Of a DNA stretch of 64,000 nucleotides, positions 1 through 64,000 are shown one piece after another (the stretch's first letter is position 1; every line of letters begins with the position of its first letter). The notes beneath the pieces are model-generated. The model was not told the origin of the DNA and did not search any database. It saw only the letters and a program-made list of their open reading frames with translations. The position numbers were made by a program, and so were the translations under genes. The DNA is from Paracamarosporium sp. OC-R06-R3 (Eukaryota > Ascomycota > Dothideomycetes > Pleosporales > Didymosphaeriaceae), in contig JACVRA010000064.1 of assembly GCA_019828545.1 (NCBI GenBank), positions 229,060-293,059 of the forward strand, in the 5' to 3' direction.

Positions 1-1516
1 CTATTGTCGCTCGAAATCCGAAGCTCCTGAAATTGGGTATACACGCCTCCCTCTTGCGATAGGTTCGTCGCCATTGACAGACCTGGTAATGACTCGCTTT
101 GCAGGTTCAAAGATATGCGAGGGAAATACGCGTGTTGCTTCTCGCACTGCATTCCAATCGTATAGTTAGGCTTCGTAGCTGGGATATTGCTGAGATACTC
201 GTGTAATTCCTCATAAGTTCCATTGGTGATGGTATTAGCTTGGCCATTGCTTGTTATCCATTGCGCATTGCAGCTGTCGAAACTAGTGATGTTAATGGAT
301 TGGGTCTCGCATTTGGAACATATGCCTAAAGTGCTTATATTCTGAACTCGGCATTCAGAAGTTGGACAGTAGTAATTGGGTGTCGGACTGTATTCCTGGT
401 TTCCTAAAATGGCGAGAACGCCTACTGTGACTGGTATGTAGACTAAGTCATGTTAGGATATCCATGATCAAAGTTTGAGACTATTGGTAGCTCACCGTTT
501 TGATCGGTTGTTTTTACGCTGCTACTATCATATCCATACAGCCATTTGGTAGCAACATAGAACGATCCAGTGGAGTTGTGGTACTGGTGCCCGCGAGGAG
601 GGAAATTCAAACTATGATTAATTAGTAGCTGTGTTCTAGTCGTGAAAGGGGGTCGACTCATCTACAGGAAATATACTCACGCCTGCTGCGCAAAAGGTTC
701 AAATGCCAGGGCCAAAATTGTTACAATCGCACCCATACTCGCCAGTACCGCCCTTCCCCTAACGTCCCACAAGAACAGTACAGCGCCCCAAGGGCCTCTG
801 CTCGCCCCGTCAAAACTTTGGAGTTGGCTGAGTGGCCTTGATTTCTGCTCAAAATATATCCACTTCAGCTGTCCTAGACATTCTGCGAGCGGAAAGAGGA
901 GTGAGGACTTGGCGATTTGTGCCAGAACGGAAACGAGTGAATTAGGTTTGATGTAGCGAATTCTCCAATGTGCTAGCGGTTTACCGTCCATAGAGAGAAG
1001 GACTGCAACAATGGCTGCCGTGCAAATGATGGAAAGAGTGGCAGACGCGGTTTCCCACCACCAACCGAAATGGGTTGAACGTTGGAAGCGAAAGCGCGGC
1101 ATTATTCGAGCTTGCAACTGTTCTTCCTGTTTCCCTGGACACGTTTCTGCACTCATACAGAGAGAACCAGAGGACTGGGCTTGTGAATCCGAAGACAGGT
1201 CTTCTTGTTGTAATTTGTGAGGTGCGATCTTTGCGGCACTCATGTTCTCTTCATGCGAATGCATCATCACTTTGGACTCTGAAGTTAGATATGGGCTTTC
1301 TTGTTGGGTGTACTGTTGTGTATAGAGAGCATAAAGTGAACTATTCTTTAGGAAGTGGGCATCATGTTCGTCGCGCGTATTGTTCAACGGATGTAGCAAA
1401 GAAGATGGAAGTAAATCTCTGCCAAGTAATCTGGGCCTAACAAGCTTTATTTGTTCTTGCACGAGAGATTCGGTCTTCTTGTGCGGGGTCGCGTAGATGC
1501 TCGTTATCGTCATCAT
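1..1516 (-). CDS. DUF3176-family membrane protein, partial (3' end beyond window)
   Basis: Function unknown. The family is a fungal-specific group of predicted multi-spanning membrane proteins. The first ATG is at 1516 (MMTITS). After a variable polar N-terminus of about 150 residues come the family hallmarks: a WWWE block leading into a membrane helix, DGKPLAHW, then CLGQLKWIYF and SRGPWGAVLF, and a second helix ending FEPFAQQA. I read exons 1516-681, 611-496 and 442 to beyond base 1. The first intron (612-680) has a GTGAGT donor and a consensus CTACTAAT branch site; the second is 443-495. The third exon stays open to the window edge and encodes a Cys-rich lumenal part (for example GICSKC), as in homologues. 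The C-terminus lies outside the window. Family call is firm; role cannot be inferred. Confidence 0.82.
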
Positions 1517-2068
1517 CGAAGAGCAGTAATGTGGGGGCCGTAACCTGATTGATTAATTGGCTACATGTCTGTCGTGTAACATTGAAGTTGGCTCGAGAGC
1601 TGGTTTCAGTGTAATGACGTATACTCCACCTATTAAATGGATCCGATAAGCACTACAGTGCATGATCATGTGCGCCTGTATGGTCCTCCTTTCTGATAGC
1701 ATAATTTACTTTAGAATCTTGTGAGTGGGAGTGCATCTTCGGGACTAGTTGTCATATCCTGATATCTTGCCTCACTGGTGCAAATTCCTATCTCCAAATC
1801 CTTGTACCAAAGCTAAGGCAAGACCGGCTAGGAAGGCTGAAGGTCACAGGAGTGGTTCAAGTAGTTTTGTTGCAGGAGACAGAGCCGGAGTACAACAACC
1901 GCAGCCACCGGTTTGTCTCGAAATGTATATCAGTGCAAGAGAAACGCAGTTGGCAATATTTTCTTGGGGTTTGACTACGACCCAAGTTACAAATGTCCCA
2001 CGATCCTCATCTTGTTTCTTTTCTCCGTCCGTCCGCAGCATCTCCCCAACACATTGTTTCCCGTCAGC
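1517..2068. other. Intergenic between the DUF3176 gene start and the LAS21 stop
   Basis: About 550 bp holding the promoter side of the DUF3176 gene and the 3' region of LAS21. I see no conserved coding sequence, RNA gene or repeat here. Confidence 0.5.
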
Positions 2069-5000
2069 CTACCACCTCCCCGCATTCCAAAACAACGACC
2101 CCAAACCCAATGTGCCAGCAAAATGAAACGCAATCCCCCACGCCATCGCAAACAAGTACTTCGGGCTGAACACCGTCCAGATAAAAAGATGCGTCCTTAG
2201 CACAGTACAAGCCACCATCACGCTCCCAGTCGCCACACCCGTCCACAGCGTGGCCAGCCCCGCATGCCGTGTCCAAGCCTCACCACTCTCTCTTCTTTTC
2301 CGCCCCTCCTCCTCGCTTCTCGCCATACTCGCTAGATGTTCTCTCTCCTTTTGTACCCAGTCCCGGCTATCAACTTCATCCATGGCGATGTTACGACGTG
2401 GGCGCATTAGTGAAGAGAGGAGCAAGGAAGACGCGGCAGTAAAGTACAAAGGCCCAGCCCAGTTTGACAAGAAGAGGAGGACGCCGACGGCTAAGACATT
2501 GTAGCCTGAGACGCCGTTGTAGGCGTTTGAGAGGTCTATTGAGGAGATTGCGTTGGAGTTACCGAGGGCAAAGAAGGAGGTTTGGGTCAGGAGGAGGGCG
2601 GTTGTTGTTATTGCTGTTGGAGTGAGGTCGAGAAGTGCTTCGTGTAATTAGTATATGCTCCTGGATTTCTGGAGTGTGGAAAGGGAACCATCGCGAAATG
2701 GGGATATAAATGCGGTAACTTACATAGGAAGAAGAATTGAAAGCGGAAGAGAAGGTAAAGAGGAATGTTGTGGGCCTTGGTTTGCGTGACCAAGAAGAGG
2801 GAGAGTATATCGAAGAAGGCTACTGCGAGGTCTAGCGTCCAGTTAGCATATATATCTTAGTGTGGTTCGAGAGAAGGGATGCTTACCACCACTGCCTTCG
2901 CCTCGCCTATTCTTTCTTCTTTTCCACTCTGAGATGGTAATCCACACCGCGCTCAACGCCGTGCCAAGGAATACCATCCTCACTACATCCACCAAACTTA
3001 GATCCTCCACCCACTGGATAAGTCCCTGATTAATACCATACGTAAGCTCCGGTGCATCCCTCGCAGTGAATGCAAGCTTAAACACAAAGGCTGTAGCGCC
3101 TAGCGGCAGCACAGCTACCAACCCCATGAAACGGTTCGCATCTACCGCATTTAGATCTTCGCTGCTACTTCCTTTGTCGAACACTGCAATCGAGCGCGCA
3201 ACGTGCCTTGAAAGCCGGATCGCGATGTCCATGTACGTGGCACCTACCAGAGCCCATAGCACGAACGAGTTGGTGCCGTGGAAGATCCCGCTGTGCACGA
3301 TGTCGTCTGCACCTGCGTATTTCTGTCCTGTTTGATTCCACCTGCGCACAATGCGATGTATGACCAGAAGCATAATTGCGGGGTGGAAGATAAACTTAGA
3401 CTGCCACTCTTTGCGCGACTCGGAAATGAAGAGGTAGAAGAACCAGCCGGAGGTAGCCCAGTACCAGAAGTTGTGCTCTTCTTCGACATATGAGGAGGCG
3501 AACATAAGGACGGCATAGAGGATGAGTATAAGAGCGTAAGCTACGCCTGCGGATGTAATGGGTCGGGGAGACGGAAGGGTGAGCAATGCCATCAAAACAG
3601 ACAAAAATGCGAGAACGGTGCCTGTAGTGAGACGCGCGACATCGTAGTTAGAAGCTGTGCTGGACATCTTCTCCTGGGCTGCGCCCATGAACTGCAAAGA
3701 GTATCAGCGGCGAAGTGCATTGCGGGAATTTAGAAGACTCACCCAGTAGAGCTGCTCTTCTCTTAATTCCGGGGTTATATGTCTGCTGGAAGTCGACATG
3801 ATATCTACGACACCATGCCATTTACACGCCAAGTCTTGTCCGTCGCTCTGCAACCATTAGTATCGATATTCATATGTCGCGGTTCTAACATACGAGAGGC
3901 GGTTCGCATTCTTTGGATATAGCCCGTGCCTTGTCCTCAAAGTTTAGGCTCGGATACGTAGCTTCCACGATCCTCTTTATCTGCCTTGCGTTTCTAAGTA
4001 ACAGCCGGATTCGATCAGTCACTACATCATCAGCTATAGTCAAAAGGCTCAAAGCACCATACTCACTATTCGGCCAGAGATTCAGGAATTCGTTGATGAA
4101 AACACCCAGGTTATTCCTCGGAACCGGAAAGCCTAGTAAACCTGCAAGCGTCGGCGCGATGTCGCTCTGTTCTATCATGCGGTAGTATTCAAACTCTCCA
4201 CCTCCATCCTTTGGCTTGGTTGGGCTCTCTTTATTCGCGTGCTGAGTGATATCCTTCAGTTTCGGTGACATGAAGACTAGAGCTGGAGAAGTTTCTCCAG
4301 CTGCGCTGCCACCGTGGTTCCCACCCTCATTCATGCCGTGATCTCCGGCAAGGACGAACAGTGTTTTCGACAGATGATCCTCGTTTTCAATGGCTGAATA
4401 GATGTCCCTGACAATACCATCCATCTCTTTTTGCTTCGGGATCATGTTGGGGCTGCGAAAAGTTAGTCTCTGTAAACGACATGGACTATATATAATAACC
4501 TTTTGGGGCCTGCCTTATGCCCAATGTGATCCAGGCCCAAATAGTGCATGATCATTGCATTCCAATCACTATTCAGCATCTCTTCAGGTACATGCCTCGT
4601 CACGTTGTTGTCTACCTCGGTGAAGTCCTGCAAAACACAACAATCAATTTCTATTTCTTTACCTACTCGACTAGAACTACTGACCGATACAAAAAAACTG
4701 CTTGTGCCATCTGCACGTTCAAAAAAGCCTGGGAAAAGCTTCAACCATGTATCATCGCCGTACATGACCAGTTTGCCATTTTCCTTTGCCTTCAGCTGCG
4801 CGAGCCACGTATCTTGTGTGGAGAGTGTGGAGGTAGTGTCTGATTCGGCAAAGTTTAAAATCACGTCGAGGAAGGAGGGGATAGACCCGGTGGTAATGGC
4901 TTTAACTTTGGGCATGGTGATGGTTGGGGAGGCAGCGTGCGCTGTGAAAGGCAGGGCTGTGCCTTCGCGGATCAGACTGTGTCGCAAGTCAGTATGGTCC

Positions 5001-5299
5001 GATTATATGTTGTATTTCAACCCTCAAAAAACGTGCCTTTGTACAAAACCCATCCCACTCTCCTCCCCAAAGACGAAATCGCTCCGCAACGCGTCGACAA
5101 CCATGAATACCAGCTTGTCGAAGGGCGCATTGGGTACGCTCCCTTTCCCCCAACCCATTATTTCTTCCCAGCCAAGCTCTTCATGCTCGGCCAGTCCTGG
5201 CATAAATGGCTTGTATGGAAAGAAGCCGGTCGCGAATATCAAGATCGCGATGGGAATGAGGAGGTTCGCGGTGGCGAGAAAGAGCGTCTGGAGCGCCAT
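2069..5299 (-). CDS. LAS21: GPI ethanolamine phosphate transferase 2 (LAS21/GPI7, PIG-G type)
   Basis: ER membrane enzyme that adds ethanolamine phosphate to the second mannose of the GPI anchor. Nine exons join in frame to 927 residues: 5299-5037, 4976-4685, 4627-4500, 4452-4067, 4021-3894, 3847-3743, 3691-2887, 2831-2724, 2637-2069. After an N-terminal membrane anchor, the alkaline-phosphatase-like catalytic domain shows VVDALRSDFVF, ITTGSIPSFLD, GDDTWLKLFP, DFTEVDNNVTRH, HYLGLDHIGHK and AGDHGMNEGGNHGG, with metal-binding Asp/His residues. The rest is a multi-pass membrane domain ending LRTHLFIWTVFSPKYLF, typical of the family C-terminus. The start is the first in-frame ATG (MALQTLF). Intron 1 appears to use a GC donor (see findings). 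The start lies 194 bp from the divergent FUN14 gene. Confidence 0.95.
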
Positions 5300-5492
5300 T
5301 GTGGCGGTAATCACGTAGAAACGTTCGACTATCCTAGTATTTTAGTTCGCTTTGGCGCGGGATTTTATTGTTCACGGCATCCTGAGACTGCATGAAATTG
5401 AGACAGACACAAAGTCCTCAACTTTCCCACATCGCGTTCAGGGTCTGACGCTAATCCTAGAAACAGCCTAGCTTTACACGCTCAGACAGCCA
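5300..5492. promoter_or_regulatory. Shared divergent promoter region LAS21/FUN14
   Basis: Only 193 bp separate the LAS21 ATG (5299, minus) from the upstream-most FUN14 ATG (5493, plus), so both must be driven from this short stretch or from inside the flanking 5' regions. No specific factor site is claimed. Confidence 0.45.
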
Positions 5493-6464
5493 ATGACATC
5501 ACTACATGGCATCTTCACCCCAGCTTACATCCCCCGGTCACACCTTTTCAATCTGACTATCTCCATGCATTGCTCGCCATTGGGACGCTACCATACATTC
5601 CCGAGCTTGAGGTCAGTCCATTCCGTAACCTTCCGTCCCTCTAGGATCGCGAATCTTGGAAATCGCTCTTTTAGAGTTGTAACCGGAAGCTATCACGAGG
5701 ATCTGCCGAAAAAACTCGCGGTGTACTTGAGACAGAGAACCATCGCAAAGTACAAGAAACACAGCGAGACGTACAACAATCTCAGACCAATCGGGAACCA
5801 AGGCGCAATGGCATTTCTGCTTCCCGGTCTTCGTCGCGGCCTCATGCTATCCACTCCACTCATCCTCTCGGCACCGCTTTTAATACAAACAGTCAAACGA
5901 CCCATCTTGTGCGACAGTCCTGACCCGTTATCAAAAATTACGTCTGATCTACGGAACAACTACGCCCACGAAGCGCAAACACCTGTCATCAAAACCTCCG
6001 GCGCTCCAAACCCTCGAGCAATCCGCCAAATCAGCCTCGGCAGCATCCTAGGCGTCCTTGCCGGCCTAGGCGTGAGTGTGTTCAGCAAACCATTAGCAGT
6101 CCTGATAGGACTGGGCATCGTGTGTGTTCAGGTACGTATAGAGGTGAATGGCACGAGTTCCATTTGATATCATGCTATTTTGAAGGAGAGGGGGATATCT
6201 CGAAAGCACGCTGGGGCTATGCTATGTGCCATTCCGCCGCCGTCTATGCAGGTCTATGCGTGTTTTGCCATGGAGAAGTATGAGAAGCACAAGAGCTGAC
6301 GCATTGTATAGTTCCTTGAGAACCGCGGTATCCATCTCGTTCCATATTCATTCCTACAACGAAGGTTTAAGGAAACGAACATACGATCGTTGATCCAGGA
6401 CAATGTTGCATTTAAGCTCTCTTTTGGCGCAACATTTGCTTTGGCCGCGTTCACAGAGTTTTAA
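5493..6464 (+). CDS. FUN14-domain mitochondrial outer-membrane protein
   Basis: FUN14-family proteins are small mitochondrial membrane proteins; the animal member FUNDC1 is a mitophagy receptor, and the role in filamentous fungi is unsettled. Two exons, 5493-6131 and 6312-6464, give 263 residues if the first ATG is used. The FUN14 core is SLGSILGVLAGLGVSVFSK with a following hydrophobic stretch, and continues across the intron as FLENRGIHLVPYSFL to a C-terminus ending FALAAFTEF. The intron (6132-6311, GTACGT...TAG) is longer than most here. Family members are usually about 150-200 residues, so the ATG at 5808 (MAFLLPG), giving 158 residues, is an equally plausible start; the upstream segment is basic and could be a presequence or untranslated. 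Confidence 0.85.
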
Positions 6465-6516
6465 TACGATGTGAGAAAAGCAGGATATTAGTGCAAGGCA
6501 ACGTTTGGTGATCGTT

Positions 6517-9500
6517 CTAGTAGTTGAAGCGATGCCCTGGATGTATGGTCTGCGGGGCAAATTGCATGTGAAGCTGCTTACAGCTCTGCCAGAATGCCTT
6601 GACTGCTTCTTTGAATGCAGTCGAATTCTTCGCATTCCTGTATATAGGTTAGCTTGCTGTCATTAAACTGTTCTAGAAGACATACCTCATTAGGCTCTCA
6701 GTGAACTTCCGGACCATGTCTTGCACCGCTTGCTCACCCTGCACTCTCTGCAAAAGCGGCTGTTCCGATAAGGCAGAGCTTATGTAGGCTTTGGAATGGC
6801 GGTCGTTCTGGATGAGTTTCCGAAGTGGAATAACAATATGGTCCAGACTAGTAGCATCGACCTCTCCACTGATATTTGCGATTAAGGCAAACGTGACTGC
6901 TTGCCCGAAGTGGTCGACAATTTCTTGGCACATCGCTTGATCAGGATTGCCACTACTGGCAATCTTCTCGATAATGTCTCGCCATAAGGCAGCAGCGGCT
7001 CTCTTTGGCAAGACTTCTGGCGACTTGATGCATTCAACAGAGAAGTCGAAAGTGCCCTTCAAAATATCTGGATGCTCATGCTTCAAGATGGAAGCGTTCT
7101 GCTTGATGAAACTCTGAATAAGTTCGATGCACCCAACGGACACTTCTGGTTCATTTCTTGGGTGTTGAAGCGCTTGCATGATACCTAGATCGTAATGGAG
7201 AAGGCGCTGGGCTTGTGACTCGAATTCGCTGGATCCTTTATGGCAAGAGACCCAGCAACAGGCCGTTTCCAATACATAGGTCAGCCTAGGCGTCTGCAGA
7301 GTTGTTCTTGTGATATAATCGACAGCAGCAGCGGCGGGTAACACAAAAGGTCCTGGTCCCATCTCTTTGAACCCAGCACGCAAAACGTTGCAAGCTGACT
7401 CAATGATCTCATCGTTTGCGGGAAACACCTGGGTGAGATAGGTAATAAAATTGAGGACCTGGGTTTGTATATCCTTTCCGGGCCCTTGTGTCCAGAATGA
7501 CGATTCAATGTTTGTTCCATCCAAGTCGACAACGCCGTCATCTGGAGCTTGAAGCGCCTTTCCAACGCAAGACAAACACTTCAAAGCAGTCAATGCAAGC
7601 ACTAGCCCTTGCTCTGGATCATTGCCGTCTTTGGTAAGATTGAGGGCTTGCATCGCATCGCGCGCAATATACTGAAACAAGTGTTGGAGACCGGCCAATT
7701 GCTTTTCTTCAGACGAGTCGGCTTGCACGATTGCCGCAATTCCTTCTAAGACCTTGCTCTTTGTAGACTCCTCCGCGGTCGAATACGTAAGGAATTGATC
7801 ATACATCTGGAAGAAAGATGGAAGCTCGCCGGTTAGCGTTCTCCTGCATTCCGAGCATAATGACGCGAATGACTTAGCAGCGCCTTGGGCCAGCGACGGC
7901 TGAGCTAAAGCACCCAATAGGAACGGAAGGACTTGGGGTAAAAAGCGTGGATTGCGCATAAAGAAGTGGTTGAAAGCTGCGACAAGATCAACTGCTGTTC
8001 TTCTTGTCACAGCGGGAATGTTGACGTTTTCGGATATAGTCGTGAAGAGAGGACGTTCGAATAATCGATTGAGCTTGTCGTCAACGGCAGTCAACGCGTC
8101 AGCGAGTGATATCAGACAGAAGAGCCCTGCTTCAAGCTCAAGCCACTGCTTCGTTTCCAAAGCGCGTATGGAGAAATCGATGAACTGCTCAGTTAATTCA
8201 TTCCGTAGGAGTTCAAAGGCCTCCATTGTTATGTCTCGGACGTCCATACGAAACACCTTGAAGGTCTTTTTGGAGTCCGAATCCCAAGTTTTAGTGACTT
8301 CCGTAGGCGGATAAATAATTTTATGCAACAGTTCAGCGATTGCCTGGAAGACGTGGTTCCTTGCAAAGGTAAACCAAGGAGGGTATTCTTCTTCTGAATA
8401 GAGGAAAGACTCTTCGGCTATTGCGGATATGTAGGTACTCCAGAAGTCCAGTGCGAGTAAAGCTACTTCATCCTCGACTCCAACAGGGTCTGGATATTTG
8501 AGTAGTTCGTGCAAGAAGGCTACAAATTGATCAGTACGCAGTCACACCTCAAAATTAAAGACAGCCGTGCTAGACTTACATAAAACTTGCTGATAGTGAG
8601 CATTGTCAGGCTCTTGATAGAGCTTTTTCGTCTCGACTAGCTCTGTCCCATAACCGACTATTATCCGCGCCAACGAGACGGTCTCAGCGTCAAGGTCTTT
8701 AAGAATATCAAGACCCCATTGACTAGTTATTACTGCCCACAACATATGCAGGTGTTTCTCCTCAAAGAATTTCGGGTAGCCCTCCAGTACATCGGCGACA
8801 AATTCCATGGCATCGTCAACATGATATTCGAGGCAGGAAAAGGAAAGCTCAGTGACTGAGCGTAGATGTCTAAGTTTCTCGGGCACAGGTTTGAACTCAG
8901 ACTGCGCATAGAATATCCAACCCTAGAGTAGTCAGCATGTGCATCACTGGTGACAGATAGAACCCACGAGGAAGCATTTGAGAGACGCGACACTCAACTT
9001 TTCTCCAACTTGTAACAACCGCTCATAGTTTGGATCATTAGGCGGTGTCGATAGGTACTTAATGCCTCTCCCGAAAGAAACCTGCAGTAAGACCTCTACA
9101 GCTTCTACGTTCACTATCATGCGTTCATGAGGCTTTCGACTTGGGCAAATCAGCGAGATCTCATTCCTCTCATCATCAACGACTTACTCAGGGCTGTTTG
9201 ACAACTTCTTTGTCTCATCAGCCAGGTTCATCGCAAACTCCAACAGGATCAATAGCTGTTCATCAGGTAGCGGAGGAATGACATCCCAAGTAGAAGGGTG
9301 GTTTTCGGTATCCAGAGTTGGCTGTCGCAATGCGAACGAAAGTGTCAAACTTCGGATACATTCTGTCCATGATGAAATGGGCTTGGTGAAATATTGAGCA
9401 AGTGTCGAGCATAATTTCCGTGTAGCGGCGGAAGAGCTTGGGTGCGTCACGAGATGATGCTAACAAAGGTTAGCTACAAATCACCACGAGGTGGCAAAAG

Positions 9501-9844
9501 ACACACAATAAGCTTGGAAAGTAATTGCGTCGATTCTTCTTCGCTCAAACCTGATCTACTAGGCGTTAGTAACGAGATATAAGCTTCAGGAGGTCGCAAA
9601 AATCTTACGAATCGGCATTGACTTTCACAGTGAGTGTCAGTGCCCCAAAGAATCGCACATTCTCGTCAGGATTGTTCAGAAGCGCGTCGCCAATCTCCCA
9701 ACCCTGAGGAGATCTCTGCAGGACACGTAGCGTGGCTTCCGTCTCGGGGATCTTTCTCGCATGGCCAGGATCATAAAGTGTCTTGACCAGTCCTTCGATG
9801 TCCGGCAGAGCCAACGGAAGCGCTTGGGCTTGTGGCACTGCCAT
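6517..9844 (-). CDS. Importin-beta-like nuclear transport receptor (Kap122/importin-13 type)
   Basis: Karyopherin-beta superfamily protein made of HEAT repeats that carries cargo through the nuclear pore with Ran. The start is the ATG at 9844 (MAVPQAQ); an in-frame extension further upstream begins only with GTG. The N-terminus reads VKTLYDPGHARKIPETEATL and LQRSPQGWEIGDALL, followed by DENVRFFGALTLTVK, the importin-N region. Coding exons include 9844-9609, 9555-9507, blocks around 9450-9184 and 8990-8542, the large exon from 8514 to 6686, and a last exon 6637-6517 ending HRFNY. The intron between 6686 and 6637 (GTATGT...CAG) is clear. The product is about 1,000 residues, the expected size. 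It matches the fungal group annotated as Kap122/Pdr6 or importin-13; the exact orthologue and some middle exon edges are less certain. Confidence 0.88.
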
Positions 9845-10472
9845 GGTGGTTGTGGGGAGTTTAGGCGACGTTGACTGCTTGTTCACAGATAGTAGCGGAC
9901 CAATTTGCTGACTGGTTCTCTGATTGTTAGTCTACTGTATTCCGGGTGCACCGCGCGAGCCATGGTCGCCAGCTTCAAGTTGATTTGAGTGAACCCCGGA
10001 TTGGGGTTGTCGTCCGCTGGAAGAATGACTCGCTAGACTCGAAGGAACCAGCATACGATCACATACCTATGAGCAAATCCTGTAACTTTTCCCCGGTGAA
10101 ATATGCTGTGGTGTTAGCAAGCCTAGGAAGCTATTGCACGCTTTGTTAGCGCGCAGAATGGTATAACAAGGCTTTGCCTCAGTCAGTCCGTGGCTCTGGC
10201 AGGATGCATCTACCTGCTTTCGTGCGCCGGGAGACTGGGAAGCGAATTAACAAGGCCCGCAAGCATCGTCACAGCGTCCAGGGTGTGGATCCGCCAGTGG
10301 AGGGCGGTGCTGCGAAGGATCTTCTGGTCGTCGTGGTGCTGGTGGGATGGCTTGGCAAGAGCGAGGCTGTAGAAAGACGCTAGGCTAGCCGGGCAGGTGC
10401 GACCAGTCGATGGCTGCAGTCGCGGGGCAGGCGCATGCAGCTGGAATAAGACCCGCTGCGGGAAAGCCATTC
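9845..10472. promoter_or_regulatory. Divergent intergenic region between the importin gene and aminopeptidase P
   Basis: About 630 bp with both 5' ends. An ATG at 10410 lies in frame upstream of the aminopeptidase P start used here and could add 21 residues. No RNA gene or conserved coding sequence seen. Confidence 0.4.
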
Positions 10473-12585
10473 ATGCTGTTCTCGCGCCTCTTTTCACGCA
10501 CGCACGCGACTTCGGCAGCCTGTGTAGCTAGAGGCCTGCCCCTTCACCCCCAAAGAGCCTTTCACGCCTCAGCCGTCCGCCGTTTACTCGACATGGAGAA
10601 AGTCAACACCTCTGAGCGGCTCGCCGAGCTCCGTCGGCTCATGAAGGAACGTCGGATAGACGTCTACAGTACGGTCGAGTATTCCGAAGACATAACACCC
10701 AGTCTCTAACGAACCGACAGTGGTGCCTTCCCATGACAGTCACCAGAGCGAGTACATTGCGCCTTGTGATGCACGCCGCGGTCTGATACCCCCACCAATG
10801 TCCTTCCTCGCTCGTACTGAGACAGACCAGCGTACATAAGCGGATTTTCGGGCTCTGCCGGCTACGCAGTCATCACTCATAAAAAGGCCGCTCTTTCCAC
10901 CGACGGACGCTACTTCAACCAAGCCGAGAAACAGCTCGACGGCAACTGGGAGCTCCTCAAGCAAGGGCTACAAGACGTACCCACAATACAAGAATGGACG
11001 GCAGACCAGGTTGCAGGGGGGAAGGTTGTGGGTGTCGATCCGGCAGTAGTGACGGCGGGAGATGCTCGCAAGCTTGCCGACAAGATCAAGAAGAAGGGCG
11101 GCGACTACAAGGCAGTGGAGGAGAACCTAATTGACCTGGTGTGGGGCAAAGAGAGACCGCAACGACCGAGCGAAAAAGTCATCGTGCAGCCGCTGCAATA
11201 TTCGGGCAAGAAGTTCGATGACAAGATCGCGGACATTCGAAAGGAGCTAGAAAAGAGGAAGAGTTTAGGATTCGTCGCATCAATGCTGGATGAGATCGCG
11301 TGGTTATACAACCTGCGTGGTAGCGAGTGCGTTGATCTTGCCATTCGTGCTACTTAAGCTGACTGTCTGCAGTATTCCGTACAACCCGGTATTCTTTTCA
11401 TACGCCGTAGTCACACCAACGCAGGCCACATTATACATCGATGAAAGCAAGCTGACATCGGAAGCCAAAGAGCATCTCGGCAATAAGGTGACCATAAAGC
11501 CATACGATGCCATCTTCGGCGACATCGCGGCTCTTAGCGCTGAAGCGTTCGAAACCAATGGCGAGACAACAGAGAAGAAGAAATTCCTGACGTCTAACCG
11601 AGCGTCGTGGGCCTTAAACAAAGCTCTTGGTGGCGAAGAACGCGTGGATGAGGTCCGTAGTCCTATCGGAGACGCGAAAGCGGTGAAGAACGAGGTCGAA
11701 CTCGAAGGTATGCGAAGATGCCACATCCGGGACGGCGCCGCATTATCGGAATACTTTGCATGGTTGGAGGACCAGCTGATCAACCAAAAATCTACACTCG
11801 ATGAGGTAGACGCAGCAGATAAGCTAGAGTCAATCCGCGCAAAGCACGACCTCTTTATGGGCTTGTCCTTTGACACAATATCCTCCACCGGAGCCAACGC
11901 TGCGGTAATACATTATAAGCCTGAGAAAGGATTATGCTCCGTCATAGACCCCAAAGCCATATATCTCTGCGACTCTGGCGGCCAGTACCAGGACGGTACC
12001 ACTGATACCACCCGCACCCTCCACTTTGGCGAACCTACAGAAACCGAGAAGACGGCATACACTCTTGTTCTCAAGGGAAACATTGCGCTTGAGCGAGTGA
12101 GGTTCCCCAAAGGAACAACCGGTTTTGCTCTCGACGCTTTAGCTAGACAATTCTTATGGGCTGAGGGCCTCGATTACCGGCATGGCACCGGCCACGGCGT
12201 TGGCTCCTTCCTCAACGTTCACGAAGAACCCATTGGCATCGGTACTCGTGTTCAATATTCCGAGATTGCTCTAGCTGTAGGCAACGTTGTGTCAGACGAG
12301 CCCGGGTACTACGAGGACGGCAAATTCGGTGTTCGCATTGAAAATATGGTCTTGATCAAGGAAGTGGAGACGAAGCATAAATTCGGCGACAAGCCATACC
12401 TTGGTTTTGAGCGGGTCACCATGACACCACATTGCCGGAAACTCGTGGACACTAGCCTATTGACCGAAGACGAGAAGTTATTCATCAACGAGTATCACCA
12501 GGAGGTCTTCGACAAGACCAGCAGGTTCTTCGAGAATGACTCGCTGACCTTGGCTTGGCTTAAGCGTGAGACTGCGCCCTACTGA
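10473..12585 (+). CDS. ampp: Xaa-Pro aminopeptidase P (AMPP), metallopeptidase M24B
   Basis: Removes an N-terminal residue that precedes proline; a cytosolic and possibly mitochondrial dimanganese peptidase. Exons 10473-10668, 10721-10780, 10831-11326 and 11373-12585 join in frame to 654 residues. The N-terminal creatinase-like part carries [16 protein letters not shown] and [26 protein letters not shown]. The catalytic part shows the metal ligands in [33 protein letters not shown] and [17 protein letters not shown]. The first 40 residues ([14 protein letters not shown]...) are Arg/Ser/Ala-rich like a mitochondrial presequence. The internal ATG at 10593 ([10 protein letters not shown]) gives 614 residues, the usual length of the fungal cytosolic enzyme. 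Intron edges restore the family sequence exactly. Confidence 0.95.
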
Positions 12586-13352
12586 TTACAATGGAATACA
12601 GCACGCCCTTGTAGGACCTATACATAGCGTTTGCGGCGTCTAGTCTTGCTTTTCGGGAGCATTGGCTCTTGGGTTGGTCTCTCGGCATCCCGCGGCTCAG
12701 TATGCATGATATCCGGCGTTGTGTTCTCACCCCAAGTCCGACTTCGCGACTAGTAAATATTTTATACATCTATGATACCATGTAGTCAGGCATTCGACTC
12801 AGACCGAATCCTCGATCTGGCTAAGACAAGGTTCACGGCTGCAGGGCCCACTCCGCTCCCGCTCTTTTACGTAGATCGACACACTCATATCAATAATCAG
12901 CTCAAACCACCGATGCATCAATTCGGGCTACCAGTCAATCATTGGCCATAAGCTGTGACAAGGGAGAGCAACAACTCGCAAAGTAGTTCCCGCATCCTGA
13001 TTGGGGTGTTCGGTGCGGCGCAATCGGAGGCTATGGCTACTGACGGACTTTTGCTTGTGTGGGGTTGCGACCAACGGCGCGGGGCAGCGGCTTCGCGGTC
13101 TCGCCTCCGGCGGGCAATTGTTTATGCATCAGCTTCTTTTTTCTGCAAGTGGTCTTGGGTTTAGCATCAGATTATTTTGACTCACAGTCCGCACGACCTT
13201 CCGTTCTCTGTACATCTTGCATTGACACATTTGACTCACCTCATTCGCCGGTCCTCAACCCTCTCACTTCAGTGTTTGGACATAAAAGAGCCCATCGCCA
13301 CTCCAGCTATTCGACTCTAGTTAAGAGACTTGAGAGACAATCAAACGATACA
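12586..13352. other. Intergenic upstream of PDX1
   Basis: About 770 bp. It contains the 3' end of AMPP and a pyrimidine-rich 5' region before the PDX1 ATG. No other gene seen. Confidence 0.45.
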
Positions 13353-14455
13353 ATGGCAACGGAATTACCTACAACGAACGGTCACACTGCACAGGATGGC
13401 GAGAACAACTTTGCCGTCAAAGCAGGGTTGGCGAGAATGTTGAAGGGTGGAGTCATCATGGATGTAGTCAACGCTGAACAGGTACGCCATTGCCACCTTT
13501 GCAGCAATTTGAATGATCAGACACCTCAAGCGCAATCGGGAGTAGATCTGACGGTGAGAACAGGCACGCATAGCAGAAGAGGCCGGCGCATCCGCCGTCA
13601 TGGCCCTCGAGCGCGTCCCCGCAGACATTCGAGCGCAGGGTGGCGTAGCACGCATGAGCGACCCCAAGATGATCAAGGAGATCATGGAGACAGTCACGAT
13701 ACCCGTCATGGCAAAGGCACGAATTGGCCACTTTGTAGAATGCCAGGTGCGTCCCCCTCCCTCCCAACTACCCCACCCATTTCTGTTCTGTACCGTTCAA
13801 CCTCTACTATGACTTATTGTTGGCGTCTAACAGCTGGAACCAGATACTCGAAGCCCTTGGCGTAGACTACATCGACGAGTCCGAGGTTCTCACGCCCGCC
13901 GACGCCATCCACCACGTTGACAAGCACCCCTTCCGCATCCCCTTCGTCTGCGGCTGCCGCAACCTCGGCGAAGCCCTCCGCCGCATCTCCGAGGGCGCAG
14001 CCATGATTCGCACAAAAGGCGAAGCCGGAACCGGCGACGTCATCGAAGCAGTCCGCCACATGCGCACCGTAAACTCGGACATCCAGCGCGCTTCCGCCAT
14101 GTCCTCCACCGAGCTCTACTCGTACGCAAAGGAGCTTGGTGTAGACTACAAGTTGCTCAAGGAGACGGCGAAGCTGGGTAGGCTTCCGGTGGTCAACTTT
14201 GCGGCAGGCGGTGTCGCAACGCCGGCGGATGCTGCGCTGATGATGCAGCTTGGGTGCGACGGTGTGTTCGTGGGGAGCGGCATTTTCAAGAGCGGAGATG
14301 CGGCGAAGAGGGCGAAGGCTATCGTGCAGGCCGTGACGCACTACAAGGACCCCAAGGTGCTGATGGAAGTGTCGATGGATCTGGGAGAGGCGATGGTGGG
14401 GATCAACTGTGGGGACTTGGGTGAGAAGGAGAAGCTGGCGAAGAGAGGCTGGTAA
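13353..14455 (+). CDS. PDX1: Pyridoxal 5'-phosphate synthase subunit PDX1/PdxS (SNZ, pyroA)
   Basis: Synthase subunit of the DXP-independent vitamin B6 pathway; it condenses ribose 5-phosphate, glyceraldehyde 3-phosphate and ammonia to PLP, with ammonia supplied by a PdxT/SNO partner not present here. Exons 13353-13481, 13564-13746 and 13844-14455 give 307 residues, the family length. Signature blocks are [85 protein letters not shown] and [14 protein letters not shown] (catalytic lysines in AKAR and RTKGE), then [20 protein letters not shown] and [11 protein letters not shown]. The start ATG lies in a typical AC-rich context. Confidence 0.97.
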
Positions 14456-15161
14456 AGACGGTGCTACAGATGGTGGGTCACCATTGCATATATCTGCGTG
14501 GCGCTCAGCGTATTATAAGAAGGCTTGTAGCCGATTAGTGTTGGGCGTGTCTATTAGCATGGCGTATGTAGAAAATCAAATAACTCTGCTCAGTGTCACG
14601 CAAAAAGTCAAGAAATTTGCTCAATGTCACACAAACAATCAAGGACTTTGCCCAATGTCACACAAAAAATCAAGAACTCTGCCCAATGTTACACAAGCCA
14701 GCCACGTCATACCACTGTCCACGTAGCCCGCAGCGGACACCGATACCAACAGCCTACAGTACGGCAAGAATGTTAGAAAAGGTGCTTATTGCGAGCTATA
14801 ACACTGTTGATGTGACTCTTCACGTGCTACATAATGTCACAGATGAATCGAAAATGAAATTTTGATTTTGAACAATATTTCTTTGGTGGACGTTTACCGA
14901 AATACTTAATGTTCCATTCCCACGAGCGTGCGCGTCTGTCACCTGAGACCGACTAGTCGCAGCCCGCCGATTGTGATAGATGCCAGCGTAAGGGCGCGGT
15001 AAGCCGCAGGCAAATCAGATAAAGAAAACGGACCCCATTAACACTGGCCGTGTCAAAACCATCTATACACATTCATCAGGTATAGAAAAGATGCCGTGGC
15101 ATCGGGGCGCGTCGAGACTGAAGAGTGGTTTTCATGAGAAATGTAGGGACGAAGGAGCCGC
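14456..15161. other. Intergenic between PDX1 and the SKP1 3' end, with a tandem repeat
   Basis: About 700 bp between convergent genes. Besides the 31-bp tandem repeat at 14583-14696, which is listed separately, I see no coding sequence. Confidence 0.5.
14583..14696. repeat. 31-bp tandem repeat, about 3.7 copies
   Basis: Units start at 14583, 14614, 14645 and 14676, exactly 31 bp apart, the last one truncated. The common core is TGCCCAATGTCACACAA followed by an A-rich stretch and TCAAGA. Units differ by a few substitutions. It lies just downstream of PDX1. A further isolated AATGTCACA occurs near 14834. Confidence 0.9.
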
Positions 15162-15804
15162 TTAACGGTCCTCAGCCCACTCGTTCTCGCGACGGATCTG
15201 GTCCTCCTCTTCAGGCGTGAAATCATTCTGGATGTTGAACGTCTTGCGGATCTCGTCAGGCGACTTGCCCTTGATCATGTTGGCGACAGTCTTGCAACCG
15301 ACGTCGAGAAGGGCCTTGATGTCGAGGTAGTTGGCAGCCTGTGTCAAGGTTAGTATACCGTCCAATAACGAAGTCGGCGAAGCCGGGGATAAGGCGGCTG
15401 TGTACGTACCAAGATGATCTCAAAGAGCATCTCCTGGTCAACCTGCATGAACTTCTGGTCCCACTCGTCGATGTCGGTGGACTTCTTGCGAGAGTCGGAG
15501 TCGTCATCCTGGGAAGCGGGGGGGTCTTTGCGGTGGTGCTCGCACCACTCAAGAACCTTCTTCATGACTGCCTCGTTAACCTGTGTTGTATTAGCCAATG
15601 ATCGATGAGTTACGGTGTTCTGGAAGTACATACGTTAGGGATGGGGATGGCCTCATCGTTGTCAACGCCGAGATCCTCCAACAGGTTCTTGATGAGGATG
15701 GAGCGCTCGGCGACGTCACGGTCGACAGCAATCTCGGCGTTGTCAGAGGTGGTGATCTTGATCTTGGTGGCGCTGCTGTCGGCAGGAGTAGCGGCAGCAG
15801 ACAT
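15162..15804 (-). CDS. SKP1: SKP1 (SCF ubiquitin ligase adaptor; sconC)
   Basis: Adaptor that links F-box proteins to cullin in SCF ubiquitin ligases and also acts in other F-box complexes. Exons 15804-15634, 15580-15410 and 15338-15162 give 172 residues, typical for fungi. The start is [11 protein letters not shown]. The BTB/POZ-like fold shows [32 protein letters not shown] and [16 protein letters not shown]. The C-terminal F-box-binding part shows [58 protein letters not shown]. Introns are GTATGT...CACAG and GTACGT...CACAG. Confidence 0.97.
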
Positions 15805-16960
15805 GGCGGCTATGGTATGTGTGTATTACTGAGAGGTTGCGGTGGACGGTAGGCTGAAGCGGGGTTGCAGCGAGATGCGGCAGGCGTTGAGTTGCTCTGT
15901 GAGTTTGTTATGAAAAGGCTCATTGAGACGAGCGGCGGGGGATTAAATACGAGAGCGAGGCCTTGTCAAAGGGCTTGCGCAGGTCGGTTGCGGGTGGTAT
16001 TGTGAAGGCAGAAAGGTGACAACCCACGACTGCGCCTGCTCGAGCGGGCGTTGTTCAGGCCCCAGCCGCCGAAAGAGGCAAGGCGCAAGGCTGCCGTTGC
16101 TTTGTCCGGAACGAGCAGTCACGTAGCGCGCTCATTGTCTACTTGCATTTACTTTGTTGCACTTTCGTAATGGCTTTCTTCCGAACCCGCCCATGGCGCA
16201 GCCACATCCGTGTTTCTCAGTTGTCCAAGGCCACGGCTGGACATCTGGATGTTGGGTACTCCACACTGGCCAACCTGACCCGCCTCATTCGTAACGAAGA
16301 CACAGCCAACGAACAGAACACAGAACACAGCATAGTTCTTGCACTTGCCTTGCTATGTCCAGCTGCAACCTATGCAATACACGCGCAAATTGCAAAAAGA
16401 GGTTTATTACAGTATACAAACAGTACGGTTCACGTTGCCTGTGCTTAGAAACCACAGTATATCCTAGGGTGGCGCAGAGCAGGAACGGATCATCCTCTTT
16501 GGCATGCCATGGAATCTCAAAGAAGACAACCAAACCACTCAACAACCACTCAAGCAACCAAAGCATCGAAACGCGAAACTCTGTTTTAGACCCGCCAGCC
16601 GGGCGACGCCCTGCTCATACCTCGCGATCCCGTGCGGCGCGCGAGATATGTCCGGAATGAGCGCGACGACTCGTTCGCAGCGGCTGAATGCATCGTTAGC
16701 AACACATGTCATCTATTCTTACTTTTCCAACATGTAAATATCCAACGTATGCCCCGATGCTGACGTGTTGTGTATCGGGTGCTTTTTGCCTATCCCCCTT
16801 ATCCAATCCACATGGCCGTAGCACCATCATTCGTTTGATCACGCTTAACTCCACCACCTGTCCATAAAGCTCGCTGGCCTCGACTGTGACACAGACAGCA
16901 CCCGCCGCGAACAGACATGCCCCAGAGTGCACCCTCCCCATCGCACCTTCTGCAGGCACC
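15805..16960. other. Divergent intergenic region SKP1/SMP3
   Basis: About 1.15 kb containing both promoters. Open frames in this stretch (for example 16143-16448, plus) lack recognisable domains or splice context and are not called as genes. Confidence 0.4.
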
Positions 16961-18706
16961 ATGTGGCGTAGGACCTACTTCTTCCTGATTCTCGTGCGCA
17001 TCTACTTTGCGCTATCGCCGAGCTACCTGCACCCGGACGAGAACTTCCAGGGCCCCGAGGTCGTTGCAGGTACGCTGGCTTCACCGACGAACCATCCACG
17101 GTCCACGGTCCACGGTCCACAGCTAACACTCGACGCGCAGGTCGCGTTTTCTCGTATCCGGTACACGAAACGTGGGAGTTCACGGCGGCGCATCCCATCC
17201 GCAGCACCTTTCCGCTATGGCTTGCGTACGGCTGGCCCATGTACATACTGCGCTGGCTCTGGGAGGGCTTCGGATATGGGGAGGTGTCGCCGTCAGTCGT
17301 CTACTGGACGCTGCGCGTGCTGATGCTCTCGCTGAGCGTTGTGCTTGAGGACTGGGCCATACAGGAGCTGGTGCCCTCGCAGCGCGCCCGACGCGTCGCC
17401 CTCTTGCTGATAGCTTCGTCGTACGTGACGTGGACTTTTCAGGCGCACACCTTCTCAAACAGCCTGGAGACGCTGGTAGTCAGCTGGAGCTTGGTGTTGA
17501 TCCAGCGCATTGCGGAAGACAAGGTATGCCCGAGCCTCGGAATGCGTTCCGGATCTACGCATGCAGCTAACAAGCCGCAGAAGCGCTCTGGCGTCTTAGC
17601 TTCATCACTGCTGGGCTTCTTTGTCGTCGCAGGTACCTTCAACCGGATCACCTTCCCTGCGTTCCTAGTCGTGCCTTCCTTCACTCTGCTGCCTCACTTT
17701 TGGAGAAAGTCAGTCGTCGCTCCCTTCCAACAGCGCTCACCCCTTGCTAACACACCACAGGCCATTCTCACTGGCATTCATCATCCTCTTTGCATTCTTG
17801 ACTGCGTTCCTAGCCATCAGTGTCGACACGGCATTCTATACCCCTGGCGACTTTACCTTTTCAAACGTCTTCCATAATCCGGTCATCACACCACTCAATA
17901 ATTTCTTATACAACTCAGACTCTGCGAACCTGGCCCAGCATGGCCTCCACCCTCGTTACCAACATTTCCTTGTCAACCTGCCACAGCTGCTTGGTCCCGC
18001 TACCGCCCTTCTTTTCCTTCTTCGCCGCTCGCAGGTCACCCTGACATTGGTCTCTGCGCTCTCCGGCATTGCGCTCCTCAGTATTTTCCCACATCAGGAA
18101 GCTCGTTTTCTACTTCCCGCTGTCCCGCTGATACTGGCTTCTGTATCTCTTCCAAGGGTCCAGAAAAAGTTTTGGATCTCAGCATGGATTCTGTTCAACG
18201 TCGTACTCGGTGTCTTAATGGGCATATATCACCAAGGTGGAATTGTACCTGTACAAATGCACATCGCAAAGTCGAATGAGACGGTCAGCCATGCGTTTTG
18301 GTGGAAAACATACAGCCCTCCTATCTGGCTTTTGAACGGCAAGAACGAGCAGCTAAAGACAGTCGATCTGATGGGAATGCCTGGCGACAAGATGCTCGAA
18401 CAACTCAACGCCGCCCTTCCAACATGCCGTACACGCAAACTTCCAAAACTCGAAGACAGAAAAGCAGTCTACCTCATCGCGCCTCGATCGGCTTATTTCC
18501 TACAACCTTACCATGACCCCACCAAGCATGAGGATATCTTTCTCGAAGAAGCTTGGAGCTACCGACGACATCTCAATCTCGACGACATGGACATCCCCAA
18601 GGATGGCTTCTGGAAGACCATGGGCCGCGTCGTTGGCGATCGCGGCCTGGTCGTTTGGCGCGCATCGAGGAACTGCTGGTCTAAGCAGCCGCATTCACTT
18701 TCCTAA
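16961..18706 (+). CDS. SMP3: GPI mannosyltransferase 4 (SMP3, PIG-Z, GT22)
   Basis: ER dolichol-phosphate-mannose-dependent alpha-1,2-mannosyltransferase that adds the fourth mannose to the GPI precursor, essential in yeast-type GPI synthesis. Exons 16961-17069, 17141-17523, 17581-17708 and 17761-18706 join in frame to 521 residues. The N-terminus has a membrane helix and the GT22 signature [17 protein letters not shown], where the HPDE acidic motif is the expected catalytic region, then [18 protein letters not shown]. Later blocks are [42 protein letters not shown] and [17 protein letters not shown]. Numerous hydrophobic segments fit a multipass ER enzyme. Intron 1 contains a short 7-bp tandem repeat. 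LAS21, another enzyme of the pathway, lies 12 kb away. Confidence 0.95.
17096..17120. repeat. 7-bp tandem repeat inside SMP3 intron 1
   Basis: CCACGGT repeated about 3.5 times within the 71-nt intron 17070-17140. Such a repeat is prone to length change but lies outside the splice signals. Confidence 0.85.
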
Positions 18707-19791
18707 AACTTTCCTATCTTGTACTTTCGGCGCAACGGAATGGATATAGACGAGAGGGCGCAAGCTATCTTCCAGCATGGGATGCTTTTCGACTCTTGAT
18801 ACCCTCTTGTACATAGGCTTTGTAATACTAATTCAATCGGGATTGGTGGGTGCTTTTCACATCATGGAATAATTTTCAAAATTCTTTGAGGTGGTGCTAG
18901 TGAAATGCACCATGCGTGTGAGGCTGTGCTCTACGGCTCGTAAGTATGATCTTGTCAAATATTGCGGAGTGCAACCCAGTAGGTGCGTACATGCTGATGA
19001 CTCGTTTGGACTGCGATGGGCCTCGCTACAAGAGCGGTAGCGTTGTTGAGGTGTCAGGGTTGTCTTGTGTCGAGATATCTAATTAACAAGCTACATTGTA
19101 ATACAGAAGGGTGCTATGATGAGTTCAAATCCGCAGAAAACACTCGTGGGTATACTTGGGACTATATTGTTAAAGTCGATCACAAAAACAGTATGCTCCA
19201 TTACATAGAGCTTCGTACAAATTTTTCCGTTCCTTGTATAGCAAAAGGAAGCTTTTAATCGTCACATATATAGATAACCCCATACTTGTGCGAAGCCCCT
19301 GGAAAGCGGTGTGTCCTCGCGCTCTGTCACTAAACGAATGGCTAACGCAATTCGGACGAACAACTAAAGCGCTTCACCGCTCCAAGCAATGGACAGCAAA
19401 TTTTTGAACCCATCTCCAATCCAGGTTTGTTACACGCCCAAGTACTAATCAGACAGGACAATTGACAGACAGCATCGCCCGCTGCATCCCGGAAGTATGC
19501 GTCCGTGCAGCCAACGAGCGACGTAACTGGGACCGTGCCGTGCCAAAAATTCGCGTTCGGTGGATTTCCCCAGTATAGATAATACGGAGACCAACCACTG
19601 TTAATCTTTTGATTCGGTGCTGTACTATCGTCAACTTAGCGTCCGAGACACGTGCGCGTTACTACTCAACCGCGTCTGCTCCTTCGCGCGCACCTCAACT
19701 CATCACCGTTTGACTATTTGAGGCCCCCCCCCCTGCCTGAGCCTCACACTCTGGCTGCTCAGCTTCTTCAACACGTCAACTTTATACAGTC
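18707..19791. other. Intergenic between SMP3 and the repeat-protein gene
   Basis: About 1.1 kb. A short open frame at 19016-19258 (plus) shows no family features. A run of nine C residues lies near 19725. No RNA gene recognised. Confidence 0.4.
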
Positions 19792-21546
19792 ATGAACGAA
19801 GCCTACAGCAACGAGCTGTGCGCGATCCTCCGCAAAGATGGGACATTTCACGCGATCTCCAGCCTGAGCGAGTGGAATTTGAGGAGTAGTTCGTGGGGCG
19901 GGAGCGACGAGGACAGGGCGCAGACGGTACGTATGCGGATGCAATGTCAAACTCTAACCACCTATCCAGCAAGCACTAACAAAAATGTAGCTACCCAGCA
20001 AGCAGCTTCGCAATGAGGTCGGCGACACGATGCCATTCTTCTTCATGGAGTACCCGGAATACGCGCCGGCTGTGCAGGAGATTTCTGAGATAGATGTGGA
20101 GACTGAACGCACGGACGGATCACCCGAGGAGCATGTTTCATTAAACACGGCCATCATCGAGGAACCCGAACTCGAGGAACTGGAAATTGAGGAACCAAAA
20201 TTCGAGGAACCCAAGATCGAGGAGCCCAAGATCGAGGAACCAGAAATTGAGAAGTCAGAAGTCGAACAACCAGAAGTCGAAGAACCTGAAATCCAAGCAC
20301 CCAAAATCGAGGAGCCAGAAGCCAAGGAGCCAGAACCCGAGGAGCCGGAAATCGAAGAGCCGGAAACCAAAGAGCTAGGAACTGAAGAGCCAGAAACTGA
20401 GGAGCCAGATGTCGAGGAGCCAGAACTCAAAGAGCCGGATGTCGAGGAGCTAAAACTCAAGGAGCCAGAACTCGAGGAGCCAGAAATTGAGGAACCGGAG
20501 TCTGAAGAGCCAGAAAGTGGGGAATTAGAATTTGAGGAGTCAGAAATTGGAGAACTGGAATTCGAGGAGTCAGAATTCGAGGGATCAGAACTCGAGGAAC
20601 GGGGGGTGTACATTCCAGATTGGAGCCTAAAGATTGCGCAAGCCAGTTTCGCCGCAGCTACCATTTCTTCATTACTAAAAAAGAGAGAGAGCGGGTCATT
20701 TACCGGCACATCTCCGAAGACACCTAAGAATACGCCTACGAAAACGCCGTCAAAGATACCCGTAATGACACCTGGAAAGAGCCCCAGGAATACGCCTTCA
20801 AGAACGCCTTCAAGTGCGTCTGTAGATGCGCGTTCAACGACACCTATCAAATTACATAGGAGAACGTCTTCAGGTTTATCAGAGACACGTTTCACGACGC
20901 CTAATAGCACGCCTAGAAGAATACCTACGCGAACGGTTTCAAGCGCGTCTTCACATACGCGTTCAGCACCCAACAACACGCTTAGAAGAACGACATCAAA
21001 TGTGTCGACAGGGTCGCGTGCATCAACGCCTAATAGTGCGCCTAGAAGAATACCCACAAGGACACCTTCAAGCGCGTCAATAGAAGCACGTTCAACGACA
21101 CCCATCTTCCTGCACAGAAGGACGCCCTCAAGCGCGTCTTCACAGCCACGCTCACCGACACCCAATACCACGCCCAGCAAAATACCCACAAGAGCGCCCT
21201 CAAGCGCGTCTTCAAACTCCCGTTCAACAACACCTATCATCATGCAGAGAAGAACATCCTCAAGCCTATCTCTAAGAACCCCCACCAAAACGCCCACGAC
21301 TCCCGCGAGAACATCGATGCAAACACCCGCAAAGACACCCTCGAAAACTCCTACCCAAATCCCCACCAAAACGCCCTCCAGCAGACCCTCCAGTTCCCGT
21401 CCCATCTCGCCCGCGAGGTCCTCTACCAACACTAGGTAAGCACCATTCACTTCAGCAAAAGAGAGTAGCATGTACTAACTCCCCATAGTCCAGGTAGCAC
21501 TTCAAGAGTGCCAGTTCCTAGAAGGACTCTCAGTGGCGCGATATGA
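19792..21546 (+). CDS. Low-complexity repeat protein (EEP repeats, then Ser/Thr-Pro/Arg repeats)
   Basis: Not recognised as a known family. Exons 19792-19926, 19991-21435 and 21489-21546 join in frame to 545 residues; introns are GTACGT...ATGTAG and GTAAGC...CATAG. The N-terminal 100 residues are ordinary sequence. Residues of about 100-250 are a run of pentapeptide-like repeats such as EEPEI and EEPKI, very acidic. A short non-repetitive linker (VYIPDWSLKIAQASFAAATI) follows. Residues of about 270-540 are basic Ser/Thr-Pro repeats (TPSKTP, RTPSSAS, RSTTP, RRIPTRT) with longer units of about 40-45 residues. Acidic then basic halves suggest a disordered, phosphorylatable scaffold, but no function can be assigned. 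The opposite strand is also open over most of exon 2, as a by-product of the repeats. Confidence 0.72.
20150..20600. repeat. 15-bp coding minisatellite (EEPxx repeats)
   Basis: DNA repeat of about 15 bp with the pattern GAGGAGCCAGAAATT and variants, running about 30 times in frame inside the repeat-protein gene. Codon-level divergence between units is visible, so the array is not newly expanded. Confidence 0.85.
20720..21400. repeat. Coding repeat array of Ser/Thr-Pro-Arg units
   Basis: Imperfect repeats encoding TPxxTP and RTPSSASxxxRSTTP units. Three to four higher-order copies are recognisable, each beginning near RRIPTRT or KIPTRAPSSAS, for example around 20930, 21050 and 21180. Confidence 0.8.
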
Positions 21547-21837
21547 AGATTTTAACCAGGCGCAGCGAGCACCGCTACATGAATCAAATTAGGGACGGAT
21601 GACTGGTGAAAGCGCGGAGACAGTGCAGAGCCCGGAGACGCCGAGACGGATACTTCATGTTCTGCGCCAAGATGCGCACTGCGGAGGCAGAAGTCTCAGA
21701 ATCACGGGCCAGCATGCTCGACTTTCGAGACGAGGTAGGAAATACGGGGACCCGAGTGTACGTCGCGGAACGGAAGGCCTGCAGTGGGTGAGAGCGACGG
21801 TATGGACCGCTGGGACGCCATGCTGCGGGCAGGCATT

Positions 21838-21897
21838 CACATTTACATTTACATCTACATTAGCATCTGCATCTGCATCTGCATCTGCATCTGCATT
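21838..21897. repeat. Hexanucleotide microsatellite (ATTTAC then ATCTGC)
   Basis: Starts as CATTTA-type units and changes to five consecutive CATCTG units. It is a compound 6-bp repeat of about 60 bp. Confidence 0.9.
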
Positions 21898-21983
21898 GGG
21901 TTTGAGCGTTCTGCAAACTGTACATTAGATGCGCGCGTCTGCGTATTGGTTAGACGCTTCGGCGCGACTTAGAGCTGCGAAGC

Positions 21984-22013
21984 TACACATACACATACAC
22001 ACATACACATACC
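21984..22013. repeat. ACACAT microsatellite
   Basis: Alternating ACACAT and ACATAC units over about 30 bp. A CACG repeat, four to five copies, follows at about 22125-22150. Confidence 0.85.
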
Positions 22014-22401
22014 GATAGAAAGTAATGTTAATAACTTAAGAGTTGATTTGAGCGTCGCTCTTTGCAAACTACATGGCGTGTGCTCTTCTCCCTTGCTTAT
22101 CTGCGTTTCGTGAAGTCCATACTCCACGCACGCACGCACGCACGCATGCATAATCGTCAACATACAAACGTGCTTACACGCACTTGGTAACATGCAAATG
22201 ACAACGCTCTATGCTCTCGCTCGCAAATAGCCATGTATTCGCGCAAGTAAAAGCCGGGTAACACCATCCCATCCCATTTCCAGCTACAAAGTAACAAAAA
22301 AAAAAGCCATCACATTGCGCAGCTTCATACCAGCCAGCTCAACTCCTCGAACGCCACCAATGCCATACTAAAGCTCATACATTGTTCGGTCTATCAAAAA
22401 C

Positions 22402-24563
22402 CTACGCGTTGCTCGGTCCTCCACCTCCACTCTTCGGATCAAGAAGTAAATGCGGTTTCAAAAAGCCATCGTCGATCTGCTTGAACGCGTTCGCTGGATC
22501 CTGACTTATGTCGCTGATGAGTTGCTTCACTGCGCCCGTCGCAGTTGCTACCCTACTTGATGCCTCGGCACCACCGCTCGTCCCGGGTCTGATTGAGCCT
22601 GACGTGGGGTAGGGAGTCTCCGAAGGCAAAGGTGAGGCCACCCGGTTTGGAGATCTCCGAGCGCTAGGCGGGAGGTCAAGATCGTTGTCGTCTTCGGAAG
22701 ACAAGGAGCCGCTGTCCCCAGGGCTAAGTAGCCCTTGATCCGCGCCGTCTTTGCGGCGGGGTTTACTACTGCCTCTCCTGCTTGCCAGTGTGGGTCTCGA
22801 AGGAGGGGTATGGCCACTGCTACTGCTGTATGCGCCTTCTTGCCCGTTAACGTTCGAAAGAGCAAATCCGTTTTGCGAAGGTCGCGGCATGTGGCCAAAG
22901 CCCTGGCCCTTGTTCCGGGAATAAGTCCCACCATTTATGGCTTCGATGTCAAACTCGTCGTCCGAATCAATCTCTTCTACGACACCAGTACGAATACCCA
23001 GAATCTCCAGCATACGTGCTGTGGTACCGCCGAAGATGATGACTGTGAGAACCACGACGATCAGGACGGTTGCACGCAGTGTGTCTGCATTAGGCCCAGA
23101 CAGGCCTGCGGCAAGCGCGACACCGACCGCTCCTCGGAGGCCAGCCCAGTATATCATCGCTTGATGCGAATAGGGAATCTCCTCTACAGTGTCAGGCGCG
23201 CCGTGGCGTCGACTCCTGTACCTGCTCACTGCGTTTATGACTTTTGCGAGCGGGAAGACGGCGGCCCATCGGGCGGCGCAGATACCGATGACGGTAATAA
23301 GAATAAAGAGGGGCTTGTAATCGTCGTAGCTAAACAGAGATATGCCGAGATAGATGAAGATGAAGTTCTCGGACAGTTGGGCCGTGGTTTGGAAGACGAA
23401 TTTGGTAGTCAATTGGGTGCGGCGCGACATGTTGTGGTAGGCGTAGTGCTTCATGCAAATACCACAGAAAAGTAGACTCACAATGCCTATCTGTATTAGC
23501 AATTGGATACGAGGTTTGGAGCAGGCGCATTTACCAGACATGTGGATAGCATTAGAGAAGAAGTAGGTCAAGTAAGCGATGAGAATGATGAGACAGCTTT
23601 CCGTTTTTGGGAAGCGTCTAATGTATGTGAATTTGAGGGTCAAAGAGGCGGCGATGCCCACCATGACTCCGATGAACAAGCTTCCGAAGAAGACGCCAAA
23701 GAAGATGCCAATAGCTTCAAACAGGCTGAGTATGCCGAGCTTCTCAGCTCCATCCTTGTATTTTTGGGCAGTCTCGAACAAGACAATAGCGATGGCATCG
23801 TTCAAGATGGACTCGCCAAAGATGATGGTGTATAATTTCGGCTCGACTTTGTATGTGTTGAAGATGGCGAGGATGGTGACGGGGTCGGTGGCCGAGAGTG
23901 TCGCGCCGACTGACATGGCCTCGACGAAGTTGATCTTGAAGCCATCGAGGGGTATTCTCGTCCATAGAAACAGCACCACACCCAACACCACTGCAGATAT
24001 GAAGGTACCGGCGAATGCGAAGGTAAGAATAGTACCGATGTGGCGGAAGAAGTTTCCCTGTCATGGTCAGCCATTGACTGTTAGGGATGTGAAATGAGCA
24101 TACTTGATGCAATTCGTAACCGGAGGACAGAATGATGGGCGGCAGCAGAAGGTTGAAGAACATCTGGTAGTCGAAGCTCACAGTATCCCGGACCGAAGAC
24201 ACGGCTGTGATGCGTAGGATCAGGCCTACGAACATACCAGCGAAGATGGACAAGACAGTCTCGTGTACGGCCTGTATCTTCCTTGTCTGCAGGATGTAGC
24301 TCGTGAACAGGGCGACGATGAGCAGGGCGATCAGGATGGACAATCCCCATGATGTGAATATCTCCTTCTGGCCTGCCTCGGGGGCCTCTGTCGGCGCGTT
24401 AGAGTTAGGACGGTGCAGAGTGGGGGAAGGGCATCTGACCATCGGGGTCTGCGTCGGTGGTCTCTCGCTCTGCCAGCATGTCAGTTCCCGTAGCACGCAC
24501 GCATCAAAAGCTGGGGCGCATACTGATGAGCTCTGTGACAGCCCATCCCACTGCGGACGCCAT
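22402..24563 (-). CDS. NHX1: Endosomal/vacuolar Na+(K+)/H+ exchanger (NHX1 type, CPA1)
   Basis: Monovalent cation/proton antiporter of endosomes and vacuole, used for pH and salt homeostasis and for vesicle traffic. Exons 24563-24524, 24469-24440, 24387-24104, 24057-23535 and 23486-22402 give 653 residues. About a dozen membrane helices are visible. Family blocks include HETVLSIFAGMFVGLI, FFNLLLPPIILSSGYEL, GATLSATDPVTILAIF with the conserved ATDPV, and FGESILNDAIAIVLF with the ND pair. Later blocks are AQLSENFIFIYLGISLF and YWAGLRGAVGVALAAG. The C-terminal 190 residues are a hydrophilic Ser-rich tail. The two tiny first exons were chosen because splicing gives KRETTDADPDEAPEAG before IFTSW, as in fungal homologues. 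Confidence 0.93.
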
Positions 24564-25352
24564 GCTGGGCTCTCACGAAGGCGGCGCTATCATGGACGAC
24601 GGTTGGCGCGCAGAGGAAAGGTGGCTGCTCGGGGTGGTGCAACGCAGGGCAGAGCAACAAAGCTGCAGCCTTGGGTGTTCTGTGCTACGTGCCACGCCGC
24701 CGTGACCGTGGCTCGCGCTTGCGGGGACCGGGGCTGCGCGCGGGGAGGGGAGCGGGCGTCTTCGAGTGTGGAGAGGGTCGGGACGGGGCCTGGCAGGAGT
24801 GCGCGCGGTAGGCCGTGTGCTGGTATCCGGTGATGTCTCCACGCGCTCATGGAGGCGTTGCAGACGTCTCGAAAAGCCACCTTGGCCCCTTGCAGCTAGC
24901 GCCGCGGCTGCGGTTCGCGCGTCTACTCCACCGTGCAGAGCCGCGGCGTCAACGTCATCGTTGGACAATTCGTTCCCCCAGACCTGCATGACCATTCACC
25001 GCCCGCTCTAGCTCAGAGTAGTCTGCATCCTGCACGCGCAACTGCCCGCCCCACTGCCGCTGACCTCATTGTCTTGCATCCTTCGTTTTTCCCTTTCTGC
25101 TAGTGCACCCTGCTGCTTCTTCTAGTCGTTCGTTGCCCAGCCTCTCCCAGTGACCTTTGACACCGGCATGGCATATCTGTTTCTACACCTGCACCCGCTT
25201 TCCCTCCACTAGCGCCACACCTCACACGCCACGCCACGCCAACCCTCTGCCCGTCTGTTCTGTTCGTCTACTTCGCCCCCCGACCGCGCGAATCATTCCT
25301 ATCCACCTACCGAACACAACACAACACGTCTGCTCAGCACGCCTCAGTCACC
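24564..25352. promoter_or_regulatory. Divergent promoter region NHX1/GPH transporter
   Basis: About 790 bp, GC-rich near NHX1 and strongly pyrimidine/CA-rich (CACAACACAACACGTCTG) just before the transporter ATG, as in expressed fungal promoters. No additional gene is supported. Confidence 0.45.
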
Positions 25353-27432
25353 ATGCCGCCCAAGCGTCCAGCCCTCGTGTCCTCGTCGACCTCGTCGCCA
25401 CACTCATCCCAACAGTCACCTCTCTTCCCTCCGCGACCCCGACTGCCTACAGATGCTCCCAAGGCCGTCTCTTTCCGCCGCAACTCCCTCGATCCGCCCA
25501 TGGAGCAGGTTATCAATGAATCGGCTCCCTTGATGCACTCCCGTTCGTCAGAAGACTTTGACGAGATGCACAAGGTCATCTCACCGGTCGATAGTGAAGA
25601 CTGGCAAGGTGATGATCAGGACGAGACAAAGAGCAGCCTGTTTCTGTTCTTGCTCACTTTAGGTGGTCTTGGTCTGCAAATTGGGTGGTCTGTAGAGACC
25701 TCCAATGGCTCGGTAAGTCGCACTCCGACAGTAGGAACGTTTTGGCTGACGATGCAAAGCCATATCTGCTGTCTCTGGGCCTCAGCAAGTCCATGCTCGC
25801 GCTGGTATGGATCGCTGGTCCTTTGTCAGGTGCATTGGTTCAACCATACGTCGGGATGAAGAGCGACAACTGCCGCATAAGGTGGGGCAAGAGACGACCC
25901 TTCATCGTCGGTGGTGCAGCATCCACCATTGTCTCTCTGATGGTGTTAGCCTGGGCCGCTGAAATCGTTGGTGGTTTTCTCGGCATCTTTGGCGCCAATC
26001 GGGAGGGCGAATTTGTCAAGACTAGCATCATGCTCTTCGCCGTACTGTTCGTATACGTGCTAGACTTCGCTATCAACGTCAGTAAGTACTTGCTTTATTC
26101 CAATACGCAATCGATGAATTTAAATGTGCTAACTGTAGAATAGTCCAAGCTGGAATTCGAGCATACATCGTCGACGTCGCCCCTACCCATCAACAAGAAG
26201 CCGCAAACGCTTGGATGATCCGCTCCTCCGGTTTGGGCAACATCTTAGGCTATCTTGCCGGAAACGCCGACCTCCCAAAGTACCTTCCCTTCTTCGGCTC
26301 CAGCCAGTTCAAGGTGCTCTGTGCTATTGCGTGCATCATCATGGCCATCACTGTCGGTATAAGCTGTGTCACAGTCTCAGAGCGAGACCCTACTTTCGAA
26401 GGACCTCCAGCTCCTCAAGAAGGCCTCTTCAGCTTCTTCACATCCTTGGCTCGCAGTGTACGTTCCTTGCCGCTCCAGATTAAAAGAGTTTGCGAAGTAC
26501 AATTTCTAGCCTGGATCGGCTGGTTTCCGTTCTTGTTCTACATCACCACCTACATCGGCGACCTTTACTTCGACCAAGAATACGAGAAAAACCCAAACAT
26601 GTCAGATGAGGAGATCTCCGACGTGCTGGAAAAAGGTACACGTGTTGGGACCGGTGCCCTTCTCATCTTCGCCGTCACAACCTTTGCTGCCTCGATCTTT
26701 CTTCCTTTTATCATTCCGCCCACATACTCCGCTCCCCAAACAACAGGTGGTGCAACAACGCCAATGACACCCATGACACCAGGAACTCCTGGTGGACTAG
26801 CAGGTTCAGGATACTTCTCGCTCAAGGAACCCAGCCGAAGCTCCCGACATGCTAAGAGTTTGTCGGCACGCCTCGCTGAGTACGGGAATGCCTTCCAGAT
26901 CCAAAGTCTCACATTGCGCCGGAGCTGGTTCATCTCACATCTGATGTTCGCAGCCCTCATGGCCGCGACATTCCTTGTCCGCAGCACAACCTCCGCGACA
27001 ATTCTGGTAGGCCTCATCGGTATCCCCTGGGCCCTCACAAACTGGGCACCCTTCGCCCTCCTTTCCTCCGAGATCTCCAAGCGCGACGCCATGCGCCGCG
27101 GCCTTCTACGGCCGGACCCGAGCGACCGCGAAGCCTCCCGCATTGCTTCTGGCGAAGACGATGCAGCTGAAACCGGTGCTGATCAAGCGGGTGTTATTTT
27201 GGGGATTCACAACGTGGCCATTGCGGCGCCACAGGTCATTGCTACGTTGTTTAGCTCCGTCATATTCAAGCTACTGCAGAAGCCAAGAGGAGAACCCGGC
27301 GACAACAGCGTGGCGTGGGTGCTGAGGTTTGGAGGCTGCTGTGCGCTTGTTGCTGCTTGGCTCACGCTACGAGTGGCGGAGGAGAAGGAAGATCCTGAAA
27401 CCGTCATATCGAGGCGCCGCCGTCCATCATGA
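25353..27432 (+). CDS. Sucrose/alpha-glucoside-type MFS transporter (GPH/SLC45 family, Sut1-like)
   Basis: Plasma- or vacuole-membrane sugar/H+ symporter family that includes fission-yeast Sut1 and plant SUTs. Exons 25353-25712, 25760-26081 and 26144-27432 give 656 residues. A cytosolic N-terminus of about 90 residues precedes helix 1 (LFLFLLTLGGLGLQIGWSVE). The family loop is SDNCRIRWGKRRPFIVGG, matching the RWGRRRP motif; then VQAGIRAYIVDVAPTHQQEAAN and SGLGNILGYLAGNADLP. A long central loop follows CEVQFLAWIGWFPFLFYITTY. The end of the second half reads ILGIHNVAIAAPQVIATLFSS. Substrate cannot be read from sequence; maltose or sucrose is likely by family. Confidence 0.92.
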
Positions 27433-29065
27433 GATATCCGGAAGAACGGTAGCTACGAATAAGCGTTGAACTACGAGGAAGTGGGGAAAGAAGAGCTGGT
27501 TGTAGTGGTGACATGGCTGAATTTTCTTTCCCTGCATTGACGCGCACATGGATATACATAGGGCTTGCGCGGGCCTATGCTTTTACACGGCGTTGCAAGC
27601 ATACATACACATCTGGGCTGGCGGTTTGGACGAGTTTTTTCTTTGGATATAGCATCACAAGCAAGGCGTTTCTGCATGGGAAATGATTATCTAGGCATCG
27701 CCCCTCGCAAGCGGGCACGACTGAATGAAAATGAGTTATGGACATGACACTTCATGGAAAGCTTTCTCCGCTTCTAGTCTCTATTGCGATGTGTCTGTGA
27801 ACATGTTTCCACACCGTGCAGAAAACCCCGTCCACGTCAAGCGTTCGAAGCGGCAGAACACAAAGCCAATGCAGTTGAATCAGACTATGGTAGGAATCAT
27901 GCAAAACACATGCCTAGCAGCACTTGGGCGATGAGAAAAAAAATACCCTAACCTAGCTCCTGCACCTCGATCAACTACACCCATCCACTTATTCATCTAT
28001 CCCCACTCCACGCTTCCTCCCCTACCTAAACCACACCGCCTCCAGACCACTCTACGCCCCAACCCCCAGCATTTCCCTCCCCTGCCCTGCAATGATGTGC
28101 ACACACCAGGCCAACCCAACCCAACCCAACCCACCAGTTCTGATCCGATCTACTCGCCCAACCCGCCCCTCGTTGCTCTCCCCCGCCCAGCCCAGTCTTT
28201 TCCCTCCTTTCTTTTTCCCGTTATTCCAGCCCCATTGTCGCTGCATACGCTAACGCATATCGTGCATACATAGCCCATGCTTCGAAGCTTAGCGTAGTCG
28301 GCAACATGGGCATATGACTACGTTGGCAGGCAGACATGCGGTGCTGCGAAAGCGTGACGTCAGTGCTAGAAGCCTTGCGTGAGACTGGTGGCGCGCCGTG
28401 TGACTGCAGAGGATGCTGCGGGTGCAGGGAAGGCTGTCGCAGCCACGGTGTGTGTTTGTGATTACGTGGGTTGAAATGTGCGGAAGTACGCTAGAGGGTG
28501 TTGCATCGACGATGTGGATACAGAGGATACGCGCGCTTAGTAGGGCGTGGGTGGGCCGAGAAGTGGACTCGATGTGGGTAGGTGATGGTGATGTGCACAT
28601 GCATTGCATTCAGACTATTTCTCTGCGTCCCGGCCAAAGCCCTGCACCAGGCTCGAAGGCCGTATCAAAATCCTATCTGTATGCCTGAATGAATACCCAC
28701 AACCCCAAAATCACCACATCAATCGTATCCGAAAACGTTCCGTGGTAGAAGGTCTGAGAAAACCCTTGCGCCCAATCCCATCAGGTTTCAACCCAATTAT
28801 GAGGGTGATAAGAAAGCAAATTCCGCGCGCCAGCCAGCAGCCAAACAAAGATTGTACAGCTTGGAAAAGACATTGAGAGAAGTCAGGAAGAGGCGTGCAA
28901 GTCGCATATAGAGGCTGGCCTGTGGTGCATGTGGAACGGGAACGGCTAGCTAACCAAGCCATGCTTTCGGAGAGTCTATGACAATGAAACGAACCTTTCA
29001 GCCTTTCAAAAGTCAGTAAATCTCTTCATCAAACTGTATTCAAGTGAGACATACAATTGAATCGC
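27433..29065. other. Convergent intergenic region with a CCAAC repeat
   Basis: About 1.6 kb between two converging 3' ends. It contains a CCAAC-type repeat (28111-28133) and several short open frames without any recognisable protein features. No tRNA or snRNA-like structure recognised. Confidence 0.45.
28111..28133. repeat. CCAAC pentanucleotide repeat
   Basis: Four to five tandem copies of CCAAC/CAACC. It is not the telomeric TTAGGG unit. Confidence 0.85.
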
Positions 29066-32000
29066 TCATATCGCCCGAGGCGTGCCGACCGCGCTAGGGA
29101 GACCAGTACTGAGCCCTCCATTCACCGAGCTGTCGTCCTTGTCGTTGAAGTTCTGCCACTCGGGATAATCCACAGTAGCCTCGGTCAACTTGGCATCCAA
29201 AGTAGCCTCAATCAGGTTTGCATCTTGGTAAAGCAAGCTCTGATCTTCATTGTACGTTCGACAGTTGTTGCAGAGGAGAGCAATATCGGCACGGAACTGC
29301 CTGAGGGACTGGTACTCCTTCTTATTGATCTTCTTCTTGATCATCTGCATGCATATCGGGTTCTTGATCAGCTGGTAGTAATCCGGATAATCGTACTTGT
29401 CGGGGAGTTCGATGAATGGGTCAATGATGCCACGAGGCGGAAGGTCTGGCTCATTGGGGTCTGTAACCTCCAGGTCGTTCAAGGCTTCGTAGGCCTCATT
29501 GACGATTCTCTGAAGTGCGGTACGCTGTTCTGGGTTGAGTGTCTCTTGCACCTTGGGAGCCGGTCGACCGCGCTTCCGAGGTCCAGGTTCTCCGTCCAAA
29601 GAGGCCTCATCCGCCTTGCGTTTCTCCACCTTGGGCTTCCGACCACGCTTCTTGGGTTGTGGCTCCTCGGACTCGTCGCGTGAAGGTGCTGGCGAGTCGG
29701 CAACGTCCTGTCCCATCCGCACCTGCTTGTTCTTGGTGCGCTTAGCGATCTTGGCTTCCTTGCGCGCAACGGCAGCTTCGATATCGTCATCAGAATTATC
29801 GACCGCTTCAAGCCACTGCTCCTCCGTAAGGCCATCGTCGTATTTGACTCGTGTTCGCTCGCGCGCGCCTCGTCCAACTGGGACCTCTTCAACAGGCTCG
29901 GTCGGGCCATTATCGTCCTGAAGCCAGATGTCAGGCAGCTCAGGCTCGCTCAAGAGACGTGGGAACTGCTTTCCAAGGCCGTATGGATCGTTGGCTGCAC
30001 GATCTCTGTCCATCTTTCGGAAAACCTCCAGCTCGTCATCATTTCGCTGCATGATTATGTTGAGATCTTCGTCATCCATCTCGTCCTGCTCCATGTTCTC
30101 CACCGCCTCCGCAGAATCCAACATAATACGCAACATGGCTTCACGTTCCTCGTTTGTGGATCTGTTGTCGAATTTACCAGCTTGAATGACTTTGCCGTCC
30201 ATGTCCAACTTGTAGTTCGCTCGTTCAAGAATCTTCTCTTCGACAGAATTTGAAGTGATCAAACGGAGAATGCGGACTTCGTTCTTCTGACCGATACGAT
30301 GTGCACGATCCTGGGCCTGTAAATCTTGATGCGGGTTCCAGTCGGAATCAAAGATAATGACGGTATCAGCAGTCTGCAAGTTCAGACCGAGACCACCTGC
30401 ACGTGTAGAAAGAAGAAAGCAAAAGTACGGCGAGTTCGGTGCGTTGAAGTCCTTCAGAAGATCAGAACGGTCGTCGGCCTTTGTTGAACCATCAAGGCGC
30501 ATGTACTGCATCCCCCGAAGCCGCAAGAAATCTTCCATGATGTTCATGATCTGTGTCATCTGGAAGAACATCAGGACACGATGACCGGTAGCTTTGAATT
30601 TGGGTAAAATCCGGTCAAGCAGCTCGAACTTTCCAGCCGTTCGCCAAAGTAGATCATTCGACAGCTTGGAAGGGTTCATCTGATCCTCCACGGCCTCGAA
30701 AACGAACGGATGATTGCAGACTTTTCGTAACTGCATAAGCATATTGCTCAAACCACGCATGCCGGTCTTGCCACCCTTGCCATCGCTCACTTGGATGCTT
30801 GAGTTCGTGACGAGCTGCTTGTACAACTTCGCTTGCAAAGCGGAGAAATTGCACTTGATGACACGTTCCGTCTTATCTGGCAAGTCTTTCTCCACATCCT
30901 TCTTCAGACGACGCAGCAAGAACGGGCGGAGAACTTTGTGCAGACGACGAATGACGAGAAGCTGCTCTTCTTCATTCATCTCCATCCTATCCTGACCACC
31001 CGTATTGGCAAAGGGGGTGTTGAACCATTCATCAAAAGATTTGGATGACTTGAAGATGGTAGGTAAGACGAAGTTGAGCATCGCCCAAAGCTCGACAAGG
31101 TTGTTCTGCAGCGGCGTTCCAGTAAGAATCAAACGGTAGCGTGTCGTATAATACTGTGTGATGGTGCTGCTGAGCTTAGAGTTCTGGTTCTTCATTCGGT
31201 GACCTTCGTCCACAATCATGTGAAGCCACTTGATCTTGCTCAAGATAGGCCGGTCCTTAATGATGAATTCGTAGGTGGTCAAAAGGACTTGGAATTGTCC
31301 CCAGCGAATCTGTTGCTGGTGTTGCTTTCGTGCATTAGGAGGTCCTTTGTAGACGATCTTCGAAACGCTAGGTGCCCATTTATCGAATTCGTTGTTCCAA
31401 TTGGTAAGAGTACTCAAGGGTACAATGACCAGGTAGGGTCCAGGTTGCTGCTTCTTTTCAATAAGATACGTAATCAAACTGATTGTCTGGATGGTCTTGC
31501 CGAGACCCATCTCGTCAGCTAAGATTCCGTTCAAGTTGTTGTTGTAGAGTGACAACATCCACTGCAAACCCTTCAACTGGTATTCTTTGAGCGTACCACC
31601 AACAAGGTTGGACGCTTGCTGTGTAACCTCTTCCTTGACACGATGGGCGATTTCGTAGTAGTCTGTTCGCTTCTTGCCAGGACGAGCTTCGTCGCCGGAC
31701 TCGTCGTCGCTCGATTCTTCGTCCGAGGACTCTTCTTGCGGGATGCCCATTCTAGTGCTCTGGTTCCGCTGTTGCGCCTTGACGGATGCGGACAGCTGTT
31801 TGAGGAAACCGTCTGTCTGTTTGAGGAGATGGGAGATACGGGTATCCTTGGCTTGACCCAACAGTTTGAGGTAAGTCTCTTCATCGTTGGACTTCAAGGC
31901 CTGGAGACGCTGCTTGGCGGTACGCTCCACCCGCTTCTGTTCTTCCTTCTCGATGCTCTGATGAGTTGTAATCATGGTGCGTCCCAGTTTCTGCAATCGC

Positions 32001-33379
32001 TGTCGCTGACCCACGCTAGCTTCGCCCAGTTCGTGACGATGCTTGCGGATAGCCTCGATGAAGTCGTGATGCTTCTTCTTTTCCTTCGTCTCACGGGCAT
32101 CGCGCTGTTGCTTCTCAAGCTTCTCCGTCAGACGCGCCTCGCGTAGCGACTGCTTCTTGAGACGGCGGTAAAGTGTCCGGTTGGCCGTCATGGCGAGGTT
32201 GTCAGCGTGTATCATTTCCCGGCTGATTTGCTTCCGCAATAGGCGTTGCTTCGGAAGCAGATTGAGCATCTTCTGCTCTATGACCAACGCAAGCTTCACC
32301 TTGCCGTCATCCTCTGGTGTGTCAGTTTTGCTGGTGTCCCATGAGCCGATGTTTGCGCTGATCTTCTCCAGCTCTGCTTTCCTGGCGGATAGACGGTTAT
32401 ACAAAATGACTTCTCGTGCCTCTCGCTCTCGCGCGTCGATCAGACTCATCTCCTTTCGCACTTCTTCTACGTTGACACCAAGCGGCATTATGGACGATAT
32501 GTAGGGACGGTTCGTACGGTACATATGCGCAAGATAATGGATATCGTTCTTCACAGTATCAGTAGCCCAAGGGTTTTCAAACTTATCCGGATGCTTGTGC
32601 TTGACAGGAGCGCTCGAGCCTGGAACGAGTCCGTTTGCGCCGGCAGCCGTAGTACTAGCAGGGCGAGTCGCGTTATCGAGCACTTGGCTGGCGGCGGCAA
32701 CAGCTTCCGAAGTACTCTGTTTCTTCGCCTGTTGGGTAGCGAAGAGCTGCTGCTGCATGTGTGTGGGCAAGGCCACACCTTTTGACAAGTGCTTGAAGGC
32801 TGCAATCTGCTTGCGCAAGAGAACAAGTTGATCGGGGGTGAAGGCTGGGGCGGCAGCAGTAGCCGATATTGGTGTCTGATTGTCGCTAGAAGCAACTTGA
32901 CCGGATGAGGTCGCGCCAGATACTTGCAGCGGAGCGACAGCCTTTCCATCGGCTGCTGCGGCAGGTTTAGAGCCATTGGCCATGCCAGCCGCGGCGCCAT
33001 TCTGCTGCGATTGTTGATCGCCTTGGCCGGATTGACGTTGCTGCATCTGCTGCTGCTGCTGTTGCTGCATCAAGCGCACTTGTTGTTGACGCGCACTGTT
33101 CTGCCTCTGCACAAGCGTGAGGAGGTTCTTGGCTTTGAGGAATTCGGGGTCGGTCTCGGATACGCCATTCTGCTTCATTTGCTGGTATTTCTGCGTGTCA
33201 TTAGAGAGGTGTTCGAAGTAGTCTTCATAGTGCGCAAGGAATATGCGCTATGCGATGCAGTGAGTGAAGAGGCGCGAATATAAACATACCGAATAGACTT
33301 GTCCGATCATCTCTTTGGTCAAGCCGGAGGGTAGCTGGCCAGGGCCTTGAAAGCCTGGGTTTGCTTGAACGCTAGCCAT
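29066..33379 (-). CDS. SNF2-family chromatin-remodelling ATPase with bromodomain (STH1/SNF2)
   Basis: Catalytic subunit of an RSC- or SWI/SNF-type remodelling complex in the nucleus. Exon 1 is 33379-33290 and exon 2 is 33247-29066, giving 1,423 residues. In order: Gln-rich region (about 70-95), QLQ-type motif FTPDQLVLLRKQIAAFKHL, HSA domain beginning NPWATDTVKNDIHYLAHMYR, and a charged coiled coil. The two-lobed helicase follows, with GILADEMGLGKTIQTISLI (Walker A), IVDEGHRMKN (DEGH box), LTGTPLQNNLVELWAMLNF, STRAGGLGLNLQTADTVI and DRAHRIGQ. A SnAC-like segment (RSTNEEREAMLRIML) and AT-hook-like KKRGRKPK and RKRGRPAP follow. The C-terminal bromodomain includes LPDKYDYPDYYQLIKNPI and CNNCRTYNEDQSLLYQDA. 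Filamentous fungi have paralogues, so STH1 versus SNF2 is not resolved. Confidence 0.96.
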
Positions 33380-35008
33380 GGCGACTGTAAGGACGGTGGT
33401 GTGGTATGGTGCGCAAGAGGGCTGTTTCTAAACGAAAGAACGCCTTAGACGCGGTCGTCGCGCGAAGTGCGAGGCAGCACCGGACGCGCCAAAAGCGGGA
33501 GAAGAGTCGCGGGAGGGTGATTGGGCGCGCGCAGGCGACTGCTATGACATTATCGAGCGTAGTGGTGCACGCTCAGGGACCGAGGGCGATGCCGATGATG
33601 GACCACGGCGCCGAGGGTGATGTCGCGAAGGGAGGCAAGCTGAGGCCGCCGATGCAAAATCGGAGTGGCGAGGGGTGCAGGCGCAGTAGCGCGCGGGAGA
33701 GGGCGGAAAGTGACAGCACGCGTCGTGGGAGTTTTTTGCGCACGGGGGTAAGATGCGGGCAGGCGCGATGGGGGAGATCGGTATGGGGTTGGCGAGAAAG
33801 AGGTCGAGAAGAAGCGCGGCGGTGCTAGCAGCCAAGCCAACGTGCTCCTCAACGGGTGGCGCTAGGCCGGGACGGGATTAGTCCCCCACCACGTGATCTC
33901 CACCGCGCTCAATGCGCCATCGTTCTTTGTGCTCTGGGCCGCTGATTTCTCTGTGCGGTTAGAGAAACAGAAACCACTACGTACTCCACCGTGCCCCGTC
34001 GCCGTTTGTGTGCTGGGTGGTCGCGTCGGGCCGCAGGCATGCACGAAATAGCTCCCGGGCGGTCTAGCGTTGGCAACGCGATGACACTTCCACATTCATG
34101 CATCCGTCCCGCTAGGACCAGCCCTTGAACGCGCTATACGCGTTCTCATGTGAGCTGGCATGCCGTCGAAACCGCTACCTCCTCTGCCAGCTCCCCAGCC
34201 ACTCGCTCCGACGACCATAGTCCTCCGCTTAGAAATCGGCAAAGGGTGTTCAATCCGTATCTCACTAAGAACCCACAGCAAGAGGTTGGATGGATGCATT
34301 CTCCGTGTACAGAAAATGACATCAGAACCGTTGACAGCCAAATTTAAGCTCATCTCCTGATGTGGACGGCCTCGCCTATCGTCCAGCAGATCGTGTCTCA
34401 CAACGGGACCGGGTACGTACAACAGGGGCCCGTGCGTCCGTAGTTCGACCTGGCCAGCCAGATAGCACACGACAATAGCCCTCCATAGGTTAAAATCCTA
34501 TCCCCAAGCTTCCGTACCTAACCGAGTCATTACCTGCTCAAATGGGCGCGAGATGATTTGCAGCTCTCACCTCTTGTTCAAGAATATAAGAAAAACGTTG
34601 GAAGTGCCTGAGAGTGGAGTGACTCGAGACACCAAGACAAGGAGCCCAACACCGATTGAGCGGTGTGGATCCGCGACCGAATACTCTCATCGCAAGAGTC
34701 TGATGAAATCCACCATTGATATTCTTTAGAAGCCCCTTATACTGCTTGAGCCCATATCAAGCGAAACATAGTACAGCATTTCCAGACATGTGATAGTTGA
34801 TATGACGATAGACTGCTACTGGATACTTCCAATCTATTTTCTGTCCTTATCGTGGCGAGCTTATCTACATGGGGATCACAGGGTCAATACAACACGAAAA
34901 GGTTTGTCTGTCAAGCTGTCTTCCTTTCAAATCATCTTATTTACATTGATGACTACAAACTACAAGTGAGTGTACTGGACACGTCAACGAAATCTTCCAA
35001 ATCTCCCT
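33380..35008. other. Intergenic between the remodeller promoter and the CE15 esterase 3' end
   Basis: About 1.6 kb. The first 500 bp is GC-rich promoter sequence of the remodeller gene. Open frames at 34096-34470 (minus) and elsewhere lack family features, and no RNA gene is recognised. Confidence 0.4.
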
Positions 35009-36172
35009 CTAAGTCAGCGTCGGCGCAGTCCAGTCAATGTACGAGGCAACATCCGCAGTAGGACCCTTCTCAATATTCGCCGTGTTACCGCTGGTGTTAA
35101 GCAAGAACTTGTTGATGTAGGCAGTCAAGTCGCTCTGCTGGTTGCTTGGGAACGAGCAGTGGTTGTGGTTTCCGGCGCCAGTGAAACCCATGTTGTCCGG
35201 CACACCGAGCGCCTTGTAGATCAAGCGACCAGCCTTCATGCATGCAGTGGTAGACACGGGTCCGAGCCAGTCAATCTCGTTCTCGATGACGATGAGGCCG
35301 CGGGGTGCGACGAGACCAGCGAGCTGGTGGTGGTCGGTGGACAATGTGTTTGCCTTGGTGGAGAACGCGTTGAAGGCAGGTCCGAACCAGACATTCTCAC
35401 CAACGATCTGGGAAGAAGTCTGAATGTTCTTGCCCTTGGCCTTCTCGGAGTCGGAAATGCGCCAGCAAGCAGCACCACCGGAGCCAGACTCCTGCGGGAT
35501 ACCGAGCGCGATGCGGTTGACGAGGGCGGCAGCGACGAAAGCACCCTTGCCGTTCCTGGAGCAGCCAGTCACACCAATGCGCTTGGTGTCGATGTTGTGG
35601 CCGGTGGTGGCCTCCAGAGCATCAATGACACGGTCGACTCCCCATGCCCACGCAGTCAGAGCACCAGCGCTGTGGCCGGAACCGTAGAGGTCGAAGAATT
35701 TACCCTTTCCGCGGGAGCTCTGTCCTGACTGCTGACCCATCTGGTCATTGTTGAAAGTGATCGTCGCGATACCGGAGGGAACAGGAATGCTTGCGCCGCC
35801 ATAGGCAATGATAGCGGGGACCGAAGAACCAGTGTTGCCCTTGATGCTGACAGAGAAAGAAATAGACTTGCCACCCTCGCCGGCAGTGAACGAAAGAGTG
35901 CCGCCAGAGTATGTGGCAGAGAACGTCGACGGCTTTGGTGGGAAGGTGCCGAGTTCCTGAGCCTGGATGGCGGCGAGCACCTCCTTGTTTTTGCACTCAA
36001 AGTCGGCCTTTGTCTTGACATCAGTCCCGTCGAAGAACTTGAACGGATTGGGCAGCTTCGAGTTAGCTGTAGTAGGGTACGTGGTCGGGACCTTGCACGT
36101 GTCCTGACGCGCTTCCAAGGGCGCAGCCAGCACCGTGGTGGCAAGGAGCGGAAGGACGATGGAGTACTTCAT
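35009..36172 (-). CDS. Secreted 4-O-methyl-glucuronoyl methylesterase (CE15, Cip2-like)
   Basis: Extracellular esterase that cleaves ester bonds between glucuronoxylan and lignin during plant cell-wall breakdown. Single exon of 387 residues. A signal peptide (MKYSIVLPLLATTVLA, then a basic pro-site ending EAR) is followed by the alpha/beta-hydrolase domain. Catalytic Ser is in GVTGCSRNGKGAFVAAA, the family motif GCSRNGKGA. The acidic residue is expected in the region IVIENEIDWLGP and the catalytic His in GNHNHCSFPSNQQ. The WRISDSEKAKGKNIQT and NVWFGPAFNAF blocks are typical. No carbohydrate-binding module is attached. Presence fits a plant-associated or litter-degrading lifestyle. Confidence 0.95.
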   Translation of the reverse strand: MKYSIVLPLLATTVLAAPLEARQDTCKVPTTYPTTANSKLPNPFKFFDGTDVKTKADFECKNKEVLAAIQAQELGTFPPKPSTFSATYSGGTLSFTAGEGGKSISFSVSIKGNTGSSVPAIIAYGGASIPVPSGIATITFNNDQMGQQSGQSSRGKGKFFDLYGSGHSAGALTAWAWGVDRVIDALEATTGHNIDTKRIGVTGCSRNGKGAFVAAALVNRIALGIPQESGSGGAACWRISDSEKAKGKNIQTSSQIVGENVWFGPAFNAFSTKANTLSTDHHQLAGLVAPRGLIVIENEIDWLGPVSTTACMKAGRLIYKALGVPDNMGFTGAGNHNHCSFPSNQQSDLTAYINKFLLNTSGNTANIEKGPTADVASYIDWTAPTLT

Positions 36173-38016
36173 GGTTGGTGAGACGGTATCTGCTGCAGAG
36201 AAAGTGCCACTGAAGAACTGTATATGCTGAAAATGTGTGTAGCCTGCTTATATAGGGACGGTGGCCACTTTCGGACGCTGTTCACCAATTTGCAAGACCC
36301 GGCGGTAAAATCATTTAGTATATGAACCGACCTCGTGGGCGAGTGAGCCTCGTGAACGTATTATAGTGTAATTAAGTAACCTCTTGGCTATCGATTTTGA
36401 CCAACCTTTTGCCACACAGTTGCAAAACAGAACTGGCGAGAAAGCGATAGCAATTCCACACCCTCGAAGCAGCTGTTCATGGTGGCGATGTGTAAGTGAC
36501 AAACCCTGTTGAGATCATCTGCGTACCCACAAGTTCTGGAAGGGTTCGAAAGTACTACTTCAGATGCATACACTGCGTTGCATAGCACCATGTCATTGCA
36601 GTTAACAGGAATAGCACACTGCCAGACTTCGATTCCAAAAATGCAGCCTTGTGTACCATACCTGGAGTAGACTCAAGGGAAGGAATTCAGCGATTGATGG
36701 AAGAACTCGCCGTTCATAAAGTGTACCGTTCCTTGACTACGTAGTGGAAGCCTCAAAAGTTCCTTTGAGCCGTTCTGGAAGTATTGCTATTCTACCGACC
36801 TTGGCACTGTTCAAAATCCGGTTGGCACGCTAGACTTCGTGCATATCAGGGAGGCGAAACGACCAGCATTCCCCAGAATAGTAATGTGGAGTGCGACGTG
36901 GGCATCTGCGGGGCCGTAAAGGGAGGCTACACGAAGAAAACCATGACCAGACGATTGGCTCCCCACGGTTGGAATACAATATACGACCATGTCTCACTTT
37001 AAGGTTATTTTGACGATATGTGGGGTGCGGCACACCTGCCAGAGATGGACATTGCATTGCCGGTTTTAGCCTGATGGCAGCAACCTGGGAATAACCGGAT
37101 GGTGACAGCAATCTGAGTTGTTCGCATGCCATTCTCGAAGTGGGTTCCAGATTTCGAATGCTCTCTTGGTACTCTCGCCCACGATGCTCGCAGATATTTC
37201 GGCGAAGTGTTGGTTTCAGCCTGACTATAGTCGGTGGAGTGATGATTGTTGTGGGTAGGTCCGTGAAGGTTTTTGCAAGTCTTTTGTAATTCTCAGCTTT
37301 TCGTTCCACCTGGTTCAGCTTCAGCATCCAACCATTGATTGTGACGAGATAGTGCTACGTGGGATCGTGTTAGGCGGTGCAGCGCTATAAATCTATCGGA
37401 GGTGGAGCCTCACACTACTGAACATCTTCCAGTAATAGTACAGAGTATGTACGGTGGTAACATACAGCACCGTTCCTTATCTTCGTCTAATCGATATGCG
37501 CCATGCGTATGAGAAAAAAAACTTGTCTTTTGATGAATTATCAAATAAATTCCTATATAATCGTGCATTCGAACCACAATGGTGCACCATACTAGAAAGC
37601 AAGCAGTGAACACGATACGACAAAATTGGACCATGTTAAACATGAGAATGTACCAATAGCCTCAAGATATATATTGAAGGCGTAATTATATATGTATATA
37701 CGACGCCTTTGGCAGCGACAACATCTCGAACTCGGTGGCTGCATCCGACCATCCCAAACCTCTTCCATCCCCAAAACCTCAAAATCCATTCCCCGCCCCT
37801 TAATCATGCTCTTAAATTCCCAAATATGTACGAACCTGTCTCTCATACATCACNNCGGGTTCGTCCAATCGCCCCTGAAACTCTTTCTTCTCGAGAGACA
37901 TCCCCTGTACATGCCGGGCCCTACAGGGTGCGTGAGCGTCCTGCATCGCCGTCAGCCTTGTCCCTTCTCTCGTTACGTCGCTACTCACTATTTCACGAGA
38001 AAACAGAAAAATACAC
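36173..38016. other. Intergenic, with assembly gap NN
   Basis: About 1.8 kb. It contains the CE15 promoter, a 2-base N gap at 37854-37855 and several open frames (for example 36830-37327, minus) for which I see no domain, signal peptide or splice context. Locally AT-rich near 37500-37700. Confidence 0.4.
37854..37855. other. Assembly gap (NN)
   Basis: Two undetermined bases within otherwise unique sequence. The true missing length is unknown. Confidence 0.95.
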
Positions 38017-39000
38017 TCACTCCGCACCCATCCGATCGTTCCTCAGTCGAGCCTTGAACATCGCTCTCGACATCTCTCTATCCCCCCACCTAACCGCCCA
38101 CTCCTCCACATCCACAAGACCCCCTTCACTCCTCGTAATCCTCTGACCCTGACCCTTATTCTTCACTTTAATACCAGGCATACTCTTGACCTGCGCACCA
38201 GGACTATCCAGCGGACACTGTACCTTCCACTCCCTCAGCGCAACGTCAGAAAGCAACGCCGGCCTAACCACAACCTCCAGCACGACCCTAACCTCCCTCG
38301 ATTTCGTCCTCGCCCAGTGATCGAAGCGCGGGACATCGTGCGAGAGGCTCGTCCAGTAGGTAGGGAATCGTCCCCACCCGGGCCTCGGATCCGTAATGGC
38401 GAGCTCGACGACTTTTTTCTCACCGTCGCGCGCACCACTCCATCCCACCCCATCGAGCAGCCCGTGAAGCTCCTCGTGACTCTTGATATCCCTCGCCTTA
38501 TCCTGTCCAAGACCCCATACAATGTCCTGCCCAAAACTCCGCACAAGCTCCCTTGGCACATCGCACTCGTGGAATCGCCTCGTAGCGCAGTGCATCAGGC
38601 CTTTGAACGCCGCGGCATCAAGACAACTCACGTCGCCGATGACTCTGATTGTGTTTCTATGGAGATCTAAACGCAGTAGGTGCAATAAAGAGGTTACTTC
38701 CCAGTGGATCTGTCGACACGTGGACAGCAGCGCGTCGCAGGACGAGTACGTATGCACGAGCGTTAGGGCGTTTCTTCCCCACCTGTTCGCGGGGTCGTAG
38801 TGGAGATAGCGGTGTTTTGTGTGGACGGGTAGGCATGTATGTTTGTATATTTCTAGACGGGTTTCTTTTGGGAGACGGAGGAAGCCGCATGTTGGTTGTG
38901 AAGTCCTGCATTCTGCGTCCGGTTCGGTGTCTGTGTCAGGGTCGGAATCACTGTCCCAGTTGTCTTTCAGTGCCGTCTCTTTCTTCTGTCTGATATGCAT
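38017..39000 (-). CDS. Hypothetical protein with 2EXR/F-box-like N-terminal motif
   Basis: No exact function recognised. A single ATG-to-stop frame of 327 residues. After an acidic N-terminus (DSDSDPDTDTEPDAE) comes FLRLPKETRLEIYKHTC, then SCDALLSTCRQIHWEV, the pattern seen in fungal 2EXR and F-box-like proteins in which a LP-x-E-x-R-x-x-I-Y helix begins the domain. The rest is unassigned, with basic C-terminus. A potential GTGAGT donor overlaps the stop codon (near 38018), so the real gene may splice onward. These proteins are numerous in Pezizomycotina and poorly characterised. Confidence 0.6.
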   Translation of the reverse strand: MHIRQKKETALKDNWDSDSDPDTDTEPDAECRTSQPTCGFLRLPKETRLEIYKHTCLPVHTKHRYLHYDPANRWGRNALTLVHTYSSCDALLSTCRQIHWEVTSLLHLLRLDLHRNTIRVIGDVSCLDAAAFKGLMHCATRRFHECDVPRELVRSFGQDIVWGLGQDKARDIKSHEELHGLLDGVGWSGARDGEKKVVELAITDPRPGWGRFPTYWTSLSHDVPRFDHWARTKSREVRVVLEVVVRPALLSDVALREWKVQCPLDSPGAQVKSMPGIKVKNKGQGQRITRSEGGLVDVEEWAVRWGDREMSRAMFKARLRNDRMGAE

Positions 39001-39788
39001 CTTTGGATGTTGTGGGAAACAGTGTGTGCTGATTCGACGCCAAATTCGTACTTTTGAGAGGGAATGACAACACGTATAATGGATCGCACGAGAGAGCGAA
39101 ACTTGAACGGGATAGAGCAGCGACGCGGTTCTGCTGTGTCATCTTTATGGATGAGAGGGGAGAGTTCGCAACAATAGTGTTGTGACTCACGGCAGCCAAG
39201 TCGCTTCGCTCTTTTGTATCGGCATAAGCAGGTCTGGATCTACTTCCACCCCTGCACATACGCTACGTACGTAGCAGACTCTTATGTAGTCAAGGGAAGA
39301 GCGGCACGTTGCAAACAGGATATCATTGGGGAAAGGGGTATCTTGTGTAATTACATCTCATCTTAGTTTTCCTTCCAAACAATTGTTTCAACAAAGGGAG
39401 ACTCGTACCATCGTATTCTTCATCCTCTGTAGCCAAAAGAGCCGAGAGCACTGTACCACCAGCATGTCTTTTTCTTGGGGGTGATGAAGGGGTGGGTGAC
39501 GGGGTGTAAGGAAAAGGTTGAGCTCTCCAAAAAACCAGATGCCCCATCTCTTCTTCCTTCTCTTGTTGCTCTGACTTTATATGCAGCTGTGCTGCAATGC
39601 ACTTTTGAAATTGTTTTCCGCCTCTTTCTGAAGGACGCTGATAGCAATGAAAAGTTGAACGAGCCGATGATGACTGTCAGGCGGGTCCAATCGTCTCTGC
39701 TGACGCAACGCATGACTTCGGTAATATGTACAATAGAGTCATGCTTATTTATTGTTTGCCCCGCCCCCACCTCAGTCTGGGACACGTT
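39001..39788. other. Intergenic between the 2EXR-like gene and the ATG101 stop
   Basis: About 790 bp holding the promoter side of the 2EXR-like gene and the ATG101 3' region. No conserved coding sequence seen. Confidence 0.45.
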
Positions 39789-40536
39789 TCAGAAGATGCC
39801 CATTCTTGGGCCCCAGGTATTCTGATCGGGCGCAGTCTTTGGGTTCACGACGACCTGATAGGGGAAGGGGTTCGCATCGGTCGTAGTAATTGGGGGAATG
39901 TGGTCCTTGTCGCGGTTGACGATGCCGATGATCTTGTGCGCGGCTTTCTCGAGGGATTTGGTCATGGCGCGGCGGACTTTTAGGACGTCTGTACAGGCAT
40001 TTCTAGTCAGATCATAGCCTTAGTTGGGACTAGGAGGAAGGAAGGGCATACCAGTCTCTGTGCGCGGTGTGGCAAGCGTCACGTCCAGCGTCCACTGCTC
40101 CCAGCACACATCCTCGTCGGCCTTGCCAAAGAAATACGTCTTCCTCCGCCTCTTCTCAAAAAACTGTACGACTAGCTGCCCTCGTCCTCTCTGCTGGTGT
40201 GTGCTCTCAATTGCGCGCACAAGCGCAATGGTCCGCTGGTCGATCAGGGTCTCGAGGTCGACATCGTCAATGGCGGGGAGGGTGAGGTCGAGCAAGTCTC
40301 TCGTGAGCGGCGATATGGAGGTGAAGTATCTGTGGAAGAAGATGGTGTGTAGAATTGCTGGCGGGAAAAGGGCGTCAGTATGTAAATTGCTACGTAGCCA
40401 AGTTGGGCAACGGCGATCGCGATCGGGGAAGGCGCGGGCGGGAGGAAAGGGAAGGCACACCTTTGACTACGTCCTTGACGCAGGCCAGGTCGGCGAAGAT
40501 GTCCAGGTGGTACTCTGGCCGCCGTCGAGGCTCCAT
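39789..40536 (-). CDS. ATG101: Autophagy-related protein 101 (ATG101)
   Basis: HORMA-fold subunit of the Atg1/ULK1 autophagy-initiation complex that pairs with and stabilises Atg13; present in most fungi and animals, absent from budding yeast. Exons 40536-40461, 40357-40052 and 39988-39789 give 193 residues, the normal length. The start reads MEPRRRPEYHLDIFADLACV. Conserved blocks are AILHTIFFHRYF, PLTRDLLDLTLPAIDDVDLE, QLVVQFFEKRRRKTYFFGK and EDVCWEQWTLDVTLATPRTE. The WF-finger-type loop is expected in the C-terminal part. The end is PFPYQVVVNPKTAPDQNTWG. All three junctions rebuild the family sequence in frame. Confidence 0.95.
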
Positions 40537-41974
40537 GCTTGCATCTGCCCGTCGACGAGTGCTGGGAGAGTGTTGCTGTGAGCCCCGCCTCGCCCGCGCG
40601 GCGACGCTGGGATTCCGCACGGGTTCCGAGTTTCAGCGCGGCGGCGCCCTTGTCGTCCCTTGCAGCAGCGATGGCGGGTCAGAAACGCGTCGTCGTGGGA
40701 AGTGCGGGCTCGTGTCTCGTCGAGGGGAATGTGGCTGGTGCGGGAGGAATGGAGGTGGTCGAGTCCAAGTGCCGAGCTGAAGGGGGATTTTGCGGCGGCG
40801 GAGGCGGGGCTGATGCAGGCTTTTGACGGAGACGGACGAAGCCCCGAGCGAGCATCCCACGGCGCTGGTGAGATCATCAAAGCGCCTGACAAAGCCCCGT
40901 AAGCTCATGCACTGCTGCAAGTCACCCTTCGCTCTGGTGATGACGCGGGCGCTGAGACAGGCGCGCGCATGACGCTGGTCCTCGGACGCTCGTGATGGAC
41001 ACGGCTCTAATCTTAGGCCATGTCTCTGTTGACTGCCCTTTGGCCGCCTCCGCCGCTTATGGCCGCCTGCGCTGCCGCCGCCTTTGACGTGGTGCTGCAT
41101 GGCGACGAGCCTGCATGAGGAAGGCGTTCGAGCGCGTGCATTCACCCCAGCCCGTTCAACGCTTATATCTGCACACTACCGAGAGAAGGTTCTGGAGGCA
41201 CTCGCCACCATACACTTCTCCAGCATCACCATATGCGACTCGTCTGGATCTGAGTCGTAAGGGTCGTCTTCGGGGTCACATGGGCAGCTCAAGGCAACAC
41301 AATACAAGAGGCGCATCAGACACAGAGTCATCACGTCTTGGCTGTATCTTTGCATGACGAAACGCACTTGGCTGAATACCCAGTCAGTTCTCTCACCATA
41401 TCAAATAGCAACGACAACGCCGAATAGACGCCTACTCACCTGCCTTCTACAAGTAACGGCTGGTCAAAGATATGCTTGGTATTAGCCACTACACAAGGTT
41501 TCTTATCGTCTACCGGTATACGTGCGCGTCGTTCCTGAGTCGAGCGTCCCCTTTATTTGAAATAAAGCCCTTTGCACAGCCAGCATACCGTCAGTTGATC
41601 GAACCACGCTGCTCGCGATTGCAAGAGTACCCCTGGCCGCTCTCTGTCGGACATGATGCGGTTTGATCAGTTCCGTTAGGCCAATCTTTGCAACTGCTGA
41701 GTTGCGAATACAACGTAACTGGTTTGTTGACGCAGGCTCTGCGGGGTAAATTCCTTCTGCGAGGAGGACTGGACACTGGAAGATCTGGAGTGGTCCATTG
41801 TATAATCCTGTCGGTGCGCGCAGCGATCTGCGCGATTAGCTCGTCGACAGTCGTTGCATTTACCATTGTCACCGCACTGCTACGATGAACGCGATCTTTA
41901 TCGCGTATGGTGGGATATGTGTCGGCTTATTAAATGTTGTAGCTATATATACTGACAATTGGTCTTGTACTCTC
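40537..41974. other. Intergenic upstream of ATG101, gene-poor
   Basis: About 1.4 kb, GC-rich next to ATG101 and becoming more AT-rich towards the 5S gene. Long open frames near 40540-41145 reflect high GC rather than coding signal. No gene is supported. Confidence 0.4.
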
Positions 41975-42083
41975 ACATACGACCATAGGATCCTGAGAAC
42001 AGAGNNCTCAGCTGTACTTAAGCAGGATACCGGCGGATTAGTAGTTAAGTCGGTGACGATTAGCGAATCCCCGCTGTTGTATG
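41975..42083 (+). rRNA. 5S ribosomal RNA gene, interrupted by an assembly gap
   Basis: The sequence opens ACATACGACCATAGG and closes AGCGAATCCCCGCTGTTGTATGT, followed at once by a T run that serves as pol III terminator. This is the standard fungal 5S layout; the ends pair (ACATACGAC with GTTGTATGT). The helix-II segments ATCCTG and CAGGAT are complementary, and GCGGATT pairs with AATCCCCGC, so structure is retained. Two Ns at 42005-42006 fall in the helix III/loop region. The visible length is about 109 nt against an expected 118-120, so roughly 10 nt are missing at the gap. Single dispersed 5S genes are usual in filamentous ascomycetes. Confidence 0.88.
42005..42006. other. Assembly gap (NN) inside the 5S rRNA gene
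   Basis: Two undetermined bases flanked by CAGAG and CTCAG. By alignment to the canonical fungal 5S layout, about ten bases rather than two are missing. Confidence 0.9.
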
Positions 42084-42917
42084 TTTTTGGCAAATTTTTG
42101 TGGGTGCGGTGTGGGTCGTTTGTGAAGTATCTCGTCTTAGCGTCCCGACTCTTCCTTCTGCGTAAAGATTAGCAACAAGGATGACATCCTTAAGATTCCG
42201 CATATGAATAAACCATAACAAGCTCATTAATAGTATCTCCACCATCTGGTTTGATGATAATGTCCTTCCTTTGCAAGAGGTGCGAAAACTAATGGCGGGC
42301 GTCTTTAGACTCTAGAATATCCCAACTCGATATCCTAAGAGCGGCTGAGAGAACGAGGATCAGCGTTCTATCTTATCACGTCAATGCTGCGCTTCCCAGC
42401 GTCAGGCCATCCATCGGGAATGCGGTGGCGGCCTGGAGTTCGTCGAACGGTATCAAGATGAGCGGCAGGAGATCCAGCTCTAGGATGGGACAAAAGCTGT
42501 CGTTAATAAAAGGAGAGACACAGCACATTTGGTCCTTACCTGCGCTCTTGGATGGAACACGACCTAAGACTGCCTTTTCATATAATGCTGAGGTGTGTGT
42601 TGAACCTCCAAACATGACATAGAATATCCCTCGGAATATTTTTGTTAGATTTCAACCCCTTCACAAAACTCATATATCCATGTATACTCTCGGCTTACGT
42701 ATCATATTGAGATAATAGGAGGGTATAACTAAGGAGAGCATCTCCATAAATTTTGTTTGCCCCCTGTAATATGCACGCTCAAGCTGCAATCAGCGAGCGA
42801 GCTTCTAAGTACCGGTATAGAGCTGGGAAAGTAAAATTACCCAACCATTCGCGTTCCGTCACAACCAGGGTTCCCATGTTGTAGACGCTCCGAAGCCTGC
42901 ATCTTTGTGCTCATATC
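42084..42917. other. Intergenic between the 5S gene and the sugar transporter 3' end
   Basis: About 830 bp, moderately AT-rich. No coding signal. The open frames at 42376-42622 are on both strands and have no domain. Confidence 0.4.
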
Positions 42918-44643
42918 TCACGCCATCGCAGCGTTCGTGTGAGTCGCGACATCCTTCTCACTCTCACCAACATGAGCCGCTTTGATTTGACCGGCCTCGT
43001 CGTCGCTGTCGTGGAAACCGTAGTGGCGTGCCATGTCCGCAACACCATGGTCATCAAGGAAAGGCAGCTCCTTCGCAGCACGAACATAAGGGATGTTTTC
43101 CAAGAAGCCCTTGGCGAAGATGAGGTCGATCTCTTCCAGACTACGCTGCTTCGTCTCAGGATAGAAGATATAGATGAGAGGGAAGAACCCGGCGTTGATG
43201 CAAGCGAAGACAAGGTACGTGCCCCATCCAATGTTATCGATCATGATTGGAGTGATCATAACAACTGTGAAGTTGAAAAGCCAGTTGGAGCACGTAGAGA
43301 CAGCGTTGGCCTTTGCACGAGTCTTGACAGGATTGACCTCAGCCGGGTACAGCCAGGGCAACGGAAGCCATGTCGCTCCGAAGAAGGCAATGTAGGTGAA
43401 CAAACCGACGGCGGCGCCCTTGGCTGCAGATGGTGTGCCGGGAATAAGGCACGCCATGACGAGCAACATGGACAAGCCTTGGCCTACAGTGCCGATGAGG
43501 AAAAGCTTACGTCTTCCAGTTCGCTCGATGATGAACCAGGAAACGGTCGCAAAAATACTGTATACGATCATGTTCACACCACCAAGGAGGAGAGACATCT
43601 GCTTCGTCTCATGGATCGAGTTTTCGAAGAGGAGCGGGAAGAAGTAGATGACCGCGTTACATCCACCAATCTGTTGGAAGAGCTGAGACGATGCTCCGAG
43701 CATCATGCGCCTAAAGTGTTGCGTCTTGCCGCCGGTGAAGAGAGCACTGTAAGGTGTGACGCCGCCCTTGTGACCGGAGGCTCGGATGCTGTCTACGATA
43801 ATGTTGATCTGTAGTGTGGTCTCTTCGTGGTCGGTGGGTAGCCCCTGAAGAGCAGCAATGACTTTGGTGGCGTCATCCGCCCTATCCTTCGTCAAAAGCC
43901 ATCTAGGGGATTCTGGAAGCCAGATGGGAACAATCAGGACAACCAGTCCGAAGATGATCTGAAAGGCAATGGGGAAGCGCCAGGTAAGATCTGGAGGTCC
44001 ATACTGGCAACCGTAGTCGACCCAGTAAGCGATCAAGGTGCCGAATGCAATTACGCCACCTTCAATACAGATAAGTAGACCACGATTCTTGGTACTTGAA
44101 CACTCTGCCTGATAGGTAGGAATCGTAGATGTGTTCATACCATTTCCCACGCCAGTAACAACACGACCAATGATGAATTGTGCCGTAGCTTTGTGACCTT
44201 TGATGGCGGTGACCTGGATGATGACTCCGAGGATCATGATCAGCGCACCGCAGATCATAGCGCGACGACGTCCGAGGAGATCACCCCAGACAAGGACACT
44301 AATAGCCCCGAGGAGGCACCCAATTTCGTAGATGGCTGTCACAAAACCTTGCCATGTAGCATTGTTGTATGTTTCCGGAAAGTACTCCATGAACGGATCA
44401 GCAGATATTATACCAGACATGACACCCTCTAGATGTGTCATTAGTGTTTGTCCAGGAATCACGTGCTCGGCAATACTCACGGTCGTAACCGAACAACAGG
44501 AAGCCAGTGGTAGCCACGACTGATACAAGCAGTCGTAGGGGCCGGTCGGACAAGCCCAAAAATGTGGGTATCTCTGGATTGTAGACCTCACGGGTTTCTC
44601 TTGTGGGGGCCTCATCGGCCTTGTTGGGATCGTGAGAGGCCAT
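42918..44643 (-). CDS. MFS sugar (hexose-type) transporter
   Basis: Plasma-membrane sugar porter of the major facilitator superfamily. Exons 44643-44481 and 44428-42918 give 557 residues; the junction rebuilds the classic helix-1 motif LLFGYDQGVMSGI. Twelve helices are visible. Sugar-porter signatures include GDLLGRRRAMICGALIMILG, GRVVTGVGNGMNTSTIPTYQ with PTYQAE, RWLLTKDR preceded by PESP, SSQLFQQIGGCNAVIYFFP, ERTGRRKLFLIG, PWLYPAEVNPVKTRAKA and PETKQRSLEEID. The first domain-end motif PESPRW is intact. Substrate not determinable. The ORC2 gene is divergent, 1.2 kb away. Confidence 0.94.
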
Positions 44644-45886
44644 GGTGTCGTTCCTGGATCTAGACAGTCAAGACAAGATGATCTAGCGAAGGTCCGACAA
44701 AATAATGGGGGCTCGATCGCGATGCAAAGAAAGTGAGGAGTGAGATCTATGGGGGGTGCACACGGCCTTTATCTACTCGTCCAATCCACCTTCAGCACCC
44801 CATGGCACCAGCATGGCTAGGATCGTGACACAGCGCGTCTTCCATGCAGGACTTGCAGATTGTGTCCGACAAAGTGGTTCCCCCATGATGAAGATTTCAA
44901 AACGTCATTGGATGCGAGGTTGACCGGAGTCCCCGCATGGGGTATAGTGGATCTGGAGAAAATTGCTGGGGGTTAGCGTGTGGTAAGAGAAGGCGGTATG
45001 CACCCTTCCCGTGAGAGGTAACAGGCTCCAAAGCAAGCTTTTTCGGCATTCCCGTTTGGTTTGATGACTTTTTGAGCCGCACCCTGGTCAAAACTGGGGC
45101 GACGGGAGGGGCTGCAGATCTTAGGGCCAAGCGAGCACCAGTGACGTTGCTTTGCGTTGCCGCCAGTGCTTGACCGAGCCTTCTGCGACGCCGAAACCTG
45201 GGACAGGTGCAGATAGCGTGCGCGTGCCAGAGGGATTTCACAATGCATTTCCCGAGGCTAACAGAATTAGCCCCCAAAGAGCTCTCATCCGACCAGTTGG
45301 ACGAGAATTCCTAGGGCCAAGATCAATTTTTTGTGGACTCTTTTCATAGAGCTTGTGAAAAAGGACTTGAACATCACGCCGCCAAGGTGACGGTTCTTGT
45401 TGGTGCCCATTCAAGAATCCGAAGCAGCGTCTTATCTGCATAGAGGCTGCTTGAGTGTGATGCCAGGCTTGGAAGGTGGTTAGTTCGTGGGTTGCGGACA
45501 ATCTTGCCGCTGATCTTGCGTGCTGTGGACCTCGGTCTTTTGCCGTGGTGCATTGCGGTAAGAATGGCCGAACTCTGCCCTGTTGGCGGCATGCTTGTAT
45601 GATGAGCGATATTGTGGCAGGCGCCGTCGGTATCAGGCTGAGCGATTTTGTGGGACTTGGGGGCGTGACGCGTTGCTCATCCAGTTTGCATGACCCTGCA
45701 AAGATTTACTGTCGGGTTGCGGGAGATGGGAAGCAGATGTGAGGTCTGGAGTGATCGGTGCAATGCTTGGGGAATGCGCACAGGGTACTCGCCAAGCTTC
45801 GAGGTCGGCACATTGAAACGCCGACTTCGACGCGACGCGACTTTTCGCAGCTGAACACTGCGGCACATCAACGCCCTGTTCGCGAC
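44644..45886. promoter_or_regulatory. Divergent intergenic region sugar transporter/ORC2
   Basis: About 1.24 kb with both promoters. The ORC2 frame is open for 43 codons upstream of its ATG but begins there with GTG only, so it is treated as 5' untranslated. No other gene seen. Confidence 0.4.
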
Positions 45887-47641
45887 ATGGGAAGTGCTAA
45901 GCGGAAAAGGGACGAGCAAGATGTTGATGATGTTAGCCCACGCAAATTACGGACGCAGCTCATGGAGGAGGAGGAGGAGGATAGCGTGAGCGAGCTTGAG
46001 GCGCAAACGCCCTCAAGGCGTGGCAGGGGGCTGGTAGCAGAAAACGGGACTCCACGATCCATCTTGAAGAAGTCGGGTCTTGCAAACGAGTTCAATGCCA
46101 CTCCGAGATCCAACCGCCGCCTATTATTCGCAACGCCCACGAAGGCAGCACACGACGAGACTCCGAATGGCACGCCGACCATCGTTCGCAACGCAGACCG
46201 CAGCGCCCGCCGTAAAAGCAATCGCAGGTTGATCGACCGTACAATCAATGGTGTAGACAGCGATGAGGAAGTACTGGATGAAGAAGAGACGCTTGCTCAG
46301 CAGATCTTGAGCGATGAAGACCATGGGCAGAACGAAGAGCAAGACACAGAAGCTGCTGCTCAGGAGGCTGTTCCTGTGCCAGAAACACCGTCGAAACGTG
46401 GGCGAGGACGGCCAAAAGGCTCGGGGAAGCATCAGTTGGCAAGGGCGAGAAAGCAACGTTCGCCCACGCCACCTAATGAGTTACCAGCGCACGAGGAATA
46501 CTTTTGGCAGAACCGTCCCGGAGGCACCAAAACTTCTAATAACACTCTGCCTTCCCAAAGTCTGTTGAACCACGATGAGTATTTCGAAGCGATGCAATCT
46601 TACGAGGATCATCACGAACCTGAAAAAGAGTTCCTGCTGGAATTACACAGTCGCGCGTACGACCAGTGGATATTCGAGCTGGAAGAAGGCTTCAACATCT
46701 GCCTTTACGGGTACGGTTCGAAACGAGCAATTGCTAGCGAGTTCACAGCACGTGTGTTCCGGCATCTCCTCGGCCAAGCACCCTATAAGGGAACAAAGAA
46801 GACCCCCAAGATTGTTGTCATCAATGGCTACGCACCAGGCATTACCCTAAAAGATATCCTTACAACGATCGCATCCGCTGCCATTCCCAACAACGCAAGA
46901 TTACCCAATCAGCCCTCTTCACTGTTGGCTCATATCTTGGATCATCTGTCTCGAGACCCACTGCCGCATCCTCTTTTAGTCGTGATCAACTCGGTAGATT
47001 CGCCGAATCTGCGGAAATCTCCGATTCCGGCGATGCTTGCCTCGCTAGCGGCGCATGCTTCGATTAACCTTCTCTGCACAGCGGATACGCCCAACTTTCC
47101 CTTGTTATGGGACGTGGGCTTGAAAGCACAGTACAAATTCTTATTCCATGATGCAACGACCTTTGCTCCTTACGATGTCGAAATAGACACGGTAGAGAAT
47201 GTCAATGAACTTCTCGGGCGCAGCGGAAGAAGAATCGGTGGGCGCGACGGAGTTGGCTTTGTTTTGCGTTCCTTACCCGAACATGCAAGAGCGCTGTTCC
47301 GTATTCTTGTCACTGAGCAGCTCGCCTTGCTGTTCATGGATGACGGAGAGCAAGTTGATGATGAGGACGTCACTACTACACCAAAGAGTAAGAAAAATGC
47401 GCAGCGTGGTGTGTCGGAAGCCACGCAGGGAGTGGAGTATCGTACCCTTTACCATAAGGCTAGGGACGAGTTTGTCTGCACAAGCGAAGTCGCTTTCCGA
47501 ACGCTTTTGAAGGAGTTCCACGATCATCAGATGATTGAAAGCAGGAAGGACTCGATGGGGACAGAAAGGCTAGTGGTGCCTTTTCGCCAGGAAGAGCTGG
47601 AGACTCTGGTGGAGGAATTATCTGGTGGCGATGTATTCTAA
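45887..47641 (+). CDS. ORC2: Origin recognition complex subunit 2 (ORC2)
   Basis: Nuclear subunit of the six-protein origin recognition complex that loads MCM helicase. Single exon, 584 residues, starting at the first in-frame ATG (MGSAKRKRDEQD). The N-terminal 210 residues are charged and disordered with an AT-hook-like KRGRGRPKGSGK and several SP/TP sites. The ORC2 core begins ELHSRAYDQWIFELEEGFNI, then CLYGYGSKRAIASEFT (the degenerate P-loop position), IVVINGYAPGITLKDILTTI, PLLVVINSVDSPNLR, LLCTADTPNFPLLWD and FLFHDATTFAPYDVEI. The C-terminal winged helix covers RTLYHKARDEFVCTSEVAFR to the end, VEELSGGDVF. Confidence 0.95.
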   Translation: MGSAKRKRDEQDVDDVSPRKLRTQLMEEEEEDSVSELEAQTPSRRGRGLVAENGTPRSILKKSGLANEFNATPRSNRRLLFATPTKAAHDETPNGTPTIVRNADRSARRKSNRRLIDRTINGVDSDEEVLDEEETLAQQILSDEDHGQNEEQDTEAAAQEAVPVPETPSKRGRGRPKGSGKHQLARARKQRSPTPPNELPAHEEYFWQNRPGGTKTSNNTLPSQSLLNHDEYFEAMQSYEDHHEPEKEFLLELHSRAYDQWIFELEEGFNICLYGYGSKRAIASEFTARVFRHLLGQAPYKGTKKTPKIVVINGYAPGITLKDILTTIASAAIPNNARLPNQPSSLLAHILDHLSRDPLPHPLLVVINSVDSPNLRKSPIPAMLASLAAHASINLLCTADTPNFPLLWDVGLKAQYKFLFHDATTFAPYDVEIDTVENVNELLGRSGRRIGGRDGVGFVLRSLPEHARALFRILVTEQLALLFMDDGEQVDDEDVTTTPKSKKNAQRGVSEATQGVEYRTLYHKARDEFVCTSEVAFRTLLKEFHDHQMIESRKDSMGTERLVVPFRQEELETLVEELSGGDVF

Positions 47642-47919
47642 TTGCATATACCCTCTTAAACCATGTTTTGGCTGTTACCATGTACCGCTCCAAGTGTTCT
47701 GCTTCCCTTATCCTCTTGTCCAACTCACATTCCAGCGTCGTTCATCCCACTCAAGAGGCGCGTACAGCATTCCTCGCGTGCAACTGGTGTGATGCGCGGG
47801 AAGGTGGTCGCATAAGAGGTTGTAATGGAATGATAGAAGGTCATAAAGTCTAGCGCTCTCTCATAGATGTCTCGTTGCTTCGGGGCTCTCCATGAGTGGC
47901 TCGCCTCAACACATATATC

Positions 47920-48772
47920 ATGCAATTCTCTAGTTTCATCTCCGCAGCGATCGTAGCATCTCGCTACGCCTCTGGTAGACCACAAAACGACGATCAGGAT
48001 GAGCCAACTATGTCTACCATTACCAGCTCTGCGTCCCTAGCTTGCGCGACTGGAGAAGCTAGATCGTACGTCTACACAGCATTCCACGGTTATACCGGCT
48101 TCTGGCTAATGCTGGAACAGGAAATGGGATTCCTGCTCCGCTTCCGTTTCCCAAGAAATGGACAGGTGTGAAGGTGACGACCTGAAATGTGCATGCAGCC
48201 ATGCGAACGTTGGGTTCAAGTACGTCTCTTGATATCCTTAATTCCTACCTCATCTTCCTCTGTTCAACTTCCTCTTCTTCGTGCTTAGGTCCACTGATAG
48301 AAGGAAACATGTTTGACGTTCTAGCAGCTGTCTAACCTCCTATTGCCCCGAAAATACAACCGGCATCTGCGAAGCCTCGCTTGCCCTTCAGGAACTCTGC
48401 GCCCTCGCGCGAGGGCCCACTCCCGCCCTCACTGGCATAGTTTGCCCCACGGACGTATCTGATCTGCTCGCTAGCGTCATTCCATCTGAAGTGCGAAGTC
48501 TCATCCCGTCTGTACTCACGGGATCCATTCCGACGAATATTAACAAAATTGTTCCTACAGACATCCCCTTCTGGAATGGGCCAAATGAGATTGATGCGAG
48601 TAGTAATGGGACGACGAGCACGAGTCTGACAGAAGATGGAGGTGCGCCGAGCGCAACAGCGAGGGATAGTGGGAGTGAGAACGATACTGGGAGAGTTGGA
48701 GGACTTGAGAGGGTTTTAGTGGCGGGGATCGTGGTAAGTATTGCGGTAGGAGGGCTGTCTGCATGGCTGTAG
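47920..48772 (+). CDS. CFEM-domain secreted protein, predicted GPI-anchored
   Basis: CFEM proteins are fungal cell-surface or secreted eight-cysteine proteins, some binding haem or acting at the plant interface. Exons 47920-48065, 48121-48219 and 48325-48772 join in frame to 230 residues. The start MQFSSFISAAIVASRYASG is a signal peptide. Across the junctions the Cys pattern is C-x10-C-x6-CxC-x9-C-x4-C, then a final Cys about 17 residues on, with the key Asp in CEGDDLKCAC; this fits CFEM spacing and supports the splice choice. The first Cys pair is 11 apart rather than the usual 3. A Ser/Thr-rich stalk precedes a hydrophobic end (RVLVAGIVVSIAVGGLSAWL), a GPI-attachment signal. The intron 48220-48324 is the least certain. 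Confidence 0.72.
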
Positions 48773-49900
48773 ACAAGATCAGATGCATTCATACACACGT
48801 GTCTGCTTATATATATAAGTTCAAAACGCCAGAAAGCAGTTCTTGTGGCGTGATTGTTCAATGATTCCTTTAGGAGTTCGAGACGACTAATTTGTGTTGG
48901 TGTAGTCGTGACACACCTTTAAAATCTACTACTCTCTGACGCTGATATTGACGTTTATGCGTGGCTTTGAGTGGTGCCTCATCGCTCTGGCCATGGTGTT
49001 GTTCCAGGTTCGGGCGAGTAGGAATAGCCGAACTAAGCGCCAGACACTCGGGTCCAAAAAAGGCTTTGTCCCACTGCACTTGGCTTTTAGCATCAATAAA
49101 AATTACGGCGTACTAGCAGTTTTCGCCTGGAGCACGATCTATTGCTTGAAGTCAGTAATACAATCGACAAGTGACTTACTCTTTGAGCTCCCTAAATCCT
49201 TTGCGTTAATGCGCTATCGAAATGACCACTTGAGTACTTGCAACATTTCACGTCCGCCTACGGAACTTACGACACATTCACAGTACAGTTGTCTAGTCCT
49301 CGAAATGTTTGCATAAGACCCTGGGTTCACGCAAGTCTGGTTCTTTAGTCTCATTCGTCATCTCGTATGCACAGACTGGTCTGTTGCGCCAGAGCCGGGT
49401 ACTTACCCTGGACGGCTTAGTTGCGAATCGCACATTGGATGCTCGCGGTGTACTGCCGCGCAAGCATATCCGAAAATGAACCAATCCCGAGAACCAGTTT
49501 TCGCTCTCAGCCTTCCTAGCCTTTATCGTCACCCTATTGTTTTTTCAGCTGTTCAAAGAAACCCCCACAATGAGTGTCTCCTGGGTTGGAAACAAGGAAA
49601 GAGATGAGCGTCAAGCGCTGCGGCACAGCAACTTGTCTTTAATTGAAGCTTCAGAGACTGGCTGATGTGTTTGTCTCAGCCCATGTACCTATTTGGGATG
49701 CTGCGGGTGGCATATCTCCACGAACCAGGTTCGGCGGCTGACCCTGGCTACACCTTTTGTGTCTTATTCCTATCTGCCCTCCGAGCTGAGTCTGAGCTTA
49801 TTTCAAAGCTGAATCTTTCCTTTCAATAAACCTTCCCTTCGCTTCCTACACTGTAATCCTGCCCGTCTTCCTCCCACTTTTTCATTCCTTATCCGCCAGC
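48773..49900. other. Intergenic between the CFEM gene and the GT8 gene
   Basis: About 1.1 kb. No coding signal; the last 150 bp before the GT8 ATG are pyrimidine-rich promoter-like sequence. Confidence 0.4.
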
Positions 49901-51413
49901 ATGGCTTTTGATTGCATCCGCCCGTATCGGTACTCTGCCCTACAGCCGAGTGATTCTGATTCTTCGCACAAAGTTTCCTCTCAATGGACGACGTGGGTGT
50001 CTTCACGCCGGATGCGCACGTTGATCACACTTATTCTAATAGCGATTATTCTCTTCGCATTATCATCGTTCACAACTATATCTTCACATATTCAGGATCT
50101 CTCGCCTCAGCACGTATACAGCAGTCTCAAAGACGACAGACCTCCATTGGACTCAGATAGAGTGGAAATACAGCATGCGACCCCAACAGCGAGCAAAAGC
50201 GTTCCAGGTAGCCAGCCAAATCCTTCTATCATATCGAGCGGAGGCACTGGTCAGCCAAAGGAAACAGGGAATGAACCCATATTGCTCAACGGAGGCAAGC
50301 CCTCCGACGGCAAGCCAAAAGACACCAAGACTCAGGAGCCAAATGTATCTCAGCCCCAGCAATCACAAACGCAGCAACAGAAAGATGACGTCGACTGGTC
50401 GTCCTTTGCCTACGTGCAATACGTCACCAACAGAAATTATTTGTGTAATTCGCTCATGATTCTTGAAGCGCTACATCGTCTAGGTGCCAAAGCTGATCGC
50501 ATCATGATGTACCCGGAACATTGGAAGGTCCCCAAGACAAACGAGGCGACAACGGAGGAAGCGCGTTTCTTGATTCAGGCGAGAGACCAGTACAAAGCGA
50601 AGTTGGTCCCAATACAACTAGTCACATTCGAAGACCGAGGTGATGAGACATGGAAGGACAGTTATACAAAGTTGCTAGCATTTAACCAGACGCAGTACAA
50701 GAGGGTAATCTCTTTAGATTCCGACGCTATTGTACGACAGGTACGTTCTGCCTTTTCACTCCCATTCCCATGTTACTCTGTTCCAAACGTTTTTCTCGCT
50801 GCTAACACTGGCCTTGTAGACCATGGACGAGCTGTTCCTACTCCCTAACACTCCCGTCGCCATGCCTCGCGCCTACTGGCTCGACCAACTCTTCCTTTCC
50901 TCCCAGCTCCTCGTTATCGAGCCTTTGGGCACCGAATGGTCCCGCATCCAACGTTATATGTCCTCCAACCCGAAAGGTGGCTTCGATATGGACATTCTGA
51001 ACACGTTATACAAGAACAGCGCGCTCGTCCTCCCGCATCGACGTTACGACCTCCTTACCGCTGAGTTCCGCAAGGAATCTAACAAGCACGAACCATACCT
51101 CGGTACGAAAGAAAAGTGGAATGGAACAAAAATATTGGAAGAGGCAAAATTTGTGCATTTCAGTGATTGGCCTTTGAAGAAGCCATGGATTCAGGACGAG
51201 CCGGGACTAGAGGAACAGACGCCAAAGTGTGCAAAGGTGGGAGAGAGTTTGGACTGCACAGACAAGGATATCTGGTTGGGGTTCTACAAAGGATATTCGA
51301 TCAAGAGGAAGGAGATATGCGGTAGGGACTATGACGAACGGCGAAGGTCGACTGTGCTAGAGCGTCGTGCGCAAAGCAAGCCTGCATGGTTTGAAGCAAT
51401 TGTAATGCGGTGA
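49901..51413 (+). CDS. Golgi-type GT8 glycosyltransferase (GlcNAc-transferase Gnt1-like)
   Basis: Type II membrane glycosyltransferase. Exons 49901-50740 and 50820-51413 give 477 residues. A cytosolic N-terminus is followed by one membrane anchor at about residues 40-62 (LITLILIAIILFALSSF), then a Pro/Gln/Ser-rich stem to about 160. The catalytic domain starts SSFAYVQYVTNRNYLCNSLM and contains the DxD-like RVISLDSDAIV, then PVAMPRAYW, KGGFDMDILN and KFVHFSDWPLKKPW. This layout matches the fungal group annotated as glucose N-acetyltransferase 1. The donor sugar is inferred from family only. C-terminal Cys and basic residues follow. Confidence 0.88.
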
Positions 51414-52101
51414 TGAGTAGGAGTTGTTCTGGGTGGTGACCATTGTCTTGACGAAGCGTTCAGGACCACACGACATCATGCTACCACAGGATGGATTGAT
51501 ACCGCAGAAGCATCAAGAGAGAAAGATGAAACGAGGACAGACATACGCAAGCTTGATCCCATAACGTATTCTCACGACAGGGGCATCTGCGGATCCATCG
51601 CCACTGTAGATCGAGGAGTTTGTTGGACACAATCCTGACCATCGTTACAATGAAGCATGTCGCTTTGGCAGGTGGATCCGAGCAGCACAGGAATATTATC
51701 TTCGCTCTCAATTTGAGGCTTCCGGAAGTTAAGATCGATATTGTCAGTCTGGGCACGCAGTTAGGGAGCATTACCCTCGATCAGAACGCCACGAAAAGAA
51801 TCACACTCATATCTATAGTTTCAGCTCGAAAAGACTGTCTCTTGAGAGCATTCTCTACAAGTGATTTGAGACATGATGTCCAGCAATCACCAACATACGA
51901 ATGGATCACCAGATAAAGAAAAGAGCATGAGAGGGCAGCCCAGAGCGAGCAACCACCAAGGCATACCCACGAAGATGATTATGGAATATCGCTTGCTTGG
52001 ACAAAATTAAAATGGGTTGTTCCTACGACAAACCATTTCAAACTCTTCACATCGAATATAGTAAACTTCTCTCACTGAGAGTGCCTATTGTACGATCCAC
52101 C
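51414..52101. other. Intergenic between the GT8 gene and the UstYa-like oxidase 3' ends
   Basis: About 690 bp between convergent 3' ends. Open frames on both strands (for example 51481-51771 and 51620-51916) have no family features. Nothing else seen. Confidence 0.4.
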
Positions 52102-53319
52102 TCATGTGTTCGACTCTGCATGATCCGGCTCCAGTTTGTCTTTCAGCAACGTATCGAGTGCTATCCCAAGATCGTCACCTTTACCATTTGGATACGCTTC
52201 ACCAAGTGTAGGATGAACAATAAGCCCAGGTGTGAATACTTCGAAAGTCCGCTCCTTCATCCAATTATCTATGCGCTCCCATTGCATGCACTGATGGTGC
52301 CCCTGGTCGAGGCCAATCGGGATCCGGGTCCTATGTAAGTGTGAGTAGAGAAACAAGATGAGCGTATATCGATACCTACGTGGCACCCCACTGCATTGGG
52401 AAAACGGTAAGATCAGGATTGCATTGCAGGGTTTGGAAAAGGACATTAAGACAGTGCTCTGGTCACGTTAGTCGTAAGGTAACTTCGGTATTGATGAAAG
52501 TCGAAACCTACCAACGTGATGCTCGATCAACATACGCTCTTTCTCACTCTTGCCAGGATAGTAGTGATCGAAGTACAGGTAGTGGTGAATTCGTTTGACG
52601 CCTATTGGAAGTGAGCCATGATGTTAATCGAGGGTGGAAACATTATGTGGGGCATACAATGCAAAGAGTGATAGACGGACAGCGTAGCATAGTAGCCGGA
52701 GCCATCTGCTAGCTCCACCAGAGCAGGGTGCTCGCTCCACTCGCCGATCTCCTCTTTAGAAAGGCGGATATTCTGATCTAGTCTTCTATTATAACAAATA
52801 CATTTGATTAAGCTAGGTATCCTCACACTGTATAATCTTTTCCCATGCTTCATCTGACTTTTTTGAAGGAGCTCCAAATTGCTTGTGCAAGCGATCTGGG
52901 TTCGTAGTACCGTTCCGAAAGAAGATGTTCGATCGGTCCCAAAGCTTCGCTTCGAATGCTATTGCTGCTTTTGCTGGCGCTGAAAAAATATTGTTGATAA
53001 GCTTTAGTCTCTGACAAAGATAATACGAATACTTGCTGTGCACAAGGTCTGGTCCATACAGACCATAGGGACATTTCATAGATATACTCCACCCCCAGAC
53101 GGCGAGAAAGAATAGCAAGTTAGCACCGAAGATAACACCATGAAAGAACACAATGCAATTAATTCTCCGTCCTGTGGTGTTCGTGGAAGGAATGAGCGCA
53201 TCCTTTTCGAGAAACGTTGCGGTCTCCAAATCGGCGCTGCTGGGATTAAACTCATTATCGGGGCAGGGTTGATACAAACCTCGCTCTCTTTTGGTAGGAA
53301 GAGAAGATGATCGATCCAT
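52102..53319 (-). CDS. UstYa-family (DUF3328) oxidase
   Basis: UstYa-type proteins catalyse oxidative cyclisation or other oxidations of RiPP precursors and of some other fungal metabolites. Five exons, 53319-52829, 52785-52658, 52601-52512, 52458-52380 and 52330-52102, join in frame to 338 residues. A cytosolic N-terminus leads to one membrane helix (about residues 53-76, IVFFHGVIFGANLLFFLAVW). The lumenal domain begins YGPDLVHSKY and contains both family motifs across junctions: YHSLHC (HxxHC) and HHVEHC (HxxHC), with the partner segments WSEHPALVELADG and LFQTLQCNPDLTVFPMQW. The stretch HQCMQWERIDNWMKER is also typical. It is somewhat long for the family, with a C-terminal extension. Divergent neighbour 2.5 kb away is a repeat precursor peptide. 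Confidence 0.9.
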
Positions 53320-55867
53320 GGTGGGTTTAATTGGAAATTTTCAGGAATCTGTCAGGGAGGTATCCTCAACGTAGAGAATGCGAGAAGAGGAAGGGGATGC
53401 CCCCAGACTCTGAGAGCGCATCATTGTCACCATCTATGGATGCATCGATAGTCACGTTGAGAAGATCATCGAACACAATTTGCGTCATTGGCTGGGTTTG
53501 GTGCTAGGTCACTATGGGAGATCCCGCAGTTCGTATACACACGGTGTCTGGTTCAGGCGGTGTGTTCGTGTATTTGAGACACAAAGGTACTGGGATTGAC
53601 CACACGATGTGCTGGTCATATTGCACAACCAGAAACGCACAAGCCTCGCGATTATTAAGATTTTCAGTTGAATGAGGATAATCACCAATTCCGTTTGAAA
53701 GATTTATGAAGGTTAAGCTTCTCACACCGGTACGGCTGAAAGCTTGGTGTCACTGTTGGCAGGGAAGGAACATCTGTAATCACATCGAGTGCATGCGTTA
53801 TCATAAATATTCTGAGTTGTTCAAGGTCTAGAATGTCTGGCTACCACGTCATGAGCACGCTACCAAGACGTACGCAAGGTGCTCCATGGGGTATCTTGAT
53901 CGATCATGTGAAATGGCAGCGTTTCACCAGGTTCGATAATGGCCGGGTTAGCAGATGCATTAAATCAGGTGTCTCGGTCCGAGTCCGGAATATGCGGCTG
54001 AACCCTCCCTTTCTCTTGACACCATTGGACGCTGCGAGCAAGCGGCAAAGGCAACGGCCCTGGCTAACATTGCGGGGAAATCAACGATCAACCTGGAACA
54101 TCACAAATTCATCAAAACAGGTTGTGCAACCAATTCCCCCAATTACAAAGTCGTGCTGGAAGGGCTGCAAATTCTTCGACGCCAGGTTCTGGCATGTCTG
54201 ACTGCATGGTGCTTGTGTAACGCGCTAAATGCTCCCCATTGCTCTGTACCTCGCGCCATGTGGAAACTTTTGGAATGATTCAGAGCAGAGAACCGAATCT
54301 ATTCATGGAAGTAATAGCGATTGCATCGTGGTGTACACTTCGATCATGCGATCAAGTCAATCAGTCAACGGAGATACAAGTCAGCAACACCATGCCATCG
54401 AAACCTTGGCATAGTAACCTTACAGGATAACAGGATATCCATTATGGTTATTTAGCCACCTAAAACTGTGTAAACAATATACACGATGGATTAAAGTCGC
54501 ATTTGCGGTAACCAAACGCATAATCCCTGGAAAACGCATCGTTCACAAGTGTAAAGCTGACGCATGATAGCCGAGATTTCTGAAAAGATAGCGTTGTACA
54601 TTTCAAAGCACAGATGGACTCTCTAGCTTATTGAACCGAAATGTTGAGGCATTCCAACCCATACCCTATGCATGATCTACGTTACTAGATTGTACACCTG
54701 ATGGTCCAGTAAAAAGGGGCCCGTACCTAAATGGGCAATTTACGGCGCATTTCGTCTCAAAATAGTCTTTGAAGGAATTCGTCCGCTTCCTGAAAGGTTG
54801 AGGATTTCCACACCACTTTCAGGGTGTTTGCTACTAGTCTCCCAAATACCACATTGTGTATGAAGTCCACAACTGTAACAGGAATAGTAGCATCCAATCC
54901 AAATCTATACCATAGAAATTGTTTATAGCGACCTACGGCCGCAAAATCGCCCAAGTCAGCACTAACTTGTCTGCATACTAACGCTATTCTTTTTACAGGA
55001 CAGCCCAGCCGCAGACAACCAGTCACAACTTTACCATCTGTTTCACATGAATACTTCTCAACTTTTTGCCAAAAACACGGTGTGTATTCAGATATAACAA
55101 TACACTGCGCTCGAGACGAGGATAGTTTCCCATTTGACTAACTCAAGCTCACGTAATACAGATGGAGTATCGCAGGGCCTCGCTCCGCCCCCCTCGTATG
55201 GAGGTTTGTCAATGATACACCCCATATAGCTTATACGGGTCCACGTGCGTAACAAGAGCTCAGTCAATTTTAACGAAAGAAGCAGGTGCAACTGATATAG
55301 TTTCTAGACATTGAAGATCCTATGTTGGTAGTTCAATGCTGTCATATCGCATTCACAGCGTGTCGAATACCTCAGGTGCTACTACGTGCCAAGCTGCAGG
55401 GAATAGCAGAGTATTCATGTATCGTAATGGATGGGGTAACTGAGACATGAGCACATCATTGCTTCTGATACTCGACCTTGCATAGACGCTTGTACAAAAT
55501 TAATTGACGGAGCACCCCAGGGATGATCATACCATTTATAAAGTCAAGAATGGGACAGGCCGAACGCACACACATCAGAGACTCCCTATGTGGTGTCACA
55601 CCTGCATACATGCAAGCACAGACCAAAGGAATCACGTCATAGGAGAACTATGGGACTGCACGTTGAGGAGAGAACGGATCGAGTCGTTGAGAGCAAGGTG
55701 ACGGATTGGGCATGATCGTATTGCAATCTATCGAACAAGTACAAATACCACTCTCTGTCTCTCCTCTTATCTCCCTTGTAGCTCAAGATTGACATCACCA
55801 CCTTTCTAATCGTTCCTATTCCAAACTCAATACCTGCTGAAACATCATAACATTCTTCGCTCTCAAC
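53320..55867. other. Gene-poor region between the oxidase and the precursor gene
   Basis: About 2.5 kb, more AT-rich than the housekeeping blocks. Open frames at 53504-53725 (minus), 53833-54201 (plus) and 54757-55026 (minus) have no family features I recognise. The 54757-55026 frame has somewhat protein-like composition but no start or splice context I can defend. Both promoters must lie here. No tRNA or transposase motif seen. Confidence 0.4.
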
Positions 55868-56594
55868 ATGCAGTCCAAGGTTATCCTCTACCTCATGGCT
55901 ACCGTTGCCATCGGCGTCATCGCCTTACCAGCCGAAATGAGTGGTGAGTGATCGCAGATTCCTCATAAATCCATATTGGACTAACGAGCATTCAATATTT
56001 AGTTCGCTCTGTTGAGCTTCGGGAGCCGCTTCGACGCGCTGTTTCGCAAGCAGACGCCGCCTGGGATGGCAAGGCCGAGAAGCGTATGTACAGCTCAGTG
56101 TTTCTTTTTCACATGCTCAAGAAATACATGAGGTATCTGTGCCAAATTTTCGCTCTATGTTGACGTTATATACACGATTTAGGCGCGGAAGTAGATGCTT
56201 CCTGGGACGGTAAAGCGGAGAGGCGTGATGTTGATTCCTCCTGGGACGGAAAAGCAGAGAAACGCGATGTTGACTTTGCGTGGGATGGAAAAGCAGAGAG
56301 GTATGCAACAGACATAAGTTGCTGTTACGCACGGAAATCATCTACTAAAGCTATTCACAGACGCAATGAGGCTACTGATGCTGCCTGGAACGGCAAGTCG
56401 GAGAAGAAGCGTACCGATGTTGATTCCGCATGGGATGGAAAGGCCGAGAGGTATGAATAGAAACCCATTGCTGCTACTTGTTTAAATACCATATTGAAAC
56501 TACCTACAGACGCGGCGAAGCTGTTGATTCTGCGTGGGACGGGAAAGCTGAGAAGCGTGAGGTCGATAATGCCTGGGATGGGAAGGCTGAGTAA
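55868..56594 (+). CDS. Secreted repeat precursor with Kex2 sites (KEP/RiPP-type precursor)
   Basis: Predicted secreted pro-peptide of 149 residues from five exons: 55868-55943, 56003-56083, 56183-56300, 56361-56450, 56510-56594. A signal peptide (MQSKVILYLMATVAIGVIAL, then PAEMS) and a short leader with an RR site precede eight repeats. The unit is close to DVDSAWDGKAE and each of the first seven ends in KR, RR or KKR, the Kex2 cleavage signal; the last unit stops exactly at KAE before TAA. Repeat 5 varies (WNGKSE). Frame continuity over all exons supports the model. Introns 2, 3 and 4 each split the Arg codon of a Kex2 site, so exons are repeat modules. No Cys and no Tyr occur in the repeats, so it is not the Cys-bearing alpha pheromone. 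Processing and any modification are inferred. Confidence 0.85.
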
Positions 56595-56885
56595 TGGAAT
56601 TGATTGGATCCCGTTTGGTGTGCTCAGCAGCAGCATGAGGATGCCCACAGAGGACGTACCATCATGATCATGCGCCGGAAAGGTATGGGTTCGTTGAAAT
56701 TTGCGCTGACCGTATACATTCGTTTAATCGATACTTTAATACTACACAACGTATCAATTATCTCCGATAGTCAGACAAATATGATTGAGATAACCTACAG
56801 GCCGCAAAAAGGGTTAAATAATGATTATTGTGACTGTATTGAACTTCATGTCACGGGGTATACAATGCTAGATAGAAACCACCGG

Positions 56886-57884
56886 CTAAACCTTCCTGCT
56901 TTTCTTGACCTCCTTGACTTTCTCGTTCCTCTTTAGCTTCTCTTTAACTTCTCTCCTCTTCGTCTCTTCTATAGCTTTCTTCTTCAGCTTCTCTTCAGCC
57001 GCCCTTCTCTCCATCGCTCTCTCCAACTTTGCCCTCCTACGCGACACGCACTTACGAACCCCACAAGCACAAATCCTCTTAGTCGTCAACCCGTAATACG
57101 CCTCTCCATAATCAACACTTAATTCCTTCCCCTCCGGAATATCCTTAATTGCCTCCACCGCCATGATCCTCGTAGCCCCCACCCGCATAATACGAAACAC
57201 ACAATCCGGCGCACAAGAATGATTAATGAACCTCGTCCAATTCCCCTTGTGCTCGGCATCGATGTAAACACTCGTATTTGGATCCAGCGAGTCACCCACT
57301 CCCATATCACCAATGTTTATCTCCATAAGGTAATCGCCATCGGTGCCTTGCATGGAAGATATCGTCTTGAGTTCGCCCGAGTACCAGCCCAGAATAGTCC
57401 CGCTCTTGAAGGCGCGCTTCGTATAAACGCCTATGCCCCGATCCTCCGTCATGCATAACTCGAACGACGATTCCCAGTCCGAGCTCGCGGCCTTCCATGC
57501 GGAGAGCGTGTGCGTGCAATTCATATCGTCGCAGACATCTTTTTCGTAGCAGGACTCACCTACGCAAAGGGCGTTCTCGGAGCCGATGGCGAACATTAGG
57601 TCGTCGGTATTTTGCGGTGGCCAGACGCTGCTGGCAGGGAAGGTCGTGGGGTAGTGTTCATGGCGAAAATCGGAAGAAGAGAAGATGTACTCGTTAACTT
57701 GCTTTAGGCGGCCGTTGTGAGATTTGACTGCATCAATCACTCCGTCGGGGGTAGTATACCAAAAGTACTGCTTTCTACTGCGAAGACGTCTGACAATGAG
57801 GGAGCCACGACGGGCGTTGGAGTGGTGTTTGGTGACTCTTGTAGGTCTTGGAGGGCTGCCATACGTGGTAGCTGAGATTCTCAT
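56886..57884 (-). CDS. SET-domain protein (protein lysine methyltransferase-like)
   Basis: Single exon, 332 residues, starting at the first ATG (57884, MRISATTYGSPP). The SET domain runs from about residue 145 to 285: FELCMTEDRGIGVYTKRAF, ILGWYSGEL, then FINHSCAPDCVFRIM (the NHSC cofactor and substrate motif) and GKELSVDYGEAYYGL. A post-SET-like CACGVRKC follows. The C-terminal 45 residues are a Lys/Arg/Glu-rich helix ending KEVKKSRKV. No pre-SET zinc cluster is visible, so substrate is unknown; histone or non-histone lysine is possible. It is convergent with the repeat-precursor gene, 292 bp apart, which may be coincidence. Confidence 0.88.
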   Translation of the reverse strand: MRISATTYGSPPRPTRVTKHHSNARRGSLIVRRLRSRKQYFWYTTPDGVIDAVKSHNGRLKQVNEYIFSSSDFRHEHYPTTFPASSVWPPQNTDDLMFAIGSENALCVGESCYEKDVCDDMNCTHTLSAWKAASSDWESSFELCMTEDRGIGVYTKRAFKSGTILGWYSGELKTISSMQGTDGDYLMEINIGDMGVGDSLDPNTSVYIDAEHKGNWTRFINHSCAPDCVFRIMRVGATRIMAVEAIKDIPEGKELSVDYGEAYYGLTTKRICACGVRKCVSRRRAKLERAMERRAAEEKLKKKAIEETKRREVKEKLKRNEKVKEVKKSRKV

Positions 57885-58322
57885 ATTGAAGTGAGTGTTA
57901 GAAAACGCGTAGATAGAATGAAGCAACGAGACGAAACAATTTTAGTCGTATAAGTTTTAGTGTAGCCTGGGGAAACATATTGGGGAAACATATTGCAAAC
58001 TTATAGATTGAAAACGCCTTGATTGTTAGATGGACTATTTGACTTTGTGGAAGACACAATGTGGAAGGATGCAGGTACTGGACCTTACTGGCGCAAAGAA
58101 CGCCAGCACTTGGAACTGAGACGGTGAAGAGGAATAGCATTGTACGAGGACGTTCAATTGAAACGAAAGTCTAAGAATATGCACAAAGGCATGAGCAAGA
58201 AACAATGGAAACAAAGAGGGTTGCTTGTCAACGTCTTGGTTTGTTGCAGGATGCAGCTCTATGTCCATTATACACGGTTGTCTTACATTTTTTACATGTT
58301 TGTACAGGCAGGTGGTGTTTAT
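57885..58322. other. Intergenic between the SET gene and the MRPL7 3' end
   Basis: About 440 bp carrying the SET gene promoter and the MRPL7 3' region. No gene seen. Confidence 0.4.
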
Positions 58323-59473
58323 CTAATCGTTGAGCTTTCCGTAGAAGGGCAGGCCAATAGCTTGGAGAAGTAGGCGTGCGTCTTTGTTGTTTGTGGCGTC
58401 GGTGTGGATGGTAATGTGCATACCCGGGATCATCTTGGGCGGATAGCTTGTGCAAGTCAGCATAGCGCAGTAGTGTACAAGTAAAACCAACTTACGCGTC
58501 ATAGTTGACCTCAACCTCAGGGAACAAGGCGACCTGGGCGGGCGTAAGACCGAAGCTCATGTTTCCTGTTCCATCTCCAGACGAGCCGGGTACTCCCTTC
58601 CATTCCTTGATACGCGGGAGTACGACATCCACGAGCTTCGCCAAGAAGTGTTGCGCGTCTTCACGCTCCATTTGGGATGTCACCGAGACGTATTTGCCCT
58701 CGCGCAGACCCCAACCGACCACATTGTGCCTAGCTTTATGTGCTGTCGCACGAACGTTACTGATCGCCTGGGTTATCATACCAGCAACGTGCAGATGCGC
58801 GCTGTTCTCCTGAGCCTCGGGTACCATAGAGTGGATGGTGACCTTTGTTATCTTCGGGATGTTGCGGAAGGTTCGCGGCGAAGTCAACAAGCGCAGCTCC
58901 TCACCACGTCCTCGCGGCCCCCTCAGTGGTCGATTCTTGAAGTAGGGCGAGTCGCCAGTCCATTGCCGCAGTCGGTTCTCCAACTTGGGCGGCCTGTACC
59001 CCGGTGGATAGTGCTGGTATGTGAGAGTGAGGATATCGGCGGCAATGGTGCTTTGGTAGGTCTGTTCTAATCGCGGAAGACTGAATGGGCCGGGTTGGAA
59101 GAGACGCGATGCGGGATTGGATGCGGGCGGAGGCTGGTGCGGATGAAGGGGACCTCGATAGTACTTGGGGGGACGGTATTGGTATCTAGAGAGCGTCAAT
59201 TGGATTCCTCCCATTGCCAATGGGCGTAATGTACCTGCTGGCCGGGAGCTGCTTCTTGCCCTGCCTCCTCAGTCTGCTTCGCGCAATCGGGTCGAACGAC
59301 TTTACGGCTTCTTCTGACGGCGGAGGGACCGCGAAGGAGGACGAGTCCTCGACTTCCTGGAGGGCTGCGGCGGAGGCATTGCGGCGGAGAGCGGGCCGGA
59401 CGGCGTGCACGGCAGGGCGGGCGTTCCTGCACAGGGCGGACGCCGTGCGAAAAGGCAGTTCGCGCAATGCCAT
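58323..59473 (-). CDS. MRPL7: Mitochondrial large ribosomal subunit protein uL5m (MRPL7)
   Basis: Mitoribosome protein of the uL5 family, near the central protuberance. Exons 59473-59235, 59185-58496 and 58446-58323 give 350 residues. The N-terminus (MALRELPFRTASALCRNARP...) is Arg/Ala-rich, a mitochondrial presequence. The uL5 core includes RNIPKITKVTIHSMVPEAQE, GMITQAISNVRATAHKARHN, GWGLREGKYVSVTSQMERED, RIKEWKGVPGSSGDGTGNMS, FGLTPAQVALFPEVEVNYDA and MIPGMHITIHTDATNNKDAR, ending LPFYGKLND. Introns are GTACAT...CTAG and GTAAGT...CAAG. The divergent deubiquitinase starts 450 bp away. Confidence 0.95.
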
Positions 59474-59923
59474 GGGCGATGACGATGGGCGGCGCTGGGC
59501 TGGGATGAGATGAGGTCTTGCACGAAATCTTCGGCGACAGGTCCGCGTCCAGGGCTGCAGGGATGGGGCGGCCGGACCCTGGGCGCTGGGCTCCACCCAA
59601 CCGTGGCAAGGCAGGAACCCCCCACCCCACCATGATGCGGGTCGTAGCTGCCCTCGACACCGTCCCACTGCAGCGGCGATCCATGGACGCGAACGCGACA
59701 AACAACGAGCCGCTCTCTGGAGCTCCCGCCTGCTCACCCTGCCCGGCGTCCCCCAGCCCCGAGACCGCCCCAGCGTCCGTATAACTTGGCCGCGTGGCTC
59801 GCCCGCCGCATTCACCCCGGCCGCCCAGCTGTGCCCAGCTCGTCTTCGTCATCGCGGCCTGGAACCCCTCCTCGAGCTGCATACTCAATCCCTGTGCTTT
59901 GAGTCCTTCTCCAGCTGCCAACC
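59474..59923. promoter_or_regulatory. Divergent promoter region MRPL7/deubiquitinase
   Basis: About 450 bp, GC-rich, with both 5' ends. Long open frames in this GC-rich stretch are not supported as genes. Confidence 0.45.
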
Positions 59924-62628
59924 ATGAACGGCGTTTCGCGCTTCCTGAGCCGGCGCGACAAGCATCACCATGAGAAGCGTTCGCTGAAGCACCCGCTCGG
60001 CAAAGTACGTCCATCCTCTCCTTCTTCCTCGCATTCTTCGCAATATCTACTATGCTCCGCCGACAATGGCCTGCGCGACAGCCTGAACCACCGGCCGGAC
60101 TCGACCTGTCTGCAGCAGCTGTCTTCGGCCTGGAGGGCCTTTGTCGGTGGCAGCGCCCATTGCGTATTTTCAAATCCTTTTCCCGCACACATTGCACCCT
60201 ACTATGTTCGAGTATCGACTACACCTCCCTCTGACTATTTGACCTTCCAGTCACGCCCCGCTCCACCCTCCGTCTCTCCAGAGCTCTACAAAGTCTTCAC
60301 CAACGATGAGCTCAAGTCTACAGACAAGGATGCCGACAAGAGAAAGGTGCGTACATACACACTCGCAACAACATCACCTGCTGAAAATGATGGATCCAGA
60401 CCCTTCTTCAGCGTCTGCAGGCTGCTGGAATCAGTACTCTCCATGAAGAGCAAGTCAACTACGCCCTTGCTTGGTCCCCGGATAACCTCGACGAAGCCTA
60501 TGACCTTCTGATCCTCGCGAATGAGTCTCTCGAAGGCGAACTTAAAGAATTCGATGGAAATGTTGCAATGCTCGGGGCCGTAAACCGGAATATGGTGACA
60601 TGCTATCTCGACGCGCTCTTGTTCGCCATGTTCGCTCGGATGGACAGCTTTGAGGCAATGCTATATGACGAATTCAACGATGAACCAAGAAAGAAGCTTG
60701 CGGCTATTTTGCGGCTATGGGTCAACTTGTTGAGGACAGGCAGGCTCATCAGGGTTGATTTCACGAAGCGCCTCCAGGATGCGTTGGCACAATGTGGCTG
60801 GGAAGAAGCTGCAGAAGTGCGCCAGCAAGACGCCTCTGAGGCGTTCACTTTCATCACTGGCTCACTGGAACTACCTCTGCTGACCCTGAAGATGGACATC
60901 TACCATACTGGGCGAGAAGATAGGGAGGACGATCACAAATTCGTCAATGAAAGACTTTTGGAGGTGGCCATTCCAGAGGAGGAGGAAGTAGACAAAGGCG
61001 TCACTCTCGAAGATTGCCTTGAAAATTACTTCAACAATCGGATCGAAGTCAAACGCTACCTACAACGACAGAACACCTTGCCTTCGATTCAAACCACCGC
61101 CAAAGAATCCGATAAGAAGGAGACCCTGCATATTGAAACTGTGGAGTTGTCCGGTCCGGATACGCCATTAGTAGCTACACCAACTACGTTTGACCCACCA
61201 TCACCTGCCACTCCAGTTCGGCCCCTCTCGGGACGCCGAAGAGGGGACAGTATATTCACGGAGAGGTACACCATTCACGGTACACCAAATGAGTACAGTC
61301 GTTTTGATGAGAAGAAACACTTGGAAGAAATGCTGGATCATAGCTCCTCAGGACGCCCTCGGTCAGCATCCCTCCTTAGAAAAGAAGTCATGATGCCCGC
61401 ATGGCAGTTCTTCAGCCTCATCCCTTGGTACACGGATAACGTCCCCAAGACGGATGCTCAAGTAGCCGCACACTTTTCTTCCAAGCGACCTGTTCTTGGT
61501 ATCTGCCTTAAACGGTATACGATGCTACCTAACGGCACACCGAAACGACTCGACACCTATGTCGATATACCGCTAGAGATCGGTCTACCGCATTTCATCT
61601 CAGACGAGCGTATGCAGGATGAAGGGCCTCTATTTGGGAATTTCAAGCTGGTGCTTCAGTCAGTTGTCTGTCATCGCGGGGTTTCAGTTGACTCCGGTCA
61701 CTACGTATCACTAATACGCGCAAACAAGCCACCTTCCCAACAGCGCCCTGATACATCGCACACTGAGAAGGGCGACGAAGAGGATTCTTGGCTACGCTTC
61801 GATGATCTGTCGAATCCGCGGATAGCAGAAATTGATATTCAGAAAGCTTTACGTGAGGAATCGCCTTATCTGCTGTTCTACCAAGTCCAGCCGATAGACG
61901 AGGAGCTGGCATCTAGGGGTGATCCTCCCAGTTATGATGAAGCCCAATCCATAACACTTTCCGGGGCGCCTTCCAAGGAGACCCTGAGCTCCGAGACTGA
62001 CGCTACTACTACTGATACCGACACTGGAGAATGGGAGAAGATTAGTTCGGTTGAAGCGCCTCCATCAATAGTGGGTTCTATTACAGATTCTGAGGCCCCG
62101 GGCCGGAATAGCATGTCAAGCAATCACCGAAGTAGTATTGCCATTGAAGATCTCGACAACAGTGCGCAAGGTACCACGCGGGGTCGACCACCTCCTACAC
62201 CAGACGAACAACGATCAAGTTTCCTGTCTACATCTCGGCGCAATTCAAAGGCTTGGCTACCTGGTAGTAAGAGCCGTCCTACCAGTGAAAGCGGCGAGAA
62301 TCGACTATCTATGACGCTGTCCCGGCTAACAGGCAGAGGCAGTAAAGACAAACTTGTGGCTTCGGACAACGGCCTCGCAGAAGACCCCGTTATCGTCGTC
62401 AATGAGGTTCCTCTCAGTGCGGAGAGCACTCAAACGATAAAACCTCAGCCTCAGCCTCCCGTGAGCCCAGGGAAGCTGTACAAGGACACTAGCGTGTCTC
62501 GCAGCAAGAGCAAGAGACACTTCAGGAGTAAGAGTCGGGAACCGGTGCCGCCTGGCTCGGAGGGTGTGCAGGTTAAGGGCAAGCGCAAAGGGAAGGATCG
62601 GCCTGAGCGCGAATGTGTTATTATGTGA
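59924..62628 (+). CDS. Ubiquitin-specific protease with C-terminal CaaX box
   Basis: Cys protease of the USP/UCH family that removes ubiquitin. Exons 59924-60004, 60251-60346 and 60421-62628 give 794 residues. The catalytic Cys is in AVNRNMVTCYLDALLFAMF; the QQ-D-S-E motif appears as VRQQDASEAFTFI. The His box is HRGVSVDSGHYVSLIR, and WLRFDDLSNPRI supplies the third residue. The middle insert is phosphorylatable and variable. The CYLDALLF context departs from the common GNTCYMNSxLQ form. The last 120 residues are Ser/Arg/Lys-rich and end KDRPERECVIM, a CVIM CaaX prenylation signal after a polybasic run, implying a membrane-attached enzyme. Intron 1 (60005-60250) is long and might hide another exon. 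Confidence 0.9.
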
Positions 62629-63528
62629 TGACCTGTAGCTCTTGTTTGTTGACCTTGTTCCTTTCGCTCATCTTTAGCGCCTTATGCATGGGACAGCTGT
62701 TGAAGATTACCTTTCAGTGATTGCTTTGAGCATTCTTCTGTGAAATAATTGCATTGGGAGCGATGGCGTTTTGCACACGTACATATAGGACTTCGGGTGG
62801 GCTTGTTTCTTGTTGTTGTCGATATTGGCGAGACTTGGTTGGAAGCAGCAATGACCAGTATGGGCATATTGGATAGATGAGATACCCTGAACTGGAATTG
62901 AAGACATTGGTGTGCTCGTGATTGGGCATCTTGTACTGCGTGCACAAGTTATTAGAGCGTGTGTTGGAACAACCTCGTGTGCATGCACTTCCGCTTATGC
63001 ACATATAACGTCTCGTATAGAGAGATTTAGTATTCTCTTTTGTGCTCGAACCTGTGCGGCGTATTTCGACATCGTCAGATAGCTGTGGGACGTGTACGTA
63101 CAAATATGGCGAATAGTTTGTACAATGCACTCACGGCAAGGGCATATCAAATTCTTTTTACGGACGCGCAATGGCATCACATCTTCGTTAAACAATCCTG
63201 TTCCTTACGTTGGTTTGCTCAGGATAGATAGTATCACGCAATCCGACATGGGATGATTGCGTTGTTATACTCGGTACGCTACCATTGGTCGTGAGTATGC
63301 TGGAGCAAGCGTCATGACATTGCCCCAAGGTGGTATACAGAGCTCGAAAAAGGTCCAGATCATTGCTGAAATTTCTTGTTGAATCTGTGCGTCTTGGCGA
63401 AAGAATACGGCGCACTGCGCTTTCCACCCTGTCAGCTTCATGACCGCGCGTCCCACACAGTCCCCCAGATCTATAGAGTCCCTAGATAACTAATAGAGGA
63501 ATAAAAATGTTGCAAAAAGAGCAAAATA
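62629..63528. other. Intergenic between the deubiquitinase and the tRNA gene
   Basis: About 900 bp. Overlapping open frames on the minus strand around 62682-63195 share no domain and look non-coding. No repeat seen. Confidence 0.4.
63514..63518 (-). terminator. Pol III terminator of tRNA-Gly
   Basis: On the minus strand a run of five T lies about 10 nt after the tRNA 3' end, enough to end pol III transcription. Confidence 0.7.
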
Positions 63529-63625
63529 TGCATCGGCCGGGAATCGAACCCGGGGCTAGCCGAGCTTGTGCAACTCGAACTGAGCTGCTTGGCAACGGCT
63601 AATTTTACCACTAAACCACCGATGC
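63529..63625 (-). tRNA. tRNA-Gly (GCC) with a 26-nt intron
   Basis: Read on the minus strand from 63625. Acceptor arms GCATCGG and CCGATGC pair. The D arm is GTTTAGTGGTAAAATT (A box), the anticodon stem is AGCCG/CGGCT with loop TTGCCA and then T, anticodon GCC, and the T arm is CCGGGTTCGATTCCCGG (B box). An intron of 26 nt (63564-63589) lies between positions 37 and 38, the usual place. The mature tRNA is 71 nt with discriminator A. A T-rich pol III stop follows at about 63514-63518. Confidence 0.95.
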
Positions 63626-64000
63626 GGATGTGATTTGATGGAGTAAATGGAGAGTTTAATAATATACATCCCATTGTGTAGTCCCGTTTCTGAGATCTGG
63701 ATGAGGCTTTTCCCCACTCATTGGACCATGATGACGTAAGGGGCATATCCAATAACGTGTTTAATCATCGGTTGGGCCACATCACCTGTTCGGCCATCCC
63801 AAAAACCACCAAAAATCCGAAAAACAGATCCTTGCAATCTCCACAACTACAAAGTAATAATATCTATGACTTTATATCTAGCTTCTCCTCTCTACTTCAA
63901 ATCCCCTATTATATTTTTAAAATAGGAGCTTTAGTACTTATTAAGATACAGCGTTTTGGCCCCCAATTGTTGTATCGGCGCAGGTAGTCAAAAGGTCTGT
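63626..64000. other. AT-rich block at the right window edge
   Basis: Composition shifts sharply to AT from about 63830, for example TATATTTTTAAAATAGGAG. A short plus-strand frame at 63721-63987 has no domain. The composition resembles repeat sequence altered by RIP, next to a tRNA gene where elements often insert, but no terminal repeat is visible before the window ends. Confidence 0.4.

Follow-up and report, generated by a model that had tools for sequence, protein, structure and literature searches.

A probable two-gene, dikaritin-like locus with tryptophan-centred repeat units in Paracamarosporium sp. OC-R06-R3

The dikaritins (ustiloxin, phomopsin, asperipin-2a and victorin) derive from a precursor with a signal peptide and multiple cores separated by Kex2 sites, with a UstYa/DUF3328 enzyme carrying two HxxHC motifs encoded nearby, the latter being the class-defining dikaritin enzyme (as cited in PMC12048977). 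The definition given in 2015 includes a tyrosinase, methyltransferase, peptidase or transporter, and functional clusters without such accessory enzymes were reported after 2015 (both as cited in PMC12048977). According to the survey of KEPs, i.e., secreted proteins with several similar repeats flanked by KR, RR or KK, the DUF3328 genes accumulate beside KEP genes, mostly in the adjacent position (Umemura 2020, PMC7329392). The same family with its HxxHC pair includes CctR, CctO and CctP2 of cyclochlorotine, which belong to a non-ribosomal peptide pathway without a repeat precursor; CctR is described as a binuclear copper, O2-dependent oxidase/hydroxylase with a luminal domain (PMC12435403).

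The locus described here lies in a window of 64,000 nucleotides, which is the whole stretch of DNA that was analyzed. It has in common with the dikaritins the signal peptide, as judged by hydropathy and by eye, the Kex2-separated multicore precursor and the neighboring UstYa enzyme with two HxxHC motifs (Table 1), and, like the asperipin-2a pathway as described in PMC7329392, it includes a single DUF3328 protein. In contrast to the dikaritins, its units are free of Tyr and have a WDGKAE core, neither a tyrosinase nor a P450 (92 of 353 P450 candidates scored) was detected in the window, and Pfam scans of 42 of the window's frames recognized no peptidase within about 40 kb of the pair. The bioinformatically defined KEP type P-3 also combines DUF3328 neighbors with repeats that contain Trp (PMC7329392), although, compared by description only, that type has W accompanied by P, while the units here lack Pro.

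Table 1. Features of the oxidase/precursor pair (positions in the window)
Feature	Position	Strand	Basis or remark
UstYa/DUF3328-family membrane oxidase gene, 317 aa	52102..53319	-	gene model, Pfam PF11807, Letharia relative, motifs
UstYa exons (six)	53319-53037, 52979-52827, 52777-52658, 52601-52512, 52458-52380, 52330-52102	-	best gene model
Putative GC-AG intron of the UstYa gene, 57 bp	52980..53036	-	relatives' alignment and Pfam score
Divergent intergenic region	53320..55867	.	2548 bp; no gene recognized
Kex2-processed repeat precursor gene, 149 aa, five exons	55868..56594	+	gene model
Precursor exons	55868-55943, 56003-56083, 56183-56300, 56361-56450, 56510-56594	+	consistent splice sites
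Predicted secretion signal MQSKVILYLMATVAIGVIA	55868..55924	+	maximum hydropathy at residue 5; cleavage placed by eye
Pro-part and eight-unit array, DxxW[D/N]GK[A/S]E	56003..56594	+	separators KR, RR or KKR
Intron 3 of the precursor gene	56301..56360	+	within the second dibasic codon after a unit
Intron 4 of the precursor gene	56451-56509	+	place and phase identical to intron 3

Both genes were recovered with exactly the ends given in the preliminary description, and the two motifs of the oxidase, HSLHC and HVEHC, were present at residues 182 and 214. The PF11807 score reached 154.2 bits with the GC-AG intron removed vs 140.9 bits with the intron kept, and the removal yields LVHTPAKAAIAFEA, which aligns with LVYTPALDAIAYEA of P0001 from the lichen fungus Letharia columbiana. 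A model of 336 aa, in which this intron was kept, was rejected because of an insertion missing from the relatives and the lower Pfam score. P0001 was the closest enzyme found, with 175 of 272 residues identical (64%); the Letharia gene has the locus tag HO173_011308, and further UstYa relatives occur in Aspergillus floccosus, A. bertholletiae and Penicillium. Hydropathy placed the start of a hydrophobic segment at around residue 56. The structure prediction for P0001, made with six sequences, was poor (mean pLDDT 43.9) and the HxxHC motifs appeared, at low confidence, in predicted helices 175–188 and 199–221. A PDB sequence search with the 336-aa model produced no matches at E up to 10.

The gene model of the precursor agreed with the secreted 149-residue protein of eight units proposed earlier, with KKR serving as a separator in addition to KR and RR, and the protein has the features of a KEP. 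Each of the eight units contains one Trp and neither Tyr nor Cys, as had been noted; the sole Tyr of the protein sits in the signal peptide, while unit 4 carries one extra Phe, leaving Trp as the only aromatic residue common to all units. The statement that every unit ends in KAE was true for seven of them, unit 5 ending in KSE and also having N instead of D after the Trp. The calculated [M+H]+ values of the unmodified units are 1208.507 for DVDSSWDGKAE, 1252.548 for DVDFAWDGKAE, 1293.559 for TDVDSAWDGKAE and 1233.538 for EVDNAWDGKAE. No paper with the literal unit strings was found in the literature searched. A scan for similar units, which missed those with an intron-split dibasic codon, detected 4 in the window, compared with a maximum of 2 in three shuffles. 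Of the four introns, three interrupt the pro-part or the repeat array, and introns 3 and 4 have a weak sequence similarity, a level reached by 42 of 1000 shuffles.

Tyrosinase had no match anywhere on the contig and none of the listed P450 matches (92 of 353 candidates scored) fell inside the window, in line with the earlier remark on their absence. Pfam scans revealed a sugar transporter (42921-44768), separated from the UstYa gene by 7.3 kb and by two or more genes. On its outer side, the precursor gene is directly neighbored by a gene for a SET-domain protein (protein-methyltransferase type), and an M24 metallopeptidase is located about 40 kb from the pair (Pfam, 42 frames of the window). 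No link of any of these three genes to the pair is evident. In the intergenic region, the three frames tested gave no Pfam matches. The end of the window is also the end of the contig and the visible neighborhood stops at position 64000. The points that count against a functional pairing of the two genes include the SET-domain neighbor, the poor P0001 model (pLDDT 43.9) and the failure to find a homologous UstYa/precursor pair in another species, together with the weak count excess and the lack of Trp enrichment described below.

Taken together, the two genes probably form a minimal, dikaritin-like RiPP locus, in which the UstYa protein oxidizes a Kex2-released, Trp-centred core. The precursor would enter the secretory pathway by means of its signal peptide and be cleaved by Kex2 after each KR, RR or KKR, with Kex1 then removing the basic residues and eight peptides being released with the common pattern Dxx-W-[D/N]-G-K-[A/S]-E; a Kex2-type P-domain gene is represented in the genome by one match. 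The UstYa enzyme, which would act on this precursor, is expected to be anchored by one transmembrane helix with both HxxHC motifs on the luminal side and, by analogy with CctR and other family members, may bind two copper ions and oxidize the core with O2. The predicted site is the invariant Trp, since it is the sole aromatic residue common to all units, and the predicted modification is either a cross-link or a hydroxylation. The literature searched yielded no example of a UstYa enzyme that modifies Trp.

Macrocycles of the Trp-Lys or Trp-Asp type are known from radical-SAM peptides. A Trp-centred cross-link in the DxxWDGKAE core made with copper and O2, for example from the indole to the invariant Lys at +3 or to the adjacent Asp/Asn, can be suggested only tentatively; if true, it would represent a copper/O2 route to a macrocycle from two genes with a precursor that has no known relative.

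The preliminary description placed a Tyr-free core outside the known chemistry, which was overstated. The pattern of ustiloxin, phomopsin and asperipin, i.e., Tyr in the core with an ether cross-link, is missing here, Tyr being absent from all eight units. However, in victorin the ring closure is from Phe to Leu (PMC9233826) and, therefore, the Tyr ether is a sub-pattern and not a mark of the dikaritin class. Furthermore, Tyr was reported in only 65.6% of the repeats of precursors with a DUF3328 neighbor and Trp in 20.5%, without enrichment of the latter near DUF3328 (24.5% in precursors without such a neighbor; PMC7329392). Tyr-free cores next to UstYa genes were thus already on record and also occur in two other regions of the present genome (L027 and L030); what is new here is probably this particular Trp-based sequence.

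Roughly 50 UstYa genes are present in the genome of 43 Mb. Among 20 other UstYa regions, chosen roughly by UstYa score and, hence, not a random sample, 11 contained a Kex2-repeat precursor according to visual inspection of the frames. All 11 had one or more UstYa genes divergent from the repeat gene, which is the layout of the window pair, and the nearest divergent UstYa match was 0.87–3.18 kb from the repeat frame. The gap of about 2.5 kb between the divergent genes of the window, proposed earlier, was measured as 2548 bp. The cores at the other UstYa-linked precursors, such as DSDDIWLWK (L027), ADIQAFPTWI (L030) and QWYDLTYID (L014), differ from those of the window, while the architecture is shared. 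The arrays in L014, L017, L019, L020, L027 and L030 each form one open frame, in contrast to the intron-interrupted array of the window. Extra clusters in L014, L016, L017, L024 and L030 are apparently the same arrays in other frames.

By count alone, precursors show only a weak excess at the UstYa genes: with a mechanical rule they were found in 11/20 UstYa regions vs 2/9 control bins, a small control set, and the difference was not significant (Fisher p 0.13). It became 11/20 vs 0/9 (p 0.005) when two low-complexity control clusters were removed by eye, one of them poly-Arg (L034) and the other a three-member cluster at window position 21247 in a Ser/Thr/Pro-rich frame beside a 15-bp repeat. 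The recurrence of the divergent layout at 11 of the 20 other regions makes a mere coincidence of the UstYa gene and the precursor unlikely and supports the pairing put forward in the preliminary description.

The main competing explanation, which we regard as improbable, is that the precursor gives rise to linear unmodified secreted peptides acting as signals, effectors or antimicrobials, with the UstYa enzyme being a chance neighbor or acting elsewhere. About 78% of the fungal KEPs are reported to lack a nearby DUF3328 gene (PMC7329392), linear products are described as common among KEP peptides (PMC9769878), and with some 50 UstYa genes in the 43 Mb of this genome a chance adjacency is possible. 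Nevertheless, since each UstYa gene corresponds to roughly 0.8 Mb of the genome, a chance neighbor within 5 kb is expected in about 1% of cases by our estimate, and all 11 other pairs have the divergent layout, albeit a divergent partner was easier to find in two of these regions because they hold several UstYa genes. Much less probable still is that the array has no function or was produced by faulty gene prediction. This reading is favored by the four introns within a gene of 0.7 kb and by the precursor having no relative among the 5.8 billion proteins covered by a word-based search. On the other hand, the differences between unit pairs in the six core codons are mostly synonymous (79 vs 14 non-synonymous), so the core peptide is under selection, and the gene combines a hydrophobic start, regular dibasic spacing and consistent splice sites in one intact copy, matched in the genome only at its own locus. 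The least probable reading, an alpha-type mating pheromone precursor of the host, would fit the signal peptide with Kex2 repeats and the failure of three exact DNA patterns (two of them from PMC6339444) to match anywhere in the genome, which leaves the true pheromone gene unaccounted for and for which reason this reading was judged on the unit sequences, but these contain neither of the Dothideomycete core types described in PMC6339444 (two Cys, or PYGxPxG), none of the eight starts with a Ste13 dipeptide (XA/XP), and DUF3328 neighbors are nearly absent from the pheromone KEPs according to PMC7329392.

With the dikaritin-like reading, the probable product of the fungus is a small modified peptide whose general kind is known but whose tryptophan-based sequence is new, and the locus adds to the UstYa-linked precursors a core that lacks Tyr and in which Trp is the sole shared aromatic residue. 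Since only two genes were recognized, it offers a compact test of the chemistry of a lone UstYa enzyme, while the roughly 50 UstYa genes, with divergent pairs in 11 of the 20 regions and varied cores, represent a panel for linking the UstYa sequence to the modified residue. The nearest relative found for the enzyme comes from a lichen fungus; for lichen fungi, a survey from 2025 did not detect a repeat precursor in either of its two studied gene-cluster clans (PMC12048977). A lichen host, considered at first because of the Letharia match, was rejected and the fungus assigned to the Massarineae (Pleosporales), since the conserved mitochondrial L5 gene of the window had an identity of 92% to Paraconiothyrium brasiliense and 81–86% to the next Pleosporales listed. 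Among the best 120 of 628 matches to this gene there were no Letharia proteins.

Both genes of the locus were recovered as in the preliminary description, namely a UstYa gene with two HxxHC motifs (HSLHC at residue 182 and HVEHC at residue 214) and a secreted-type precursor with eight Kex2-spaced units. The UstYa protein contains a single hydrophobic segment near residue 56. An earlier 336-aa model was rejected because it carried an insertion absent from relatives; with a putative GC-AG intron spliced out, the Pfam score rose to 154.2 bits (140.9 before), and the resulting protein was identical to a Letharia columbiana protein in 175 of 272 residues, with the insertion gone from the alignment. 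The precursor opens with a signal-peptide-like stretch, followed by a brief pro-part that ends in RR; the eight units after it have the pattern Dxx-W-D/N-G-K-A/S-E and are terminated by KR, RR, KKR or stop.

Features at and around the UstYa-precursor locus
Feature	Position	Strand	Remarks
ORC2	45755-47638		Pfam scan
Glycosyltransferase-like gene	49796-51413		recognised by eye; without Pfam match over the cut-off
UstYa/DUF3328 gene	52102-53319	minus	317 aa with GC-AG intron 53036-52980 spliced out
Precursor gene	55868-56594	plus	five exons, 149 residues
SET-domain gene, protein-methyltransferase type	56886-57941		convergent with the precursor gene, about 290 bp away
Mitochondrial L5 gene	58495-59268 and upstream
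Ubiquitin protease gene	60391-62625

Comparison of the units (28 pairs, with mutually non-independent difference counts) gave 79 synonymous differences over 84 sites vs. 14 non-synonymous over 420 sites in the six core codons (WDGKAE), and 44 synonymous over 61 sites vs. 44 non-synonymous over 191 sites in the three residues ending before Trp. Since the synonymous sites are saturated and the core is nearly fixed, selection holds the peptide. A repeat scan found four similar units in the window vs. at most two in three shuffles. Introns 3 (56301–56360) and 4 (56451–56509) interrupt the dibasic codon at the same place and in the same phase, as would follow from a joint duplication of exon and intron; the similarity of the intron sequences is weak.

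The protein search with the 336-aa model yielded six UstYa relatives at E ≤ 0.001, from Letharia columbiana, Aspergillus floccosus, A. bertholletiae, a Penicillium, a JGI fragment and one further sequence. Matches to other UstYa genes of the same genome were local (25–42% identity). By sequence, the enzyme thus seems to come from a lineage with a patchy distribution, which could be explained by either horizontal transfer or loss. No relative of the precursor appeared at E up to 10 among 207 candidates in a word-based search, which finds only proteins of similar length with short exact words in common, and the unit sequence had no match among those proteins or in the literature searched. A genome search with the precursor matched only its own locus. 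Three exact DNA patterns for both known Dothideomycete alpha-pheromone motifs found none in the genome; this gene may be diverged, intron-split or absent from the assembly.

That the oxidase serves this precursor is supported most strongly by a divergent layout recurring in the genome, taken together with a published neighbourhood excess. The 75 exon-level UstYa matches group into about 50–55 genes. Of the 47 regions of 10 kb that surround UstYa genes other than this one, 20 were examined, roughly in the order of UstYa score. By eye and scan, a Kex2-repeat precursor was present in 11 of them (L014, L016, L017, L018, L019, L020, L022, L024, L027, L029 and L030), with at least one UstYa gene divergent from it in all 11, at 0.87–3.18 kb between repeat frame and UstYa match. 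Ten out of ten divergent cases have a probability of about 1e-6 under random orientation (one in four), a figure weakened by two regions with several UstYa genes. The pair in the window conforms exactly to this rule. The presence count is less telling than the layout: nine control bins (four fetched regions and five window bins) had no precursor by eye, low-complexity clusters passed the mechanical rule in two of them, and Fisher p was 0.13 with these clusters counted and 0.005 with them dropped. The same excess is reported in a far larger survey of 7878 precursors (PMC7329392). Besides the QWYDLTYID core of L014, the cores of the other ten precursors visibly differ, e.g., TEFAPWYRATNILPASD, QYHGKNVVKIADE, ATYAPLVYVGGLK, DSDDIWLWK (L027), ADIQAFPTWI (L030; AFPTWI) and, in L029, PAYVWASAS.

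Enzyme, precursor and their adjacency are those of dikaritins; the core Tyr is absent from the units. The preliminary description had placed a modification at Trp, Lys or Asp outside the Tyr ether chemistry of the best-studied members, which overstates the contrast: Tyr-free cores beside DUF3328 genes are already described (PMC7329392), and victorin is cyclised through Phe and Leu (PMC9233826). The locus is therefore probably a new member of the dikaritin kind, not a new kind.

CctR, a DUF3328 protein, is anchored in the membrane and has a luminal catalytic domain; its HxxHC pair binds two copper ions, and O2 and electrons are required (PMC12435403). The Tyr-to-Phe ether of asperipin-2a is likewise formed by a member of this family (PMC12186524). 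Here, Kex2 and Kex1 would release peptides such as DVDSSWDGKAE. The likeliest oxidation site would be Trp, since it is the only aromatic residue common to all eight units and is followed by D/N, G and an invariant K; Lys or Asp might be the partner, or a hydroxylation might occur. The proposed link would parallel the Lys-Trp bridge of streptide, a product of radical-SAM chemistry. Trp is not enriched in precursors with a DUF3328 neighbour (20.5% vs. 24.5% without; PMC7329392).

The window is the final 64 kb of a 293-kb contig (assembly size 43.1 Mb). The G+C content of the locus is 46.0% vs. 51.9% for the remaining window, and only one of 118 overlapping locus-length windows, sitting on the locus itself, was as low. 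The recognised neighbours (Pfam scan of 42 frames) are ordinary genes, and the SET-domain gene is assumed to be unrelated to the pair. Tyrosinase had no match on the contig, and no P450 was listed inside the window, with 92 of 353 candidates scored. Genes left of ORC2 include a sugar transporter, a glucuronyl esterase and an SNF2 helicase. A 15-bp tandem repeat of about 30 copies (20156–20600) is open in both directions, within frames 19957–21474 (minus; no Pfam match) and 19991–21436 (plus). Among the matches listed, the mitochondrial L5 is 92% identical to that of Paraconiothyrium brasiliense and at most 86% to other Pleosporales, which places the host in the Massarineae and probably in the Didymosphaeriaceae.

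Elsewhere in the genome, L014 (G000:C200:15000-24999) has six QWYDLTYID units flanked on both sides by UstYa matches, and a P450 match lies some 5 kb beyond; from its gene content it looks like a larger dikaritin-type cluster. At G000:C23:92428-96666, a split tyrosinase match comes no more than 2 kb after two UstYa matches, a UstYa-tyrosinase combination like that of the ustiloxin and phomopsin clusters.
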